Assembly: GCF_001895925.1 (NCBI RefSeq)
Contig: NZ_MPPI01000006.1
Coordinates: forward strand, 62,001-126,000
Source of the DNA: Phormidesmis priestleyi ULC007
GTDB lineage: Bacteria; Cyanobacteriota; Cyanobacteriia; Leptolyngbyales; Leptolyngbyaceae
Reading direction: 5' to 3'
Length of the DNA stretch: 64,000 bases
The position numbers and the translations under genes are program-made. This document shows positions 1-64,000 of this stretch, one piece after another (positions within the stretch are counted from its first letter, which is position 1; the number at the start of each line of letters is the position of its first letter). The notes beneath the pieces are model-generated. The model saw nothing but the letters and a program-made list of their open reading frames with translations, did not search any database and was not told the origin of the DNA.

Positions 1-124
1 GATCGAGGGCAAAGGCATTCAGATCTTTATCAAATTCATATTTGTTTTTGCTGCCTGCGGGAATTTCGACCAAAACGTTGATCAGACCTGGCTTAGGCTG
101 GGCGGGAATGCGAGTTAAATCCAC
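1..124 (-). CDS. ppa: Inorganic pyrophosphatase, N-terminal part (cut by window edge)
   Basis: Soluble family I pyrophosphatase, which hydrolyses cytosolic PPi to phosphate and so pulls biosynthetic reactions forward. Reading the minus strand from a GTG at 122-124 gives [20 protein letters not shown], then a stretch containing [17 protein letters not shown]. This is the conserved N-terminus of cyanobacterial Ppa, with the KYE..KD substrate-binding block. Only 41 codons are present; the gene runs off the left edge. A GGAG ribosome-binding site lies 7 nt upstream of the GTG, which supports this start. The family assignment is secure despite the short fragment because the motif order and spacing match throughout. 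Confidence 0.88.
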
Positions 125-215
125 TACGGTTCTCCAAGCGAAACGATAAAAAGATAAAAGGTAAAATCACCGTCTGTTCATCCTTGATTTTAGGGGAAGA
201 GGGCGATCTGTAATA

Positions 216-644
216 GTGTCGTTCGCGTACCCCGCGATGATCGGCAACGGTTTTGAGGTAATCAATCAACGTTTTCGGCACTTCCAACGGGTCATTTTTA
301 GGAACTCCTCTATCCTAAATTTTCTCTATCACAATGAATTAGCCCTATCGTTCTGTTGGGGGTCGGGTGGCGGAAATATCAGCGCGTCGAGGGTTTCGTT
401 TGACTATATTGGTATTTGGCTGCATGGCGGGGTGAAATGCTTGCTTAATCGTCATCGATCGCTGGTCATTGTGGTTGACAACCGAGCTGCCGAAATTGCC
501 AAAGACACCAATCTGCCCACCGTTGCTCGTGACGACTTTGAACAAATTACTCACTGGATCGAGACTCCGACTCCGACCCAAATCACGCTGAATCTTGATG
601 CGATCGAACAATGGCGATCGCAGTTTCGACGGTTTAAGGCTTGA
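216..644 (+). CDS. Uncharacterised ORF (doubtful)
   Basis: Open frame of 142 codons in the otherwise empty stretch between ppa and the cytochrome b gene. The first half reads like random translation. The last 65 residues (from about LNRHRSLVIVVDN to SQFRRFKA) look protein-like: a hydrophobic strand, then a mixed charged helix-rich tail. The real gene, if any, probably starts internally. I recognise no family. An antisense frame at 345-662 is also open but more basic and less convincing. It could be a decayed gene. Confidence 0.25.
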   Translation: MSFAYPAMIGNGFEVINQRFRHFQRVIFRNSSILNFLYHNELALSFCWGSGGGNISASRVSFDYIGIWLHGGVKCLLNRHRSLVIVVDNRAAEIAKDTNLPTVARDDFEQITHWIETPTPTQITLNLDAIEQWRSQFRRFKA

Positions 645-703
645 AACCCAAATACAGGACAAAACCTTAAGATGGTAGAGTCTTCTGATGTTCGCTTGCC
701 TCT

Positions 704-1303
704 ATGACCACTGACTCTCCTCGCCTCAAGCCCGTCCTCCTCCCCAAGCAAGCACTCCTGGCAAAAACGTTTCATTGGGTCAACGTGGTGAGTCTATTCA
801 TCATGTTGGGGAGCGGCTTGCAAATCTACAATGCCAATCCGGTTTTTGGGGGACGGCAAGGGTTACATCTGCCGCCCATTTTCATCGGAGGGTGGCTTGC
901 AGGCGGGCGAGACTGGCACTTTGGCGCTATGTGGCTCTTCTCGCTCAACCTCTTGTGGTATGGACTCTACATTCTGATTAGCCGTCGCTGGCACCATCGA
1001 TTTGTTGGAGAAAATGATCTCAAAGCGCTGCAAGTCGGCAAAAATCCCAAGCGCAAAGCCTACGCATGGCATCGAATTGTTTACACGGCGATCGTTCCCG
1101 TGTTGCTTCTAGCAATCTTGAGTGGTATCGGTATGTATAAACCCGCTCAGTTTTATTGGATTGTTGATTTTTTTGGCGATTGGCAAGCCTTGCGGATCGT
1201 TCATTTTATGACCGTGCCGACAGTGATCTTGTTTGCGATCGTGCATTCACTGCTCGCCCTCAAAGTCGGTGGCTCTCGTCTGCTCGAATCGATGTTTTGG
1301 TAG
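704..1303 (+). CDS. Cytochrome b-type membrane subunit (cytochrome b561/Ni-Fe hydrogenase type)
   Basis: Inner-membrane dihaem-type cytochrome b of 199 residues that probably passes electrons to or from the molybdoenzyme encoded just downstream. Four hydrophobic helices are visible at about residues 24-44, 72-95, 122-145 and 163-186. Candidate haem-ligand histidines are H24 at the start of helix 1, one before helix 3 (AWHRIVY), and two around helix 4 (RIVHFM, IVHSLL). This pattern fits the cytochrome_b_N/b561 superfamily. The downstream gene starts 7 bases after this stop, so the two form an operon. The physiological electron donor or acceptor cannot be told from sequence. Confidence 0.8.
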   Translation: MTTDSPRLKPVLLPKQALLAKTFHWVNVVSLFIMLGSGLQIYNANPVFGGRQGLHLPPIFIGGWLAGGRDWHFGAMWLFSLNLLWYGLYILISRRWHHRFVGENDLKALQVGKNPKRKAYAWHRIVYTAIVPVLLLAILSGIGMYKPAQFYWIVDFFGDWQALRIVHFMTVPTVILFAIVHSLLALKVGGSRLLESMFW

Positions 1304-1310
1304 GTCTTTC

Positions 1311-2012
1311 ATGCAACGGTTTAATCGTCGTCAATTTCTGCAAATCGCGGGGTTGTCTGGCAGCAGTTTGCTGTTAGGTGGCTGTGGCTCAGACTTGTTT
1401 GCTGGCGTAGTCGGGCAGGTGACAGAACCGCTCAATCAACGCCTCGAAGAACTCTTGCTCAATCCGCAAAAACCTGTGCCTGAGTTGCCTGTTAGCCAGA
1501 TCGAGCCAGACAAGCTGATTGTGAATAGCTTTGACTTTACGCCCATGATCGATCCGGTTAAATACCGACTGACGATCGACGGTGAGGTCAATCACCCCAT
1601 GCAACTAAGCCTGAACGAACTCTATAAACTGCCGCTTACTTCAGTCGTAATGCGTCATGTTTGTGTTGAGGGTTGGGCGGCGATCGTGCAGTGGGGCGGT
1701 GTGCGTTTGCGAGATTTAATTCAACTTGCACAGCCTAAAGACACGGTGTGCTATGTCTATTTTCAATCGGCAGATGGCTATTATGAAAGTTGGGATTTGC
1801 GGTCTTGTCTGCATCCACAAACGCTGATGGCCTATCAAAAAAATGGGGAGCAATTGCCGATCGATAATGGTGCCCCGTTGCGATTAGCGGCTCCGATTAA
1901 ACTCGGCTATAAACACAGCAAATGGGTAACTCGCATCATGCTCACGAGCAATCTGCTTCCTAGTCGGGGCTATTGGGAAGATCGCGGTTACGAATGGTTT
2001 GCTGGACTCTAG
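1311..2012 (+). CDS. Molybdopterin-dependent oxidoreductase, sulfite oxidase/MsrP fold, exported
   Basis: Protein of 233 residues with the sulfite-oxidase-type molybdopterin fold. The N-terminus has a twin-arginine signal (NRRQFLQIAG, residues 5-14) followed by a lipobox-like LLGGC with Cys25, suggesting a Tat-exported lipoprotein. C118 in MRHVCVEGW is the expected molybdenum-ligand cysteine. Later blocks GAPLRLAAPIKLGYKHSKW and YWEDRGYEW are typical of the family. I prefer the ATG at 1311 to an in-frame upstream start at 1233, because only 1311 places the Tat signal at the N-terminus and avoids overlap with the cytochrome b gene. The substrate is unknown. The partner is probably the membrane cytochrome b encoded upstream, an arrangement functionally reminiscent of MsrP-MsrQ but with an unrelated b subunit. 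Confidence 0.85.
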   Translation: MQRFNRRQFLQIAGLSGSSLLLGGCGSDLFAGVVGQVTEPLNQRLEELLLNPQKPVPELPVSQIEPDKLIVNSFDFTPMIDPVKYRLTIDGEVNHPMQLSLNELYKLPLTSVVMRHVCVEGWAAIVQWGGVRLRDLIQLAQPKDTVCYVYFQSADGYYESWDLRSCLHPQTLMAYQKNGEQLPIDNGAPLRLAAPIKLGYKHSKWVTRIMLTSNLLPSRGYWEDRGYEWFAGL

Positions 2013-2103
2013 GATCTATCTGCAAACTCAATTGGCTTCTATTATGACGGTCGAGATCTCTCTGAATTCCTGGCTGGATAAGCTATGAAGCTCCACTAAT
2101 AAA

Positions 2104-2130
2104 ATAGGTGGGTGAATAGCATCCACCTAT
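2104..2130. terminator. Hairpin between convergent genes
   Basis: Perfect 8-bp inverted repeat ATAGGTGG (2104-2111) / CCACCTAT (2123-2130) with an 11-nt loop, followed by an A/T-rich stretch but no clean T-run. It lies between the stop of the molybdoenzyme gene and the end of the convergent hypothetical gene, so it may act as a bidirectional terminator. Confidence 0.5.
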
Positions 2131-2145
2131 ATTTATATCTGGAAG

Positions 2146-2598
2146 TTACCTGGGGAAGGGTGCATCCAGTAGCTCATAGATCTGACAGGTTCTTTTAGCG
2201 GCAACATTGAGATTAGTGTCTAAACTGCCGTTTTTGCTTGTTTCTATAGCTTTTTCATGAACAGCATTGCCGATCGTGATCTTGACTGTTCCTTCTCCAG
2301 AGCATTTACGTCGCCAAACTTTGCTTCTCCGTCTTCGTTCATCCGCATCAGGTACAGCTAAGGTAGACACCTGCTTATTGACCTTACAGAGTCCTCTCAC
2401 CCCATGACCACGCCTAAAAGTGGTACTTCTCATGGAATGATAAGAATTTATGTACTCCAGTTGAACCCGCAGATCAATTCCTAACTGGATGTATTTTTCA
2501 CGCTTGCGCTCAACTCCTAATGCAGCAATTCCAAATTCAAGCTCGAAAGCCACTTTTTGCGTGATCTGTTTCTGGCTTATTGAACCCATTCTCAACAA
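2146..2598 (-). CDS. Hypothetical protein
   Basis: Open frame of 150 codons filling the gap between the molybdoenzyme gene and glcD. I do not recognise it. The protein is soluble, basic in the middle (DERRRRSKVWRRK) and has no signal peptide or membrane segment. Segments such as KITIGNAVHEKAIE look like real secondary structure. The start could be ATG at 2598 or at 2589. No competing plus-strand frame covers the same interval. It could be a genuine orphan gene or a chance ORF. Confidence 0.4.
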   Translation of the reverse strand: MLRMGSISQKQITQKVAFELEFGIAALGVERKREKYIQLGIDLRVQLEYINSYHSMRSTTFRRGHGVRGLCKVNKQVSTLAVPDADERRRRSKVWRRKCSGEGTVKITIGNAVHEKAIETSKNGSLDTNLNVAAKRTCQIYELLDAPFPR

Positions 2599-2811
2599 GC
2601 CGACGATAAACCAAGGCTTGTCGAGTTCAAGGATCGTCAGAAACTTTTGAATTTGGAATTGCTGCTCCTAATGCGCGATCAACTGACTCTTGAAGCAAAA
2701 CAGCAAAGCTGGCATCTTGCATCGATTTTGCAACAGGGTTTCCTTTTTTTGGCGGTAGACTCTAAGTACTGCTCATTTCAACTTCTGAATTCTTTTGTAG
2801 AAAATCCGATT

Positions 2812-4281
2812 ATGGTTGCTCTCACGATTAAACAAAATTGGAACACGATCGCCAAAGAATTTGAAGCCGTAGTCGGTAAAAACGGCGTGATCCGCAAGCG
2901 AGAAGAATTACTCGTCTATGAATGCGATGGGCTAACCAGCTATCGAGAGCGTCCTGAGCTTGTAGTTTTGCCGCGAACAACCGAAGAAGTGGCTGCTCTA
3001 GTGAAGATCTGCGATCGCTATCAAGTCCCATTTATCGCCAGAGGATCAGGAACCGGATTATCAGGCGGAGCCTTACCAATTAAGAACTGTGTGCTGATTG
3101 TTACTGCTTTAATGAAGCGCATTATCAGTATTGATTTAGAAAATCAGCGCGTTGTAGTACAACCTGGTGTGATCAATAACTGGGTAACTCAAGCAGTCAG
3201 CGGCGCGGGATTTTATTATGCACCTGACCCATCGAGTCAGATTATTTGCTCGATCGGGGGCAACGTTGCCGAGAATTCTGGCGGCGTTCATTGCTTGAAA
3301 TATGGAGTCACCACCAATCACGTTTTAGGGTTGAAACTCGTGTTGCCAGATGGCTCGATCGCCGATGTGGGCGGCGAGATTCCTGAAATGCCCGGTTATG
3401 ATCTCACAGGCGTTTTTGTCGGATCTGAAGGCACATTAGGCATCGCGACTGAGATCACCCTCAAAATTCTCAAAACTCCCGAATCGATTCGCGTCTTGCT
3501 GGCAGACTTTACAAGCATCGAAGCAGCCGGGGCGACCGTTTCAGACATCATCAGTTCGGGCATCATTCCCGGTGGCATGGAAATGATGGATAACTTCAGC
3601 ATTAATGCCGTTGAAGATGTCGTTTGCACCGAGTGTTATCCGCGCGATGCCGAGGCGATTTTGCTGATCGAAGTCGATGGTCTAGAAATTGAAGCCGAGA
3701 CAAACAGCCAGCGCATCGCCGCAATTTGTAGCCAAAACGGAGCGCGAAACGTGACGATCGCCACCGACCCCGATGAGCGTCTAAAACTTTGGAAAGGACG
3801 CAAAGCTGCCTTTGCCGCGATGGGAAAAATTAGCCCTGACTACTACGTTCAAGATGGCGTAATTCCCCGTACAAAATTAGAGTATGTGCTGCATGAAATT
3901 GCCCTGCTAGGCGAAAAATTTGGCTATCACGTCGCTAATGTTTTTCACGCTGGAGATGGCAATTTACATCCTCTGATTCTTTACGATAATGCCGTTCCGG
4001 GGGCGCTAGAAAAAGTCGAAGAACTGGGTGGAGCCATTCTCAAACTGTGTGTGAAAGTCGGCGGCAGCATTTCAGGAGAACACGGCATCGGTGCAGATAA
4101 ACGCTGCTATATGCCAGAAATGTTTTCGCCAGCAGATTTGGAGACGATGCAATTTGTGCGTCAGGCATTTAACCCCAAAGGCATTGCCAATCCAACCAAG
4201 ATTTTCCCGGCTCCTCGGACGTGTGGTGAAGCAGCCAAAGCCGGAGTCATCAAGGAATTTGCAGGAGTCGAGCTGTTCTAG
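2812..4281 (+). CDS. glcD: Glycolate dehydrogenase/oxidase subunit GlcD (FAD-linked oxidase)
   Basis: Cytosolic flavoprotein of about 489 residues that oxidises glycolate (or D-lactate) to glyoxylate (or pyruvate); in cyanobacteria it serves photorespiratory glycolate metabolism. The FAD_binding_4 domain shows RGSGTGLSGGALP, CSIGGNVAENSGG and VGSEGTLGIATEITL. The C-terminal FAD-oxidase domain shows VANVFHAGDGNLHP and GGSISGEHGIGADKRC. The frame is open from 2647, but homologues begin around MVALTIKQNWNTIAKEF, so I place the start at the ATG at 2812. No glcE or glcF is adjacent, as is usual for cyanobacterial GlcD1-type enzymes. Confidence 0.88.
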   Translation: MVALTIKQNWNTIAKEFEAVVGKNGVIRKREELLVYECDGLTSYRERPELVVLPRTTEEVAALVKICDRYQVPFIARGSGTGLSGGALPIKNCVLIVTALMKRIISIDLENQRVVVQPGVINNWVTQAVSGAGFYYAPDPSSQIICSIGGNVAENSGGVHCLKYGVTTNHVLGLKLVLPDGSIADVGGEIPEMPGYDLTGVFVGSEGTLGIATEITLKILKTPESIRVLLADFTSIEAAGATVSDIISSGIIPGGMEMMDNFSINAVEDVVCTECYPRDAEAILLIEVDGLEIEAETNSQRIAAICSQNGARNVTIATDPDERLKLWKGRKAAFAAMGKISPDYYVQDGVIPRTKLEYVLHEIALLGEKFGYHVANVFHAGDGNLHPLILYDNAVPGALEKVEELGGAILKLCVKVGGSISGEHGIGADKRCYMPEMFSPADLETMQFVRQAFNPKGIANPTKIFPAPRTCGEAAKAGVIKEFAGVELF

Positions 4282-4558
4282 ATTCTTCGAGTCAACCAGA
4301 ACTTGTTGAACGTGAGTTCGACGGATTAAAAAATGGCAGGCGGCAGAGCAGGCAAGCCCTTGGGCTGCAAATTCAAACTAGGTAACTGCATACATCAGAT
4401 GCTTAATTCCTCGTCTACCTCCGATCGCCCTCGTGCTTGATAAATTGTGCTTCTCAACGGGTGCGACCTCTACCTGATACTAAAGTGACTCAAGCCTCCT
4501 GCTGATAAGGTTTTTGAACGATTTCACAGTAGTCTTTTTGATTATTCATTGATCAATT

Positions 4559-4966
4559 TTACAGGCACTCAAAACCCTTATGGAGCAAAAGGTAATCGGT
4601 TTTTTCCAATGTATCGGATGGAGGTCGCACCCTTCTCAACTCTGCCAGCGATTCATCATCTGCCAGCGCACCTGCCTGTTGAAGCAAAACACGGCTCCCT
4701 TCATCAAACATCTGCTCCTGAATGCGTTCCTCACGAAGCTCATCAATAAAAGCATTGAGATCAAAGCCTGGAGGAAGTTCTGCATCTACAACCAAGACAT
4801 TGCCTTCATAGTAAGTTTTGGGCTGGTCGGAGTTCTGTTCATCGACTTGTCGATCGAGCCGATTTACTTTCTCCGCGATCGCTTCCATAATGAATTGCTC
4901 TGGCTTAATTCCTTGCAAATTTGACCACTTTTCGACTTTTTGCGGTAGCTGAGGAGGAAGATTCAT
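4559..4966 (-). CDS. Hypothetical protein with antitoxin-like N-terminus
   Basis: Soluble protein of 135 residues. The first 45 residues (from MNLPPQLPQKVEKW to EKVNRLDRQ) resemble the ribbon-helix-helix-like N-termini of short cyanobacterial proteins often annotated as antitoxins or DNA-binding proteins. The middle segment (GNVLVVDAELPPGFDLNAFI) is acidic and hydrophobic, like a toxin-binding tail. No toxin gene is adjacent. A GGAGG precedes the ATG at 4966. The last 30 residues are less family-like, so the 3' end may have been altered. Function is not assigned. Confidence 0.5.
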   Translation of the reverse strand: MNLPPQLPQKVEKWSNLQGIKPEQFIMEAIAEKVNRLDRQVDEQNSDQPKTYYEGNVLVVDAELPPGFDLNAFIDELREERIQEQMFDEGSRVLLQQAGALADDESLAELRRVRPPSDTLEKTDYLLLHKGFECL

Positions 4967-5023
4967 AGCGCCTCACTGTGAGGGAATGTGAACGATCGTA
5001 GCATTGACCTCGAATCCGCAAAA

Positions 5024-6583
5024 TCACTCTGCCTCAATTTGTCTTACGACCGTTAACGCTGAATAACTGACTCCCGCCGTTCCTTCACCCGGATGGGTTG
5101 AGTCACCTACAAGCCACAGATCTTTAATCGGAGTGCGATTGGCAAACCCAAATGGGCCAAACGTTGGCACTCGCTGCCCAAGTCCGCCCACTGCCCCCTG
5201 ATCGCGCGCCGTAAAGTGTTGAAATGTGCGAGGTGTTGCCGCTTCTTGACAAATGATCGTCTCATTCAGGTTAAAAAATTGACCTAGACGAGCGATCGCT
5301 TCCTGACTATATTTTTGCTTCAACGCTTCGTAATCATCACACTGCCACCAGATTGACGAATCGGTGAATGACGATGCAATTACTGTCGCTTTGCCGTCTG
5401 GAGCGCGACCGTCACCAGGATGGCTGACTGAGACAAACAGCGAATTGTTTTCCCCGATCGCGCCCTCGTAGTCATACAAAAATTGCAGATGTGGGGGACA
5501 GTTGGCAGGAATCGCCGCCCGATCGACCCCAAGATAGACGACAAACGCACCTGAAGAGGGAGGCAGCTTATCGACTCGTCGCTGATAGCCTTTAGGGGCA
5601 TCTTCATCCAAAAGCTGTATCAAATTTTGAACGGTGACATTGGCGACAACGCGATCGGTCGGCTCAATCCAACTCTCGCCTGTTTTCTGGTTGCGAATCG
5701 TGACTCCTGTGGTTTTTCCAGCCTGGGTGTGAATCTTCTCGACGGTGTGACGCATTAGGAGTTTGCCGCGTTGCGCAGCAGTTCCCCCTTCGGGGTAAAC
5801 GCGTTCTAATGCCGAGACGAGACGATCACTCAACACTTGCATACTGCCCTGAAGGTGAAACAACCCGTGTGGCTCCTGCGAAACTCCTAACGCGGTTGCT
5901 GCATAAAGCAAAGCTGTTTCTTCCGCGTTGACTTGCGAATAGAGTTTAAGTTGCAAATCTAAAAAGGTTCTTAAGCGCTGATTGTCACCTAAACCATAGC
6001 CTCGCAGCGCATCTCCGACGGTCGAGAATGTGTGAGGCAGCGTCATTAATGTGTCGGGACGAACGGCTTTTGTGAGTTGCCACAAATCCCAAAGATTGCG
6101 AGGTGGCAGCACTGGGTCGCGCATTTGAAACGCCCAACTATATTTGAACAAATCCGCGAGAAGCTGCCAAAAAGGTTCGCTTCCCGGAAACTGTCGCTCT
6201 CGTTCTGCTTGCCATTTTTGAGGGTCACGCCAAACGCTAATCGGTGTGGTTTCTCCGGGCAAATAAACCGCACAGGCAGGATCGCAGGGAGTCGCTGCGG
6301 GTAGCTCGATTTCTAGTTCAGAGAAAATTCGATGGTGAATGCCTCCGGGTTCCAAGCCTGCCACCTGAGTTGCACCGACATCAAAGGTGAAGCCTTGGCG
6401 TTTAAAGGTCGAAGCACATCCACCGGGCACTAATGCCTGATCTAACACCAACACCTGATAGCCTCGATGCGCTAACAACGCTGCCGCCGTCAGTCCACCA
6501 ATTCCGGCACCGATGACGATGACACGAGAAACGTTGCGATCGCCAGAGGTTTCACCGCCCTGTTCTCTCAGCATTCCACCCAC
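5024..6583 (-). CDS. crtD: Carotenoid C-3',4'-desaturase CrtD
   Basis: FAD-dependent desaturase/isomerase of the phytoene desaturase superfamily, 519 residues, acting in myxoxanthophyll-type carotenoid synthesis. The Rossmann motif VIVIGAGIGGLTAA is at about residues 21-34, followed by PGGCASTFKRQGFTFDVGAT and VAGLEPGGIHHRI; this wording distinguishes CrtD from the related isomerase CrtH. The C-terminal FAD-binding signature is DLWLVGDSTHPGEGTAGVSY. Length is normal. The first 20 residues are not part of the fold, and an internal start close to the Rossmann motif is possible. It lies beside an unrelated membrane protein gene on the same strand. Confidence 0.8.
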   Translation of the reverse strand: MGGMLREQGGETSGDRNVSRVIVIGAGIGGLTAAALLAHRGYQVLVLDQALVPGGCASTFKRQGFTFDVGATQVAGLEPGGIHHRIFSELEIELPAATPCDPACAVYLPGETTPISVWRDPQKWQAERERQFPGSEPFWQLLADLFKYSWAFQMRDPVLPPRNLWDLWQLTKAVRPDTLMTLPHTFSTVGDALRGYGLGDNQRLRTFLDLQLKLYSQVNAEETALLYAATALGVSQEPHGLFHLQGSMQVLSDRLVSALERVYPEGGTAAQRGKLLMRHTVEKIHTQAGKTTGVTIRNQKTGESWIEPTDRVVANVTVQNLIQLLDEDAPKGYQRRVDKLPPSSGAFVVYLGVDRAAIPANCPPHLQFLYDYEGAIGENNSLFVSVSHPGDGRAPDGKATVIASSFTDSSIWWQCDDYEALKQKYSQEAIARLGQFFNLNETIICQEAATPRTFQHFTARDQGAVGGLGQRVPTFGPFGFANRTPIKDLWLVGDSTHPGEGTAGVSYSALTVVRQIEAE

Positions 6584-6637
6584 TTTACATTCCGTAATCT
6601 TTCTCTTATTCTATCGTCACTTTTTGCGCCATCACCC

Positions 6638-7159
6638 CTACTTGAAGAAGCGTTTTACTGCACGACCGAAGATCAGCCGTAAGGCTAAAAATCCCAGCAA
6701 AATGTCAGGGAAGAGATCTAAAACGCCTTGCAGTACCAAATCTGAGTAGCTTGAGTAACCACAGGAAGTTTGATCGACCTTTAGCACATTGGTCTCCCAA
6801 CATTTATAGGGAGGCACGGGTAAGGGTTGCCCCTCGAAGACCGCTCCATAAAACAGTTGAAAATAATGACTGCGAGTTATGCCCACCACCATTGAGGCGA
6901 CCAAAATAATCGCTCCTAACCATCTGCCATATTGTTTTCTGTTCTGAAGCCCCCAAAACGCTAAACCTATCAGCAGAAAAGCCCCAAAACTCCCGACTAG
7001 ATATGGAATTCTTGATAGTGAGAAGCAGTCTTTTATCTCATCTTTTGAGAAACAAAGAAACACCATAAGCAACAGGGCGATCGAGAATTGCAGAATGACC
7101 ATCAAGAAAAGTGCCTGCGTTAGCCACACACTCAGAGGTCGTCTGACTTGATCATCCAT
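6638..7159 (-). CDS. Hypothetical membrane protein
   Basis: Integral membrane protein of 173 residues with four predicted hydrophobic segments: about 14-36 (LFLMVILQFSIALLLMVFLC), 50-70, 78-96 and 140-165. The loop between helices 3 and 4 carries two cysteines (YKCWE, TSCGY) that could form a disulfide on the outer face. I recognise no family. It lies just upstream of crtD on the same strand with a 54-base gap, so the two may be co-transcribed. Confidence 0.65.
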   Translation of the reverse strand: MDDQVRRPLSVWLTQALFLMVILQFSIALLLMVFLCFSKDEIKDCFSLSRIPYLVGSFGAFLLIGLAFWGLQNRKQYGRWLGAIILVASMVVGITRSHYFQLFYGAVFEGQPLPVPPYKCWETNVLKVDQTSCGYSSYSDLVLQGVLDLFPDILLGFLALRLIFGRAVKRFFK

Positions 7160-7351
7160 GTCTCAACCATCCTGCGGGAAATTGACTCTTACGTTTGCCA
7201 TTCTGCACAAGTTCTGAGACGAAACCGACAAAAACGGGGTGTATTGCAAAATCTATTCCTAAAAGTTTCCCTTCTCCACTTCGATAGCGATGTCAATTGC
7301 AACTTTAAGAAGATTAAGATGGGTTAAGTAGTCGCCATCACTGGGCAAACC

Positions 7352-8644
7352 ATGACTTCAATTCTTGTCGAGTCTTCTTCGATCGCTAAACTCAACGCAC
7401 CGACCATTCACCACTCATCGAGCGGGTTGACCATTATTGCCGAGCAACTTCCGATCGAGGCAGTCAACCTCAATCTGTGGCTGAATGTCGGGTCTGCGAT
7501 CGAGTCAGATGAGATTAACGGCATGGCTCACTTTTTAGAACACATGGTTTTTAAAGGAACGGCTCGCCTCAAAAGCGGTGACTTTGAAAAACAAATTGAA
7601 GAACGGGGCGCAGTCACCAACGCTGCTACCAGCCAGGATTACACACACTATTACATCACCACTGCTCCTAAAGATTTTGCAGATCTGGCACCGCTGCAAA
7701 TGGATGTGGTGCTGAATGCCAGTATTCCTGACGATGGATTTGAGCGCGAACGATTTGTGGTGTTAGAAGAAATTCGGCGATCGGAAGACAACGCCAGACG
7801 ACGCAATTATCAGCGCATGACTGATTTGGCGTTTGATAAACTCCCTTATCGTAGACAAGTGCTCGGCCCTGCCACCGTGATCGAAAACCTTGCGGCTCAA
7901 CAAATGCGAGACTTTCATCACCATTGGTATCAGCCCGCTTCGATGACGGCAGTTGCGATCGGAAACCTGCCAGTCGAGACGTTAATTAGCGTGGTTGAAG
8001 ATAGTTTTAATGAGCTGGGGTTACGAGTCAGGGGGCAGGAACCTACAAGGAGTCAATATAATTCCGAGAGTCCGTTTACGGAAATTGTGCGTCAAGAATA
8101 TGTCGATCGCAGTCTCCAACAAGCGCGATTAACGATGATCTGGCGCGTACCAGGACTCAATAATCTGTCGCAAACTTATGCGCTGGATGTGTTGGCTAAC
8201 GTCTTAGGACACGGGCGCACATCCCGACTCGTGCAAGATTTGCGCGAAGGTCAGGGGTTAGTTTCTAGCATTTCTGCCAGCAATATGACCTATCGCCATC
8301 AAGGATTGTTTTGCGTATCGGCTCATTTGCCTGTGGAAAATTTAGAGATTGTGGAGGCAGCGATCGTCCAACACATTCAAAAACTGCAAGCTGAATTCGT
8401 CACGGATTCTGAGATGTCACGAGTGCGAACTCAAGTCGCCAACCACTTTATTTTTAGCAACGAAACACCCAGCGATCGGTCGGGTTTATATGGCTATTAT
8501 CAGTCGCAAATCGGCAGTTTAGAGCCAGCCTTTAACTACCCGACGCACATTCAATCGCTGACGACGGCTGAGTTGCAAGCTGCGGCTCAAACCTATCTCC
8601 CAACCGCCGCCTATGGAATCGTGACCGTCAAACCGGGAGAATAA
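7352..8644 (+). CDS. M16 family zinc metallopeptidase (processing protease-like)
   Basis: Pitrilysin-family peptidase of 430 residues. The inverted zinc motif HxxEH is present as HFLEHMVFKG (about residues 62-71), with the downstream glutamate cluster LEEIRRSEDNARRR. The second, catalytically inactive M16 half follows (WRVPG, LANVLGHGRTSRLVQDLRE). Family members degrade or process peptides as clam-shell zinc enzymes; cyanobacteria often encode two tandem copies, but only one is seen here. No signal peptide is evident, so it is probably cytosolic. Confidence 0.88.
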   Translation: MTSILVESSSIAKLNAPTIHHSSSGLTIIAEQLPIEAVNLNLWLNVGSAIESDEINGMAHFLEHMVFKGTARLKSGDFEKQIEERGAVTNAATSQDYTHYYITTAPKDFADLAPLQMDVVLNASIPDDGFERERFVVLEEIRRSEDNARRRNYQRMTDLAFDKLPYRRQVLGPATVIENLAAQQMRDFHHHWYQPASMTAVAIGNLPVETLISVVEDSFNELGLRVRGQEPTRSQYNSESPFTEIVRQEYVDRSLQQARLTMIWRVPGLNNLSQTYALDVLANVLGHGRTSRLVQDLREGQGLVSSISASNMTYRHQGLFCVSAHLPVENLEIVEAAIVQHIQKLQAEFVTDSEMSRVRTQVANHFIFSNETPSDRSGLYGYYQSQIGSLEPAFNYPTHIQSLTTAELQAAAQTYLPTAAYGIVTVKPGE

Positions 8645-8697
8645 AATTTCTAGCATCTCCTTGGGGAGAGGGCTAGGGTGAAGGTTAACCCACGATT

Positions 8698-9546
8698 CTA
8701 ATAGCCTATTGCTGCTAAATCAAGCTGTTGAGCATAGGTAATTCGCTTAACTTGGGTGTTCCAAGCGCCGTTAGGGTAGAGATTGAGGAGCCGGAATCCA
8801 GGTTTTTTGGAGTCGATCGAGAAATCACGGCTTCTCGGCTCAAATTGAATGCACGTTGAAGGGGTTCCTAGATAAGTAACCCTACGTCTTTGGCGATGAA
8901 ATTCTTGATGAATGTGACCAAATAAAACGAGCTTGACCTGAGCGTGACGATCGAGCACTGCAAACAAGTCTTCAGGGTTCTGCAAAATGCTCGTGTCTAG
9001 CCAGTCAGATCGCATCTGAAAGGGAGGATGATGCAGCGCGACGATCGTCGGCTGCTCTGAATGCTGGTTGAGATCTCGATCCAATCGGTTTAACTCTCTG
9101 GGCAAGAGTGATCCATGCACACAGCCAGTTTCCTGAGAATCGAGCAACACAAACCGCCATCCGCCCGCCGCAAACGATCGGTCTGGAAAGAATAGTGGGT
9201 GAGTTAGCGATCGCTCCATCTCCTCAAGTTCAGCATCGTGATTGCCCGGTAGCCAATAGACCGGAATGCCTAATGGGGCGAGCAGAGTTTGCAAGCGATC
9301 GTAGGATTCAGGTGTGCCATCTTGCGAGAGATCGCCAGTCAACAACAACAAATCAGGTTGAGGAGACAGTCTAGACAGATGCTCAAGCAACGCTTGAAAC
9401 GAGTCTGTGGTCGGCATTCCCAATAGGTCTTGGTGGGAATCTGCAAACAAATGAGTATCGGTAATTTGAGCAATGAGCAGAGGAGACTGAATCATACTGG
9501 CTGAACCGGGGGACGATCGATGACATTGAATGTTTGACCTGTTCAT
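8698..9546 (-). CDS. cpdA: CpdA-like 3',5'-cyclic-nucleotide phosphodiesterase (metallophosphoesterase)
   Basis: Calcineurin-like metallophosphoesterase. The five metal-binding blocks are in order: ITDTHLF, TGDLSQDG, LPGNHD, LHHPPF and FGHIHQ. This combination and the length match the class III cAMP phosphodiesterase CpdA, which lowers cytosolic cAMP. Homologues begin near MIQSPLLIAQITDTHLF, so an alternative start is the ATG at 9495; the ATG at 9546 has a weak AGGA 11 nt upstream. A Crp-type palindrome lies about 160 bp upstream, which would fit feedback control of cAMP. Substrate specificity is inferred from the family. Confidence 0.78.
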   Translation of the reverse strand: MNRSNIQCHRSSPGSASMIQSPLLIAQITDTHLFADSHQDLLGMPTTDSFQALLEHLSRLSPQPDLLLLTGDLSQDGTPESYDRLQTLLAPLGIPVYWLPGNHDAELEEMERSLTHPLFFPDRSFAAGGWRFVLLDSQETGCVHGSLLPRELNRLDRDLNQHSEQPTIVALHHPPFQMRSDWLDTSILQNPEDLFAVLDRHAQVKLVLFGHIHQEFHRQRRRVTYLGTPSTCIQFEPRSRDFSIDSKKPGFRLLNLYPNGAWNTQVKRITYAQQLDLAAIGY

Positions 9547-9704
9547 ACTTTGAGCCGTCCTAAAACGTCTGCAACCCTATCCAGACGCTAGATAGAATTC
9601 ACGATCAGTGACTCAGGCTAAAGACTAGAACAAGCAAGCTACCTTCTCACCCTTTAGGGTAATGCCTGAGTCGTGGAAGCTGTGCGATCTACCCCAGTAA
9701 TTAT

Positions 9705-9720
9705 TGTGATTTAAATCACG
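9705..9720. promoter_or_regulatory. Putative Crp/SyCRP1 binding site
   Basis: TGTGATTTAAATCACG matches the Crp-family consensus TGTGA-N6-TCACA at 9 of 10 defined positions and has a fully palindromic centre. Its centre is about 166 bp upstream of the cpdA start and about 450 bp upstream of the first DUF11 gene. Cyanobacterial SyCRP1 is known to bind such sites and control pilus and motility genes. Binding here is inference. Confidence 0.6.
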
Positions 9721-9922
9721 TTTTGCGACGAATCCCCGGAGGCGTTTGCAGTTGGGTTAATGGTTCGCCGATCGCGGGATCATTTCTCTGAAAAATTGCT
9801 GGTTTTGCATTCAGGTCGATGAGCTGTATAGACCTGTGAGGGCGATCGCTAGTCGTTATTTTCAGCTCTTCAATCAGAAATAATACTTGCTGTCTTCTCA
9901 GTGATTTAACGGAACTTGAAGA

Positions 9923-10024
9923 ATGTATGTTTCAAAAGAGATTCCCTCTGGGCAGCCTCTAACTAGAGCAATCTTCAAGCAGGAAAAGGAACTGCAAAGA
10001 ATTCCTCACATCCAAGAGGCCTAA
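9923..10024 (+). CDS. Possible 33-residue small ORF
   Basis: ATG at 9923 opens a 33-codon frame (MYVSKEIPSGQPLTRAIFKQ to a C-terminal IQEA) ending in TAA at 10022-10024, upstream of the surface-protein locus. The composition is protein-like and charged, with only a weak GAAG before the start. It could be a leader or small regulatory peptide, or chance. No family is recognised. Confidence 0.2.
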   Translation: MYVSKEIPSGQPLTRAIFKQEKELQRIPHIQEA

Positions 10025-10166
10025 GCATCAATGGACTCATTCGTAACATTTCCACTGATTGTTCCAATGGTATCTACTGATTTATACCTTAAAAATATTT
10101 ATATTTCAGTGATTCAACTTAAAGAAAAGTTCACTCTCAGTCACTTGTCTCAGAAGAAACCGCATC

Positions 10167-12650
10167 ATGTCTACCTACTCTCGTTGGTCTTGTCGTCAGA
10201 TTTTTGCAGCAACTCTTCTTTCAGCAGGAACGATGCCGATCGTGCTGTCAGCCTTCGCCCAAACTGCACCCGGAACGCCGATCACAAACCAGGCAACTGC
10301 TACCTATTCAGACGGAGCCAACAGCTATAACGCAACCTCTAACACGGTGACGATTTCTGTTGCAGAAATTGCTGGCATCACGCTTGTAGCTCAACCGCCC
10401 AGCACTACGGCTCCGATCGCTGATGATACTTTCACGGTTCCGTTTGTGATTACTAACAAAGGTAACGACCCCACCACCTTTGAGATTCCAGGAATCGCAA
10501 CCCTATCCGACGGTACAGGCTTTACAGTCACTTCAATCACGATTACCAAAGTTAACGGCGCGACAGTCAGCATTCCGATCGCACTTGGTGCTACTACAGT
10601 TCAAACTGCCTCAGTTCCTAAAGACGGAACCGTGATTGTTGAGGTGAAAGTCAAAGTCAACAACACTGCACCTGCCGGGGCAAGCACCACCGTCATGTTA
10701 GGCAAAACCACACCTGAAACTCTTCAAATCGGAGTGCCTTATGTAGCAGATTCGGGCAGTGTCTATACTCAAGATAACCCTGATACGGTGACGGGTGAAT
10801 ATCCGGGCGTGTTGTCGATCGCCAGTGAAAAAGAGGCAATGGACACCAGCGCCGTCGTCACGGTTAAAGGCAGACTGCAAGCCTACGCCACGATTTTGAA
10901 AGTGAACTCGGCTTACGATCCCAAAACTCCTGGTCTATTAACCGATGACCTGCTGACCTATGAGTTAGCCCTGCGAGTTGAAGATCCGGCGAGTCCTCCG
11001 TTTGGGGTGGTGAGTGATCTCAACGCCACGCAAATCAAATTAGATAGCGGGTCTGGTGTCGTTAACGTCAACAAAGTCTTAATCTCTGACGCGATTCCAG
11101 CGGGCACTCAGTTGAGTAATGTGACCCCGACTGCACTTGGCGGCTGGACACCGATCTATAGCACGACTGCTCTCACTAGCACCGCTCTGCAAGCCGATTG
11201 GACAACTACAAAACCCGCGCTCAACCTGATCAAACGGGTGGGATTTATTGCTGATGGTGCGATCGCTAAAGGCACTACGCTGCAAAACTTTAAGTTTTCT
11301 GTGAATCCACTGTCCACCTTTAAAGGCGGTCAAATTGCCAACATTGCCCAGGTTTTTGGTCAGTCACAACTCGGCGCAGTCGTTCCCGGAACAGGTACTC
11401 AGCTTGTTTACGATGAGTCGGGCGACCAATCTTCTAACAATGAATTAAATGGCTCAAACCCTGACTCGACGACCACTGGAGGAGTCGCTGTTACTAATGG
11501 AGGAATCAGCCCAGGTGAAGCAAACCCTGGTGAAGATGGAACCGATCCTGGAACACTGAACACGGTTGTTAACAACAATCCAACGAATCCCACAACCAAC
11601 ACAGGCGTAAACAGTGGAGTCGGATCAGGAACCAAGACTAACGGGGGAGAAGATACTGTCTTGACGATCGCCGCCACACCATTAAACGGCCCGGCAGGTC
11701 AGCCTGCGGCGAAGGGCCCAAATGCCACTGGCACAGACGATGACAACAATAACGACTTCACGAACAAAGCAGTTTCACCTGCGATCGGGCTAGACCCCGC
11801 TGCGCTGTTAACCGATGCTCAAACGCCAGATGTCGTCTTTGTCAACACGGTGCAAAACACCAGCGACAGTTCTCAGACGATCGTGCTGATTCCGCTGCCA
11901 CCTGCCGTCAAAACTGATTTGCCCAACGGCACAAAAGTCACGATCGACTCCGATGGCACCGGAACGATCGCGACTCCGGTGACATTCACCTATAACCAGG
12001 CAACCGGAGCCTTCACGCCAGATGGTGCGGTTCCCAGTGTGGTAGTGCCCGCAGGCGGAACTCCAAGCTATGGCGTGACCATCAATTTAGGGGACAATGC
12101 GGCTCAAAACATTGGCTATTCAGTTCCGATCGCTGCCTTCATTGACACCGATGGAAATGGTCAATATGACAACACGAAAGAACCGGGAAATCTCACCCTC
12201 GATCGAGTTTACACAGGCTATGTGTCGCTGAAGAAAGAAGCCCGAATCTTAGAAGCAGACGGCAACACCCAAGTCGCTGGCTTCACCACAGCTTCAACCG
12301 CTGCCGAACAACAAGCCCTCAATGCCGCCGCCTTACCCAGCAGAATCATCGAGTATCGCATTACTTACACAAACCTTTCTAGCGGTCAAGGAAGTGGTGC
12401 CAACAATGTCATGCTGCCTGCCAACACCTTGAAGATCACCGAAGACGGCACGACTGCCCCAAACAATTGGTTTACCACAACCAAAGACACCAACCCGACC
12501 GACACGGTTAAAGGATCGGGAACCGACTCAACCACAGGCGCAGTCGTCGCAACCTTTAGTGGTGCAGACGTGCAGACCTATGTTGATACGGTTTCAACCC
12601 TGGCTCCGGGCGCGATCGGAGAGTTTAAGTTTCGCCGTCAAATCAAGTAA
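10167..12650 (+). CDS. Exported DUF11-type beta-repeat surface protein
   Basis: Exported protein of 827 residues. A signal peptide spans about residues 1-35 (hydrophobic IFAATLLSAGTMPIVLSAF, cleavage near AFAQ). The mature protein is Thr/Asn/Gly/Asp-rich and nearly all beta strand. DUF11-like units recognise themselves by phrases such as ITNKGNDPTTFEIP and IVEVKVKVNNTAPAGA. A low-complexity Asn/Gly/Thr linker occupies about residues 430-500. The extreme C-terminus is GEFKFRRQIK, a pattern echoed in two other proteins of this locus. It is the first of five same-strand genes, 43 bp before the next. A role in the outer surface or sheath (adhesion, structural layer) is likely; the exact function is unknown. 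Confidence 0.75.
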   Translation: MSTYSRWSCRQIFAATLLSAGTMPIVLSAFAQTAPGTPITNQATATYSDGANSYNATSNTVTISVAEIAGITLVAQPPSTTAPIADDTFTVPFVITNKGNDPTTFEIPGIATLSDGTGFTVTSITITKVNGATVSIPIALGATTVQTASVPKDGTVIVEVKVKVNNTAPAGASTTVMLGKTTPETLQIGVPYVADSGSVYTQDNPDTVTGEYPGVLSIASEKEAMDTSAVVTVKGRLQAYATILKVNSAYDPKTPGLLTDDLLTYELALRVEDPASPPFGVVSDLNATQIKLDSGSGVVNVNKVLISDAIPAGTQLSNVTPTALGGWTPIYSTTALTSTALQADWTTTKPALNLIKRVGFIADGAIAKGTTLQNFKFSVNPLSTFKGGQIANIAQVFGQSQLGAVVPGTGTQLVYDESGDQSSNNELNGSNPDSTTTGGVAVTNGGISPGEANPGEDGTDPGTLNTVVNNNPTNPTTNTGVNSGVGSGTKTNGGEDTVLTIAATPLNGPAGQPAAKGPNATGTDDDNNNDFTNKAVSPAIGLDPAALLTDAQTPDVVFVNTVQNTSDSSQTIVLIPLPPAVKTDLPNGTKVTIDSDGTGTIATPVTFTYNQATGAFTPDGAVPSVVVPAGGTPSYGVTINLGDNAAQNIGYSVPIAAFIDTDGNGQYDNTKEPGNLTLDRVYTGYVSLKKEARILEADGNTQVAGFTTASTAAEQQALNAAALPSRIIEYRITYTNLSSGQGSGANNVMLPANTLKITEDGTTAPNNWFTTTKDTNPTDTVKGSGTDSTTGAVVATFSGADVQTYVDTVSTLAPGAIGEFKFRRQIK

Positions 12651-12693
12651 GCGATCGGCACCATTTCTCTCACTCTAAACGCAAGTCACCCCC

Positions 12694-13272
12694 ATGAAAA
12701 AGCAGCCCTATTTAGTTGGTTTAGCCGTCGTTACAACTCTCTCAATGCTTCCGTTTAACGGAGCGCCGCTGTTGGCGAAAGCGATCGACGCAGGCAATCA
12801 CCTCGCCGCAAACGTGCTCAAGCAGCCCAAAGTCGAATTGAATCTCAGTGCTGAAAAGCAACACCTTCAAAAAGACGAACAGGGGAAAGAAATTACAACC
12901 TGGCAAGCTATGACTTCAGGAAACACGGGGGCAAATCCAGGTGATGTAATTCGCTACACACTCAAAGGTGAAAACAAAGGCGATCGGGCGGCTAAAAATC
13001 TCGCAGTCACTCAACCTATTCCGATCGGAACGGTTTATGTACTAAATTCTGCCACTGTTGTGAATACGAATAATAACGCCATTACTTACAGCATTGATAG
13101 TGGCAAAACCTTCGTGACTAAACCCGTGATTAAAGTCACGTTAGCCAGCGGTCAGATTGAACAGCGTCCTGCTCCGGCTGAAGCCTATACGCACATTCGT
13201 TTAAGCGTTAACAACGGGCTTGAACCAAAGGCAGACGTGAAAGCTGCTTATTGGGTGAAGGTGCGATCGTAA
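12694..13272 (+). CDS. Small exported DUF11-like protein
   Basis: Protein of 192 residues with a signal peptide (MKKQPYLVGLAVVTTLSMLP, cleavage near LLAKA) and one DUF11-like domain: NPGDVIRYTLKGENKGDRAA, AVTQPIPIGTVYVLNSATV and a C-terminal KAAYWVKVRS. The phrase about a gap between a natural-language-like repeat (statement of Ca-free Ig-like fold) is typical of bacterial surface beta-sandwich modules. It sits 43 bp after the preceding DUF11 gene and shares its strand. It is probably an accessory subunit of the same surface structure. Function is inferred from context. Confidence 0.68.
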   Translation: MKKQPYLVGLAVVTTLSMLPFNGAPLLAKAIDAGNHLAANVLKQPKVELNLSAEKQHLQKDEQGKEITTWQAMTSGNTGANPGDVIRYTLKGENKGDRAAKNLAVTQPIPIGTVYVLNSATVVNTNNNAITYSIDSGKTFVTKPVIKVTLASGQIEQRPAPAEAYTHIRLSVNNGLEPKADVKAAYWVKVRS

Positions 13273-13403
13273 ACGTGACAGATCCATGAGAGGCGCGGTA
13301 GGGACATGGCAGTGTCGTGTCCTCTCGCCATCGCCCAATCGATCGCCATTGTTTTTGAAATAGGCATCAATAACCGACTCTAGTTTATATTGCTCAATCT
13401 ACC

Positions 13404-14903
13404 GTGCATTATTTTTATCGCCCAGTTCAGTTGTGGGTTCGACGGTTGACTGTGAGTGTGCTTTCAGGTGGCATCAGCATTCTGCAACTGTCAACCCCCG
13501 GTGTTTCCCAAACGTCTCCTGAAAAACTCCTGAAAACCGTCACAAATGTTGCCACCTATCGCTACGATGATCCATCAGGTCAAAGCTTTGCGGGCAAAAC
13601 CAATCAACTCACCCAGTCTCTTGCCGACCCATTAGGGCAGATTACAGGCTGCAATGGCGAACTACTCAGCGACTATCAGGGGTTTAGCGTTGGCGTTTAT
13701 AACACCGACGCGATCGGACTTGATTTGGCAGGGTTAGTGCCATTAACTCAAACAGAAGTCCCCGATATTCCGGGTAACGGCATTTCGGGCGGGCTTGCTC
13801 CCAATGCACAAAACCGCAATCCTTATTTCATTCAAAGTGACGGCACCTACAACTTCATTTTGGATGAAAGTCAGGGACAGTTAACTGTGGGTAAGTCTTA
13901 TATTTTGGTGGTGAATCCGCCGACCAACTCGACTTATGCCCAGCGACGCATCAAGTTAACGATTACGAATATTAATGGTAAAACGATCGCTTATACTGCC
14001 ACGGCTCTAGATGGAAAACCAATCAATACGAGTAACGGAGTTACTTCGGTCAATGGCACGCTAACTGTTGAAGATGCAGAACGAGTGGGGTTATCGCTAG
14101 CAGTCGTCAATATTGCAGTCAATGTATGCGACGCACAAGAAATTCAGATTACCAAATCGGGCGATCGGGCGACAGCGATTCCGGGTGATACGGTGATCTA
14201 TCGTCTGTCCGTTCGCAATCTCTCTAGCGCAAATCTAAATAACGTCACGGTAAGAGACACATTGCCGTTGGGTTTTCGCTTTTTGCCGGGATCGGTCAGG
14301 GCTGAGTTAGCGGGGCAATTAGTGACGATCGCAACTACTCAAACCGATTCGACCATTACTTTTAGCACACCGGGAATCAATCTTCTTTCGATTAAATCTA
14401 ATGCTAATCAAATTCTCAACATCGCTTATGCGGCACAAGTTACGCCCGACGCGATTCGAGGATCGGGGCAAAATATTGCGATCGCAACTGCCCGCCGCGC
14501 CGATAATTCGCAGTCGGTCAAAGACGGCCCGGCTTCGCATCGCTTGCGAATTCGGAATGGCATTCTCTCAGACTGCGGTACTCTAATCGGGCGCGTTTTT
14601 GTCGATAAAAACTTTGATGGAGAGCAGCAGCCCGGAGAGCCAGGGGTGCCTAATTCAGTAATTTTTCTCGATGATGGCAACCGCATCACCACTGATGCAA
14701 ATGGGCTGTTTTCGATCAGTGGAGTCCTAGCTGGACACCGCACCGGAGTCTTGGATCTGACCTCGATTTTGGGCTACACCCTCGCGCCCAATCTCTATGT
14801 CAAAGAGCGCAATAGCCAGTCGCGACTCGTCAACATTGCACCGGGCGCTCTAGTTCGCATGAATTTTGCGGTTACGCCATTTCAGGGAGCAAAACAGAAA
14901 TGA
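13404..14903 (+). CDS. Exported protein with DUF11 and SdrD-B-like domains
   Basis: Protein of 499 residues starting at a GTG (13404). A signal sequence covers about residues 1-36 (LTVSVLSGGISILQLST, then GVSQTSP). The centre contains a DUF11 unit (SGDRATAIPGDTVIYRLSVR, then VRDTLPLGFRFLPGSVRA). The C-terminal 110 residues form an SdrD B-like/carboxypeptidase-regulatory-like module: LIGRVFVDKNFDGEQQPGEP, a Ca-binding-like acidic loop, and TTDANGLFSISGVLAGHRTG. The stop codon overlaps the next start (ATGA at 14900), which indicates translational coupling to the large barrel protein. The two products may form a complex at the outer membrane; this is inference. Confidence 0.7.
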   Translation: MHYFYRPVQLWVRRLTVSVLSGGISILQLSTPGVSQTSPEKLLKTVTNVATYRYDDPSGQSFAGKTNQLTQSLADPLGQITGCNGELLSDYQGFSVGVYNTDAIGLDLAGLVPLTQTEVPDIPGNGISGGLAPNAQNRNPYFIQSDGTYNFILDESQGQLTVGKSYILVVNPPTNSTYAQRRIKLTITNINGKTIAYTATALDGKPINTSNGVTSVNGTLTVEDAERVGLSLAVVNIAVNVCDAQEIQITKSGDRATAIPGDTVIYRLSVRNLSSANLNNVTVRDTLPLGFRFLPGSVRAELAGQLVTIATTQTDSTITFSTPGINLLSIKSNANQILNIAYAAQVTPDAIRGSGQNIAIATARRADNSQSVKDGPASHRLRIRNGILSDCGTLIGRVFVDKNFDGEQQPGEPGVPNSVIFLDDGNRITTDANGLFSISGVLAGHRTGVLDLTSILGYTLAPNLYVKERNSQSRLVNIAPGALVRMNFAVTPFQGAKQK

Positions 14904-17900
14904 TTAGCCGTCACCACCGTTGTTATCGAATCTGGTTGACGTTGATGGCTGGCTCGATCGCTCTCTCCCTCACCACTCCAGCGCACGCGATCGCTCCTTC
15001 GATCCAAGAAATCAAGAATTTAATCAACTCCAACCCAGAAAAATCGCGCTTAAAATCAGAAAAAATTAATCCAAAGGACAACACTAAAGCGACTGATCCA
15101 TCAACAGAATTGAACATCAAAATTCTGTCTCCTCAAGTTGATGAAACGCTTGATGTGCCAGCCGCTACTGTGATCTTGCAGGTTGCAGAAGGTAGTCAAG
15201 TCGAGTTGCAGACAAACGGTGAGACAGTTAGCTCAAAGTTAATCGGACGCACCGAAACCAATCACGCAACGCACCTCGTCACTCAGACCTGGTATGGTGT
15301 GCCTTTAAAAGAGGGAACCAACACGCTCACGGCTCAGGCAAAAACCGCATCGGGGCAGCATTCAGTCGCCTCCACGTCAGTCAAAGTGCGAGGAATTCCG
15401 AAGCAACTTGTGGTGTCTGCTATTGAGTCGCGCATTCCGGCAGATGGACGATCGACCGCAACGATCGAAGGGCAACTTCTAGACGCACAGGGCATTGTGT
15501 CAAACCGAGACGCGATCGTCACCTTCTCAACTAACGCGGGTGAGTTTGTCGGCGCAGATGCTGATCGCGACCAGTCCGGATTTCAAGTGCAGGCAAGACA
15601 AGGCAAGTTTAACGCGACGTTGCGATCGGGATTAGATGCCAAAAAGGTGCAGATTCGGGCAACAATGGCAGATCTTGAAACCTTTACTCAGCTAGACTTT
15701 GAGACGAGTTTGCGTCCCTCGATCGCCACGGGTGTAATCAACCTCCGCTTAGGGAAACGAGGCACCGATTTTTATGGCAAACTACGAAACTTTTTGCCGC
15801 CCGATCGCAATTATTACACTAAGCTCGATCTGAGTGCGGCAGTGTTTGCAACCGGGCGAGTCGGCACTTGGTTATTTACGGGCGCTTATAACAGCGATCA
15901 TCCGCTCAATCAAACCTGTGACGGCACGAATGCTTTGTTTCGAGCGTCGCAGCCCTGTGACAACAGCTATCCGGTTTATGGCGATAGCTCAACATCGACA
16001 GTGATCACGCCTTCTACTGATAGTGTGTTTTTGCGGCTAGAGCGTACGTCTCCCGTCGCCAAAGCAGGCAGCGATTATGTGATGTGGGGTGACTACAATA
16101 CCGAAGAGTTTGCGCGACGATCGCAGCAGTTCACCGCGACAACTCGCCAACTCCACGGTTTCAAGGCAAATTACAACATTGGCAAGCTGGCATTTAGTGG
16201 ATTCTATGGCAACAATGTTCAGGGATTTCAACGGGACACGATCGCGCCCGATGGCACCAGTGGCTACTACTTCCTTTCTCGTCGCTTGTTGGTAGCAGGC
16301 AGCGAAAATGTCTTTGTTGAAGTCGAGGAGTTAAATCGTCCCGGCACTGTCCTCGATCGTCAATCTTTGACACGCGGAGCCGATTATGAGATTGACTACG
16401 ATCGGGGCACTCTGTTCTTTCGAGAGCCGATTTTGCGAACCGATATTGGGCAAAATGGTGAGACTTTAGTCCGTCGCATTGTTGTCACCTACCAATTCGA
16501 TTCACCCGGCTCGAACAATCAGATTTATGCAGGACGGCTGCAATATAACCTGTCGCGAGAGGCTGACCGTGAAAGCTGGATCGCTGCCACCTACCTCAAA
16601 GAAAATCTCGGCTTCCGCAACTTTGAGCTTTATGGAGCCGATGCTTTGTTTCCGATCGGCTCAACCGGAACACTAATCGCCGAATATGCCCACTCCCAAA
16701 ACAACTCAGAATCTCTAGGATTTGTGACTGGCTCTGCCTATCGCCTAGAGCTAGAGGGTGAAATCGCTAAAGGCATTCTGGGTAGTGCTTTCTATCGTCA
16801 CACCGACACCGGATTTGCCAACAATGCCACGATCAGCTTTGTGCCTGGTCAGACTCGCTATGGTGCCCAAGTCACTGCCCAGGTTTCGCCCCAAACCAAT
16901 CTGCGACTGCAATATGACCACGAAGACAACAAAGGCATCGCCCCGCAGCCCCTCAACACCTTCGCGGATCTGTTCACGCCTCGTCAAGAAGCTATTCCCG
17001 GAACAGCAGTCAACAACTCTCTGACCACAATCACGGCAGGTATACAGCAGCGCTTTGGGTTAGCTGATTTAACTGTGGATTGGCTGCACCGCGATCGCAC
17101 AGATCGCCTCAATCCTAATCTGCTTGACAGCCGTTCTGACCAATTGCGATCGCGCTTCACCTTGCCGATCAACAGCCGCCTCACCTTGTTGGCACAAAAC
17201 GAAACAACGCTTTCGTCTCAAGTCGATGCGGTTTATAGCGATCGCACTTTACTCGGCTTGAATTGGAAAGTCATGCCCGGAATCAACGCCCAAATCGCCC
17301 AACAGTTCTACACACGCGGGCAGCTTGCAGGGCGATCGATCACCAGCCTTAATCTCACCGGAGATTACAAACTCGGCTCTGATACGACGCTTAAAGGTCG
17401 CTATTCCATGCTCAACGGGGGTGACGGATTTAGAGTGCAAGGCGCGAACACTTCGTGGAGCGGAGCTTTCGGAGTCAACCAAGGTATCACGCTTTCACCC
17501 GGCTTAAAGCTCGATCTCGCCTACGAGCATTTGTTTGGTGGCTTGATCGGTCGCACCGCTGCTGGAACTCAGTTTGTACAGCCTTTTGCATTTGGTCAAA
17601 GCGCGTCTGCTCTAGGACTACAAGATGGAGATAACTACAGTGTTGGCATCACTTATAACGACAATCCTAATTTTCAGACCAGTGCGCGATTTGAACATCG
17701 CAGTTCTTCATCGGGCAAAAATACGGTGATTACGGCGGCGGCACTCGGCAAATTATCGCCCTCGATCACTGCTCTGCTCAACTATCAGCAGGCAAATGCT
17801 GCCAATCAAGGGCTAATCGGACTCGGCGACACCGCCACCTTGCGATTAGGTTTGGCATATCGCGACATCAACAATGATCAATTCAACGCGTTATTGCGCT

Positions 17901-18451
17901 ACGAATATCGTAAGAATCCTTCTACCATTCCCGACACGATTTTGCTTGGCAGTGGCACAGGCTCGATCGAGCATCTCTTTAGCGCTGAGGGAATCTACGC
18001 CCCCAACTGGCGCTGGGAGTTTTATGGCAAGTTGGCGTTGCGGAGTGGCACTTCTTATCTAGCCGATGATTTAGTCGGCACAAGCACCGTAACACTAACT
18101 CAAGCGCGTGCCACTTACCGATTAAATGCTCAATGGGATCTGGTTGGAGAAGCGCGCTGGATCAACCAACTGAATGCAGGCTATAGCGAAACCGGATTCT
18201 TAGTCGAAGCGGGTTATTACCTCACGCCCAATCTGAGACTGGCAGCCGGATATAGCTTTGGACGAATCAACGATCGAGACTTTGACGGCTCTCGATCGAC
18301 AGGCGGATTTTACGCTGGTTTAACCGTCAAGCTCAACCAATTGTTTAACGGGTTTGGGTTACAGAAAGTTGCGTCCCAGCCGCAAAAGTCCACTGTCAAG
18401 CCGATAGCCACAATTCCGTCTAGCCCGTCACCTTCCCAAACCAGCCCCTGA
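14900..18451 (+). CDS. Large probable outer-membrane beta-barrel protein with N-terminal Ig-like domain
   Basis: Protein of 1183 residues. A signal peptide is at about 1-30 (LTLMAGSIALSLTTPAHA). Residues about 75-160 and 165-260 form Ig-like modules (LQVAEGSQVELQTNGETV; SRIPADGRSTATIEGQLLDA), the second resembling invasin/Big_1 domains. From about 275 to 1150 the sequence alternates hydrophobic and polar residues with many aromatic girdle positions (NLRLGKRGTDFYGKLRNF, LRLAAGYSFGRINDRDFDG), typical of a large barrel of 20 or more strands. A Pro/Ser-rich tail ends the protein. It is translationally coupled to the preceding gene. It could be the anchor or secretion pore for the DUF11 proteins, or a porin-like protein with its own adhesive head. 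No TonB box is obvious. Confidence 0.65.
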   Translation: MISRHHRCYRIWLTLMAGSIALSLTTPAHAIAPSIQEIKNLINSNPEKSRLKSEKINPKDNTKATDPSTELNIKILSPQVDETLDVPAATVILQVAEGSQVELQTNGETVSSKLIGRTETNHATHLVTQTWYGVPLKEGTNTLTAQAKTASGQHSVASTSVKVRGIPKQLVVSAIESRIPADGRSTATIEGQLLDAQGIVSNRDAIVTFSTNAGEFVGADADRDQSGFQVQARQGKFNATLRSGLDAKKVQIRATMADLETFTQLDFETSLRPSIATGVINLRLGKRGTDFYGKLRNFLPPDRNYYTKLDLSAAVFATGRVGTWLFTGAYNSDHPLNQTCDGTNALFRASQPCDNSYPVYGDSSTSTVITPSTDSVFLRLERTSPVAKAGSDYVMWGDYNTEEFARRSQQFTATTRQLHGFKANYNIGKLAFSGFYGNNVQGFQRDTIAPDGTSGYYFLSRRLLVAGSENVFVEVEELNRPGTVLDRQSLTRGADYEIDYDRGTLFFREPILRTDIGQNGETLVRRIVVTYQFDSPGSNNQIYAGRLQYNLSREADRESWIAATYLKENLGFRNFELYGADALFPIGSTGTLIAEYAHSQNNSESLGFVTGSAYRLELEGEIAKGILGSAFYRHTDTGFANNATISFVPGQTRYGAQVTAQVSPQTNLRLQYDHEDNKGIAPQPLNTFADLFTPRQEAIPGTAVNNSLTTITAGIQQRFGLADLTVDWLHRDRTDRLNPNLLDSRSDQLRSRFTLPINSRLTLLAQNETTLSSQVDAVYSDRTLLGLNWKVMPGINAQIAQQFYTRGQLAGRSITSLNLTGDYKLGSDTTLKGRYSMLNGGDGFRVQGANTSWSGAFGVNQGITLSPGLKLDLAYEHLFGGLIGRTAAGTQFVQPFAFGQSASALGLQDGDNYSVGITYNDNPNFQTSARFEHRSSSSGKNTVITAAALGKLSPSITALLNYQQANAANQGLIGLGDTATLRLGLAYRDINNDQFNALLRYEYRKNPSTIPDTILLGSGTGSIEHLFSAEGIYAPNWRWEFYGKLALRSGTSYLADDLVGTSTVTLTQARATYRLNAQWDLVGEARWINQLNAGYSETGFLVEAGYYLTPNLRLAAGYSFGRINDRDFDGSRSTGGFYAGLTVKLNQLFNGFGLQKVASQPQKSTVKPIATIPSSPSPSQTSP

Positions 18452-18465
18452 TTTAGAACCGAGCC

Positions 18466-21400
18466 ATGAGCAAAAAAGCTAACTTATTGAATGCTGATAA
18501 TAATGAGATGCGGCGATCGCTGCTGCACAAAATTCTAGCGATCGCTACTTTAAAACCACAGCATTCGCTATGGGTTAATTTTTTCATTCTATTAAGCATT
18601 TTATTCGCATTACCAGCACGGGCAGATGTTTCAATTAACAAGTCATTTAGTCCGTCAATCATTAATCCTGGAGACACGTCTAAGCTGACCATCAAGTTGT
18701 TTAACTCATCGGCGGCAGTCGAACAAAAGCAGGCAACTTTTACCGATACTCCTAATCCTGGCATTCAAATTGTTCCAGGCACCGAGGTCACAGACTGCGG
18801 CGGAACCTTAGCAGCGACGAGTAGCTCCATCAAACTTACAGGCGGTACTATTGCTCCCAATGGAGAATGCACCGTGACGGTTAATGTCACCTCCACCACT
18901 GCCGGAAATAACTTCAACACGTTGCCAGTTGGAGCGCTGCAAACCGTTAACGGAACCACCGGAACCATCGAAAAAAATCTCACTCCAGCCAGCGCCACTC
19001 TTCAAGTCATCACACTCTCACCCATTTCGGGCACAAAAGGTTTCACACCTAGCTTGGTTCCTCCTTCTGGGATTTCTAGAGTGAAAATCACGTTGAGCAA
19101 TTCCAACTCGATCGCCATTTTTGGTACGTCTTTTACCGATGACCTGCTGCCGATCGGATTAAAAGTTTCAGGAACTCCTAATCCAACGATCGTCTGTTCC
19201 GCTGGGGGAAATGGGGGCGGAGTGATCACTACTGCCGCCGATAACAATTCGTTTAAAGTAAATAGCTTGACTCTCCCAGCAAGCGGTAACTGTGTGATCG
19301 AGATTGATGTGATTGCTCCGTCAGGCAATGGCAAATATCGCAACACGATTGCTAAAGGCGCAATTACAACGGGTCGTGGAGTCACTAACGATCAGGCATT
19401 TTACGACGATATTGAGGTCGATGGTCGAGTTCGGATTGCAAAGACTTTTTCTAAAATAACCGCTAACATCGATCAGGTTTTCATCCTGACAATCACAGTT
19501 ACGAATGGCACAGTGAGCAGTTTAAACAATGCTGGACTAACCGATAATCTTCCGACTGGATTGCAAATTGCACTAACGCCTAGAAAATCAACTGACTGCA
19601 CTGGCGGCACAGTCGGCGGCAACGCAGGTGACACTAGCGTTACTCTCAGAGGTGGCACTATTCCGATCGCGACCTCTACAGGATTCGGAATTTGCACCAT
19701 CAAAGTTGATGTGGTTGGTAAAACAGCCGGAATCTATACCAACACGATCGGAGCAAACGCACTCACCAACACTGAAAACATCACGAATAGCAACGCAGCG
19801 AGTGACACGATCACCATTACCAGTTTTACAGGCGGTGGCGGAACGGGAAAAGACTCGCTGACGATCGACAAGAGTTTCAGCCCTCCAACGATTCCAGCAG
19901 GCGGAATCTCTATCTTGACGATTACCCTCAGCAACCCAGCCAGCAACGTCAACCTGACCGCGTTAGAAATCAAAGATACGTTGCCCGCTGGGATGACCGT
20001 CGTTTCAGGAAAACGGATCTTTCACACTTGCACCCTAACAGGTTCGTCCTCATCAGATAACCCAGTTAACAGCAACCAGGTGAGCATTTTTAATACTACT
20101 CTCCCGGCGGGAAGAACTTGCACGATTACAGCAGACGTAACGGTGCCGTTAGAAGGCATTTATAAAAACACGATTCCAGCCAAGCAGGTGGTCACAAAAG
20201 AAAAAGTCACCAATGATAGTGAAGCCTCCGCCAGTTTGATCACGACTGCGGGAGTTCGGATTCGGAAATCTTTTGTCAGTCCCACGATCGCCATCGGCGG
20301 AATTTCTCGAATGCGAATTGATATCGAGAATCCTCAAACCTACCCGATTACTCAGGCAGCGTTTCTAGACAACTTCGTGCAGTCCAATACGGCTGACAAC
20401 TTCAGGGTCGCCAATCCAGTCAACTTGACTAATAGCTGCGGAGGAACCATCACCGGAAACTCAGGCGCGATTAAACCCGGAGATACCGCTCTGTCATTAG
20501 CTGGCGGCGTTATTCCACCTGCCTTTGACAGTGCAACTCCGGGTAAGTGTTCAATTTTGATCGATGTCACTAAGCCCAAAGCCAGTGCCGCGACCAACAC
20601 GATCGCGGCAGATGCCTTTACCTCCCAACAGGGAGCGACCAATCCTCTCGCGGCGACGGCAAAATTGACCGGGGTCACTACGATCGGCATCACCGTCAAC
20701 AAAGAGATTAATCCGGTGAGCGTCGCAGGTGGCTCTTCAGCAACAATGACGATCGACCTCACCAACCAAGACTCTTCAGCCTCTCTCAACGACGTAAAGT
20801 TTACCGACACGATGCCCACGGGGATGACGATCGCAACTCAGCCCGACTTAACCAACACCTGCGGAGGAACGCTAACTGCTGTTCCAGGAACTAGTAGCTT
20901 ATCGTTGGCAGGTGGCACGATCGCGCCGAGCGGCACCTGCAAAATCACCTTGAGCATCACCTCGACCACTGCCGGAAACTTAACGAATGTGATCACTGCA
21001 AACGCAGTCACCACGAGAGAAGGCGCAAAAAATCCTCAAGAGGCCAAGGCATCCATCACATTTTTGCCTCGTCCTGGAGTCTCAAAAGCTTTCTCTCCGA
21101 GTGCAGCGACGATCGGTGATGTGGTCAAACTCACGATCACTATCTCAAACTTCAACAACAGTTCGTCGCTTAACAGTGTCGGCATCACTGACACTCTACC
21201 GACAGGATTAGTGATTGCTTCTCCCAGCAATGCTGCGACAGCCTGCACTAACGGCAGTGTGACCACCTCCACAGACAGCGTAACTTTAGCTGGAGCAACA
21301 ATGCCTCCCCAATCGTCCTGCACCGTTTCTGTAGATGTTAAAGCCATCACAGCGGGGGCACGAACTAATACGATCGCTGCCAAAGCGCTGTTAACCGCCA

Positions 21401-22005
21401 GCGGAGATACTAATTTAGAGCCAGCAAGTGCCAGCTTTACCGCTAGTTCTTCGTCAAACCCGCATCTGGTTTTGGTCAAGCGGATTACTGCGATCGGCAA
21501 AACCACATCTGGCACGTTTACCGGAACTTCAATCAATGGATTCAACGATCTAACAACAGGTGCCAACGCGGGAGACGATAACGACCCCGGTTGGTCAAGC
21601 ACAGCGTATTTGAGGGGCGCTTTTGACACAAGCCAAATTCCAGCGGCTAATCAACCTCAGCCCCAGGATGAGATGGAGTACACGATCTACTTTCTCTCGA
21701 ATGGTGCCGCAGACGCTAAAAACGTCAGCATCTGTGATTTTGTGCCCCAAAACACGACTTACGTGATCAATTCGCTGCAACGCTCGATCGGCACCGGAAT
21801 GCCCACGCCGATCTCAGATCCGGTAGGAGGCAGTGACACCGATGGCGGCTTTTATGGCGGATCTGCTTTTCCAACCACTTGCACGGGCACCAGTCCTGGA
21901 AATGGAGCCGTCTTGGTAAATGTGGGTCAGGTTGACCGCTCGATCGGATCTGGAAATCCCGCTACTTCCTATGGGTTTATCCGCTTTCGCGCCAAGATTA
22001 ACTAG
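18466..22005 (+). CDS. Giant exported protein with about seven DUF11-like repeats
   Basis: Protein of 1179 residues. The N-terminal hydrophobic segment is at about 37-54 ([18 protein letters not shown]), so either the signal is long or translation starts internally. The body is about seven tandem units of roughly 130 residues, each closing with a variant of x-NTI-x-A-x-A-x-T-T-x-x-G-x-T-N (for example [54 protein letters not shown]) and containing a conserved Cys pair. A distinct C-terminal domain ends in [11 protein letters not shown]. It begins 14 bp after the barrel gene. The stop TAG overlaps the convergent leuS stop by 2 bases. It is likely an adhesin or surface-layer component. Confidence 0.72.
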
Positions 22006-24551
22006 CTGATGACGAAGTTCACCAGTTTCCCAGGCACGACGATCACTTTCTTAATCTCCTTGCCGTCGATGTGTCGCCGCGCGGCATCTGATTCGCGGGC
22101 AGATTGCTCGATCGTCGCCTTGTCTGCCTGAGCCGGAACTTGAATTGTTCCTCGCGTTTTACCCATCACTTGAATCACGATCGTGATTTCATCTGCCACC
22201 AAAGCGGCCGGGTCAAGCATCGGAAACGCTTGCGTATGAATTGAATCGGTGTGCCCCAGCAGATGCCACAGCTCTTCAGCGATGTGAGGCGCAAAAGGAG
22301 CCAACAGCCGCAGCAAAGTCTGAATCCCTTCTGCGTAAACAGGAGACTCTTTAATCGCGGCATCACTCAGCGCATTACTCAGTTTCATCATCTCTGAAAC
22401 GGCAGTGTTGAACTGATAGTCACCTTGCAAATCTTCAGTGACTTCTTTAATTGCGATGTGAATCGATCGCCGCAGTTCCTTTTCAGGCTTACTCAATGAA
22501 CCCTGAACTCTAATTCCTGAACCCGGTGCAAACTCTGTGACTAAACGCCAGATCCGGTTCAAGAATCTAAACTGTCCTTCAACATCTGCGTCTTCCCATT
22601 CCAAATCTTTTTCGGGTGGCGCTTTAAATAAGATGAACATTCGAGCCGTGTCAGCCCCATATTTTTTAATCACATCTCCGGGTGCTACGCCGTTATATTT
22701 TGACTTCGACATTTTCTCGTAGACGACTTCTAATTTGTCGCCCGTCTCAGGATCGATCGGAGTCGTCAAATCTGCAATCTGAGTCGCGATCACATACTTT
22801 CCGGTGCGTGGATTTTTATAGGTTTTGCCCTGCACCATACCCTGTGTTAGCAACCGTTGAAAAGGTTCGTCAACCTTGAGCAAGCCCCGATCGCGCAACA
22901 CTTTTGTGAAAAATCGCGAATACAGTAAATGCAAGATCGCGTGTTCAATGCCGCCAACGTATTGATCAACGGGCATCCAATCATTAATTTTCGTGCGATC
23001 GAAGGCTGCGTGATCATTTTTAGCATCGGGATAGCGCAAAAAATACCACGACGAATCCATAAAAGTATCCATCGTATCGGTTTCTCGTTTTGCAGGAGCG
23101 CCGCAGGTCGGACACGGCACATTTACCCAAGCGTCTAATTTCGCCAACGGAGAAGCCCCACGCCCCGAAAACTCAACATCTTCGGGCAACTTCACGGGCA
23201 GATCAGCATCAGCAACCGCACCGCAATTGGGACAATGGACGATCGGAATCGGCGCACCCCAATAGCGCTGACGCGAAATCAACCAATCTCGCAACCGATA
23301 CTGAATTCGAGCGTTGCCCCAACCCGCCTGTTCTGCCTTTTGAATGATCGCTTGTTTCGCATTGGGAGACGGCATTCCATCAAATTCAGCAGAGTTAATC
23401 AGCACACCTGGCTCTGTGTAAGCAGCCGTTAGAGGAGTCGCTACATCGCCGCCTTCAGGAATGATTACAGGGACGATCGCCAACTCATTCTGTTGGGCAA
23501 ACACAAAATCTCGCACGTCATGAGCCGGAACGCCCATCACTGCCCCGGTTCCATACTCATACAGCACATAGTCTGCAATCCAGATCGGAATTTCTTCCCC
23601 TGTAAAGGGATTGATCGCCTTGCCGCCCGTCGGAATTCCGCGTTTTGGCTTGTCTTCCGCAGTCCGTTCTAGCTCGGTTTGCGTCGAGACTTCTTGAACA
23701 AATGCGTCAATGGCTGCTCTGCGATCGCTGACTGTTACTCGTTGCGTCAGTGGATGTTCAGGAGCCAACACCACATAAGTCACGCCATAAACCGTATCAG
23801 GACGAGTCGTAAACACGCCAACTTTCTCATCCATTCCCATGATCGGAAACTCTAAATAAGCGCCGACTGATTTGCCAATCCAGTTGGCTTGCATCAGCTT
23901 GACGCGATCGGGCCACCCGGTTAACTGGTCGAGATCGGTCAATAACTGTTCGGCATAATCGGTGATTTTTAAGAACCACTGACGCAATTGTTTGCGTTCG
24001 ACGATCGCGCCCGATCGCCAGGATTTTCCGTCTGCATCAACCTGCTCATTGGCTAAAACAGTTTGGTCGATCGGGTCCCAATTTACTGTGGCATCTTTCT
24101 GATACGCCAATCCTGCTTTAAAGAATTCCAGAAAGATCCATTGCGTCCAGCGATAATAATCGGGCGAACAGGTTGCAATCTCTCGATCCCAATCAAAGGA
24201 AATTCCCAATTGATTGAACTGATCCCGCATCTGAGCAATATTCTGATCAGTCCACTTTGCCGGGTGAATATTCCGCTCGATCGCCGCATTCTCCGCAGGC
24301 AGACCAAATGCGTCCCAGCCCATCGGGTTCAACACGCGATAACCCTGCATTCGCTTCAGACGCGCAATCACATCCACGATCGTATAGTTCCGCACATGCC
24401 CCATGTGAAGGTCGCCAGACGGATAGGGAAACATCGATAGCGCATAAAACTTTTCTTTACTGCTATCTTCTGAAGTCCGGTTCAGCCCATGCTGATTCCA
24501 CACTTGCTGCCACTTTTGCTCAATGTCGGCGGGGTTGTAACGAGACTCCAC
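22002..24551 (-). CDS. leuS: Leucyl-tRNA synthetase
   Basis: Class I aminoacyl-tRNA synthetase of 849 residues that charges tRNA-Leu in the cytosol. The HIGH motif appears as HMGH ([13 protein letters not shown], about residue 50) and the KMSKS motif as [13 protein letters not shown] (about residue 620). The inserted editing domain CP1 includes [20 protein letters not shown] with the threonine-rich editing motif. The C-terminal anticodon-binding and Leu-specific domains are complete. Length is standard for bacterial LeuRS. The gene is convergent with the DUF11 locus and shares stop-codon bases with it (CTAG at 22002-22005). Confidence 0.97.
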
Positions 24552-24589
24552 GATCGGAACTCCTAACTAAGCTTTAACGATTTAATTTA

Positions 24590-24783
24590 ACGTCAGTTCG
24601 ACGAGTTTTTTCGCTGCGTTGTCATCGGCTTCTGCCCCCTAAATCCCCCATTCTGGGGGACTTTGAACCGGAAATTTTGGCTTGAAGTCCCCCAATTTGG
24701 GGGATTTAGGGGGCTTCCCGAATTTACACTGCCTTCGGCTCAACAAAGCTGCTCGGAGCGAACCGCTTCTGTCGAACTGACGT
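24590..24783. mobile_element. MITE, ACGTCAG-end family (copy A)
   Basis: Non-coding element of 194 bp. Ends are ACGTCAGTTCGAC (left) and the complement GTCGAACTGACGT (right). The palindromic core runs from CCCCCTAAATCCCCCA through TGGGGGACTTTGAAC to GTCCCCCAATTTGGGGGATTTAGGGGG-like sequence. The flanks TAATTTA (24583-24589) and TGATTAA (24784-24790) agree at 5 of 7 positions, so the target duplication has decayed or the match is chance. It lies between leuS and the anti-sigma gene. Confidence 0.8.
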
Positions 24784-24909
24784 TGATTAAACTATTGTGA
24801 CACTTTCTACTCACCACAGAGGTAATTTGCTCGATGAAGCAAGTTGGCAATAAAAACAATCCGCAGCCAGACTGAACGACTGCGGACTATGAGCTAGAAG
24901 AGCCGATTC

Positions 24910-25482
24910 TTAATGCGCCGAGCTATTCGATTTCACCCCGGTAGTAGCTTTGGGAGTAGTTGCCTCTTTAGGAATCGCCAACACGGGTTGATCGAGCGCG
25001 ACTAATAGCCCATCACTTTCAACGCTAGGCTGTGAATTAGTCACCGCAGGCTGCGAAGTCTTGATTGCCACTTGTGAAGCCGGAGGTCTAACTATCGGAG
25101 AAATGATCGTCACCGCTCCGACAAAAAGAGCCGCGATCGCTGACCCTCCCCAAACCAGTGAGAGTTTTGGTCTACGCTCAACCTGAGCCAAGACTTTCTC
25201 AACCGTCTGCTCAACGGGCTGACTGGGCTGCGGCACAGGCAGAGAACGGAACCCTTGACGCAGCATCATTAAACGAGCGTGAAGCTTTTGCACCGTGACA
25301 TCATCGACTAGCCACTCTTCGACCTGCTTGCGCTCGGCGGCAGTCACCTCGCCATCTAAATAGGCACTCAGCAACTCAAAGCGATCGCGTTGCAGAGTGG
25401 TTGACTCAAACGAATCTTTAGGGGAAGCCGGATCGGAGGATGGTTGCATGGAATTATTAAGCGGATCTAAATCAGGGTTCAT
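24910..25482 (-). CDS. Anti-sigma factor, partner of SigG-type ECF sigma factor
   Basis: Single-pass membrane protein of about 190 residues. The cytosolic N-terminal domain (RFELLSAYLDGEVTAAERKQ) matches the anti-sigma helix bundle but lacks the H-x3-C-x2-C zinc motif of ZAS-type anti-sigmas. A single membrane helix lies at about residues 115-138 (LVWGGSAIAALFVGAVTIIS), followed by a Pro/Ser/Thr-rich periplasmic tail. It lies downstream of the sigma gene on the same strand, as in Nostoc where the partner of SigG is called SapG. I start at ATG 25482 (MNPDLDPLN); an in-frame ATG at 25530 is possible. It probably holds SigG at the membrane until an envelope signal arrives; that role is inferred. 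Confidence 0.75.
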   Translation of the reverse strand: MNPDLDPLNNSMQPSSDPASPKDSFESTTLQRDRFELLSAYLDGEVTAAERKQVEEWLVDDVTVQKLHARLMMLRQGFRSLPVPQPSQPVEQTVEKVLAQVERRPKLSLVWGGSAIAALFVGAVTIISPIVRPPASQVAIKTSQPAVTNSQPSVESDGLLVALDQPVLAIPKEATTPKATTGVKSNSSAH

Positions 25483-25653
25483 CGTGGAATCACTTCTCTT
25501 GAAATGAGAATACCCAGTTGTCATCAACACAAGTTAGTCTACCGAAGTCAATCTGAGAAATTCAACTGACGCAAGTCGTAGTAATTACCGCAGTCAAGAA
25601 ATATTAGCAGAAACAAATTGTAAATACATTAGGAGTCATCAGAACTTAAAACC

Positions 25654-26313
25654 TCAGCCTCCATCTAAATATTGCTGTAGCTGAGTCTGCAAACGATGTC
25701 TCGCTCTCGCAATCCTAGACTTAACCGTTCCTAAAGAAACGCCAGTCAGTTCAGCGATTTCTTCATAAGCCATGCCCTCAATCTCTCGAAGCACGATCGT
25801 CGTGCGAAACACTTCGGGCAAGTCAGCGATCGCTTCATTGAGCTGGTCATAAAACTCGCGGGTCGTCAAATCTTCTTCAGGGCCAGGAGTGGCTGAAGCA
25901 ATCTCCCAGTCTAATTCGCCATCATCTAAGGTGAGGGGCGCATCTAGAGAAAGCGGACTTGAGTTACGCTTACGCTTTCGCAACTCGTCATAAAACAAGT
26001 TGGTTGCGATTCGACTCAGCCAGCCTCGAAACTTGATCGGGTCGTTGAGTCGCTTGACGTTGCGATAGACCCGAATCCACACTTCTTGAGCCAGGTCAGC
26101 CCGATCTTGCCAATCAGGAGCCAAGTGGTAGAGAACTTTGTCAACGTGAGACTGATATCGCCGCATGAGTTCAGCAAACGCCGCTTTCTCTGGACGATGC
26201 CCGGTCTGACACTGCAAAACTAAATCGTAGTTAGGGAGTTTTTCTGCTTGCACTGGCGTTTGAGAAGCGGTTGCCTCAACCGAAGACCAGGATACAGGAA
26301 AGGATTGACTCAT
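25654..26313 (-). CDS. sigG: ECF RNA polymerase sigma factor, SigG-like
   Basis: Extracytoplasmic-function sigma factor of 219 residues. Region 2 is at about 60-130 (DRADLAQEVWIRVYRNVKRL, FRGWLSRIATNLFYDELRKR) for -10 recognition and core binding. Region 4 is at about 160-210 (LPEVFRTTIVLREIEGMAYE, EIAELTGVSLGTVKSRIARA) with its helix-turn-helix. The 40-residue N-terminal extension and the neighbouring anti-sigma gene match cyanobacterial SigG, a group 3 sigma factor of envelope stress. The ATG at 26313 is preceded by A/T-rich intergenic DNA. Confidence 0.85.
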   Translation of the reverse strand: MSQSFPVSWSSVEATASQTPVQAEKLPNYDLVLQCQTGHRPEKAAFAELMRRYQSHVDKVLYHLAPDWQDRADLAQEVWIRVYRNVKRLNDPIKFRGWLSRIATNLFYDELRKRKRNSSPLSLDAPLTLDDGELDWEIASATPGPEEDLTTREFYDQLNEAIADLPEVFRTTIVLREIEGMAYEEIAELTGVSLGTVKSRIARARHRLQTQLQQYLDGG

Positions 26314-26489
26314 GGGCGGAATTCGCTCTAAACGTTCCTACATTCTTTCTCCCATGACACAAACTCTGTTTTAGAAGTTCCCTGATAATCTCCCAATCTT
26401 TCCGGTTGTTTCACCAGCATATCTCGCACACGGCGCAAAATATCTTTTACTGGCAGAGCGGGTTTCAGACTACTGATAGATGACTCAAC

Positions 26490-26654
26490 TTATTTGTCAT
26501 GCAGAGCCGCACTCGCCAAAAGCATGGTGACTTGTTTTTGAATGGCTTGCATCGGCTGTGAGCCTGCTGTCTCTTGCGCTGATGTTGCAGAAAGCCCTAA
26601 AAGACAGTTGAGTGAGAATGTGATTATGATTGCTAGTAGTAATCTCTCAGTCAT
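26490..26654 (-). CDS. Small exported protein (hypothetical)
   Basis: ORF of about 54 codons from ATG at 26654 (MTERLLLAIIITFSLNCLLG), with a clear signal peptide ending near ATSAQE and a short mature part (QPMQAIQKQVTMLLASAALH). The frame also extends upstream to 26681, but that adds only non-hydrophobic residues. It lies upstream of sigG on the same strand. No family is recognised. The signal peptide makes it more believable than a random ORF of this size. Confidence 0.35.
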   Translation of the reverse strand: MTERLLLAIIITFSLNCLLGLSATSAQETAGSQPMQAIQKQVTMLLASAALHDK

Positions 26655-27043
26655 CGTTATTTTCCCCCACAAGACCTGCACACCAATAAGTAGATGAAAT
26701 TGTAGATTTAGAAGAGTGCTTCAATCGGTTTTAGCAGGCTCTTCCAACCTCAAGAATGCACTTGCACCTATAAAGTGCCCTATGTTCCGAAAAGAAATCT
26801 AGGTTAATTTATGAAGAAGCGTTGAAGTTTTTGCCTTTTTTGAACGAGAGTTTACGATCGTCTGTCATCTCCGATCGTGCTTCCCTAACGCTTAGGGCTG
26901 CTACCTTGTTCTTCACGCTGAGACGATCACTTCCGGAATGCTATTAGTAAAGTACGATCGTGGTTCGACAATTGCGACCGTGATTCCACAGAGCAATTTT
27001 AAGAAACTCTGAAGTTCAAAAAAGTGTGACTAGACTCAGCAGA

Positions 27044-27628
27044 ATGGCGAGTAAAAACCAGGATGTTACGTTTCCTCGCCATTTAATGGTGCTGTGTATG
27101 GGGACTGGCATTTTGCTAATTGCGTCCCAGTGGCAGCAAATTTCAGCGCTTCCTCGCACGGCTTTGTCTAAGATTCAAGTCCCTAGTTTTGTTAAACCAG
27201 AGCCAATGGCAAAAAAGCCGTCTCCAAAAGTCGCGGCTAAACGTTTAAAGCTGGTGGTGGATCTCAGCGATCGCCGCGTCTATGTTTATGAGAAAGACCT
27301 CAAAAAAGTTAGTTACCCTGTGGCGATCGGGCAACCGGGCTGGGAGACTCCGATCGGAACCTCCAGCGTGTCGCAAAAGTATCAAGACCCTGTTTGGCAA
27401 CACCCAATCACCGGAGAGAAGGTTTTACCCGGAAAAAGAAATCCCCTCGGCAAGTGGTGGATTGGGTTTGGGTCGGTCGGAAGCTTGCTGATCGGCTTTC
27501 ATGGAACCAACGATGAACGACTAGTGGGTCAACCCGTGTCTCATGGTTGCTTAAGAATGAGAAATTCAGACATTGGAAAGCTTTACAAACAAATATCTAC
27601 CGGAACACCCGTCACGGTAAAACCTTAA
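27044..27628 (+). CDS. L,D-transpeptidase (YkuD family)
   Basis: Protein of about 194 residues. An N-terminal membrane anchor or signal (LMVLCMGTGILLIASQW) is followed by a Pro/Lys-rich linker and a YkuD domain from about residue 75: LVVDLSDRRVYVYEKD, GWETPIGTSSVSQKY, IGFHGTND and the catalytic SHGCLRMRNSD with His and Cys. These enzymes form L,D-crosslinks in peptidoglycan or attach proteins to it, in the periplasm. An in-frame GTG at 27026 is an alternative start. The preceding 390 bases hold no gene I can support and probably carry the promoter. Confidence 0.88.
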   Translation: MASKNQDVTFPRHLMVLCMGTGILLIASQWQQISALPRTALSKIQVPSFVKPEPMAKKPSPKVAAKRLKLVVDLSDRRVYVYEKDLKKVSYPVAIGQPGWETPIGTSSVSQKYQDPVWQHPITGEKVLPGKRNPLGKWWIGFGSVGSLLIGFHGTNDERLVGQPVSHGCLRMRNSDIGKLYKQISTGTPVTVKP

Positions 27629-27650
27629 AACAGCAAAAAAAGGGCTTAGG

Positions 27651-27745
27651 ATTGTAAATTAAATTAAGACCAGAGCTTGCGTACGGGCATGGCACTGCCG
27701 TGCCCATTGACCTTGCAAGTAACCGATATGATTGAATTCACGATC
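27651..27745. repeat. Short palindromic repeat (convergent-intergenic family, copy 1)
   Basis: About 95 bp. The core GGGCATGGCACTGCCGTGCC is at 27686 onwards, followed by GTAACCGATATGATTGAATT and CACGATC. Similar sequence recurs at 32037-32120 (inverted) and 53705-53947 (interrupted by a MITE). Ends resemble an inverted repeat (ATTGTAAATTAAAT / ATTGAATTCACGATC). It lies between convergent genes. Confidence 0.6.
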
Positions 27746-27785
27746 CTTAAGCTCCTCACCTCCAAGATTGTGATGAGACTTTTGA

Positions 27786-28331
27786 CTATCGGCTTGGCTC
27801 TGACTCAAAGTTAGGCGCGTAGGCTTGCAGCAGAGTGCTAACTTGCGCCAAAATTTCGTCTTTTGATTTTTTGCCGATCGCTTGCCGCTCAGGAAAAAAT
27901 TCGGGACGATCGAGGCTGCGAGCGATCGCGGCACCGACCTGTTGAGCAATGAGTCCTTGTAGTTCTTCTTTGGCTCGTTGACGTTGATAAACTGCACCTT
28001 CTTCAGTCGTGGCATAAAGCGGCAATAAGCGATTGAGCGCATAAGCCGCAATATCGCCGAGATCTAACGTGCGATCGCTCGTCGCTTCGATCTCCGCAAC
28101 TCGTGCGATCGCCTCCGTCAACACTAATTCTTCCATCACATTGATAAATTGCTTTCGGGGAACTGCTACGACTTCGCCTGTTAGCAGCGCTCCCATCAGC
28201 CGATCTAAAGCCATATACTCTTCGATCAACAGTTCTGAAGCTGCATCGCAAATGCGCCCCACCTCAGCTTCCATTGCTGGTGTCAAATAGCCGTCTTGTA
28301 AGGCTTGTTCAACAATTTTGACTATACTCAT
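27786..28331 (-). CDS. ComFB family protein
   Basis: Cytosolic protein of 181 residues. The ComFB domain is at about residues 60-130: NVMEELVLTEAIARVAEIEA, then LDLGDIAAYALNRLLPLYAT and EEGAVYQRQRAKEE. Cyanobacterial ComFB proteins have been reported as cyclic-dinucleotide receptors linked to type IV pili, motility and competence. An overlapping minus-strand frame at 27659-28051 is a shadow. The ATG at 28331 is preceded by AAAAGGCGC. The neighbourhood (L,D-transpeptidase, antiporter) gives no further clue. Confidence 0.85.
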   Translation of the reverse strand: MSIVKIVEQALQDGYLTPAMEAEVGRICDAASELLIEEYMALDRLMGALLTGEVVAVPRKQFINVMEELVLTEAIARVAEIEATSDRTLDLGDIAAYALNRLLPLYATTEEGAVYQRQRAKEELQGLIAQQVGAAIARSLDRPEFFPERQAIGKKSKDEILAQVSTLLQAYAPNFESEPSR

Positions 28332-28575
28332 AGCGCCTTTTTAAACTCCAAGCAGCAGTTTGATATAGACAACCCCCGAATCATTCTGCCCTAGATTCTG
28401 TGTCAAACAACACTTCAATTACGCAGAATTATAAAAAGTTATGCAGTTTGTGCAATAAGGGTGTGGCGATCGTTAAGAGATCGATCGCTCTTTTATGATT
28501 CCCTTAACAAACTCCCTGAAAACTTAGTATTCTAAAGTTTATAAACTGTAATATTTCTTCTAATATTTAGAACCC

Positions 28576-30870
28576 GTGCAAGAAGATTTCCGGTTAATCG
28601 TCGATCTCGTCTCGGTTTTGGCTGCCGCTGCCGCAGGAGGCTTGCTGGCTGCATTGCTTAAACAACCCGTCTTGCTAGGATATCTTCTGGCAGGCGTGGT
28701 GGTTGGCCCAACTGGGCTAGGGCTGATTAAAGAAGTTGTGCAGGTAGAAACACTGGCTCAGTTTGGAGTTGCCTTTCTCTTATTTGCACTGGGCGTTGAG
28801 TTTTCTTTCTCAGAGTTGAAGAAAGTCAAAGCCATCAGTTTGGGAGGCGGTGGGTTACAGATCACGCTGACGGTTTTGGTGACTACTCTGGTATCGCTTG
28901 GCTTAGGTTGGGTCACGTCTCCAGCCCAAGGCGTGTTTTTAGGGGCGATTCTCTCTCTGTCCTCGACTGCCGTTGTGCTGAAGTGCTTGATGGAGCGCAA
29001 TGAAACAGGCACACCTTACGGACAGGTGATGTTGGGCATTTTGGTGGTGCAAGACTTGGCGCTCGGTCTGATGCTGGCAGTTCTCCCGGCACTAGATAAA
29101 CCTGTAGAAGAAATTGGACTGGCAGTCGGTTGGGCGCTGATTCAGACTGGGCTTTTTGCCCTCGGCGCGATCGCTGCTGGAATTTGGGTGATTCCGCCGC
29201 TTTTGAGATTGCTGGCAAAAACCGAGAGTCGTGAGCTATTTTTGCTAGGAGTTGTGGCCATCTGTTTGGGCATTGCGCTGCTGACTGAGCATTTAGGACT
29301 GTCGATCGAAATGGGTGCCTTTGTCGCCGGGTTAATGATCTCAGAGGCAGAATACGCCGATCAGACGCTCACTTATGTCGAGCCACTCCGCGATATTTTT
29401 GCGTCGCTATTTTTTGCGTCGATCGGAATGCTGATCGATCCGGTCTTTCTCTGGAACAATATAGAGTTGATTTTAGGATTAGTCGCGATCGTATTTGTCG
29501 GCAAGTTTTTGATCATCACGCCTCTTGTCCGACTGTTTCGCTATCCCCTTAAAACGGCACTGATTGCCGGATTGGGACTAGCCCAGATCGGAGAATTTTC
29601 TTTTGTGTTGGCCAGTGAAGGCCTGTCACTAGGGCTAGTTTCTCGTCGCGTCTATCTGCTGATTTTAGGAACCACAGCCGTCACATTGGTGCTAACCCCT
29701 TTTGTGCTGCGATTGGTGCCCCGGCTCTTTACTTGGGCGGAGTCTCTGCCACTGCTCAAAAAATATCTTGAGGAAAGTGATGTGCCGTTAGCGATCGCCG
29801 ACGATCTGCCGACCCAAAATCATGTCGTGGTTTGCGGCTATGGGCAAATCGGACGAAACATTGTGCGACTTTTGCAGGATCGTGGCTATCCAGTCGTGGT
29901 GGTTGACCAATCAGAAAGCCGGATTCAGCAAGTCCGAGAAGCAGGGCTGCCTTATATCTATGGCAACGCGGCGAGTCTGCACGTTTTAGAAAAAGCGGGG
30001 GTTGCTCACGCCCAAGGGATGGCGATCGCCTTGCCCGACCCGATGAGCACTCGTCTCTGCCTCAAGCGTGCGCTAGAAATTGCCCCTGATCTGGATATCG
30101 TCGTTCGTGCCAACCAGGGAAAAGACATTGAGTTGCTTTATCAGTTGGGCGCAAGAGAAGTCGTTCAGCCAGAATTTGAAGCCAGTTTAGAACTCTCAGC
30201 CCACTTGCTGAATGGTGTGGGTCTGCCCTTGCCAGCAATTCAGCGAGAAGTGCAGCAAATTCGCAACTCGCACTATTTAGAATTGCGTCCTGAGCGCCCG
30301 TCGGCTGAAATTTCTCGCGAGTTAAAAGCCGCAACCGAGGAGATGAACAGCAAGTGGTATCCGCTGCCTGAAGAATCGCCGCTCACAGGGATGACGTTAG
30401 AAGAAACCGATATTCGACGGTTAACGGGCGTGACCTTGATGGCAATTCGGCGAGCGGGTGGGGCTGAACTAGACTACCCCGATGCCGCCACCACGTTAGA
30501 ACAGGGCGATCGCTTGCTAATTGTGGGCGAATCGGATGAGCTAGCCGCCTTTGACGAGTTAGCCAAAGGAGAAGCGGCGGTTCCGGCTGAAAATGCGTCG
30601 TGTCAGTGGATACAGGTGCTTGAAGATAGCACGATCGTCTGCAAAACCCTGGCGGAGTTAGATTGGCGACGGCAGTATAAGATTCAAATTCAGGCAATTC
30701 GGCGAGAAAACAAATTTTTGCGGTTTCCTGCCGATGATGTAGATGTGCAAGCAGGCGATCGCTTACTGCTGTGCGGAAGTTTTCACGCTTTAAACCAAGC
30801 GACGACTTCTATCTCGCCAAAATTTGAGCTTTCAATTCTGCCGATTTCCATCGATTCAGCAGAGCTTTAG
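28576..30870 (+). CDS. Kef-type cation:proton antiporter with RCK domains
   Basis: Protein of 764 residues starting at GTG 28576. Residues about 1-390 form a CPA2 antiporter domain of 12 or so helices (LLGYLLAGVVVGPTGLG; SLSSTAVVLKCLMERNETG; GLAQIGEFSFVLASEG). A TrkA-N/RCK domain follows at about 413-530 (HVVVCGYGQIGRNIVRLLQD) with its GxGxxG nucleotide site, then two TrkA-C-like modules (EESPLTGMTLEETDIRRLTG; residues about 670-745). It exchanges K+ or Na+ for H+ across a membrane under nucleotide control. Ion specificity is unknown. The stop TAG overlaps the convergent hfq stop. Confidence 0.9.
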   Translation: MQEDFRLIVDLVSVLAAAAAGGLLAALLKQPVLLGYLLAGVVVGPTGLGLIKEVVQVETLAQFGVAFLLFALGVEFSFSELKKVKAISLGGGGLQITLTVLVTTLVSLGLGWVTSPAQGVFLGAILSLSSTAVVLKCLMERNETGTPYGQVMLGILVVQDLALGLMLAVLPALDKPVEEIGLAVGWALIQTGLFALGAIAAGIWVIPPLLRLLAKTESRELFLLGVVAICLGIALLTEHLGLSIEMGAFVAGLMISEAEYADQTLTYVEPLRDIFASLFFASIGMLIDPVFLWNNIELILGLVAIVFVGKFLIITPLVRLFRYPLKTALIAGLGLAQIGEFSFVLASEGLSLGLVSRRVYLLILGTTAVTLVLTPFVLRLVPRLFTWAESLPLLKKYLEESDVPLAIADDLPTQNHVVVCGYGQIGRNIVRLLQDRGYPVVVVDQSESRIQQVREAGLPYIYGNAASLHVLEKAGVAHAQGMAIALPDPMSTRLCLKRALEIAPDLDIVVRANQGKDIELLYQLGAREVVQPEFEASLELSAHLLNGVGLPLPAIQREVQQIRNSHYLELRPERPSAEISRELKAATEEMNSKWYPLPEESPLTGMTLEETDIRRLTGVTLMAIRRAGGAELDYPDAATTLEQGDRLLIVGESDELAAFDELAKGEAAVPAENASCQWIQVLEDSTIVCKTLAELDWRRQYKIQIQAIRRENKFLRFPADDVDVQAGDRLLLCGSFHALNQATTSISPKFELSILPISIDSAEL

Positions 30871-31082
30871 GCTTTTGGTTTGACGTAAACGATCGCTTGT
30901 CGCCAAACAATCACAGGCTGGTCATACTGATCCAACACACAGATACAATGGTGGTCTTGCCAGCGCACTTTTCCGGTCAGCAAATCGCCCGTGACGAGTT
31001 TCATCTCAACTTCTTTTTCTTCACGAATCACGGTTTGAATTTGACGAACGCTCGGCAGTCCAGTATCTAGTTCAATAGCCAT
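30867..31082 (-). CDS. hfq: Cyanobacterial-type Hfq
   Basis: Sm-like protein of 71 residues. The Sm1 part is EMKLVTGDLLTGKVRWQDHH and the Sm2-like end is VIVWRQAIVYVKP, replacing the canonical YKHA motif, which is the cyanobacterial variant. In Synechocystis this protein does not bind RNA like E. coli Hfq; it interacts with the pilus ATPase PilB and is needed for motility. The start is ATG 31082 (MAIELDTGLPSVRQIQ), with AAGGA 7 nt upstream, rather than the in-frame ATG at 31109. It lies between the antiporter gene and dapF, divergent from dapF. Confidence 0.88.
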   Translation of the reverse strand: MAIELDTGLPSVRQIQTVIREEKEVEMKLVTGDLLTGKVRWQDHHCICVLDQYDQPVIVWRQAIVYVKPKA

Positions 31083-31192
31083 GCTGAGTTCCTTTCTTAA
31101 AATGATCAAGGGTTAGCAGTGAGAGTAGCATTTGCTGACCGCACCTTTATAGTTCCCTACTGCAACTCTACACATTCTGCGGATCGATACTT

Positions 31193-32041
31193 ATGAGCCT
31201 CGAATTTGTCAAATATCACGGACTCGGCAACGATTTTATTTTGGTCGATAATCGTGCCTCAACTAAGCTTCGTTTGACCCCTGACCGAGCCGTTAAGCTG
31301 TGCGATCGTCACTTTGGCATTGGCGCAGATGGTGTAATCTTTGCTCTACCTGGGCAAGATGGCACCGATTACACCATGCGAATTTTTAACTCTGATGGGT
31401 CAGAGCCAGAAATGTGTGGCAATGGAATTCGCTGTCTGGGTCGATTTTTAGCAGACCTTGAAACCACCGATACCGAAGTCTCCAAGCAGAAATATCTGAT
31501 TCACACACTGGCAGGCGTGATGACTCTAAAGCTCGAAGCAAACGGGCAGGTCACAGTCGATATGGGAATGCCTTACCTATTAGCCGCAGAGATTCCAACC
31601 AGCTTGGTGGATGCCGATCTCAAGGTCATTGACCAACCGCTAGACGTGGCGGGTCAAACCTGGCAGGTGACGTGCGTCAGCATGGGAAACCCTCACTGCA
31701 TCACATTTGTGGAAGATGTGGCTGCGATTTCTTTAGAGCAAATTGGACCTCAGTTTGAACATCATTCAGCCTTTCCGCAGCGCATCAATACTGAGTTTAT
31801 TCAAGTAGTGCGATCGGACTATCTAAAAATGCGTGTGTGGGAGCGAGGCGCTGGAATTACATTAGCGTGTGGTACAGGGGCGTGCGCTTCGCTAATTGCG
31901 GGTGTGCTGACGGGTAGGTGCGATCGCCGCGCCACGATCGAGCTACCCGGTGGCTGTCTAGAAATTGAGTGGGCAGCCGACGGACGAATTGCTATGACGG
32001 GCCCGGCGACGAGAGTGTTTGCAGGAAACTTAGAAGTGTGA
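31193..32041 (+). CDS. dapF: Diaminopimelate epimerase
   Basis: Protein of 282 residues that converts LL- to meso-diaminopimelate in lysine and peptidoglycan synthesis. Both catalytic cysteines are present: [14 protein letters not shown] (about residue 78) and [10 protein letters not shown] (about residue 228). The N-terminal [17 protein letters not shown] block is typical. The two halves of the pseudo-symmetric fold are complete and length is normal. A short palindromic repeat starts right at the stop codon (32039-32041). Confidence 0.96.
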
Positions 32042-32120
32042 ATTAAATAATATCGGTTATTTACAAGAACAATGGGCACGGCAATGCCCTGATGCAACTT
32101 CCGGGATTTAATTCACGATC
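32037..32120. repeat. Short palindromic repeat (convergent-intergenic family, copy 2, inverted)
   Basis: About 84 bp immediately after the dapF stop. It contains ATAATATCGGTTATTTAC, GGGCACGGCAATGCCC and ATTTAATTCACGATC, the reverse complement of the pattern at 27651-27745. Its ends form an inverted repeat (GTGAATTAAAT / ATTTAATTCAC). It lies between convergent dapF and the DUF4327 gene. Confidence 0.6.
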
Positions 32121-32156
32121 TGTAGGGCTGGTTTTCTAACTCAACCCTCAAACTTT

Positions 32157-32378
32157 TTAGTCGTTGTCCCAAGTTTCGTGCCCCATCAGATCACCGATGC
32201 GATCGCGCAACAAAAAATCACATTTTTCTAATTCGCCCTCCATACAAACCCATTCACGAGAAGGAATGTGCTTGCAGAGGCTATAAATTGGCTGCTGGCG
32301 GTTGACCACTCCTTTCTCTACGAGTTGGCGAACCTCGTCTTGAATCATGGTTAAAGAGTACTGTGCTAGTTGAACCAT
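32157..32378 (-). CDS. DUF4327 family protein
   Basis: Small soluble protein of 73 residues, cyanobacteria-specific. The sequence reads MVQLAQYSLTMIQDEVRQLV, then GVVNRQQPIYSLCKHIPSRE with the ECDFLLRDRIGDLMGHE tail, matching DUF4327. Two adjacent ATGs occur; GGAGG lies 6 nt before the second (32378), which I choose. Function is unknown in the family. Confidence 0.8.
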   Translation of the reverse strand: MVQLAQYSLTMIQDEVRQLVEKGVVNRQQPIYSLCKHIPSREWVCMEGELEKCDFLLRDRIGDLMGHETWDND

Positions 32379-32580
32379 CATCGCCCTCCTGCAACTGGTG
32401 CCATAAATTGGAGCAAAACTTAAAATGTCAGGAAATTATTGTTATGTAGCTTCTACAATCGCGCTTTGTAGTAACCTATACTGAATAATTTCTATTTTCG
32501 GGGTGAACTCTTCCCAATCATATTAAGAACTGTTACAAATGTCAGTAAATTATAACTTTCTAACTGAAATTTTACAGCGC

Positions 32581-33588
32581 CTATTTTCGTGCCAATGCGA
32601 TCGCAAGCTGAATCGCTGCCTTCATGCTGGTGGCATCAGCAACTCCTTTCCCAGCAATGTCAAAGGCAGTGCCGTGATCGGGAGACGTGCGAATAAATGG
32701 TAGCCCGATCGAGGTGTTAACTGCCCGATCAAACGCCATCAGCTTAACTGGAATCAGCCCCTGATCATGATAGAGCGCTAGATAACCATCGTGAGCTATT
32801 ACAGGTGGATTCGCTCCATACCACGCCTGTCCTGGTTTTACCCAAAGCGTATCTGGTGGAATCAGCCCATCAAGTTGGGCTTGAGGAAAGCGGCAACGCA
32901 TCTGCTCTAACCAGCCTAACAGCCAGTCGTGTTCTTCCCGTCCGAGTTGCCCTTGTTCGCCACTGTGAGGATTTAAACCTGCGATCGCAATTCGCGGCTG
33001 TTCAATGCCAAACGATCGCCCTAGACATTCGATCAGAAGTTCAAGTTTGAGCGTCATCAAGTCAGGCGTAAGCGCATCTGCCACTTGCCGCAGAGGAATG
33101 TGCGTCGTTGCCAGCAGAGTTCGCAACTGCCAGTCTGTATGGGGCGATCTTGCCACAAACAACATCCCAAATCGCTTCACGTTGGCTCGTTCTGCTAGCA
33201 ACTCGGTTTGTCCTGGGTAGAGGTGTCCGGCTGCTTTCCAGGCAGATTTGGCGATCGGGGCAGTCACGATCGCCTCGAATTCTCCAGCCAGGGTGTGCGC
33301 GATCGCGGATTCTAAATACTGAAAGCTTGCAGCCCCACTAGCCGCATTGCCTATTCCCAAAGTAATTGGTTGCTCTAATGGAATATCTAAAAGAGTCAGC
33401 CGACTGGGATTTGCCAGATCGCAGGTTGCAGCCAAACGATCGTAAGTCTCTTGAAGATGAGCCTGACTGCCAACGATCGTCACCTCTGCACTATCAGTCA
33501 CAGACGCATCAAACAACGCCTTTAAAGTCACTTCTGCCCCGATTCCAGCCGGGTCACCTACCGGAATCACTAAACGAACACGATTCAT
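32581..33588 (-). CDS. pdxA: 4-hydroxythreonine-4-phosphate dehydrogenase
   Basis: NAD-dependent enzyme of 335 residues in pyridoxal 5'-phosphate biosynthesis. Signatures are the N-terminal [58 protein letters not shown], the metal/substrate segment [20 protein letters not shown] and [16 protein letters not shown]. Catalytic and metal-binding histidines (GQTE, LNPHSGE, YHDQG) are in place. Length is normal. It is divergent from petM, with about 190 bp between. Confidence 0.96.
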
Positions 33589-33779
33589 AAAGACGGAAAA
33601 CTAAAGGACAGCGCAATCAGACAACCTCAAAACTTCTTCATCTACACCCTTTGCAGAAAACCCGCTACTGAACGGTTTACAATACTTTCTGCGGGTCTAC
33701 TAACTTAAGTAAACACACCTGCTTACAAAACTGGGGTCACGATCGACCCATAAAATTCAAGTTTAGGAGGATTCGATCA

Positions 33780-33884
33780 ATGTCTGGAGAGATGTTTAAC
33801 GCTGCTATTCTATCGTTCACCCTGATTCCCATTGGCTTAGCCCTAGGATTTTTGCTGCTTAAGATTCAGGGTGGTGAGGAATAG
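33780..33884 (+). CDS. petM: Cytochrome b6f complex subunit PetM
   Basis: Small ORF of 34 codons: MSGEMFNAAILSFTLIPIGL followed by ALGFLLLKIQGGEE. This matches the single-helix b6f subunit VII (PetM), including the conserved ILSFTL...LxGFLLLKIQGGE pattern. The subunit sits in the thylakoid membrane at the periphery of the b6f dimer. A strong AGGAGG ribosome-binding site lies 9 nt upstream of ATG 33780. It is monocistronic, between pdxA and a metal-sensing regulator gene. Confidence 0.93.
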   Translation: MSGEMFNAAILSFTLIPIGLALGFLLLKIQGGEE

Positions 33885-33941
33885 TAAAGAGTGAAAAAAG
33901 GGGAAAAGCGAGAAAATTCTGCTTTGACCCTTTGCCTTTGA

Positions 33942-34361
33942 TCAGTCGTCTGACTCATCAAGATGTTCAGCTACTTCTCGATAAAGGTTGAACACATGAT
34001 TGTCTTTAAGAGAATAGAAAACATTGCGCCCCTGCTTGCGATAACCCACTAAACGCATCGCTCTGAGCGATCGCAGTTGATGAGACACGGCTGATTCAGT
34101 CATCTTGACAACAGCAGCGAGGTCACACACGCATAGTTCTTGAGTTGCCAATGCTGACAAAATTCGGAGCCGATTGGCATCTCCTAGCAGCGCAAAAAAC
34201 TCTGCCATTCGCTGGGCTTTCTCGACGCTGATCAGGTCTCGGTTTAACTGCCGCACCTGACTCAGATCGACAGGATGTTGAATAGTGCAGTTTAGATCGT
34301 CAGAGGTCTGGCTGCGATCGACCTTAAAATCACTGACATGGGCAGAGTTTAAGTTACTCAT
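33942..34361 (-). CDS. ArsR/SmtB family metal-sensing repressor, ZiaR-like
   Basis: Winged-helix repressor of 139 residues. The DNA-recognition helix is [20 protein letters not shown]. The alpha-3 metal site has two cysteines (ELCVCDLA) as in ZiaR/CadC. The alpha-5 site shows D-x-H-x10-H-x2-E ([17 protein letters not shown]), the exact SmtB/ZiaR zinc-ligand spacing. It should release DNA on binding Zn2+. No P-type ATPase or metallothionein gene is adjacent, so its targets are elsewhere or it is autoregulated. A 5-6-5 inverted repeat just upstream of the start may be its operator. Confidence 0.85.
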
Positions 34362-34365
34362 AAAA

Positions 34366-34381
34366 GTTCATGTAGCTGAAC
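34366..34381. promoter_or_regulatory. Putative operator of the ZiaR-like repressor
   Basis: GTTCATGTAGCTGAAC is a perfect inverted repeat GTTCA-N6-TGAAC, 5 bp upstream of the repressor's start codon. SmtB/ZiaR operators use TGAAC-containing half-sites, so autoregulation is plausible. It has not been shown by any data here. Confidence 0.45.
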
Positions 34382-34587
34382 CGCTTAAGCGATCAGCAGA
34401 GAAGAAGGCTGCTTTTAGGGTAGCTTAACAGACCCCAAGGCAACACATGCCCAATATGGCGGCTTGTTTTGAGGGACGATCGCAACACTCTTCTTGAGAA
34501 TCTCATCTGAATGGGGGAAGTTTCTCCGTTTGGTCGAAATTTCTGATAGAATCTGACAAAAAGTTAACAATTCGTCACGAATTCCTC

Positions 34588-35581
34588 ATGAGCTTATTAA
34601 TTGTGGGTGCCACTGGCACTTTAGGAAGACAGGTGACTCGTCGCGCCTTAAGATGAGGGGTACGAGGTGCGGTGTTTGGTGCGGAGTCTTAAGAAAGCTG
34701 CCTTCTTGAAGGAGTGGGGCGCAGAGTTAGTAACGGGCAATATTTGTGATCCTGAAAGTCTCCCGCCAGCATTAGAAGGCGTGACAGCAATCATTGATGC
34801 GGCAACCGCCCGCGCCACCGATTCTCTCAGCATTCGACAGGTAGATTGGGATGGGAAAGAAAATCTGATTCGAGCCGCAAAAACGGCGGGCATCGATCGC
34901 TATATTTTCTTTTCTATTTTGGATGCTGAAAAGTTTCCCAAAGTGCCGTTGATGGAGATTAAAGCCTGTACTGAAAAGCTTTTAGCCGAATCAGGGTTAA
35001 ATTACACTATCCTGCGTCCCTCTGGGTTTTTGCAAGGCTTAATTGGTCAATATGCGATTCCGATCTTAGAAGGGCAAGCCGTTTGGGTGATGGGTGACAC
35101 CTCTGCGATCGCCTACATGGATACGCAAGACGTGGCTAAGTTCGCGGTGCAAGCGCTGAAGGTGCCTGAAACTGAGAAGCAATCCTTTCCAGTGGTGGGG
35201 TCAAGAGCCTGGGGTGCCTATGAGATTATTCGTTTATGTGAGCGGATGTCTGGCAAGCAGGCAAAAGTTTCACGGATGCCGATCGGCTTGCTGCGTGCCT
35301 TCACCCGCTTTGCCCGATTCTTTCAGTGGACTTGGAACATCGCCGATCGGCTGTCTTTCACCGAAGTGGTTGCAACGGGTAAACCCTTGAGTGCCCCGAT
35401 GGATGAGGTCTATAAAACCTTTAAGCTAGACCCGGAGGATATGACGACATTAGAAGCTTATATGCAAGACTACTTCGGTCGGATTCTCAAAAAACTGAAA
35501 GAAGTCGAAGTCGCTCAGGCTCAAATCAAGAACAAGAAGAAGCCAACTGCCAAAGACGGTCGAACCTATCCCCGGTTTTAG
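34588..35581 (+). CDS. ycf39: Ycf39-like NAD(P)-binding photosystem II assembly factor, frameshifted near the start
   Basis: Atypical short-chain dehydrogenase (NmrA-like). Ycf39 helps assemble early photosystem II reaction-centre complexes with Hlip proteins at the thylakoid. Translation from ATG 34588 gives MSLLIVGATGTLGRQVTRRA with the GxxGxxG nucleotide site, but the frame stops at TGA 34654-34656. Dropping one A from TTAAGATG (34648-34655) restores ALDEGYEVRCLVRSLKKAAF and then the full 300-residue remainder (AELVTGNICDPESLPPAL, YTILRPSGFLQGLIGQYA). So one extra base separates the first 21 codons from the rest. This could be a sequencing error, a true mutation or, less likely, recoding. 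An ORF caller would start at the GTG at 34667. Confidence 0.85.
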
Positions 35582-35686
35582 ATCGAGCGATGGGCGTTGA
35601 GTTGCTTAACTTAAATCTCATCGCTCTCATGGGGAGTGCTATAGTCCCAATTATTCGTTTTTCTGTTCTGATACGGACTTTTGCGC

Positions 35687-36589
35687 GTGCCTAAAGCTGG
35701 CATTATTTACAACGACGACAAACCGATCGCTTGTCAAACGGCTAGGGAGCTAAAAGATAAGCTAATTTCGTGCGGCTGGGAAGTCATTCTAGCAACGGGA
35801 GCGGGTGGAATTTTGGGCTACTCCACGCCGGGAAGCCCGGTTTGTCATGCTCCGATCGATCAGCTATCTCCTCCAGGGTTTGATGAAGCGATGCGCTTTG
35901 CTGTGGTGCTAGGAGGCGACGGCACTGTTTTGTCTGCGTTTCGGCAGGTGGCTCCTTGCAATGTGCCGATTTTGGCAGTCAACACAGGGCACATGGGGTT
36001 TCTCACCGAGACTTTGTTAGAGCAGTTGCCAGAAGCGATCGAGGCAGTTTTGGCAGGTGACTACGAGGTCGAAGAACGCACCATGCTACAGGTGCAAGTC
36101 TTTCGAGAAAACACCGTTCTTTGGGAAGCGCTCTGCTTAAACGAGATGGTGCTGCATCGAGAACCACTGACCAGCATGTGCCATTTTGAGGTTGAGATTG
36201 GCAAGCACACTCGCGTAGACATTGCGGCAGATGGCATTATTTTGTCTACGCCAACTGGCTCGACGGCTTATTCGCTCTCGGCGGGAGGGCCCGTGATCAC
36301 GCCCGGAGTTCCGGTGATGATCTTGGTGCCAATTTGTCCGCATTCGCTGGCATCTCGCGCTCTGGTGTTTGCTAACAGTGAGCCTGTGACGATTTTTCCG
36401 GCAAACCCCAACCGCTTAGTGATGACTGCCGATGGCAATGCTGGATGCTATGTGTTGCCCGATGATTGTGTGCGGGTACAGCGATCGCCCTACCTGGCTC
36501 GTTTCGTTCGCCTCCGCCCGCCAGAGTTTTTTCATCTGCTGCGCGAGAAGCTAGGATGGGGCTTACCTCACATTGCAAAACCTACTTAA
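35687..36589 (+). CDS. nadK: NAD kinase
   Basis: Protein of 300 residues that phosphorylates NAD+ to NADP+ in the cytosol. Motifs are [16 protein letters not shown] (GGDG), [14 protein letters not shown]-type segment ([13 protein letters not shown]) and [16 protein letters not shown]. The start is the GTG at 35687 ([15 protein letters not shown]), matching homologues; a TTG two codons upstream is in frame. The neighbouring response regulator gene nblR begins 66 bp downstream, a linkage common in cyanobacteria. Confidence 0.94.
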
Positions 36590-36655
36590 GTAACCAATGA
36601 TTGCCAGACGTGTTACAACAGTGCTGAGATTAAAACCCTTTATTCCCCAGGTTTT

Positions 36656-37351
36656 ATGAGTATTGCCACCCTTGATCACAGCCCTTGCGTTCTGATCATC
36701 GAAACAGACGAGACCCTAGCTCACAGCGTCAGTTTAGACCTGCAAGAGTCTGGATATGGGACGATCGTCACCCATGACGCAGCGAGTGGTTTGCGCCAAG
36801 CAACCGAGCGGCATCCGGCTTTAATTGTGGTCGATCGGATGCTGTCAGGAGAATCAGGACTGGCGTTTTGCAATCATCTGCGCGGCACGGGAATGCGAAC
36901 CCCTGTTTTGCTGTTGATGGCACGAGATGCTGTAGACGATCGGGTGGCTTGCTTAGAGGCTGGAGCCGATGATTATTTCCTCAAGCCTTACCGGAGTGAT
37001 GATTTTCTCAAACTAGTTAAGCTCTATCTAAAAGTCGATGCTCCCGGCGCAGAGCAGTTGAGATTTGGAGATCTCGTGTTAGATCTGGCGATCCGCCAAG
37101 CGTTGCGAAATGGGCGCGCGATCGACTTAACGATGAAAGAGTTTGATTTGCTCAAATGTTTGATGGAGCATCCGCGTGAAGTTCTGACTCGTGAGCAAAT
37201 TTTAGAAAGCGTTTGGGGCTACGATTTTGTCGGCGAATCGAACGTGATTGAAGTCTACATCCGCTATCTGCGCTTGAAAATCGAAGACGAAGGCGAGAAG
37301 CGGTTAATTCAGACTGTACGTGGCGTAGGATATGTGCTGCGGGAAGCGTAG
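36656..37351 (+). CDS. nblR: OmpR-type response regulator NblR
   Basis: Protein of 231 residues. The receiver domain (about 11-125) shows the acidic pair ETDE, the phospho-site region IVVDRMLSGESGL and the switch-lysine motif DDYFLKPYRSDD. The C-terminal winged helix (about 140-230) shows LTMKEFDLLKCLMEHPREVL and IRYLRLKIEDEGEKRLIQTV. NblR controls phycobilisome degradation and survival under nutrient and high-light stress. Assignment rests on close wording to NblR (SPCVLIIETDETLA, GLRQATERHPALIVVDRML) and on the nadK neighbour. Confidence 0.82.
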   Translation: MSIATLDHSPCVLIIETDETLAHSVSLDLQESGYGTIVTHDAASGLRQATERHPALIVVDRMLSGESGLAFCNHLRGTGMRTPVLLLMARDAVDDRVACLEAGADDYFLKPYRSDDFLKLVKLYLKVDAPGAEQLRFGDLVLDLAIRQALRNGRAIDLTMKEFDLLKCLMEHPREVLTREQILESVWGYDFVGESNVIEVYIRYLRLKIEDEGEKRLIQTVRGVGYVLREA

Positions 37352-37361
37352 GTGAAGGTAA

Positions 37362-37934
37362 ATGAGCGCAAATAAACTTGCTAAATCTGAGTTAGGTCGT
37401 CGTGTTAAATGGGCAGGGCTAGGGTTGGGTCTACTGCTAATAGGCTGTTCTCCTGCGCCGACGGCTTCGGTGTCTGCGACTCAAGCGGCTAGTTCGTCAC
37501 CTCTCATGCAAGCCAACGCAAATTTGGGACAGAGTTTGCAAATCACGGCTCAAGCGCCGATCGGTAAAAAAGTCATTCAGCTAGAAGTCGCCAAAACGCC
37601 GCAAGAGCAAGAAATTGGCTTGATGGGTCGCACCAGCTTGGCAGACGATCGGGGAATGCTGTTTATCTTTAGCCCCGCCAGACCTACCCAGTTTTGGATG
37701 AAAAACACCTTGATCAACCTGGACATGATCTTTCTTTATAAAGGTGTAGTCAAGGCGATCGCGGTGAATGTGCCTCCCTGCACTTCTGATCCCTGTGCGA
37801 CTTACGGCTCGACTCGCGATGCGATTGACCAGGTGATTGAGCTACGCGGCGGACGATCGACTGACTTAGGGTTGAAGGTTGGCGATCGAGTTCCGGTTCA
37901 GTTTCTCAAAACGGGTAGATCTGCCCAAAATTAA
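37362..37934 (+). CDS. DUF192 domain protein, lipoprotein-like
   Basis: Protein of 190 residues. The N-terminus has a lipobox-like LGLLLIGCSP (Cys about residue 29), so it is probably a membrane-anchored periplasmic lipoprotein. The DUF192 domain follows from about residue 70: KTPQEQEIGLMGRTSLADDR, GMLFIFSPARPTQFWMKNT and the IDQVIELRGGRSTDLGLKVG end. A Cys pair (PPCTSDPC) is in the middle. It starts 10 bp after nblR and is probably co-transcribed. The biochemical role of DUF192 is not established. Confidence 0.85.
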   Translation: MSANKLAKSELGRRVKWAGLGLGLLLIGCSPAPTASVSATQAASSSPLMQANANLGQSLQITAQAPIGKKVIQLEVAKTPQEQEIGLMGRTSLADDRGMLFIFSPARPTQFWMKNTLINLDMIFLYKGVVKAIAVNVPPCTSDPCATYGSTRDAIDQVIELRGGRSTDLGLKVGDRVPVQFLKTGRSAQN

Positions 37935-38086
37935 TTTTTGATGCATCCATTTGTTTAACTTCGGCTACGATAGACCGATGTTAAATAGTTCTTCTGCAAC
38001 CTGTCTTTAGATAGATTTATAGTTCTTCAGCCCTATGTAACTTAGAGGCTTATTTTCTGAGCCGTCATTTTAAGGCAGTTAAATTA

Positions 38087-38258
38087 ACGTGAGTTCGATA
38101 GAAGTGGTTCACTCCGATGATGAATTCGGGAAGCCCCCTAAATCCCCCAAAATTGGGGGACTTTGAACCGGAAATTTTGGCTTGAAGTCCCCCAAGTTGG
38201 GGGATTTAGGGGGCAGAAGCCGCTGAGAACGAAGCGAAAAAACTCGTCGAACTCACGT
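38087..38258. mobile_element. MITE, ACGTCAG-end family (copy B)
   Basis: Element of 172 bp with ends ACGTGAGTTCGA / TCGAACTCACGT. An exact 7-bp direct repeat TAAATTA flanks it (38080-38086 and 38259-38265). It carries the same core as copy A in the opposite orientation: the GAATTCGGGAAG arm is on the left here and on the right in copy A. It lies in the 489-bp gap between the DUF192 and DUF2949 genes; the rest of the gap holds nothing I can identify. Confidence 0.88.
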
Positions 38259-38423
38259 TAAATTAGCAACGTTTTAAGTTGGCTCACTGCGGAGATTGAG
38301 CCTTGATCTAGGTGTGGGTGGTTGAAAAAAGATCTTCTAGTCCAGATTAAAGAGTGGCTACTGACAAATATCGAAAAGCAGACTATCGATTCAAGATAGG
38401 GTCACTCAGGAGATGAGAGCATA

Positions 38424-38621
38424 ATGGCACCTACAACCCATTCAAAATTTATTTGCTTTTTACGAGAAGAGTTAGCGATTTCTGACTCTTCGATCGCGTT
38501 TGCCCTTAGACACCGAGAACAAAACAACGGGCCTTTGCCGATGATTCTTTGGCAATATGGGCTAGTGACGCTGCAACAGCTTGATCAAATTTATGACTGG
38601 CTAGAATCTGCCAAAGGTTAG
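38424..38621 (+). CDS. DUF2949 family protein
   Basis: Small soluble protein of 65 residues, matching the cyanobacterial DUF2949 family: FICFLREELAISDSSIAFAL, then PLPMILWQYGLVTLQQLDQI and a final DWLE. The family is of unknown function. AGGAG lies 11 nt before ATG 38424. It lies 57 bp upstream of the glycosyltransferase cluster and could be part of that transcript. Confidence 0.8.
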   Translation: MAPTTHSKFICFLREELAISDSSIAFALRHREQNNGPLPMILWQYGLVTLQQLDQIYDWLESAKG

Positions 38622-38678
38622 ACCCTGCTATCGCTGCGATCGGGGTTTAATCAGACGGACATCTGCTGAGTAGCATCC

Positions 38679-39881
38679 GTGAAAATCTTATTCCTTAATT
38701 ACAGTGGAAAGCTGGGAGGTGCAGAGTTAAGCCTACTCGACCTTGCAAAAGTTTATCCAGATGCTCTGCTAGGCTTATTTGAGGACGGGCAGTTTAGGCA
38801 ATTAGCCGAGCAAAACCAGGTGCCTGTCAAAATCTTGAGTGATAGAACGATCGCGGTTCGCAAAGAAAGCAGTTGGCTGGTGGGGTTAAGCAGTTTGGGT
38901 TCGTTGATTCCATTAGTGGCTAACGTGACGCAACTTAGCCGCGACTATGACTTAATTTATGCCAACACTCTAAAGGCTCTGGTTGTGGGCGCATTCGCGA
39001 GCTTGATTGCTCGTCGTCCGCTCGTCTTTCATCTTCACGATATTCTCTCACTTGACCACTTTAGTCGCGCAAATCGTCGGCTGACCGTCGCGCTATGCAA
39101 TCGGTTTGCCTCGCGGGTGATCGCGGTTTCTCAAGCCAGCCTAAACTCGTTTATTGAAGCGGGAGGTCGTCCAGAAATCGGAGTCAAAGTTTACAACGGC
39201 TTTCAGCTCCAAGACTATAGCGACGATGACCCTGACGAGAAACGGCAACACAACACGGCTCAACAACTTCGCGATCGGTTGGGACTTGACGATCGTTTCG
39301 TAATCGGGCACTTTAGCCGTCTCTGCGCTTGGAAAGGGCAACACATCTTAATCGATGCCCTGACTCATTGTCCTCCAGACGTAACTGCCGTTTTAGTCGG
39401 AGATGACTTATTTGGTGAGCAAGATTATGTGCAAGAACTGCATGACCAAGTAGCGCGATTGGGCTTAAGCGATCGAGTTCACTTTTTGGGGTTCCGCTCA
39501 GATGTCGTGCCATTGATGAAGATGTGTGACTTAATCACGCACACGTCAACCACAGCAGAACCGTTTGGACGAGTGATCGTAGAAGCCATGCTGTGTGGAA
39601 AGCCGATCATCGCGGCTGATGCGGGAGGCGTGTTAGAGATTGTTGAACCAGGGGTGACTGGCTGGTTGGTGCCTCCGGGCGACGCTCAACGGTTAGCAGA
39701 AACGATTAACCACTGTCGAAACTATTGGCAGGAAACCCAGACGATCGCGCAGCAAGGACGACAGCAAGCAAAGCAACGCTTCAATCTCACAGTGACTCGG
39801 AAGCAGATTCGGCACCTTTTAGAACAAGTGATCGCCGCTAGATCTCCTCAGCCCGGTAGGTCGCTCGAACTGCGGCAATAG
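38679..39881 (+). CDS. Glycosyltransferase family 4
   Basis: GT-B glycosyltransferase of 400 residues starting at GTG 38679. The acceptor half shows ILFLNYSGKLGGAELSLLDL (glycine-rich loop). The donor half shows VIGHFSRLCAWKGQHILIDA, VHFLGFRSDVVPLMKMCDLI and the E-x7-E motif EPFGRVIVEAMLCGKPIIAA. It uses a nucleotide sugar at the cytosolic membrane face to build a polysaccharide precursor; donor and linkage are unknown. It opens a run of three GT4 genes and an export gene. Confidence 0.9.
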   Translation: MKILFLNYSGKLGGAELSLLDLAKVYPDALLGLFEDGQFRQLAEQNQVPVKILSDRTIAVRKESSWLVGLSSLGSLIPLVANVTQLSRDYDLIYANTLKALVVGAFASLIARRPLVFHLHDILSLDHFSRANRRLTVALCNRFASRVIAVSQASLNSFIEAGGRPEIGVKVYNGFQLQDYSDDDPDEKRQHNTAQQLRDRLGLDDRFVIGHFSRLCAWKGQHILIDALTHCPPDVTAVLVGDDLFGEQDYVQELHDQVARLGLSDRVHFLGFRSDVVPLMKMCDLITHTSTTAEPFGRVIVEAMLCGKPIIAADAGGVLEIVEPGVTGWLVPPGDAQRLAETINHCRNYWQETQTIAQQGRQQAKQRFNLTVTRKQIRHLLEQVIAARSPQPGRSLELRQ

Positions 39882-39996
39882 TTAGATGGATAGATGCCGC
39901 GATCGGGAGATTTTTACAATGATTCTCACTTCGGGGGGAGGTAAATCTCCTGTCCTTACGCCATTCTCAGGAGGATTAGCCGTAAGTCTGGCAAGT

Positions 39997-41124
39997 ATGA
40001 CAGTGAATAATTCTTCTGTAAGCGTGTTTCTGCCTGCTCTAGCGGGAGGTGGTGCCGAGCGAGCAATGCTGCACCTGGCGCAGGGGTTTGCCGATCGCGG
40101 TTTAAGGACAAATCTAGTGCTTGCAGAAGCCGAAGGAGACTATCTTAAGCAAGTTCCGGCAAACGTCAGGCTGGTGGATTTAAAGTCTAAGTTTCCAGTG
40201 GTGTTGTCAAAGACAAGGGCATTGCAGCGTCATTTGCAGCAAGAACAACCCACGGTTTTATTTTCAGCGCTAGATATTGTTAGTTCTGCTCTCTGGGCTA
40301 AGTGGAGTGCGCGAGTTCCGACTCGTGTGGTGATGTGCATCCAAACCTATCTATCTGGACAATTTCAAGAGCATCAGCCTAACACGATGGGAAAACTTCG
40401 ACCCAAGTTAGTGCGCTGGCTTTACCCAAAATCAGATGATCTGGTGGCAGCTTCTCAAGGGACTGCCGAAGATCTGGCACAAATCACCTCGCTTCCCCTA
40501 GAGCGGATTCGAGTGATCTACAATCCAGTCGTCACGCCTGAAGTTTTAGAGAAAAGCCAAGAGCCGATCGCTCATCCCTGGTTTTTGCCAGCAGAACCGC
40601 CCGTGATTTTGGGCGTTGGGCGGTTAGTGAGTCAGAAAGATTTCTTTACGTTGATTAATGCATTTGCGCTAGTGCGACGGCAGCGCCCGGCTCGATTGAT
40701 GATTTTAGGCGAAGGTGAACAACGCCCACAGCTAGAGCGGCTGATCCGCGAATTGAATTTAGAAGCGGATGTGTCACTACCGGGGTTCGCAGACAATCCC
40801 TACGCTTATATGGCTCACGCCTCGGTGTTCGTGCTTTCGTCTAAATTTGAAGGATTTGGCAATGTCGTTGCAGAGGCGATGGCAACCGGAACCCCGATCG
40901 TCTCCACAGATTGCCCTAGCGGCCCGGCGGAGATTTTAGACTATGGCACTTATGGCGAGTTAGCGCCAGTTGCTGATCCGCCCACTCTCGCCAAAGCCAT
41001 TTTAGACACCCTCGACCATCCCATTCATGCAACGGTTTTGAAACGGCGATCGCTAGAGTTTTCGACCGATCGCGTGATTGACCAATACATGGAAGTTTTA
41101 GAGAGATTGACGCACCTCACCTAA
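39997..41124 (+). CDS. Glycosyltransferase family 4
   Basis: GT-B enzyme of about 375 residues. The glycine loop is VFLPALAGGGAERAMLHLAQ; the donor site includes ILGVGRLVSQKDFFTLINAF, ADVSLPGFADNPYAYMAHAS and SKFEGFGNVVAEAMATGTPI. The frame is open from 39886, but the extra N-terminus is not family-like; I place the start at ATG 39997 (MTVNNSSVSVFLPA). An AGGAGG at 39969-39974 is 22 nt upstream, too far to decide the start. The stop overlaps the next start (TAATG). Confidence 0.88.
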   Translation: MTVNNSSVSVFLPALAGGGAERAMLHLAQGFADRGLRTNLVLAEAEGDYLKQVPANVRLVDLKSKFPVVLSKTRALQRHLQQEQPTVLFSALDIVSSALWAKWSARVPTRVVMCIQTYLSGQFQEHQPNTMGKLRPKLVRWLYPKSDDLVAASQGTAEDLAQITSLPLERIRVIYNPVVTPEVLEKSQEPIAHPWFLPAEPPVILGVGRLVSQKDFFTLINAFALVRRQRPARLMILGEGEQRPQLERLIRELNLEADVSLPGFADNPYAYMAHASVFVLSSKFEGFGNVVAEAMATGTPIVSTDCPSGPAEILDYGTYGELAPVADPPTLAKAILDTLDHPIHATVLKRRSLEFSTDRVIDQYMEVLERLTHLT

Positions 41125-42200
41125 TGCGAATCCTTCACGTTCTCAACGATATTCAAAAGATCGGCAACGGCATCATCAATGTGGCGATCGATTTGGCTTG
41201 CCTCCAAGCTCAAGCGGGTCATGATGTCGCTGTCGCATCGGGCGGCGGTGAGTTTGAGGCGCTGTTAGCTGACTATGGAGTGCGGCACTTTAGGTTTGAT
41301 CAACGCCGCCGACCTGTGCCATTAATCAAAGCCGCCCAGCGCTTTTGGAAGATCGTGGAGGCGTTTGAGCCAAACGTTATCCATACTCACATGATGACTG
41401 GGGTCGTCTTGGCAAAACTGCTTAAAGGCAGTGCCAATTACGCGATCGTAGCTACGGTTCACAATGAGTTTCAGCGCAGTGCAATTTTGATGGGACTTGC
41501 CGATCGCGTCATCGCCATTAGTCAAGCCGTCGCGATTTCGATGCAGCAGCGAGGCATTCCGGCTAGCAAACTGCGAGTCGTTACCAATGGCACGTTGGGC
41601 AGTCCTCGCTGTCGCCCGTTGTCTGAGATCGAACCTCTCCCCTTACACCGTGCCGCTATCACAACGGTTGCAGGCATGTTTCACCGCAAGGGGATTAAAA
41701 CACTGATTGATGCCTTTACTGAAATGTTTACTAGTCTGGCTGATTTTCCCGTTCACCTTTATTTGGTCGGAGACGGCGACGATCGGGCCGAGTTTGAGCG
41801 TCACGCCCAAAAAAGTCCAGTCGGCGATCGCATTCATTTTGAAGGCTTTCAGCCAGAACCACAGCGCTATTTGCTGGCAACTGATATCTTTGTGTTGGCA
41901 TCCGATCGAGAACCCTTTGGGCTAGTGCTTTCAGAAGCGCGAGAAGCCGGGTGTGCGATTGTGGCCACTCAGGTAGATGGCATTCCTGAAGTCTTGGAGG
42001 GCGGAAAAGCCGGACTATTAGTACCACCCAGAGACGCATCTGCCTTATCAAAAGCGTTGATCCAATTGCTATCTCACCCAACGCAGTTAGAGATGTGGAA
42101 ACAACGGGCACCGCAAAACTTAGAGTGGCTATCGGTGAAACGGGTGCATCAAGAAACATTAGAGGTCTATGAGGATGCAATCCGAGGCTTTGATCTATGA
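41124..42200 (+). CDS. Glycosyltransferase family 4
   Basis: GT-B enzyme of 358 residues, translationally coupled to its neighbours on both sides (TAATG at 41122-41126, ATGA at 42197-42200). Motifs are ILHVLNDIQKIGNGIINVAI, TTVAGMFHRKGIKTLIDAFT, DRIHFEGFQPEPQRYLLATD and DREPFGLVLSEAREAGCAIV. Cytosolic, with unknown donor sugar. The overlaps argue that the three glycosyltransferases and the export protein serve one exopolysaccharide. Confidence 0.9.
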   Translation: MRILHVLNDIQKIGNGIINVAIDLACLQAQAGHDVAVASGGGEFEALLADYGVRHFRFDQRRRPVPLIKAAQRFWKIVEAFEPNVIHTHMMTGVVLAKLLKGSANYAIVATVHNEFQRSAILMGLADRVIAISQAVAISMQQRGIPASKLRVVTNGTLGSPRCRPLSEIEPLPLHRAAITTVAGMFHRKGIKTLIDAFTEMFTSLADFPVHLYLVGDGDDRAEFERHAQKSPVGDRIHFEGFQPEPQRYLLATDIFVLASDREPFGLVLSEAREAGCAIVATQVDGIPEVLEGGKAGLLVPPRDASALSKALIQLLSHPTQLEMWKQRAPQNLEWLSVKRVHQETLEVYEDAIRGFDL

Positions 42201-43654
42201 CGAGTCAATTTTCTAAACGAGTGAGTATGTTGAATCGATCGAGCTTTTTCCTAATTCTATTGAGTCTCAGCCTGGTCGATCCCAGCTTTGCTCAAACCCC
42301 TCAACCGCCTCGATCAAATTCTCCAGCGTCTAGTTCCGCACCGAGTCCGGCTCTGCCTGTTGACCAAGGCTATCTGTTAGGAGCGGGTGACAAAATCAAG
42401 CTCGACATTTTTAGCGTGCCAGAATATAGCGGCGACTATCAAGTGTTGGCTGACGGAACGTTGAATTTGCCTCTAGCAGGCAGCGTCACGGTAGAGGGGC
42501 TGACGATCAAGGACGCATCGACAGCAATTTCTAAGAAATTCAGTGAATGGCTAACTCGCCCGATCGTCACCGTCAGCTTAGTGGCATCGCGACCGATTAA
42601 TGTAGCGGTGTCGGGGGAAGTGACTCGCCCCGGCTCTTACACTACGACGCTGACCGAAGGGGGCATTCCGACTTTAACCAAAATGCTTCAACTAGCAGGC
42701 GGCATGAGCCAGTCAGCCGATCTTCAGCGAGTGCAAGTGTTGCGGCGATCGAGCAAGGGCGGTGCCCCTCAAGTACGCACCGTTGATTTGCGACAACTGC
42801 TGCTCACGGGCGATATCAGTCAAGACCTGCCCCTGCGCGATGGGGATAGCATTGTTGTTCCGGCATCTACTGCTGTGAATATAGATGACGCAAACCTGAT
42901 CGCCTCTTCTAGCTTTTCGGTCAGCACCGATCAGCCGTTGAAAATCGTGGTGGCGGGTGAGGTCAATCGTCCTGGCCCTCACAGTATTAAAAGCGAGGCG
43001 GTGCCGCAAACTCAAACGGGCGGGACGGCTCCGACGATCGGCAATAAGGTGCAGGTGCCGACGGTGACACGAGCGCTGCAAATTGCCGGAGGAATCACGC
43101 AATCTGCCAACATTCGCGAGATTGAAGTGCGAAGACGAACTAAAGCTGGATCTGATCAGGTGATGAAGGTCAACTTGTTTCAACTGCTGCAAGCGGGCGA
43201 TTCGCGGCAAGATATTTCGTTGCAGGATGGCGATCGGGTGATCGTTCCCACCGCCGCGACGCTTTCTCCAGCCGATGCGACGATTTTGGCTCGTGCCAGT
43301 TTTTCGCCTGATGCGATCGTGGTCAATGTCGTCGGCGAAGTGGCTAAACCCGGAACGGTTCAGCTTCCGCCCAATACGACGCTTAATCAGGCACTTTTGG
43401 CAGCAGGCGGATTTAACACGCGCGCCAAAAAGCGAGAAGTTAGTTTTCTAAGACTCAACCCTAACGGAACGGTCGATCGCCGTGATATTGCCATTAACTT
43501 TAATCAAGGCATCAACGAGCAGAGCAATCCGCCGTTGCGAAATAACGATACGATCGTGGTCGGCAAGTCAGGGCTGGCTGGCATCGGCGATACTCTAGGG
43601 ACGATCTTCGCACCTCTGTCGGGCTTTTTGGGCATCTTTAACATCTTTCGCTGA
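42197..43654 (+). CDS. Polysaccharide export protein (Wza/OPX family) with SLBB domains
   Basis: Exported protein of 485 residues. A signal peptide is at about 11-33 (LNRSSFFLILLSLSLVDPSF, cleavage near AQTP). The Poly_export domain (about 55-130) includes YLLGAGDKIKLDIFSVPEYS and DGTLNLPLAGSVTVEGLTI. Three SLBB-type domains follow (NVAVSGEVTRPGSYTTTL; KIVVAGEVNRPGPHSIKS; VVNVVGEVAKPGTVQLPP). The last 25 residues are hydrophobic. It should form the outer-membrane or periplasmic channel for the polysaccharide made by the upstream enzymes. A second ATG at 42227 is possible. Confidence 0.9.
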   Translation: MTSQFSKRVSMLNRSSFFLILLSLSLVDPSFAQTPQPPRSNSPASSSAPSPALPVDQGYLLGAGDKIKLDIFSVPEYSGDYQVLADGTLNLPLAGSVTVEGLTIKDASTAISKKFSEWLTRPIVTVSLVASRPINVAVSGEVTRPGSYTTTLTEGGIPTLTKMLQLAGGMSQSADLQRVQVLRRSSKGGAPQVRTVDLRQLLLTGDISQDLPLRDGDSIVVPASTAVNIDDANLIASSSFSVSTDQPLKIVVAGEVNRPGPHSIKSEAVPQTQTGGTAPTIGNKVQVPTVTRALQIAGGITQSANIREIEVRRRTKAGSDQVMKVNLFQLLQAGDSRQDISLQDGDRVIVPTAATLSPADATILARASFSPDAIVVNVVGEVAKPGTVQLPPNTTLNQALLAAGGFNTRAKKREVSFLRLNPNGTVDRRDIAINFNQGINEQSNPPLRNNDTIVVGKSGLAGIGDTLGTIFAPLSGFLGIFNIFR

Positions 43655-43680
43655 TGTCCTGAGCAGAATTTGGACGTATT

Positions 43681-43728
43681 TAGCGCAGATCTCTCGCTGA
43701 CTCAGTGATAAGTGGGAGGTCTGCGCTA
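43681..43728 (+). terminator. Hairpin after the EPS export gene
   Basis: TAGCGCAGA (43681-43689) pairs perfectly with TCTGCGCTA (43720-43728), and the stem can extend inward with mismatches. No T-run follows directly. It lies 27 bp after the export gene. The rest of the 317-bp gap to 43972 holds nothing recognisable. Confidence 0.5.
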
Positions 43729-43971
43729 CGATCTTGTTACGGGATTTTGAAAAATAGACTCAATGATAAGTTTCTTTTATATTAACAATTTACCCATTCT
43801 ATTAAATCAGTCTTTACTTTCTGACCGCTCTATCGAGTTCAGACTACACTTTGTAAGACTAGAAAAACCTCTACTTCACAAGGGAGAGTGGGCATAGTGT
43901 GTGGTTTCATGAGAAATCTGATTCGCAAACACATCTTTATATAGATGGTTGAATAGCAATCTTGGTGAAGT

Positions 43972-44943
43972 ATGAGTGAGTTAGACCGTTGCTATCGAAT
44001 TTTGGGACTCGAACCCGGTGCCTCACTAGAAGAAGTGAACCAGGCGTATAAAGACCTGGTGTTTGTTTGGCATCCCGATCGCGTGCCTAAAGACAATCCT
44101 CGGTTGCTCAAAAAAGCAGAAGACCAAATTAAAGCAATTAATCACGCACGAGATACGCTGCGAACCCAAGCGCGTGAGCGTCCAGCCCCAAAAGCGCAGC
44201 CTGCACCCACCCCGAAACAAGCTTCAACCTACTATCAATCTTATTATTACCGTCCGCCTCAGCCTAATTCGCAGACTTCTCAGGGGGCGAGTCATTCTCA
44301 GACCCATGGGCATTCTCAAAAGGATCGTGCTCAAAACGGGCAGTCTCAGAATGGGCATCAAGCCAATAGTGGACAGACTCACGCTCAGTCAAAAGATCAA
44401 AACTACTATACGCAGTCTCACTATCGACCGGAATATCATCGATCGCCTGACCCTCAAACGCATCAGGCAAATACGCAAACCCAGCGCCCACAGCCTAGCC
44501 CCCCACCTGCGAGTCCTTATCCTCACTCGCCTTATCATCCGCCCCAACAGCGTGCCCATACGCCCCCTAGACCGCAGACTCCTGACTTGAGCGGAACTGA
44601 TTTGAGCGGGCAAAACCTTCAAGAAAGAGATTTGTCGGGTCGTAATCTTAGCCACGCAAACCTGAGCAATGCCAACTTGAGTGACGCTTTTATGCACAAG
44701 ATCAATCTAGACGGAGCAAATTTGCACAAGGCAAACCTGTTTAGAGCCAACTTGCTTCAGGCGAGTCTCAACAAAGCAGACTTGCGAGAAGCGAATCTGA
44801 TTGGGGCAGATTTGAGTGGGGCAGATTTGCGCGGGGCAGATTTGCGCGGGGCAAAGATTGGGTTTGACGATCGCATCATGGTCAAACTCACCGGGGCGTT
44901 TCTCACGGGAGCCATCATGCCCAATGGTCGAGTGCACGAATAA
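43972..44943 (+). CDS. J-domain protein with C-terminal pentapeptide repeats
   Basis: Cytosolic protein of 323 residues. The J domain (residues about 3-65) has the HPD triad (VWHPDRVPKDNP) needed to stimulate Hsp70. A 130-residue low-complexity linker rich in Gln, His, Ser, Pro and Tyr follows (QTHGHSQKDRAQNGQSQNGH is typical). The C-terminal third (about 205-310) is pentapeptide repeats A(D/N)Lxx such as LSGTDLSGQNLQ and ADLSGADLRGADLRGA, forming a right-handed quadrilateral helix. It probably recruits DnaK to a partner bound by the pentapeptide rod; the partner is unknown. Confidence 0.88.
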   Translation: MSELDRCYRILGLEPGASLEEVNQAYKDLVFVWHPDRVPKDNPRLLKKAEDQIKAINHARDTLRTQARERPAPKAQPAPTPKQASTYYQSYYYRPPQPNSQTSQGASHSQTHGHSQKDRAQNGQSQNGHQANSGQTHAQSKDQNYYTQSHYRPEYHRSPDPQTHQANTQTQRPQPSPPPASPYPHSPYHPPQQRAHTPPRPQTPDLSGTDLSGQNLQERDLSGRNLSHANLSNANLSDAFMHKINLDGANLHKANLFRANLLQASLNKADLREANLIGADLSGADLRGADLRGAKIGFDDRIMVKLTGAFLTGAIMPNGRVHE

Positions 44944-44992
44944 GGTGCCTTGCTAACGTTAGAGAATAGACCTCATGCATGAACCTGGACAG

Positions 44993-45065
44993 CCCTCCTC
45001 ACAAAGCAGGGCTAGTTCATAGAACAAAAAATAATGTGATGAACTAGCCTTGCTAAGGAGGAGGG
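44993..45065. terminator. Long inverted repeat between convergent genes
   Basis: CCCTCCTC...GCAGGGCTAGTTCAT pairs with ATGAACTAGCCTTGC...AGGAGGAGGG around a loop of about 18 nt, giving an imperfect stem of almost 30 bp. It lies between the J-domain gene and the convergent S8 protease gene and is a good candidate for a bidirectional terminator. Confidence 0.6.
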
Positions 45066-45158
45066 AGCTGGATCTTTGTTCCCTCGCCTTTGGGGTGAGG
45101 GAGAACTTAGCCATTCATACCGCAATTCAGCAACGCCAGATTATTGTCATTTTAGTCT

Positions 45159-47291
45159 TTAAGCTCCCAACGTCAATTTCCACCAGTTCAGCGTTCCTAT
45201 ATCATTGGCGATTGAATCTATAATGCGTAGCTGCCAGCGTCCTTGTGTTTGTTGACTAAAAAACTTTCTCAGCGTTGGCGTGGTTTGCAGCGAGTAAATC
45301 GTTTGCAGTTTTGTCCTGCGTCCTAACGTGCGACCTTGCAGCATCACGGCACTGCCAGATGGCGAAACCAAACTAATTTCTAAATCACCCAGATAAGTGT
45401 GATCAATATCCAGTGCAACTTGCACATCGCGCACGATCGCACTGTCTGCGACCTGAATCACGCTCACAATGCCTTGAGGATTGTTGTCAGGAATGGCGAT
45501 ACTCGTATTGTTTTGCAATTGAATCGATCGCTGTGATGCCGCGAGCATTGCCCGTTTTTGAACTGCCATCTGAACGGCTTTTGCCGCGTTGACTTTACCA
45601 TAGCCAAACCAGTCACAGCGCCCATTCGATTCATACGTGCCTTTCCGCAAGCCCAACTGCGGATCAGCATCACTATCGACAATTTTGTCGGCAGATTGCT
45701 GCAAAACTTGTCGCACTTCTTGAGCCGTCAACTCAGGATTTGCCGACAGCACTAATGCTGCGATTCCTGCTACAAGCGGTGTTGCGCTCGACGTGCCGCC
45801 AAACTCTGAGGTGAAGCTACTCGCGTCATAACCCGCCGCGTTGACTCGATCGGTGGTGAACACCCCCAAGCCCTGAAGCTGAACTTTGACCTGTGGCGGC
45901 GTTGCCACATAGCCCAAATTAGGTAATCCAACTCCTGGAGGCGCATTGTTACTGGGCGCACACACCGAAACTTCTGCACCCCAATTACTGTAGGCAGCCT
46001 TCTTGTTTAAACTGGTGGAGGCAGACACCGTGATGATGTCTGGATGCACGCTAAAACCGCCTAACCATTTGGTGTCACCACTGATGGTGGTATTACTGAC
46101 CGCATCGCGTGGCCAGCCGGATTCATTCACCGTTCCATTCGTGGGGCGGTTGGCATTGCCAGCAGCAAACACAATCACGCAGCCTTTACCGTTACGTCCT
46201 TCAGTGGCAGCGCGAGTCAGAGCCGCTCTCATCCGCAGGGATAGCGGAAAATAAACGGCACTCGGTCCCCAGCTACAGGAGATCACTGCCGCGCCTTTGG
46301 TCGTTGCCCAATCAAACAGCGACTCGATCGTATCGTCATCCAGAAAGCCCGTTGTCCGAATGGGCATTAGCGCACATTCGGGAGCCGCTCCCACGACCCC
46401 GAAGCCATTCTCTTCAGCGACGGCAACCCCCGCGCAAGAAGTGCCGTGATCTTCTCCAGCTTCGTCGGGGTCGGGGTCAAAATCATCGCCTTTAAAATCT
46501 CTGGGTGCAACGATTTTGCCGACTCCCTGAAAATCGGGATGGTTGAGATCCATGCCGTCATCCATCACAGCAACGACGATCGAGCGGCTACCTCGCGTCA
46601 CATCCCAGGCTTGTTCGGCAAACACATGAGAACCGGACGTTAAGCCAAACCCGCCTGTGTGATTGAGGTGCCACTGTTTAGCATAAAGCGGATCTTTGGG
46701 GCGATAGTGCGATTGGGTTTTGACGATCACATTCGGCTCGGCAGTCATCACATCGGTGCGAGCAATCAACCGATTAGTCATCTTCATCGGGTTTTCTTTT
46801 GCGTCTGACGTGAGTTCAAACACAAAAGCATTGTTAACGCCCACGATCGGTTTGACCTGCCTCAACCCCAACTCTGATGTGATGGTAGCGATCGTTTCTG
46901 CACTGACGCTAGGCGCAAACTGAATCGTCACCTGATTGGTCAAATAAATTCGTGAGGCGGGATTGTCTTTAACCTGGTAAACGTGACTGGCATACTCTAC
47001 CGTGTCGGCTTGACGAACCTCGTTCAGCACCTGATCTTTTTGTGCCGGGTTGACCACAAACTCTGTTAACTCAGGCGGAGCGGTGCCCGGAGCGACCGTT
47101 GCAGGAAACCGATTGGCTAAATCTCTAGCTTGTTGACCCGACCCCGCGTGGACTGTGAAGCGATCGTCTACCTTTTCTAACAGCAGTTCTTCGCCGCCGC
47201 GCTGTAGAATCTTGCCTCGACTCTCTTCAGCGACACTGGCATTGGCAGGTTGATTTTGAGCAGAATTTGGCACATTGGATGGGTTAGTCAT
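45159..47291 (-). CDS. Subtilisin-like serine protease (S8) with C-terminal P domain, PrcA-like
   Basis: Protein of 710 residues. The N-terminal prodomain-like region spans about 1-200. The catalytic domain carries Asp in VVAVMDDGMDLNHPDF, His in EDHGTSCAGVAVAEENG and Ser in FGGTSSATPLVAGIAALVLS, with the oxyanion Asn in VFAAGNANRP. A P/homoB domain closes the protein (VIQVADSAIVRDVQVALDID; HTYLGDLEISLVSPSGSAVM). The layout resembles the calcium-dependent protease PrcA of heterocystous cyanobacteria. No classical signal peptide is seen. Substrates are unknown. Confidence 0.88.
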   Translation of the reverse strand: MTNPSNVPNSAQNQPANASVAEESRGKILQRGGEELLLEKVDDRFTVHAGSGQQARDLANRFPATVAPGTAPPELTEFVVNPAQKDQVLNEVRQADTVEYASHVYQVKDNPASRIYLTNQVTIQFAPSVSAETIATITSELGLRQVKPIVGVNNAFVFELTSDAKENPMKMTNRLIARTDVMTAEPNVIVKTQSHYRPKDPLYAKQWHLNHTGGFGLTSGSHVFAEQAWDVTRGSRSIVVAVMDDGMDLNHPDFQGVGKIVAPRDFKGDDFDPDPDEAGEDHGTSCAGVAVAEENGFGVVGAAPECALMPIRTTGFLDDDTIESLFDWATTKGAAVISCSWGPSAVYFPLSLRMRAALTRAATEGRNGKGCVIVFAAGNANRPTNGTVNESGWPRDAVSNTTISGDTKWLGGFSVHPDIITVSASTSLNKKAAYSNWGAEVSVCAPSNNAPPGVGLPNLGYVATPPQVKVQLQGLGVFTTDRVNAAGYDASSFTSEFGGTSSATPLVAGIAALVLSANPELTAQEVRQVLQQSADKIVDSDADPQLGLRKGTYESNGRCDWFGYGKVNAAKAVQMAVQKRAMLAASQRSIQLQNNTSIAIPDNNPQGIVSVIQVADSAIVRDVQVALDIDHTYLGDLEISLVSPSGSAVMLQGRTLGRRTKLQTIYSLQTTPTLRKFFSQQTQGRWQLRIIDSIANDIGTLNWWKLTLGA

Positions 47292-47555
47292 AAACGCCTC
47301 ACCGCAAACTATTCTCAGTTTAGTCTTCGAGTCAGGAATCTATGCTCAAAATTCTTGGTTCGGACAGCGATCGACCCCACAATTCAAGTCACTGGGAACT
47401 TATTAAAAAACTTCGCGTCGCTATTAAATACAGTCAGGATATGAAGCTCTCTGATTGTGGTTAGTTAGTCGCGATCTCGCTCTGAAAGGGTCGCGTAGTG
47501 ATAAAATACCCGAAGTCTAAAATTGTCCTCTCTCTGTAAATACGAAAGGTCATTC

Positions 47556-48140
47556 ATGGTACTTGCTGGAACTGTTCGCCGCCTTTATCTCCCAGGATTG
47601 ATTTCACTATCAGTTTTGGCAAGTTTGACATTGACCAGAGCCGTGAGTGCCCAAACTCCTGCACCTTCGTCACCGCCTGGCACCATTCAACCCGACAACG
47701 ATGCGCTCCGCGTTCAAAATGACAGCCTTCTCAGCGCTCAAGGCGGGCAGCGGCTGATGGATGAGTCCACCAAAGCCGTTAACAGTCAAAACTATCCGTT
47801 AGCCACCAAAAAGCTGCAAGAAGCGCGTCAGGTGTTTAACCAGCTTTCCAATTTCTATCAACAATTAGCAACTAGTTTTTCTGGCATTGATAATCGGGTG
47901 GCAGATAGCCAACGCAAGAAAGCCCTCGAAGCGGCTCAAATGCGGGATCAGGCAACCTATCAACTGGCGCTCGTGCATCGGGCCCAAAATCAGCCAGAAT
48001 TAGCAGTGCCTCTGCTGGTGCAGATCATCGGCAGTCAACAGCCTACCCGCGATTTAGGACAAAAGTCTTATCAACAACTGCTAGAACTTGGCTTCGTGGA
48101 TGCGCCGTTTCCAAATCGGGCTACTCAACCCACTAAGTAG
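47556..48140 (+). CDS. Exported hypothetical protein with helical repeat-like region
   Basis: Protein of 194 residues from ATG 47556, with AAAGG 7 nt upstream; an in-frame start at 47523 would put extra residues before the signal. The signal peptide is LYLPGLISLSVLASLTLTRA with cleavage near VSAQ. The mature part is mostly helical (STKAVNSQNYPLATKKLQEA, LALVHRAQNQPELAVPLLVQ) and could be a TPR-like solenoid. It is probably periplasmic. No family is recognised with confidence. Confidence 0.7.
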   Translation: MVLAGTVRRLYLPGLISLSVLASLTLTRAVSAQTPAPSSPPGTIQPDNDALRVQNDSLLSAQGGQRLMDESTKAVNSQNYPLATKKLQEARQVFNQLSNFYQQLATSFSGIDNRVADSQRKKALEAAQMRDQATYQLALVHRAQNQPELAVPLLVQIIGSQQPTRDLGQKSYQQLLELGFVDAPFPNRATQPTK

Positions 48141-48232
48141 GGTTAGTGCCCCCGTGCCTACCCCTGGCGGAGGGCAACCACGGGAGGATTGCCTCTACCC
48201 AATGCCGAAAATTAACCTACAAGGCTAACAAA

Positions 48233-48404
48233 ATGTGAATTCGATGCAGCTTTTCGCTACGGTTGCAAATCCGGGCTGCCCCCTAAATCCCCCAAAATTG
48301 GGGGACTTTGAACCTCAATTCTGGGCTTAAAGTCCCCCAGAATTGGGGGATTTAGGGGGCTGAAGCGCTGAAGAACGAAGCGAAAGAACTCATCGAACTG
48401 ACGT
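48233..48404. mobile_element. MITE, ACGTCAG-end family (copy C), inserted in a stop codon
   Basis: Element of 172 bp with ends ATGTGAATTCGATG / CATCGAACTGACGT. An exact 7-bp duplication TAACAAA flanks it (48226-48232, 48405-48411). The core is complete. The insertion is inside the stop codon of the convergent hydrolase gene: the uninterrupted site would read TGT-TAG on the minus strand, and now reads TGT-TAA. Confidence 0.88.
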
Positions 48405-49297
48405 TAACAAAAATTCTTTAGCCAACTTCCTAGCAATCCTGTGATCACGCTCGGTTGTTCGAGGTGAGCCAGCACTCCTGACTGAGGCAAGACTGCAAAT
48501 TCCTGTACCGCTTGAGGGTTTAGCCCCGCTAGTCGTCGCCCTAAAGCAACATTGGTGAACTGTGCCAACTCTCCCCACAAAATCGACGTGGGCACAGTTA
48601 ACTGAGTCAGATACAGCGACAAATCAAAATAGAGATCGCCGCGCAAAAATGCCAGGGCAGAATATTCGGCGTTGGGCTGTTGGGCAGACTCTAAATAAGC
48701 CGCAACCATTTCATCGGTGATGCGGCTGCGATCGCCAAACAAAAACTGTTCCAAAAAGTTACGCACGGCAATCTCATTCGTCGCCCCGATCGCGTAGATC
48801 AGGCGATCGAGGATCGGCGTATTGATAATCTGAAGCGGAATTCTTCGCCCTGCACCTTGCCCAAAGTCGTCAAATCCAGATGGACAGACGAGATAAAGTG
48901 ACTGAAAGAGCGCTGGTTTTTGCACCGCAAGCCGAACCGCGATCGCGCCCGTTAGCGAAGATGCCACCACCGCAACTGGCGAGGACGATACTTGCTGAAT
49001 CAGTTCGGCGATCGTGATCAAATAATCCTCAATTCGATAGTCTCGCATCGGATGGGCAGAGTTGCCCCAGCCCAGCAAATCGGGCGCGATGACGTGATGC
49101 GTATTGGCAAACGCCGCATACACTTTTGACCATTCATAAGCCGAAGAACCGCCCCCAAAACTGTGGAGAAACACGATCGGCGGACGCGGCGACTCCTTGA
49201 TCGTCCAAGGTGCCGCGACTGGGGTGTAATAAGCGATCTCACCCAGCGAAGTCTGAATATTTTTCTGACCAAATCCTGGAGGTTGAAACTGTACCAT
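48404..49297 (-). CDS. Alpha/beta-fold hydrolase
   Basis: Protein of 297 residues. The oxyanion-hole region is PPIVFLHSFGGGSSAYEWSK; the nucleophile elbow is AVVASSLTGAIAV (nucleophile Ser in A-S-S-L-T-G); DLLGWGNSAHP is the strand after the first helix; and a C-terminal His is in SGVLAHLEQPSVI. Substrate is unknown (esterase, lipase or haloalkane-type hydrolase are all possible). The last codons are WLKNFC, and its stop codon is formed by the junction with MITE copy C. It is divergent from the CIA30 gene. Confidence 0.85.
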   Translation of the reverse strand: MVQFQPPGFGQKNIQTSLGEIAYYTPVAAPWTIKESPRPPIVFLHSFGGGSSAYEWSKVYAAFANTHHVIAPDLLGWGNSAHPMRDYRIEDYLITIAELIQQVSSSPVAVVASSLTGAIAVRLAVQKPALFQSLYLVCPSGFDDFGQGAGRRIPLQIINTPILDRLIYAIGATNEIAVRNFLEQFLFGDRSRITDEMVAAYLESAQQPNAEYSALAFLRGDLYFDLSLYLTQLTVPTSILWGELAQFTNVALGRRLAGLNPQAVQEFAVLPQSGVLAHLEQPSVITGLLGSWLKNFC

Positions 49298-49413
49298 TCT
49301 GCTCTATCACACTCGTTTATTTGGAGATTAACGCAGTTTGCGATCGAAATGTCATCGCTCGATCGTCAGATTCGTTAAGCTGGAGATCTCTTAGTTTTGC
49401 GAGGACAACCCTA

Positions 49414-50082
49414 ATGGCTCAATGGGATGCAGGTCGATTTGTGCAAACCCTGGCATACTTTGAGGTGATCCCTCTCGTAAGCTGGCTTCAGAAAATGTTT
49501 CAAGGTGACACGCCTTCTCAGCCGATTAACCCTCAGTCAGACGTTTTGTTTGACTTTAGCAATCCGTCAGGCACGATCAATCTCTGGGGAGCCTTGGATG
49601 ATGTGGTGATGGGAGGGGTTAGCGCCAGTTCGTTTCAGCAGATCGATCGCGCGGCGCTGTTTACGGGCACTGTCTCGACTGAAAATTCGGGTGGCTTTGC
49701 CTCAGTTCGGACTCGCAATTTTGAGCCTGCTGTCAATCTTTCAGGCTACGAAGGCATTGAACTGCGTGTTAAGGGCGACGGCAACCGCTATAAGTTTATC
49801 GCTCGTGATGACGAGACGTGGGACAGCATCGCCTATACCTATTCATTTGACACCGTGGCTGATGAGTGGCTCACCGTCAACATTCCGTTTGCAGAGTTGG
49901 TTCCAGCATTTCGGGCAAAGACGCTGAAAGATGCTAACCCGATCGCTACTCAACATCTGCGATCGCTGCAACTGATGCTGAGTAAATTTGAGTATGATGG
50001 GGCACTCAATCCCAAATTTACTCCCGGCACGTTTCACTTATACGTCGCAACCATCAAGGCTTATCGCGGTTCTAGCGTTTAG
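49414..50082 (+). CDS. CIA30 family protein
   Basis: Protein of 222 residues. The CIA30 / NADH:ubiquinone oxidoreductase intermediate-associated fold is at about 40-215: LFDFSNPSGTINLWGALDDV, VMGGVSASSF, STENSGGFASVRTRNF, GIELRVKGDGNRYKFIARDD and a final FHLYVATIKAYR. It is a galactose-binding-like beta sandwich. Cyanobacterial members are of unknown role, and complex-I assembly is known only for the eukaryotic relative. The start is ATG 49414, with GAGG 9 nt upstream; a longer frame from 49210 is not conserved-looking. Confidence 0.85.
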   Translation: MAQWDAGRFVQTLAYFEVIPLVSWLQKMFQGDTPSQPINPQSDVLFDFSNPSGTINLWGALDDVVMGGVSASSFQQIDRAALFTGTVSTENSGGFASVRTRNFEPAVNLSGYEGIELRVKGDGNRYKFIARDDETWDSIAYTYSFDTVADEWLTVNIPFAELVPAFRAKTLKDANPIATQHLRSLQLMLSKFEYDGALNPKFTPGTFHLYVATIKAYRGSSV

Positions 50083-50151
50083 CGCTTGCAACTACACCAT
50101 TGCTCTCAGTAGAATGCCAGTGCTACTCTTGCCAAAGCTGCTGCTGTTCCC

Positions 50152-51441
50152 TTGCAATACATTCAACCGCTCATTCCCCATCTCAAGCTAGAATCCAACA
50201 ATTCAGAACTCAATCACCTTCGCACTGAAGACAAAACCGCCCACCATTGGTATCGGTTTATTTTGTCGTTTCCGCCGCATTTAGTGCAGGATTATTTAGA
50301 AAAGTTTGGGGTCAATGAGTCGCATCAAGTTCTCGATCCGTTCTGTGGAACAGGCACCACAGTGGTTGAATGCAAAAAGCTAGGAATTCCCAGCGTCGGG
50401 GTTGAGGCGAATCCGATGGCGTGGTTTGCAGGAACGGTAAAACTCGATTGGAGTCTTGACCCCGATGAGCTGTTGCGCCACGCTGATCAGATTGCTAAAG
50501 CGACCGAAAAAAGGCTCGATCGCACCGAAGAACCCTGGCAAACGCTACCCGAAGATCGCTTAAAATTGCTGCTCAAAAACTCAATTAGTCCATTACCGCT
50601 TCACAAATCGCTGGTGCTGCTAGAGCAAATTAAACAACATACTGACTCGCCCTATCAGCGTCACGAATTGTTAGCTTTGGCTAAAGCGTTAGTTTTTTCG
50701 ATTAGCAATCTTCACTTTGGACCAGAAGTGGGAGTCGGTAAGGCCAAGACCGATGCTCAAGTCGTCGATTCGTGGCTCGAAGGCATAGAAGCGATCGCTG
50801 CTGATCTCCGTTGTCTCAAAACTCTGCCTGACACGAGCGCGATCGTGCATCATGCCGATTCTCGCCAACTAGCTGACGTTTTAGAGCCTAACTCGATCGA
50901 CGCTGTGATTACGTCACCGCCCTATCCCAACGAGAAAGACTACACGCGCACGACTCGCTTAGAATCTGTGATTTTAGAATTTATCAACGACAAGGCAGAA
51001 CTGCGAACTCTCAAAAAAGGCTTGATGCGATCGAATTCTCGCAATGTCTATAAAGCCGACGACGACGATCGCTGGGTTGCCGATCATGTTGAAATTCAGC
51101 GCATTGCTAATGCGATCGAAGCCAAACGGATCGAACTCGGCAAAACGAGCGGCTTTGAGCGAATGTATGCGAGAGCTACCCGGCTTTATTTTGGCGGCAT
51201 GGCGAGACATCTGGCAGATTTGCGTCATGTTTTGCGCCCAGGTGCCCAGCTTGCTTACGTGGTCGGTGATCAGGCATCCTATTTGCGTGTCATGATCCGC
51301 ACGGGGACGCTCTTGGCAGATATTGCAAAATCCCTTGGCTATGAAGTCGTCAGCATTGATCTATTTCGGACTCGATTAGCGACCGTCACTCAAGAACAGT
51401 TGCGTGAAGAAGTCGTCGTTTTGCGCTGGTCGGGTCGTTAA
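50152..51441 (+). CDS. Site-specific DNA methyltransferase (orphan, amino-methyltransferase type)
   Basis: Protein of 429 residues starting at TTG 50152. The SAM-binding motif is VLDPFCGTGTTVVECKKLG (about residues 62-80) and the catalytic motif is VITSPPYPNEKDYTR (about 262-276). S-P-P-Y is the form typical of N4-cytosine methylases, and the SAM motif precedes it with a long insert between. The C-terminal block LRHVLRPGAQLAYVVGDQAS completes the fold. No restriction enzyme is adjacent, so it is probably a solitary genomic methylase. Target sequence cannot be read from the protein. Confidence 0.82.
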   Translation: MQYIQPLIPHLKLESNNSELNHLRTEDKTAHHWYRFILSFPPHLVQDYLEKFGVNESHQVLDPFCGTGTTVVECKKLGIPSVGVEANPMAWFAGTVKLDWSLDPDELLRHADQIAKATEKRLDRTEEPWQTLPEDRLKLLLKNSISPLPLHKSLVLLEQIKQHTDSPYQRHELLALAKALVFSISNLHFGPEVGVGKAKTDAQVVDSWLEGIEAIAADLRCLKTLPDTSAIVHHADSRQLADVLEPNSIDAVITSPPYPNEKDYTRTTRLESVILEFINDKAELRTLKKGLMRSNSRNVYKADDDDRWVADHVEIQRIANAIEAKRIELGKTSGFERMYARATRLYFGGMARHLADLRHVLRPGAQLAYVVGDQASYLRVMIRTGTLLADIAKSLGYEVVSIDLFRTRLATVTQEQLREEVVVLRWSGR

Positions 51442-51523
51442 AAATTGTGTAGTGAAACCGGAGAAACACCGATTCATTGTGTATTTGATCAATGCGAATC
51501 GTTATACGATCGCGCTAATCACA

Positions 51524-51690
51524 ACGTCAGTTCGACAGAAGCGGTTTGCTCCGGTTGTGAAGAAAGCCCCCTAAATCCCCCATTTTGGGGGACTTTGAAC
51601 CGGAAGTTTTGGCTTGAAGTCCCCCATTTTGGGGGATTTAGGGGGCAGAAGCCGCCCACAACAAAGCGAAAAACCTCGTCAAACTGACGC
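51524..51690. mobile_element. MITE, ACGTCAG-end family (copy D)
   Basis: Element of 167 bp, ends ACGTCAGTTCGAC / GTCAAACTGACGC, flanked by an exact 8-bp duplication TAATCACA (51516-51523, 51691-51698). It lies in the 275-bp gap between the methyltransferase and lipoxygenase genes and ends 26 bp before the lipoxygenase start, so it may carry or disrupt that gene's promoter. Confidence 0.88.
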
Positions 51691-51716
51691 TAATCACAAA
51701 TTTACTGGAGTTAGTG

Positions 51717-53630
51717 ATGTCTCAATCACTTCAGCAACAACAGGGTCATTATCGCTACGATCCCACCCAAATCAGTCAGGCTGCCCCGGCTCGAATCTTT
51801 CCCCACGCTGGAGAAGATGGTGCATTACGATACATTCTGACTGAGCTACGCCACAATTTGCTAGAGCGGGGGCAACTTTCTGCGCCGTTGACTTGGGCAC
51901 TAGAGCAGATCGAATCGGACGATCATACGCTCCATGAAACCTGGTTAAAACTGACAACGCTACTGGTCGATTTCGAGATTTTTCAGTCTGATTTGTTTAA
52001 CTTTGATTTGCCGCCAACCGAGCAGTTTAATGTCGAATTTGTGCAGTTGCGGCGCAAGATGGGAGAAGCCCTAAATAACGCAGAAAAGGCAGCGAAAAAA
52101 GTTAATTCTAATCAGCCGAATTTTGCTCAAGCTCAACGCCTCCAGTTTTATCAGACTTTAAAAGAACACGGACGATCGCGCCCCAAAATTATTAAAATTC
52201 ACGATCGAGACGGTGGATTGAGCGATCGTGAGTTTGCGCGTCAGCGCCTCGCCGGGCCGAACCCAACCTCATTACAGCGAGTCAGCGATCGAGTAGATTT
52301 AGCAGATTGGCAAGGCGATCAAGTCTGCTCTACCTCTAGCGGAACTGCTGTGATTCTTGAAGAGGCTGCGGATCAAAATCGTTTATTTCGATTAGACTAT
52401 CCATTGTTAAAATTTGCGCCCGCAGAATTGCAGATCGGTCGCTATGTAGGTAGTCCAAAAACGCTTTTTTATCGAGGTGATCAGGGTTTAGAACCGCTCC
52501 TAATTCAGTTAGAGTCGGGTGAAAAAATCTACACACCAACCAGCGATGCCGATGACTGGATGCGGGCAAAACTTTTTGTTCAGGTGGCAGATATTACCCA
52601 ACATGAGTTATTGACTCATTTGTGCTATACCCATTTGGCAATGGAAGCATTTGCGATCGCGACTCCGCGCCGATTGCCCTCTAATCACCCCGTTTATCGA
52701 CTACTCAAACCACATGTTAGATTTTTGTTGGCAATCAACACGCGCGGCAATGCCATTTTGCTAGGCGAAGGAGCCGCGATCGACACGCTCATGGCTCCGA
52801 CTCGTGAAGCATCGATCGCCGTGATGAATCGAGCTTATCGCGATCGTCCGTTTGAGTCTTATGCGTTGCCAACCGATCTCAAACATCGAGGCGTAGAGGC
52901 TGAATTTCTGTCAGACTATCCCTATCGAGACGATGCTCAACTGCTGTGGGGCGCGATCGCTCACTATGTGACGGCTTATCTACAGCGCTATTACAAAGAT
53001 GATCTTGCAGTTCAGCAAGACCCCGATTTGCAAGCTTGGGCAGCAGAATTGGGCGCACCTCTCAACACACGATCGCGTGACGAATTTGCTCAAGCTCCTG
53101 ACTGGATTTCTCCAGAGATTGCCGCGCAGGTGGGTTTGTCGATTGACGAGTTGCCTGATTATCCGCGAGTTCCCGGATTTCCGACGATGCAGAATCCGGG
53201 GACGATCGTCACCTTACAGCAACTCATTGATGCCGCAACGCAGATTATTTTTACGTGCAGCGCTCAACACGCGGCGGTGAATTTTAGCCAGTTTGATTAT
53301 TTTGGCTACGTTCCCAATGCGCCACTTGCCGCCTACACACAGCCTGATGTTTCTGCATCGCTCAAAGAGATGCTGCCCAAACCCGCGCAAGACCTTGCCC
53401 AAATGAAGCTAACCTTTGCTCTGAGTGGCATTATTTGGAGTCGCTTAGGAAGTGATGAGATTATGCAATTTTTGGATCAGGGCGATCGGGCGATTCTGCA
53501 CCAATTTCAAGCTGATCTGCAAGCGATCGAAACTGAGATTCAGACCCGAAATCGAGTGCGCGATCGTGCCACCGGAATCGACTACCCTTACCTGCTACCT
53601 TCTCGGATTCCTAACAGCATCAATATCTGA
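51717..53630 (+). CDS. Lipoxygenase
   Basis: Protein of 637 residues that dioxygenates polyunsaturated fatty acids. Both classical iron-site signatures are present: HELLTHLCYTHLAMEAF (about residues 300-316, two His ligands) and SNHPVYRLLKPH (about 328-339). Further ligands are QHAAVNFSQFDY (His, Asn) and the C-terminal isoleucine of IPNSINI. It lacks the plant PLAT domain; the N-terminal 200 residues are helical. The start is ATG 51717, with GGAG 7 nt upstream. Position specificity (9 or 13) cannot be fixed by eye. Confidence 0.92.
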   Translation: MSQSLQQQQGHYRYDPTQISQAAPARIFPHAGEDGALRYILTELRHNLLERGQLSAPLTWALEQIESDDHTLHETWLKLTTLLVDFEIFQSDLFNFDLPPTEQFNVEFVQLRRKMGEALNNAEKAAKKVNSNQPNFAQAQRLQFYQTLKEHGRSRPKIIKIHDRDGGLSDREFARQRLAGPNPTSLQRVSDRVDLADWQGDQVCSTSSGTAVILEEAADQNRLFRLDYPLLKFAPAELQIGRYVGSPKTLFYRGDQGLEPLLIQLESGEKIYTPTSDADDWMRAKLFVQVADITQHELLTHLCYTHLAMEAFAIATPRRLPSNHPVYRLLKPHVRFLLAINTRGNAILLGEGAAIDTLMAPTREASIAVMNRAYRDRPFESYALPTDLKHRGVEAEFLSDYPYRDDAQLLWGAIAHYVTAYLQRYYKDDLAVQQDPDLQAWAAELGAPLNTRSRDEFAQAPDWISPEIAAQVGLSIDELPDYPRVPGFPTMQNPGTIVTLQQLIDAATQIIFTCSAQHAAVNFSQFDYFGYVPNAPLAAYTQPDVSASLKEMLPKPAQDLAQMKLTFALSGIIWSRLGSDEIMQFLDQGDRAILHQFQADLQAIETEIQTRNRVRDRATGIDYPYLLPSRIPNSINI

Positions 53631-53704
53631 TATCGATTTCAAAAATAATTGCGATCGTTCAGCGATCGCAAGAGGGCACGACGTGTCATGCCCCTACCCT
53701 TTTT

Positions 53705-53947
53705 GTACGGTCATGGCATTGCCGTGCCCCTGACCCTGGCATCTAACCGAACGTGAATTCGATGAAGCTTTTCGCTGCGGTTGCAAATCCGGGCTGCCCC
53801 CTAAATCCCCCAATTTGGGGGACTTCAAGCCCAGATTTTCAGTTCAAAGTCCCCCAATTTTGGGGGATTTAGGGGGCAGAAGCCGCTAACAACGAAGTAG
53901 GAGAACTCACCGAACTGACGTTAACCGATATCCCTTAATTCGCGATC
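53705..53947. repeat. Short palindromic repeat (convergent-intergenic family, copy 3), interrupted by a MITE
   Basis: The left part GTACGGTCATGGCATTGCCG onward to TAACCGA (53705-53750) and the right part TATCCCTTAATTCGCGATC (53929-53947) together match copy 1 at 27681-27745. MITE copy E and its duplicated TAACCGA interrupt the sequence. It lies between the convergent lipoxygenase and NTRC genes and abuts the NTRC stop. Confidence 0.65.
53751..53921. mobile_element. MITE, ACGTCAG-end family (copy E)
   Basis: Element of 171 bp, ends ACGTGAATTCGATG / CCGAACTGACGT, with an exact 7-bp duplication TAACCGA (53744-53750, 53922-53928). It is nested in the repeat at 53705-53947. Core present, loop slightly diverged. 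Confidence 0.88.
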
Positions 53948-55318
53948 CTAAAGATTGCTTTCAATCAATTCTCGATATTGGCTCTTTTGCTTCACGCCTT
54001 TGACTTCAGCAACCATGCCTTTGTCCTTAAAAAACTGAATGGTTGGAGTGCCCATTACACCCGCCGATTCAGCGATATCGGGGTCTTTGTCGATGTCGAT
54101 TTCGACGAAGTGAATGCGATCGTTAAACTCGTCGATGACTTTGTTAAGAATCGGCTTGAGCGTGTGGCAAGGGCCACAGTTAGGAGAGACATATTTGACG
54201 ACGATTAAGCGATCGCTCTCGTGATAGAGCTTTCTCAACGCTAGACCGCCTTCATGACGAGTCTCAGTCACATCAAACTCGCCAGAAACCTGGAAGACTT
54301 CAACCGCGTGTGCCGTATCTTCTTCAGCCAATTTTTGCGCCTCGGTTTTGCCAAACTCTTGCACCAAGCCGTTAAACGATAACCAACGTTCTGACAGCAT
54401 TGCCGCCATACATCCCGTCCCGGCGGCGGTGATTGCCTGGCGAAATTCGTGGTCTTGCACGTCTCCAGCCGCAAACACGCCTTCGACGCTGGTTTCGACT
54501 GAGCCGTGTTGGGTGACGATGTAGCCCACGTCATCTAGATCTAGCTGACCTTTAAAGAGAGCGGTGTTGGGGGTGTGCCCGATCGCATAAAACAGCCCTT
54601 TGGCATCGATCGTGCTTTCTTCTCCGGTTTTAGTGTCTTTGACCTTTACGCCAGTCATGTGTTCGTCGTTGCCAATTACGTCGATCGGTTCTGTGTTCCA
54701 ATGCACCGTAATTCTGGGATTAGCTAAGACTCGATCTTGCATGGCTTTGCTGGCGCGCATCTTGTCGGTTCTTACTAGCATGTGGACGTGATCACCATAT
54801 TTAGTGAGGTAAATCGATTCTTCGGCTGCCGTGTCGCCGCCGCCGATGACTACCAAGGTGGCACCTCGAAATAGAGGTGTTGCTCCATCACAGATGGCAC
54901 AGGCTGAGATGCCTCGGCTCCAAAATTGACCTTCACAGGGTAGACCTAATCGTTTTGCGGTGGCACCTGTGGCGATGACGATGCTGTGGGCGAGGACTTC
55001 GCGATCGTCGGACTTAATCACAAACGGACGCTGACTCAAATCAACGGAGGTGACATCTTCCATGTAGAGTTCTGTCCCCCAGCGCACCGCTTGCGCTTTC
55101 ATCTGATCCATCAGTTGTGGGCCGGTGATGCCTTCAGGAAAGCCTGGGAAGTTTTCAACTTCGGTGGTGGTCATCAGTTGTCCACCTGGCAGCCCTCCCG
55201 TTTGAAAGCCCTCAAACATCAAAGGCTTAAGGTTTGCTCGACCTGCGTAAATCGCTGCCGTGTAGCCAGCCGGGCCAGAGCCAATAATGACTAAATTCTC
55301 TACGGTTGGGTTTGCCAT
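53948..55318 (-). CDS. NADPH-thioredoxin reductase with C-terminal thioredoxin domain (NTRC)
   Basis: Protein of 456 residues. The reductase part (1-315) has the FAD motif [18 protein letters not shown], the redox CAIC site ([13 protein letters not shown]), the NADPH motif [13 protein letters not shown] and the second FAD block [12 protein letters not shown]. After a linker of about 35 residues a thioredoxin domain (about 350-456) carries the CGPC active site ([12 protein letters not shown]) and [13 protein letters not shown]. This fusion, known from chloroplasts and many cyanobacteria, reduces 2-Cys peroxiredoxin using NADPH. The cytosolic protein is intact. Confidence 0.93.
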
Positions 55319-55414
55319 AGGATTAATACAAACTCATAACGACTACGACTAGTATAATACAAAAGGGTGGATTCTAGTCAAGCAAGTCATGGGATGTGAT
55401 GATTTTCGCTTGTT

Positions 55415-55645
55415 TTAGCGAAAGGCAAGCACTTCGATGCTCATCGACTTAATCGGCTCTGCTTCTCCGTGCAGCATACGACGAATTTTTTCAGTAGTTT
55501 CACGGCTAAAGGTTAACTCTTGGCATCGCGAACAAACCTGAGCAGGGATTCCTTCTACTAAGATGGGTTTGCCGTCGATCAAAAAGACTTCATCGACGTG
55601 TTCTGGATGGGCTTGGTTTGAGCTGCAAACATGACAGTGAAACAT
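55415..55645 (-). CDS. YgiT-type zinc-finger antitoxin
   Basis: Protein of 76 residues with two CxxC zinc knuckles: FHCHVCSSN and QVCSRCQEL, then FSRETTEKIRRML. This is the MqsA/YgiT-type N-terminal zinc domain found in antitoxins paired with DUF4258 toxins. The start is ATG 55645, preceded by GAGGAAG; an in-frame GTG at 55651 also exists. The usual toxin position just upstream holds only a degenerate fragment, so this appears to be an orphan antitoxin. Confidence 0.8.
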   Translation of the reverse strand: MFHCHVCSSNQAHPEHVDEVFLIDGKPILVEGIPAQVCSRCQELTFSRETTEKIRRMLHGEAEPIKSMSIEVLAFR

Positions 55646-55647
55646 GG

Positions 55648-55799
55648 TCACTTCCTCTGTGAGTAGTTAGTCCATTGGGTTTCGTCAGGCTCGCATAGGG
55701 TAATAATCTGAACGACGATCGAGACTCTCAGCACTTCAAGACTTAATATTGCAGAATTCGGCGCACACTCGCGATCGGGCAATCTGATGTTAACTATTT
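55648..55799 (-). pseudogene. Remnant of a DUF4258-type toxin gene
   Basis: The minus-strand frame ending in TGA at 55648-55650, two bases before the antitoxin ATG, reads VSIVVQIITLCEPDETQWTN and ends YSQRK. This resembles the C-terminal strand and tail of DUF4258 toxins (V.VIT.YEPD...W). Upstream, LPDRECAPNSAIL resembles the preceding PSC-L-L block, but the middle is missing and no start is seen. The toxin-antitoxin order fits. Identification is by eye and tentative. Confidence 0.4.
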
Positions 55800-55950
55800 T
55801 AAGTTTCGAGTTAATCTGCTGACGTTGCTGAATTTGCCCTCATCCTCTCCCAGGGGGCGCTACTGTATACGCACAAAGTGTTTGTCGCTTCGTTGGAGTC
55901 GGCTTTAGCCCCCTAAATCCCCCATTCGGGGGGACTTTGAACGGATGAAG

Positions 55951-56313
55951 CTATCTCTCGATCGCGTTGGTGATCTGCTGTAGAACACGCCTTAAATCTG
56001 ATATCACTTCTCGGTTACGAAACCGGATGACTCGATATCCCAAATGATTCAGTTTCTCAGTTCGAGCGGCATCATACTCCACCTGCTGATCGTGAATTGT
56101 GCCATCAAGTTCAATGACCAATCGATGTTGAGGACAATAGAAATCGACGATAAAAGACTCGATCGGATGCTGAACGCGAAACTTCCAGCCGTTTAGTTGG
56201 CGGTTTTTTAGAGCTTGCCACAGCCTCTCTTCAGCCGGGGTGAGATTCTGTCGAAGTTGTCGAGCCGCAGAAATAATGTTGGGAGTGGTTCCTCGAATGC
56301 GCCGAGAATCCAT
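55951..56313 (-). CDS. DUF559 endonuclease-like protein (Vsr/PD-(D/E)XK fold)
   Basis: Protein of 120 residues. The helix TPAEERLWQALKNRQLNGWK starts the domain, then FRVQHPIESFIVDFYCPQHR and LVIELDGTIH give the acidic catalytic residues (D in VDFYC; E and D in IELDG), and GYRVIRFRNREV the last strand. DUF559 is related to very-short-patch-repair and other restriction-like nucleases. The gene lies exactly in the loop between the two halves of a palindromic element core; its stop is about 10 bp from the left half. Its promoter would have to come from the other half. The role is unknown: housekeeping nuclease, cargo or mobilisation function. Confidence 0.85.
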   Translation of the reverse strand: MDSRRIRGTTPNIISAARQLRQNLTPAEERLWQALKNRQLNGWKFRVQHPIESFIVDFYCPQHRLVIELDGTIHDQQVEYDAARTEKLNHLGYRVIRFRNREVISDLRRVLQQITNAIER

Positions 56314-56451
56314 AAACCTGATGAGTGATGAGCTTCTACAAGAGTGCCCATCTTCTCTAAAGGTTTCTTCTGTCTCAAAGCTTTCTTCTGTCTCAAAGTC
56401 CCCCAGAATGGGGGATTTAGGGGGCTACCCCCAGCGATCGGAACGCAAAAC

Positions 56452-57000
56452 AATTTGTGTGTACACATAAGTCCAAAGGGCTACCGTGTATCCATCAGTC
56501 CTTTCGCTTCGTTAAGAGCGGCTTCAGCCCCCTAAATCCCCCCAAATTGGGGGACTTTGAAACTGAAAGTCTAGGGTCAAAGTCCCCCAGAATGGGGGAT
56601 TTAGGGGGCGAACCCCCAGCGATCGGAACGCAAAACAATTTGTGTGTACACATAAGTCCAAAGGGCTACCGTGTATCCATCAGTCCTTTCGCTTCGTTAA
56701 GAGCGGCTTCAGCCCCCTAAATCCCCCCAAATTGGGGGACTTTGAAACTGAAAGTCTAGGGTCAAAGTCCCCCAGAATGGGGGATTTAGGGGGCGAACCC
56801 CCAGCGATCGGAACGCAAAACAATTTGTGTGTACACATAAGTCCAAAGGGCTACCGTGTATCCATCAGTCCTTTCGCTTCGTTAAGAGCGGCTTCAGCCC
56901 CCTAAATCCCCCAAAATTGGGGGACTTTGAAACTGCAAGTCTGGGGTCAAAGTCCCCCAGAATGGGGGATTTAGGGGGCTGAAGCCGACTGAAACGGAGC
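56452..57000. repeat. 185-bp tandem array, about three units
   Basis: The motif TTTGTGTGTACACATAAG starts at 56454, 56639 and 56824, a constant 185-bp period. Each unit contains the whole palindromic core plus GGGCTACCGTGTATCC, itself a variant of the element's left end. Units are nearly identical, with a few substitutions in the last. The ORFs predicted across them (87 residues, identical) are repeat translations, not genes. Confidence 0.9.
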
Positions 57001-57230
57001 GACGAACGACTTGTACACAGTAGCTTCTCTTTTGGGAGAAGAACGGCTGGCGAGGGCTTTGCCCCACTTCGTGAGGAGGGCAGATCGTCGCCCCTAACCC
57101 TTACTAGAGAGCGCCTTTCAGAAATCAGGAAAGATTTTAAGCGCGAGTGATATGAAAGCGAACTGAACTGGGCAAGTTAGGTTCAGCGTTAGAAGCACAT
57201 CAACCCGCATCTTTAGGAGACACTCTTTCC

Positions 57231-57761
57231 ATGAAATCTGAACTCAAAGCAAAGTTTCTGCAACACCTCGCTAGCAAAAAGAAAGATCAAGGTTTCACCC
57301 TGATTGAGTTGTTGGTCGTGATCATCATCATCGGCATTCTGTCTGCAATTGCGTTGCCTTCCTTCTTGAACCAGGCAAACAAAGCCAAGCAGTCTGAAGC
57401 CAAGACCTATGTGGGCACCCTAAACCGCACTCAACAGGCTTATTTCCTGGAAAAGAGCAAGTTTGCAACTGAGTTGTCAAATATGGCTGACCCCGTTCCA
57501 TCGGAAACTGTCAACTACGAATATAAGTCAGCTGAAGCTACTCCTGACATATCGGCACTCAGCACCGGTACCGCTAGGGTGGCTGCTCTTCGCTCCTATG
57601 GTGGAACCGTGTTTGTAGCAACAGATGACAAGACAAAGGAAACCAGCACCCTCGCTATTGCTTATGAAAGCAAAGCACCTTCCAAGGATGTTCCTCCCGT
57701 TGCGACAATCACTGGTACCACAATGAAAGAGCCTACCGGTTATGACCCACTGGCGAAGTAA
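57231..57761 (+). CDS. pilA: Type IV pilin (PilA)
   Basis: Major-pilin-like protein of 176 residues. The class III prepilin leader of about 21 residues (MKSELKAKFLQHLASKKKDQ, then G) is followed by the cleavage motif G-FTLIELLVVIIIIGILSA with the conserved Glu5. The hydrophobic helix is about 24-50 and the globular part is soluble and Ala/Thr/Lys-rich. It is processed by PilD and assembled into pili for motility or DNA uptake. AGGAG precedes ATG 57231. A strong terminator follows. The next gene is an OGT-like glycosyltransferase, so the pilin could be glycosylated (inference). Confidence 0.92.
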   Translation: MKSELKAKFLQHLASKKKDQGFTLIELLVVIIIIGILSAIALPSFLNQANKAKQSEAKTYVGTLNRTQQAYFLEKSKFATELSNMADPVPSETVNYEYKSAEATPDISALSTGTARVAALRSYGGTVFVATDDKTKETSTLAIAYESKAPSKDVPPVATITGTTMKEPTGYDPLAK

Positions 57762-57793
57762 CTTTGCCTTAAACAAAGTTTTTTAAGACCGCG

Positions 57794-57824
57794 AGTGGGT
57801 AGAAGTTGTCTACCCACTTTTTTT
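57794..57824 (+). terminator. Rho-independent terminator of pilA
   Basis: Perfect 10-bp stem AGTGGGTAGA (57794-57803) / TCTACCCACT (57809-57818), 5-nt loop AGTTG, then a run of seven T ending at 57824. It lies 33 bp after the pilA stop and is a textbook intrinsic terminator. Confidence 0.92.
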
Positions 57825-57878
57825 GTGCTGTCTTTAATGAAGCGGTCGATACTAAAGCAGATCTCTGTGTTAAACCCT

Positions 57879-60131
57879 ATGGCAATGGCTCCGTTACCTT
57901 TAGAAGCTTTGGCAGATTGGCAAAAGCAAGCTACCCACGCTCTTTTAAACGAGCAGTATGCCGAAGCCGCACAACTCTACGAACAAGCGATCGAGTCCAA
58001 CCCCGAAGAACGATCTAATTATTGGCACTTAGGCTTATTGCTGCTCTTGCAGGGTGAAGAAGCTGAAGCTCAGACCACTTGGTTGTTTGCGATGTCAGAA
58101 GGCGAACCCGATCAGGTTGAACAATGGGTGGCTGAATTAGCGCAAGTGTTGCAAACCGAGGCAGAGCGCCGCGAAACATTGACCGACTACTCAACTGCGT
58201 GGGCAATCCGCCAACACTTACGAGAAATTTGTCCTGACATAGTTGATAATCTACTAAAAATCTTGCAGCACTCGATCGGGCTTGATCTCTTCACCGACGA
58301 CACCTTTGAAGAGTTGGGATTGCCGCAATCTCTGCCAGGAGCGGAGGTCAACACTGAGCTTTTGCTGCACGTTTTAAAAAGTGTTCTATATCATGCAGAT
58401 CCTACGCCATCGCTTCTCAACTTCGCTGAAGGCTGCATTGCTGCGGTTTCTGACACTAAAGCTTTAACGGAGGCTGTGTTACCCGCCGCGATTCGGTTTG
58501 CTCACAGCAAAATGAGCGCTGCCTTTGCCGCCGATCTCGTCGAAGCTTATCTTCGCCTTGACCCTGACAACATCGAGTTTTTGGGTCACTTAGCGTCTTT
58601 TTATCAAAACGCAAAACAGTACGATCGCGGCATTAAAGTTGCTGAACGTCGATATGAACTCACAGACGACTTACCCGAAAAGATTTTTTCTAACCATTTA
58701 ATCTTGCGGGGCTTGCTCGGTGCAGGTGGCTATTGGCAAGAAGCGCTCGAAATTGCTCAACGGCATGAGTCTTTGTTGCATACTTTGGTCGAGCAACAGC
58801 CTACCGATGTGCATTCTGTTCTCATCTCTCGGCTGCTCAACTCTGCTTATTATCTGGTTTATTTCTACGATCAACCGCAGCGCTGGCGCAGGCTCGAAAA
58901 TCAAATCCTCGAATTCTGTCAAAAAAATATTCAACTCCACGCCGCCAAACAGGGAAGAGACTATCACCACTCAACCCGCGATCGCACCCCTAAGCGCCTC
59001 AAGATTGGCTACCTGTCTCACTGCATGGCAACGCATTCGGTCGGCTGGTTGGCTCGGTGCCTATTGCAGCACCACGATCGCGATCGCTTTGAACTCTACG
59101 GCTATTTTCTCAGCTACCGAAAGTTCCACGACCCGCTACAAGAGTGGTATGTCAGTCAATTTGATCACGTCCACAAAATCGAAACGATCGGTCTAGGAAC
59201 TAACTTTGCGATCGCGACCCAGATTCAGCAAGACGAAATTGATATTCTCATCGACCTTGACAGCATTACCCTCGATTTAAGCTGCCAGATTTTGGCACTC
59301 AAACCTGCCCCTATTCAAGCCACTTGGCTCGGTTGGGATGCATCAGGTTTGCCTGCGATCGATTATTTCATCGCTGACCCCTACGTTTTGCCAGACTCCG
59401 CCCAAGATTACTACAGTGAAAAAATTGTTCGGTTGCCTCAAACCTACATTGCCGTTGATGGCTTTGAAGTCGGCATTCCCACCCTACGACCAGAACATTT
59501 AGGCATTCCCGATAACGCGATCGTCTTCCTCAGTGCCCAGCGAGGCTACAAACGACATCGCGACACCGTAAAGCTGCAAATGCGAATTCTCAAGCAAGTT
59601 CCCAACAGCTACTTCTTGATTAAAGGACTCTCAGACCAGGAATCGATCAGCAAATTCTTTGCAGAAATCGCCGCAGAAGAAGGCGTATCGAGCGATCGTC
59701 TCCGATTTTTGCCTGATGACCCTTCGGTTGAAATTCATCGCGCTAATTTAGCGATCGCCGATGTTGTGCTAGACACCTTTCCCTACAACGGCGCAACCAC
59801 CACCCTCGAAACCCTTTGGATGGAGATTCCGATCGTCACCAAAGTCGGAGAACAATTTGCCGCCCGCAACAGCTACACGATGCTAGTCAACGCTGGAATC
59901 ACAGAAGGCATCGCCTGGACAGACGACGACTATGTAGAATGGGGTATTCGACTCGGAAAAGATGCAGCGCTTCGGCAGCAGATCGCCTGGAAGTTAAAGC
60001 AATCTAAAAAAACCGCTCCCCTTTGGAACGGCAAACAATTTACCCGCGAAATGGAAAAAGCTTACGAGCAAATGTGGGCAACCTACCTATCAGCGTCAGA
60101 ATTATCAGATGAATTGAGCGAACGATCGTAA
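57879..60131 (+). CDS. TPR-containing OGT/SPINDLY-like glycosyltransferase (GT41)
   Basis: Protein of about 750 residues. The N-terminal TPR-like part (about 5-90: ALLNEQYAEAAQLYEQAIES) and further helical repeats extend to about 350. The C-terminal catalytic region has RLKIGYLSHCMATHSVGWLA, the donor-site block NAIVFLSAQRGYKRHRDTVK and LDTFPYNGATTTLETLWMEI with VGEQFAARNSY. These match the O-GlcNAc transferase-type family 41. The frame is open from 57795, but that start lies inside the pilA terminator, so ATG 57879 (MAMAPLPLEAL) is preferred. A pilin or surface protein is the likely substrate; this is inference. Confidence 0.85.
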   Translation: MAMAPLPLEALADWQKQATHALLNEQYAEAAQLYEQAIESNPEERSNYWHLGLLLLLQGEEAEAQTTWLFAMSEGEPDQVEQWVAELAQVLQTEAERRETLTDYSTAWAIRQHLREICPDIVDNLLKILQHSIGLDLFTDDTFEELGLPQSLPGAEVNTELLLHVLKSVLYHADPTPSLLNFAEGCIAAVSDTKALTEAVLPAAIRFAHSKMSAAFAADLVEAYLRLDPDNIEFLGHLASFYQNAKQYDRGIKVAERRYELTDDLPEKIFSNHLILRGLLGAGGYWQEALEIAQRHESLLHTLVEQQPTDVHSVLISRLLNSAYYLVYFYDQPQRWRRLENQILEFCQKNIQLHAAKQGRDYHHSTRDRTPKRLKIGYLSHCMATHSVGWLARCLLQHHDRDRFELYGYFLSYRKFHDPLQEWYVSQFDHVHKIETIGLGTNFAIATQIQQDEIDILIDLDSITLDLSCQILALKPAPIQATWLGWDASGLPAIDYFIADPYVLPDSAQDYYSEKIVRLPQTYIAVDGFEVGIPTLRPEHLGIPDNAIVFLSAQRGYKRHRDTVKLQMRILKQVPNSYFLIKGLSDQESISKFFAEIAAEEGVSSDRLRFLPDDPSVEIHRANLAIADVVLDTFPYNGATTTLETLWMEIPIVTKVGEQFAARNSYTMLVNAGITEGIAWTDDDYVEWGIRLGKDAALRQQIAWKLKQSKKTAPLWNGKQFTREMEKAYEQMWATYLSASELSDELSERS

Positions 60132-60197
60132 GTAGACGGATCTAAGTTAGATGTAAGATGCCGCAAACCGCCCTCACCCCAAATTCCTCTCCCCAAG

Positions 60198-60377
60198 GCT
60201 ACTGTGTACACACAAGGTGTTCGTCGCTCCGTTTCAGTCGGCTTCAGCCCCCTAAATCCCCCATTCTGGGGGACTTTGAAACTGGAGTCTCGGCTCAAAG
60301 TCCCCCACTCGTGGGGGATTTAGGGGGCGAGGATCTCGGCGATGACGAGATCAGAAGACTTGGGTGTACACCGTAGC
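60198..60377. mobile_element. MITE, GCTACTGTGTACAC-end family
   Basis: Element of 180 bp with ends GCTACTGTGTACACAC / GGTGTACACCGTAGC and an exact 8-bp duplication TCCCCAAG (60190-60197, 60378-60385). It carries the shared CCCCCTAAATCCCCC core. Removing it and one duplication restores CCTCTCCCCAAGGAGAGGG, part of another common cyanobacterial palindromic repeat (CCCTCACCCC...GGGGATGAGGG). The remainder of the 341-bp gap is that older repeat. Confidence 0.88.
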
Positions 60378-60472
60378 TCCCCAAGGAGAGGGACTTTGAA
60401 TCTTGCTCCCTTCTCCTTGGGGAGAAGGGTTGGGGATGAGGGTTCCTATTCAAAAACTGGAGCCTACCAAAA

Positions 60473-62182
60473 ATGATCACCTCTCTGAAGATCTTAGTGA
60501 TCACCAATCTCTATCCGCCCCAGGTTCTTGGAGGATATGAACGCTCGATCGCAGACTTTGCTCGACTCCTGCAACATCGCGGTCACACCGTTTTAGTGTT
60601 GACGAGTGACACGCCCCAGTTTTCCGTATCTCACCCCAGTCTTTATCCTGATCCGCCTATAGAACGTTGTTTGTTGCTCATGGGTGAGTGGTCATCTCAA
60701 GGATTTCGTTGGTTTGACCATCAGCGTGTAGTTGACGTAAGGCAGCAAAATCAGGCGATTCTCAAACACCACTTAGAACACTTTCAGCCCGATGTTTGTT
60801 TAGCAGGTAATCTTGATTTTGTTCAGACACAAGCAGAGAGTCTAGCGCTATTGCTCTCTCATCAGGTGCCCGTCGCTCACTATGTGATGAATGCGCGATC
60901 CGGTTATGATCCTGAGCATACGCCCCGATCGTCCCTTTACCATTTCATCACCTGTAGCAATTTGGTCACAGCAAGTCTTGAGGCATCAGGCTACCCAGCA
61001 GCGGCGACCGCGCAAACCCTTCATCCCGGTGCAGATGTCGATGCTTTTTATCAAGTTGAGCTTCCACCTCGCGATCGGCTTCGCATTGCCTACACCAATT
61101 TAGTCACCGAAGATCAAGGAGCCGATGTTTTAGTCGAAGCGCTCTCGTTGCTTCATGCGGCAGGAATTGAATTTACAGCCACGATCGCCGGGGGCACTTT
61201 TCAACCAGAATTTGTTGACGCTTTAAAACAGTTCATAGAATCGGAAGGACTGCAAGAAGCCGTTCACTTTCCGGGTGCATTGTCTCGTCAAGAACTGATT
61301 CAACTCTATAAAACTCACAATGTTCTTGTCTTTCCGTCGCGATTTGAGGAACCGTTTGGAATCAGCCAAATTGAGGCAATGGCAGCCGGACTAACTCTCG
61401 TCACGAGTGGCACAGGCGGAGCCAGAGAAATTGTTGAAGAACACGGAAAAGATGGATTAATCTTTGAGTCTGAAAATCCTTTTGATCTAGCCGATATTTT
61501 GTCTTCTCTGCCAACAGATCTAGCGCGTTGGGACGCGATCGCCCGCACAGGTCAACAGCGAGCCATGTCTAAATTCAATCAAACTAAAGCAGTTAAGAAA
61601 TTAGAGGCTATTTTTCTAGAGTTGATAGCTCTCAAAGACACGCAGCCAAAATCTGCCATCAAACTACATCTGGGTGGTAAAGAACCCCATTCTGACTGGA
61701 AGATTTTAGACATCGAACCTCGCCCAGAAGTAGATTTCATTGGAGATGCTGCCGACTTAAGCCAGTTTGCTGACGGTTCTATTGACACAATTTATGCCAG
61801 CCACATCTTAGAGCATTTTCATTACTCACTCAACAATGAACTGATCACAACTCTGGCAGAGTGGTATCGCGTTTTGCAACCGGGCGGACAACTGATGGTG
61901 AGCGTCCCCAACTTGCAGACGCTTTGCTGGTTATATCTCAACCCCAATTTGAGACCAATGGATCGGCACCAACTGATGCGAATTATCTTTGGTGGACACA
62001 TGAATCAATATGACGTTCACCGGGTTGGGTTTGACCCCGATACACTCGCTCTGTACCTTCAAGAAGTGGGGTTTGTAGACTGCACCCCGGTCAGCGAGTT
62101 TGGTCTGTTTAACGATTGCAGTAGCATGAAAATTCTCGACAACTTGATCAGCGTCAATATGATCGCGACAAAGCCAGAATGA
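60473..62182 (+). CDS. GT4 glycosyltransferase fused to a class I SAM methyltransferase
   Basis: Protein of 569 residues with two domains. Residues about 5-385 are a GT-B glycosyltransferase: ILVITNLYPPQVLGGYERSI, YTNLVTEDQGADVLVEALSL and FPSRFEEPFGISQIEAMAAG. Residues about 395-569 are a methyltransferase of the type 11 kind: KLHLGGKEPHSDWKILDIEP, FADGSIDTIYASHILEHFHY, VLQPGGQLMVSVPN. It would add a sugar and a methyl group to the same or successive acceptor sites. ATG 60473 starts right after repeat DNA. Such fusions occur in glycan clusters; the acceptor is unknown. Confidence 0.87.
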   Translation: MITSLKILVITNLYPPQVLGGYERSIADFARLLQHRGHTVLVLTSDTPQFSVSHPSLYPDPPIERCLLLMGEWSSQGFRWFDHQRVVDVRQQNQAILKHHLEHFQPDVCLAGNLDFVQTQAESLALLLSHQVPVAHYVMNARSGYDPEHTPRSSLYHFITCSNLVTASLEASGYPAAATAQTLHPGADVDAFYQVELPPRDRLRIAYTNLVTEDQGADVLVEALSLLHAAGIEFTATIAGGTFQPEFVDALKQFIESEGLQEAVHFPGALSRQELIQLYKTHNVLVFPSRFEEPFGISQIEAMAAGLTLVTSGTGGAREIVEEHGKDGLIFESENPFDLADILSSLPTDLARWDAIARTGQQRAMSKFNQTKAVKKLEAIFLELIALKDTQPKSAIKLHLGGKEPHSDWKILDIEPRPEVDFIGDAADLSQFADGSIDTIYASHILEHFHYSLNNELITTLAEWYRVLQPGGQLMVSVPNLQTLCWLYLNPNLRPMDRHQLMRIIFGGHMNQYDVHRVGFDPDTLALYLQEVGFVDCTPVSEFGLFNDCSSMKILDNLISVNMIATKPE

Positions 62183-62264
62183 GCGATCGTCCCTCCTTAG
62201 TCAGTAGTCACGAGCCAACGCAAACCCGTATACTGATCTAGCCTCTCTGCTATGGATATAACTT

Positions 62265-62906
62265 TTGGGTATTGATCTTCGCAGCTACGTCTATCTCGAC
62301 AATTTGCAGCCTCAACACGCCGCTTACTTAGGCACCGAGGCGCTGGGCTTCTTACCCCTGCCCGGAGACGCTTCACTTTGGATCGAGATTTCTCCCGGCA
62401 TCGAAATTAATCGCATTATGGATGTGGCAATGAAATCAGCCGTCGTGCGTCCCGGTGTGCAAATGGTCGAGCGGCTGTATGGACTGCTCGAAATTCACGC
62501 TAGCAATCAAGGCGAAGTCAAAGCCGCAGGTCGGGCAATTCTCGATAGCATGGGCGTTCGGCAAAACGAAGGTCTAAAGCCGCGGGTGATTTCTAGTCAG
62601 ATTATTCGCAATATTGATGCCCACCATACGCAACTGATCAACCGCACCCGTCGCGGCAACATGATTTTGGCAGGGCAAACCCTCTATGTTTTTGAAGTCG
62701 AACCCGCCGCATTTGCCGCCCTCGCCGCCAACGAAGCCGAAAAAGCCGCCTTCATCAACATTCTGCAAATCTCGGCGGTGGGCAGCTTTGGGCGATTATA
62801 TTTAGGTGGCGCAGAGCGAGACATCATGGCGGCATCTCAGGCAGTCGTGGCAGCGATCGAGAATGTCGCTGGGCGAGAGCATCCGACCGAGATGCGAAAG
62901 GAATAG
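62265..62906 (+). CDS. ccmP: Carboxysome shell protein CcmP
   Basis: Protein of 213 residues with tandem bacterial-microcompartment (BMC) domains. It forms pseudo-hexameric trimers that stack face to face with a gated central pore in the beta-carboxysome shell. Diagnostic text is [60 protein letters not shown] and [20 protein letters not shown]. Length equals known CcmP. The start is TTG 62265; the ATG at 62252 is in another frame that stops quickly. It is distant from a ccm operon, which is usual for this gene. Confidence 0.9.
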
Positions 62907-62909
62907 AGC

Positions 62910-63821
62910 ATGGCAGACTCAAATCATCTCAGGCAGTTGCAGCAAGGTGCAGTGCCGTGGATTGAATGGCGATCGCAGCACCCGCAGATTCACCCCGACC
63001 TCAGCGAAGTTGACTTAAAGGGCGCAAATCTCCGAGGTGCAGATCTCAGTTACGTCAACTTAAAAAAAGCAGAACTCAGTTGGACAAAGCTAATTGCTGC
63101 CAATCTCAATGGGGCAATTCTCAATCAGGCATGTCTTTTCAAAGCCGAATTAATCGACGCAATGCTACAAAAGGCTGAACTAGTAGACGCTAGTTTGATC
63201 GCCGCCGATTTGCGAGGTGCAGATCTCCGCGATGCCAATCTGATTGGGGCAGATTTAAAAGGAGCCAACTTCGATCGAGCCGACTTAACCAGAGCCAATC
63301 TGATCGGCACCGAGCTTCGAGGCGCAAAATTTCGAGAAGCAGACTTCAGCGAAGCAGATCTGAGGCGAACCGATCTCAGCGAGGCAATGCTGCTCAACGC
63401 TAATTTTGCTCATGCAAATCTCAGCAACGCCAATCTCTATGAGGCAGAACTGATGGAGGCGCATTTTTACCATGCCGACTTGCAAAAGGCAAACTTGATG
63501 CGATCGCATCTCAGAAAAGCCTATCTATTCGCCGCAAATCTCAGCGCCGCAAATTTATCGAGTACAGATCTCGCTTGGGCAAACTTGAGTAAAGCAACCC
63601 TCACAGGCGCAGACTTAACCGGAGCCAATCTCAGAGGTGCAAACCTGACTGGGGCAGATTTGACTGGAGCGATATTGACGGCTGCTTGTTTAAGAGGCGC
63701 AAACTTAAGCAGAGCCAATCTCACCGATGCCAATCTCACCAATGCTGACCTTCGAGAGATCAAGCGCCACAAAACAATTCTCAGCAGAGCAATCATGCCT
63801 GACGGCGCAATTCAACCCTAG
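62910..63821 (+). CDS. Pentapeptide-repeat protein
   Basis: Protein of 303 residues. After a 30-residue N-terminal cap (LQQGAVPWIEWRSQHPQIHP), about 50 pentapeptides A(D/N)L(x)x run almost to the end (LKGANLRGADLSYVNLKKAE; GADLTGANLRGANLTGADLT), forming a long right-handed quadrilateral beta helix. It starts 3 bases after the ccmP stop, so it is co-transcribed with ccmP. Similar proteins such as RfrA have regulatory roles in Synechocystis. No direct function can be assigned. Confidence 0.85.
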   Translation: MADSNHLRQLQQGAVPWIEWRSQHPQIHPDLSEVDLKGANLRGADLSYVNLKKAELSWTKLIAANLNGAILNQACLFKAELIDAMLQKAELVDASLIAADLRGADLRDANLIGADLKGANFDRADLTRANLIGTELRGAKFREADFSEADLRRTDLSEAMLLNANFAHANLSNANLYEAELMEAHFYHADLQKANLMRSHLRKAYLFAANLSAANLSSTDLAWANLSKATLTGADLTGANLRGANLTGADLTGAILTAACLRGANLSRANLTDANLTNADLREIKRHKTILSRAIMPDGAIQP

Positions 63822-63863
63822 AAAATGCGAAGAGTTGCAAGGTTGCAGATAAAAACTTAGAAG

Positions 63864-63937
63864 GGCGAACGAGGGGACTCGAACCCCCGGATGGTGGTAC
63901 CACAAACCACTGCCTTAACCACTTGGCTACGCTCGCC
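63864..63937 (-). tRNA. tRNA-His(GTG)
   Basis: The minus strand folds as a 74-nt cloverleaf. The acceptor is GCGAGCG / CGTTCGC, with an encoded extra G at position -1 opposite C73, the hallmark of tRNA-His. The anticodon loop is TTGTGGT with anticodon GTG. The T arm is GGGGG-TTCGAGT-CCCCT. CCA is not encoded (CTT follows). Confidence 0.97.
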
Positions 63938-64000
63938 ATCACGTTTATTAATATAGCAGTTTAGGTGACAAGTCAGCTAGATCTTTGGAGATGAGAACAA

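Follow-up and report, generated by a model that had tools for sequence, protein, structure and literature searches.

Among the proteins that live with palindromic repeats, RAYTs (TnpA-REP), the partners of REP/REPIN sequences, are HUH Y1 transposases, and the MITEs and small dispersed repeats of cyanobacteria are elements of ~170-200 bp with terminal inverted repeats. Another family of bacterial repeats, known in E. coli since the 1990s, named BoxC or PIT in earlier work and linked to genome instability, has the build of an intrastrand triplex motif (TM), in which a C-block, a loop, a G-block, a loop, and a further G-block follow one another (PMC4666352). TMs occur in very high numbers in cyanobacteria, and triplex formation has been shown in vitro for the E. 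coli form of the motif; in the accessible part of that report, the authors found no transposase or integrase remnants beside TMs (PMC4666352). None of the papers that we found names a partner protein of the BoxC/PIT/triplex repeats. DUF559 is a widespread protein family of unknown function, and its member YcjD has already been placed in the PD-(D/E)XK superfamily with Vsr among its matches (PMC1189080). Our literature search, outside of which most subscription papers and preprints lay, turned up no paper linking DUF559 or YcjD with repeats and no report of DUF559 cutting these repeats.

The window analysed here is a stretch of 64,000 nucleotides from Phormidesmis priestleyi ULC007, and the unit under study lies at 55859-57024. 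An earlier note on this DNA had claimed that a complete DUF559 gene sits inside the loop of a palindrome, with its stop about 10 bp from the left half. We found that an intact 120-aa DUF559 endonuclease-like gene (55951-56313, minus strand; Pfam DUF559 E 2.8e-40) does lie between inverted CCCCCTAAATCCCCC halves, with one core half at 55909-55923 on the plus strand and its reverse complement at 56410-56424, and that its stop is ~10 bp from the CTTTGAA closing the left half. The left half (55909-55933, plus strand) carries the triplex motif C5-TAAAT-C5-loop-G5, and the right half (56400-56424, minus strand) carries C5-loop-G5-ATTTA-G5; the TM form read in the window core is C5-AGAAT-G5-ATTTA-G5. 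Since the reading frame stays open 5' of the DUF559 ATG (157 aa), the exact start of the gene is not fixed, and an 18-bp tandem repeat (56354-56398, 2.4 copies) lies between the gene start and the right half. The further claim that the whole is one element bracketed by GTGTACAC-type ends stands only in part: the outer ends are there, GTATACGC of the GTGTACAC type ("family B") on the left (55865-55872) and TTGTACAC on the right (57011-57018), both listed without a strand, but the interval is a composite of the gene unit and a tandem array of 185-bp short units (56393-56979, 3.2 copies, 98%) that is continuous with the gene unit's right half. Internal GTGTACAC copies lie in the interval at 56459, 56644, and 56829. 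None of the seven Rfam matches (E up to 0.1) in 55700-57200 is an intron family; all seven are miRNA models far below their gathering scores. Tried as a defence system, the window gene gave only a weak restriction-enzyme match in PADLOC and was rejected as a candidate.

A Pfam scan of the window protein and 86 aligned proteins returned DUF559 and MTES_1575, with a few carrying DUF2726 or PvuRts1I-like_N, and revealed no HUH domain, so that DUF559 lacks the HUH Y1 transposase domain of RAYTs. Eight columns are invariant over the 86 aligned proteins, including E28, D57, E68, D70, and H74. When the window protein was modelled with AlphaFold2 (mean pLDDT 87.7), the closest solved structures were 3hrl, an endonuclease-like protein from Neisseria, and 3r3p, the catalytic domain of I-Bth0305I, while PvuRts1I and Vsr were weaker matches. 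Both the profile comparison (E 5.5e-5) and Foldseek on the model (E 6.4e-5) relate the fold of the protein to that of I-Bth0305I, an EDxHD/Vsr-like homing endonuclease; for Vsr, E was 1.2e-2. Across ten pairs, dN/dS was 0.04-0.30, so DUF559 is under purifying selection and the enzyme is being maintained.

In the window genome, PF04480 matches at three places, and inverted core halves flank two of them, the window gene and a second locus (L002) that is decayed within the DUF559 gene and looks like a decayed gene-bearing copy; the third match, a weakly scoring frame of 73 aa, has no core. A congeneric genome (G001) carries the same DUF559 gene in the same kind of element (L043), with dN/dS of 0.28 between the two, and by eye the locus seems to have the same neighbours on both sides, one of them a trxB-like gene. 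The 3.3-kb G001 locus contains no tandem array of the 185-bp type. Since G001 has the gene at the same place without the array, the gene was, most simply, in place before the two genomes split, and the array is younger and was amplified from the right arm.

The core is far more abundant than the gene. With one mismatch allowed, the 13-mer core has 20 matches in the window, all of them exact, compared to 0.01 expected, and the exact 15-mer core occurs 439 times in the window genome (208 + 231). Among the first 100 of these 439 places listed, 78 form 39 inverted neighbour pairs and 22 are unpaired. The halves are spaced 62-66 bp apart in 33 of the 39 pairs and 20, 44, or 88 bp apart in the others, so the short elements are mostly uniform units, and the uniform loop described earlier for them holds among the places listed. 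A single long hairpin is the predicted fold for the entire core of a short element. Solitary, geneless elements include one with GTGTACAC ends (family B, 60204-60371) and one with the same core and AACGTCAGTTCGA ends (family A, 24589-24784); other family A ends lie at 38086, 38247, 48393, 51523, and 53750, and both families in the window have the terminal inverted repeats of MITEs. The elements of the AACGTCAGTTCGA and GTGTACAC families at 24589, 38086, 51523, 53750, and 60204 have one core in common while their inner arms differ, so that it looks as though different MITEs had each received the core. The earlier note had also suggested that the short MITEs are deletion derivatives of the gene-bearing form. 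This origin is not supported, since the 39 pairs have a single main size and no intermediates up to the gene-bearing length, and many short elements are also present in several genomes without a strong DUF559 match (51 core halves in G006 and 32 CCCTC-type matches in G008).

Since the window core shows the TM build, with a C-block, a loop, a complementary G-block, a loop, and a third G-block, we tested DUF559 genes in general for neighbouring TMs. Our strict detector, which searches within 300 bp, was applied to 58 cyanobacterial genomes around that of the window, in which we examined 52 loci of the ~90 matches listed (30 given by the search, 20 chosen by score, and 2 others of the window genome). 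A TM was found at 47 of these 52 loci, and on both sides at 34. As a control we used Uma2, another nuclease-like family, with 30 genes in 30 of the same genomes, and the strict detector found a TM at one of them and on both sides at none. The window genome (G000) has 44 Uma2-family matches (E up to 1e-20), and at L092, the one examined, there is no TM beside the gene. Since the detector had been built while viewing part of the DUF559 loci, it was frozen before being applied to held-out cyanobacteria, where it found TMs at 46 of 63 loci and on both sides at 34 of 63, compared to ~8% expected from the surrounding DNA. When we searched across bacteria with YcjD and took the best 80 of 278 loci, 63 had a strict TM and 23 had one on both sides; 32 of the 80 are from Enterobacteriaceae (one labelled Chryseobacterium) and count as few events because they are mostly one inherited site. 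Many of the sampled loci are related by descent, and none of these counts is a count of independent events.

The strict detector missed 35 loci, cyanobacterial and other, and at many of them G/C palindromes of this build can be seen in variant form. With these misses in view, we designed a relaxed detector, restricted to 200 bp, which picks up 30 of them and loses two strict-positive loci (L070 and L076); it was left as it was for the controls and then for the plasmid loci. It finds TMs at 130/135 cyanobacterial, 45/48 other, and 27/33 enterobacterial DUF559 loci, compared to 1/30 for Uma2, 11/151 for shifted slots in the same loci, and 0/12 for methylase homologues. For a set from plasmids, we fetched 12 loci, chosen by coverage, from 20 listed of 45 records, leaving out one locus already used, two-piece or low-coverage matches, and clinical isolates; one of the 12 (L352) was excluded as the same DNA as a held-out locus (L128). 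The 11 fresh loci come from Photobacterium, Azospirillum, Sphingomonas, Sinorhizobium, Sphingobium, and Deinococcus, with two Azospirillum brasilense loci being near copies. All 11 had a relaxed TM, 9 had a strict one, and 5 had TMs on both sides; the relaxed background away from the genes was 6 in 12 kb of the 12 plasmid loci. In the bacteria sampled, the palindromes usually stand no more than ~100 bp away from the DUF559 gene. Downstream TMs, where detected, start no more than 25 bp from the domain end in 27/34 loci of other bacteria and 25/27 of Enterobacteriaceae, and no more than 100 bp from it in 93/97 of cyanobacteria. Lack of association at other DUF559 genes would have spoken against the tie proposed from the window, and the first, held-out, and plasmid sets show the opposite; the proposed partner, the CCCCCTAAATCCCCC family, is a real core type but was drawn too narrowly, as the partner is the wider class of TM palindromes. 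We regard the DUF559-TM association as almost certainly genuine, and a functional partnership between the two as highly probable.

We found that the repeat type follows the phylogeny of the DUF559 protein and not the host. The cyanobacterial repeats near DUF559 are of the window core type at 54 loci and of a CCCTCxCCC type at 56, with no strict match at 24. On a tree of 133 DUF559 proteins, core versus CCCTCxCCC requires 8 changes over 110 labelled rows, and each repeat group versus the rest 12-13 changes, while shuffles average ~42 and none of 500 was as low; the tree has few columns and many open forks, and the result does not depend on single forks. To remove host effects, we shuffled types only inside each host family. 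In 97 of 110 cases, the closest protein belonging to a different host family has the same repeat type, compared to a mean of 59 and a maximum of 78 in 2000 shuffles. The window's own host family holds both types (19 core and 11 other). Since the repeat type tracks the DUF559 lineage rather than the host, a relation like that of RAYT to REP, which had been drawn as an analogy from the window, fits.

The ycjD gene of E. coli K-12 is a DUF559 gene, as confirmed by search, and its stop is 168 bp away from TM no. 9 (1351204-1351239) of the published E. coli set. Comparison of NC_000913 1351162-1351821 (L083 3163-3822) with L350 shows either ycjD and BoxC or the eefRABCD efflux operon between fabI and sapF. 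The K-12 form of this interval is covered to at least 80% in 3330 of 5426 genomes, and ycjD and the TM are jointly absent where a sequenced E. coli strain has eefRABCD; in that strain, collinearity stops 42 bp before the TM and restarts at sapF. From this comparison, ycjD and its TM are present or absent together, which does not amount to evidence of movement; in the accessible part of the published source, the site is interpreted as having lost eef (PMC12817139). The ycjD start is overlapped by a perfect 16-bp inverted repeat, CACCTCATTCTGACAA / TTGTCAGAATGAGGTG (L083 3759-3801), which is unrelated to BoxC in sequence.

DUF559 genes occur in two layouts. In the first, the gene lies in the loop of a single palindrome, as in the window, L002, L036, and L043; in the second, it lies between two complete palindromic short elements in direct repeat (L038, 103 bp at 98%). 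The earlier description of the gene as exactly in the element loop is therefore right for those four loci, but many other DUF559 genes are placed between two complete elements. A single genus (g93) includes six species with the second layout, at 89-98% identity. The unit of G218, which spans 602 bp when both short elements are counted to their outer edges, served as reference. On the right, the matches of four of the five other species extend 5 bp past the outer edge, and that of G261 stops at the right element's inner edge; on the left, the matches end from 32 bp outside to 46 bp inside the outer edge. Flanks differ between the g93 species, except for a common right flank in G195 and G159. 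In the search for a g93 empty site, the G218 flanks looked rearranged, and G267/G257 was rejected as a clean empty site because its flanks differ by several hundred bases around another small gene. A ~195-bp repeat in the same genus (L267 3148-3342), with many copies at 93-100% in G195, G159, and G261, is apparently a recently active element of another kind. In a second genus, a 75% match between two species coincides, within one base, with the stretch that opens with the upstream TM and closes with the downstream short element, and the flanks of this locus had no match in the other 25 genomes (E 1e-20) except for short elements. Matching blocks end inside a TM on the right in 14 of 32 cases compared to 7.4 expected, and on the left in 9 of 32 compared to ~7, which gives weak support to TMs as boundaries on the right side only.

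Two MmeI-like methylases (L037 and L038; Pfam MmeI_Mtase for L038) carry the unit in frame at the same place, between AEW and YIVSNPPF codons, with ~4 residues replaced. The empty site is represented by 12 homologues that read AEW-(Q/P)EADYIVSNPPF or close variants (a thirteenth, partial, was left out), and all 12 lack a short element at the site, so the methylase units need not have homed into a pre-existing element. In one of these homologues, that of G082, a sister DUF559 is present at another position of the frame. Besides L037 and L038, DUF559 lies in long frames at L041, L052, L055, L056, L058, and L062 (1013-1423 aa) and at L054 (770 aa), with repeat-encoded peptides such as LPSPLAPLPEGEG, and methylase-nuclease fusions may have been created in this way. 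On the plasmids, a DUF559 gene lies between sufB and sufC in Sphingomonas (L363) and between paaD and paaZ in Deinococcus (L362), both of which are conserved gene clusters.

The earlier note had left it between DUF559 as cargo and DUF559 as the active component of the family; of this, a RAYT-REP-like relation in which DUF559 belongs with the palindrome beyond chance is supported, and an origin of the short elements as deletion derivatives is not. We lean toward the reading that DUF559 is the cognate nuclease of TM palindromes and spreads in a homing-like manner, for which we infer both the cutting and the copying by repair. The DUF559 gene and the palindrome would be two halves of one selfish unit, in which the single-domain nuclease would recognise its own palindrome, either as sequence or as a folded hairpin or triplex, and would nick or cut there. 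Repair would be templated by the gene-bearing copy, with the palindrome arms as homology, and the gene would thereby be copied into or beside another palindrome, a homing into a repeat and not into an intron. The short elements would be both the target and the resident population, formally as REP/REPIN is to RAYT. Homing of this kind would explain the lineage-matched repeats, the gene in the loop or between elements, the chimeric ends, the turned genes, and the units in unrelated places. It does not explain the methylase sites unless a short element arrived first in that lineage. Counted against it are the short elements in genomes without a strong DUF559 match, the methylase empty homologues without a short element, the moderate size of the block-end excess, and a Caulobacter DUF559 protein (VsrA) that its experimenters treat as a mismatch-repair enzyme (PMC12907096); in cyanobacteria, moreover, an ordinary transposase could be what moves the MITE-like outer ends.

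DUF559 may instead act as RAYTs properly do, as a transposase that multiplies the short elements genome-wide while the gene itself is rarely copied, which we consider unlikely. A genome has at most ~5 DUF559 genes and up to 457 core halves, the element size is uniform in the 39 pairs among the places listed, and the TM count, summed over two patterns, has a median of 19 in genomes with a strong DUF559 match (n=38) compared to 3.5 in those without (n=20), a difference with a one-sided p of 9e-4, uncorrected for the genomes' kinship, that we rate as modest. The number of DUF559 genes, however, does not correlate with core number (Spearman 0.16, p 0.23), and elements abound in several genomes that lack DUF559. 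We know of no joining activity of a lone PD-(D/E)XK domain; TnsA, which belongs to the same superfamily and is a subunit of a transposase, acts together with a partner.

Somewhat less likely still is that DUF559 is a chance cargo in the core of MITEs that a DDE transposase elsewhere moves by their ends (GTGTACAC, AACGTCAGTTCGAC, and AGTGCAGGACAAAACT). The GTGTACAC-type ends that bracket the window unit fit such a passenger, and so does a third end family seen by eye in G234 (five copies) and G204, where L221, L257, and L126 share their outer arms up to a AGTGCAGGACAAAACT-like end on both sides; the gene orientation relative to these arms is reversed between L221 and L126. Yet the same core and DUF559 clade recur in several unlike end families: family B in the window, B and A ends together at L002, and the other end in G234 and G204. 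L002 has an end of GTATACAC type on the left and GTCGAACTGACGTT on the right, one from each of two short-element families, the outcome expected from an exchange inside the core that they share. The g93 unit, moreover, ends at or near palindromes, and a cargo is unlikely to give lineage-matched repeat types in unrelated bacteria. A plain host function, in which DUF559 is a Vsr-like repair or restriction enzyme and the palindromes regulate or terminate its transcript or are tolerated there, draws on the Caulobacter VsrA phenotype (PMC12907096), the structural likeness to Vsr and PvuRts1I, and the in-frame place inside MmeI-like methylases, but is very improbable given the full palindromes often found on both sides, the lack of such repeats at Uma2, the high-identity units in different contexts, and the genes placed between genes of one pathway (sufB-DUF559-sufC).

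A long-unexplained bacterial repeat family now likely has a partner enzyme, and the link gives testable roles both to DUF559, as a nuclease acting on folded palindromic DNA, and to the repeats, as a family spread by that nuclease. Since E. coli K-12 has both ycjD and BoxC, the idea is testable there. It is quite possible, though we hold this wider view only tentatively, that DUF559 and TM palindromes form minimal mobile elements (~600 bp) found across bacteria, whose nuclease would recognise folded triplex-capable DNA, with the BoxC/PIT and CCCCCTAAATCCCCC repeats as non-autonomous members and YcjD as the E. coli enzyme. If true, the few proteins known to live with palindromic repeats would include, next to the HUH transposases, a second class of enzymes with no relation to them.

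Compared to known systems, the short elements resemble cyanobacterial MITEs and small dispersed repeats in their length of ~170-200 bp and their terminal inverted repeats, but differ in that a core and a gene are common to several unlike outer-end families. A MITE proposed to derive from a PD-(D/E)XK nuclease element has a parallel in the hupL MITE and the "YhgA transposase" of Thiomargarita, whose PD-(D/E)XK_2 genes belong to PF12784 and go with other repeats (PMC4853749). The protein is related in sequence and fold to the EDxHD/Vsr-like homing endonuclease I-Bth0305I (PDB 3r3p), likewise a small selfish nuclease gene; unlike that intron-borne type, the window locus showed no intron, and the site recognised would be the repeat itself. 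With BoxC/PIT/TM repeats it shares the build of C-block, loop, and two G-blocks and the inverted pairs of two sub-types, whereas here a DUF559 gene is linked and the accessible part of their description links no gene or enzyme (PMC4666352). Together with homing of the I-Bth0305I type, the nearest system is RAYT (TnpA-REP)/REPIN, where a few-copy gene is flanked by palindromes of a genome-abundant type, which stand as inverted pairs and track the protein lineage; DUF559 genes, too, have inverted palindromes on their flanks, of the type that is repeated in their own genome. Unlike the RAYT-REP pair, the enzyme here is a PD-(D/E)XK Vsr-like nuclease, the palindromes are TMs, and it is often the element's loop that holds the gene, so that the proposed nuclease-palindrome partnership differs from RAYT-REP in its nuclease, its palindromes, and its layout.
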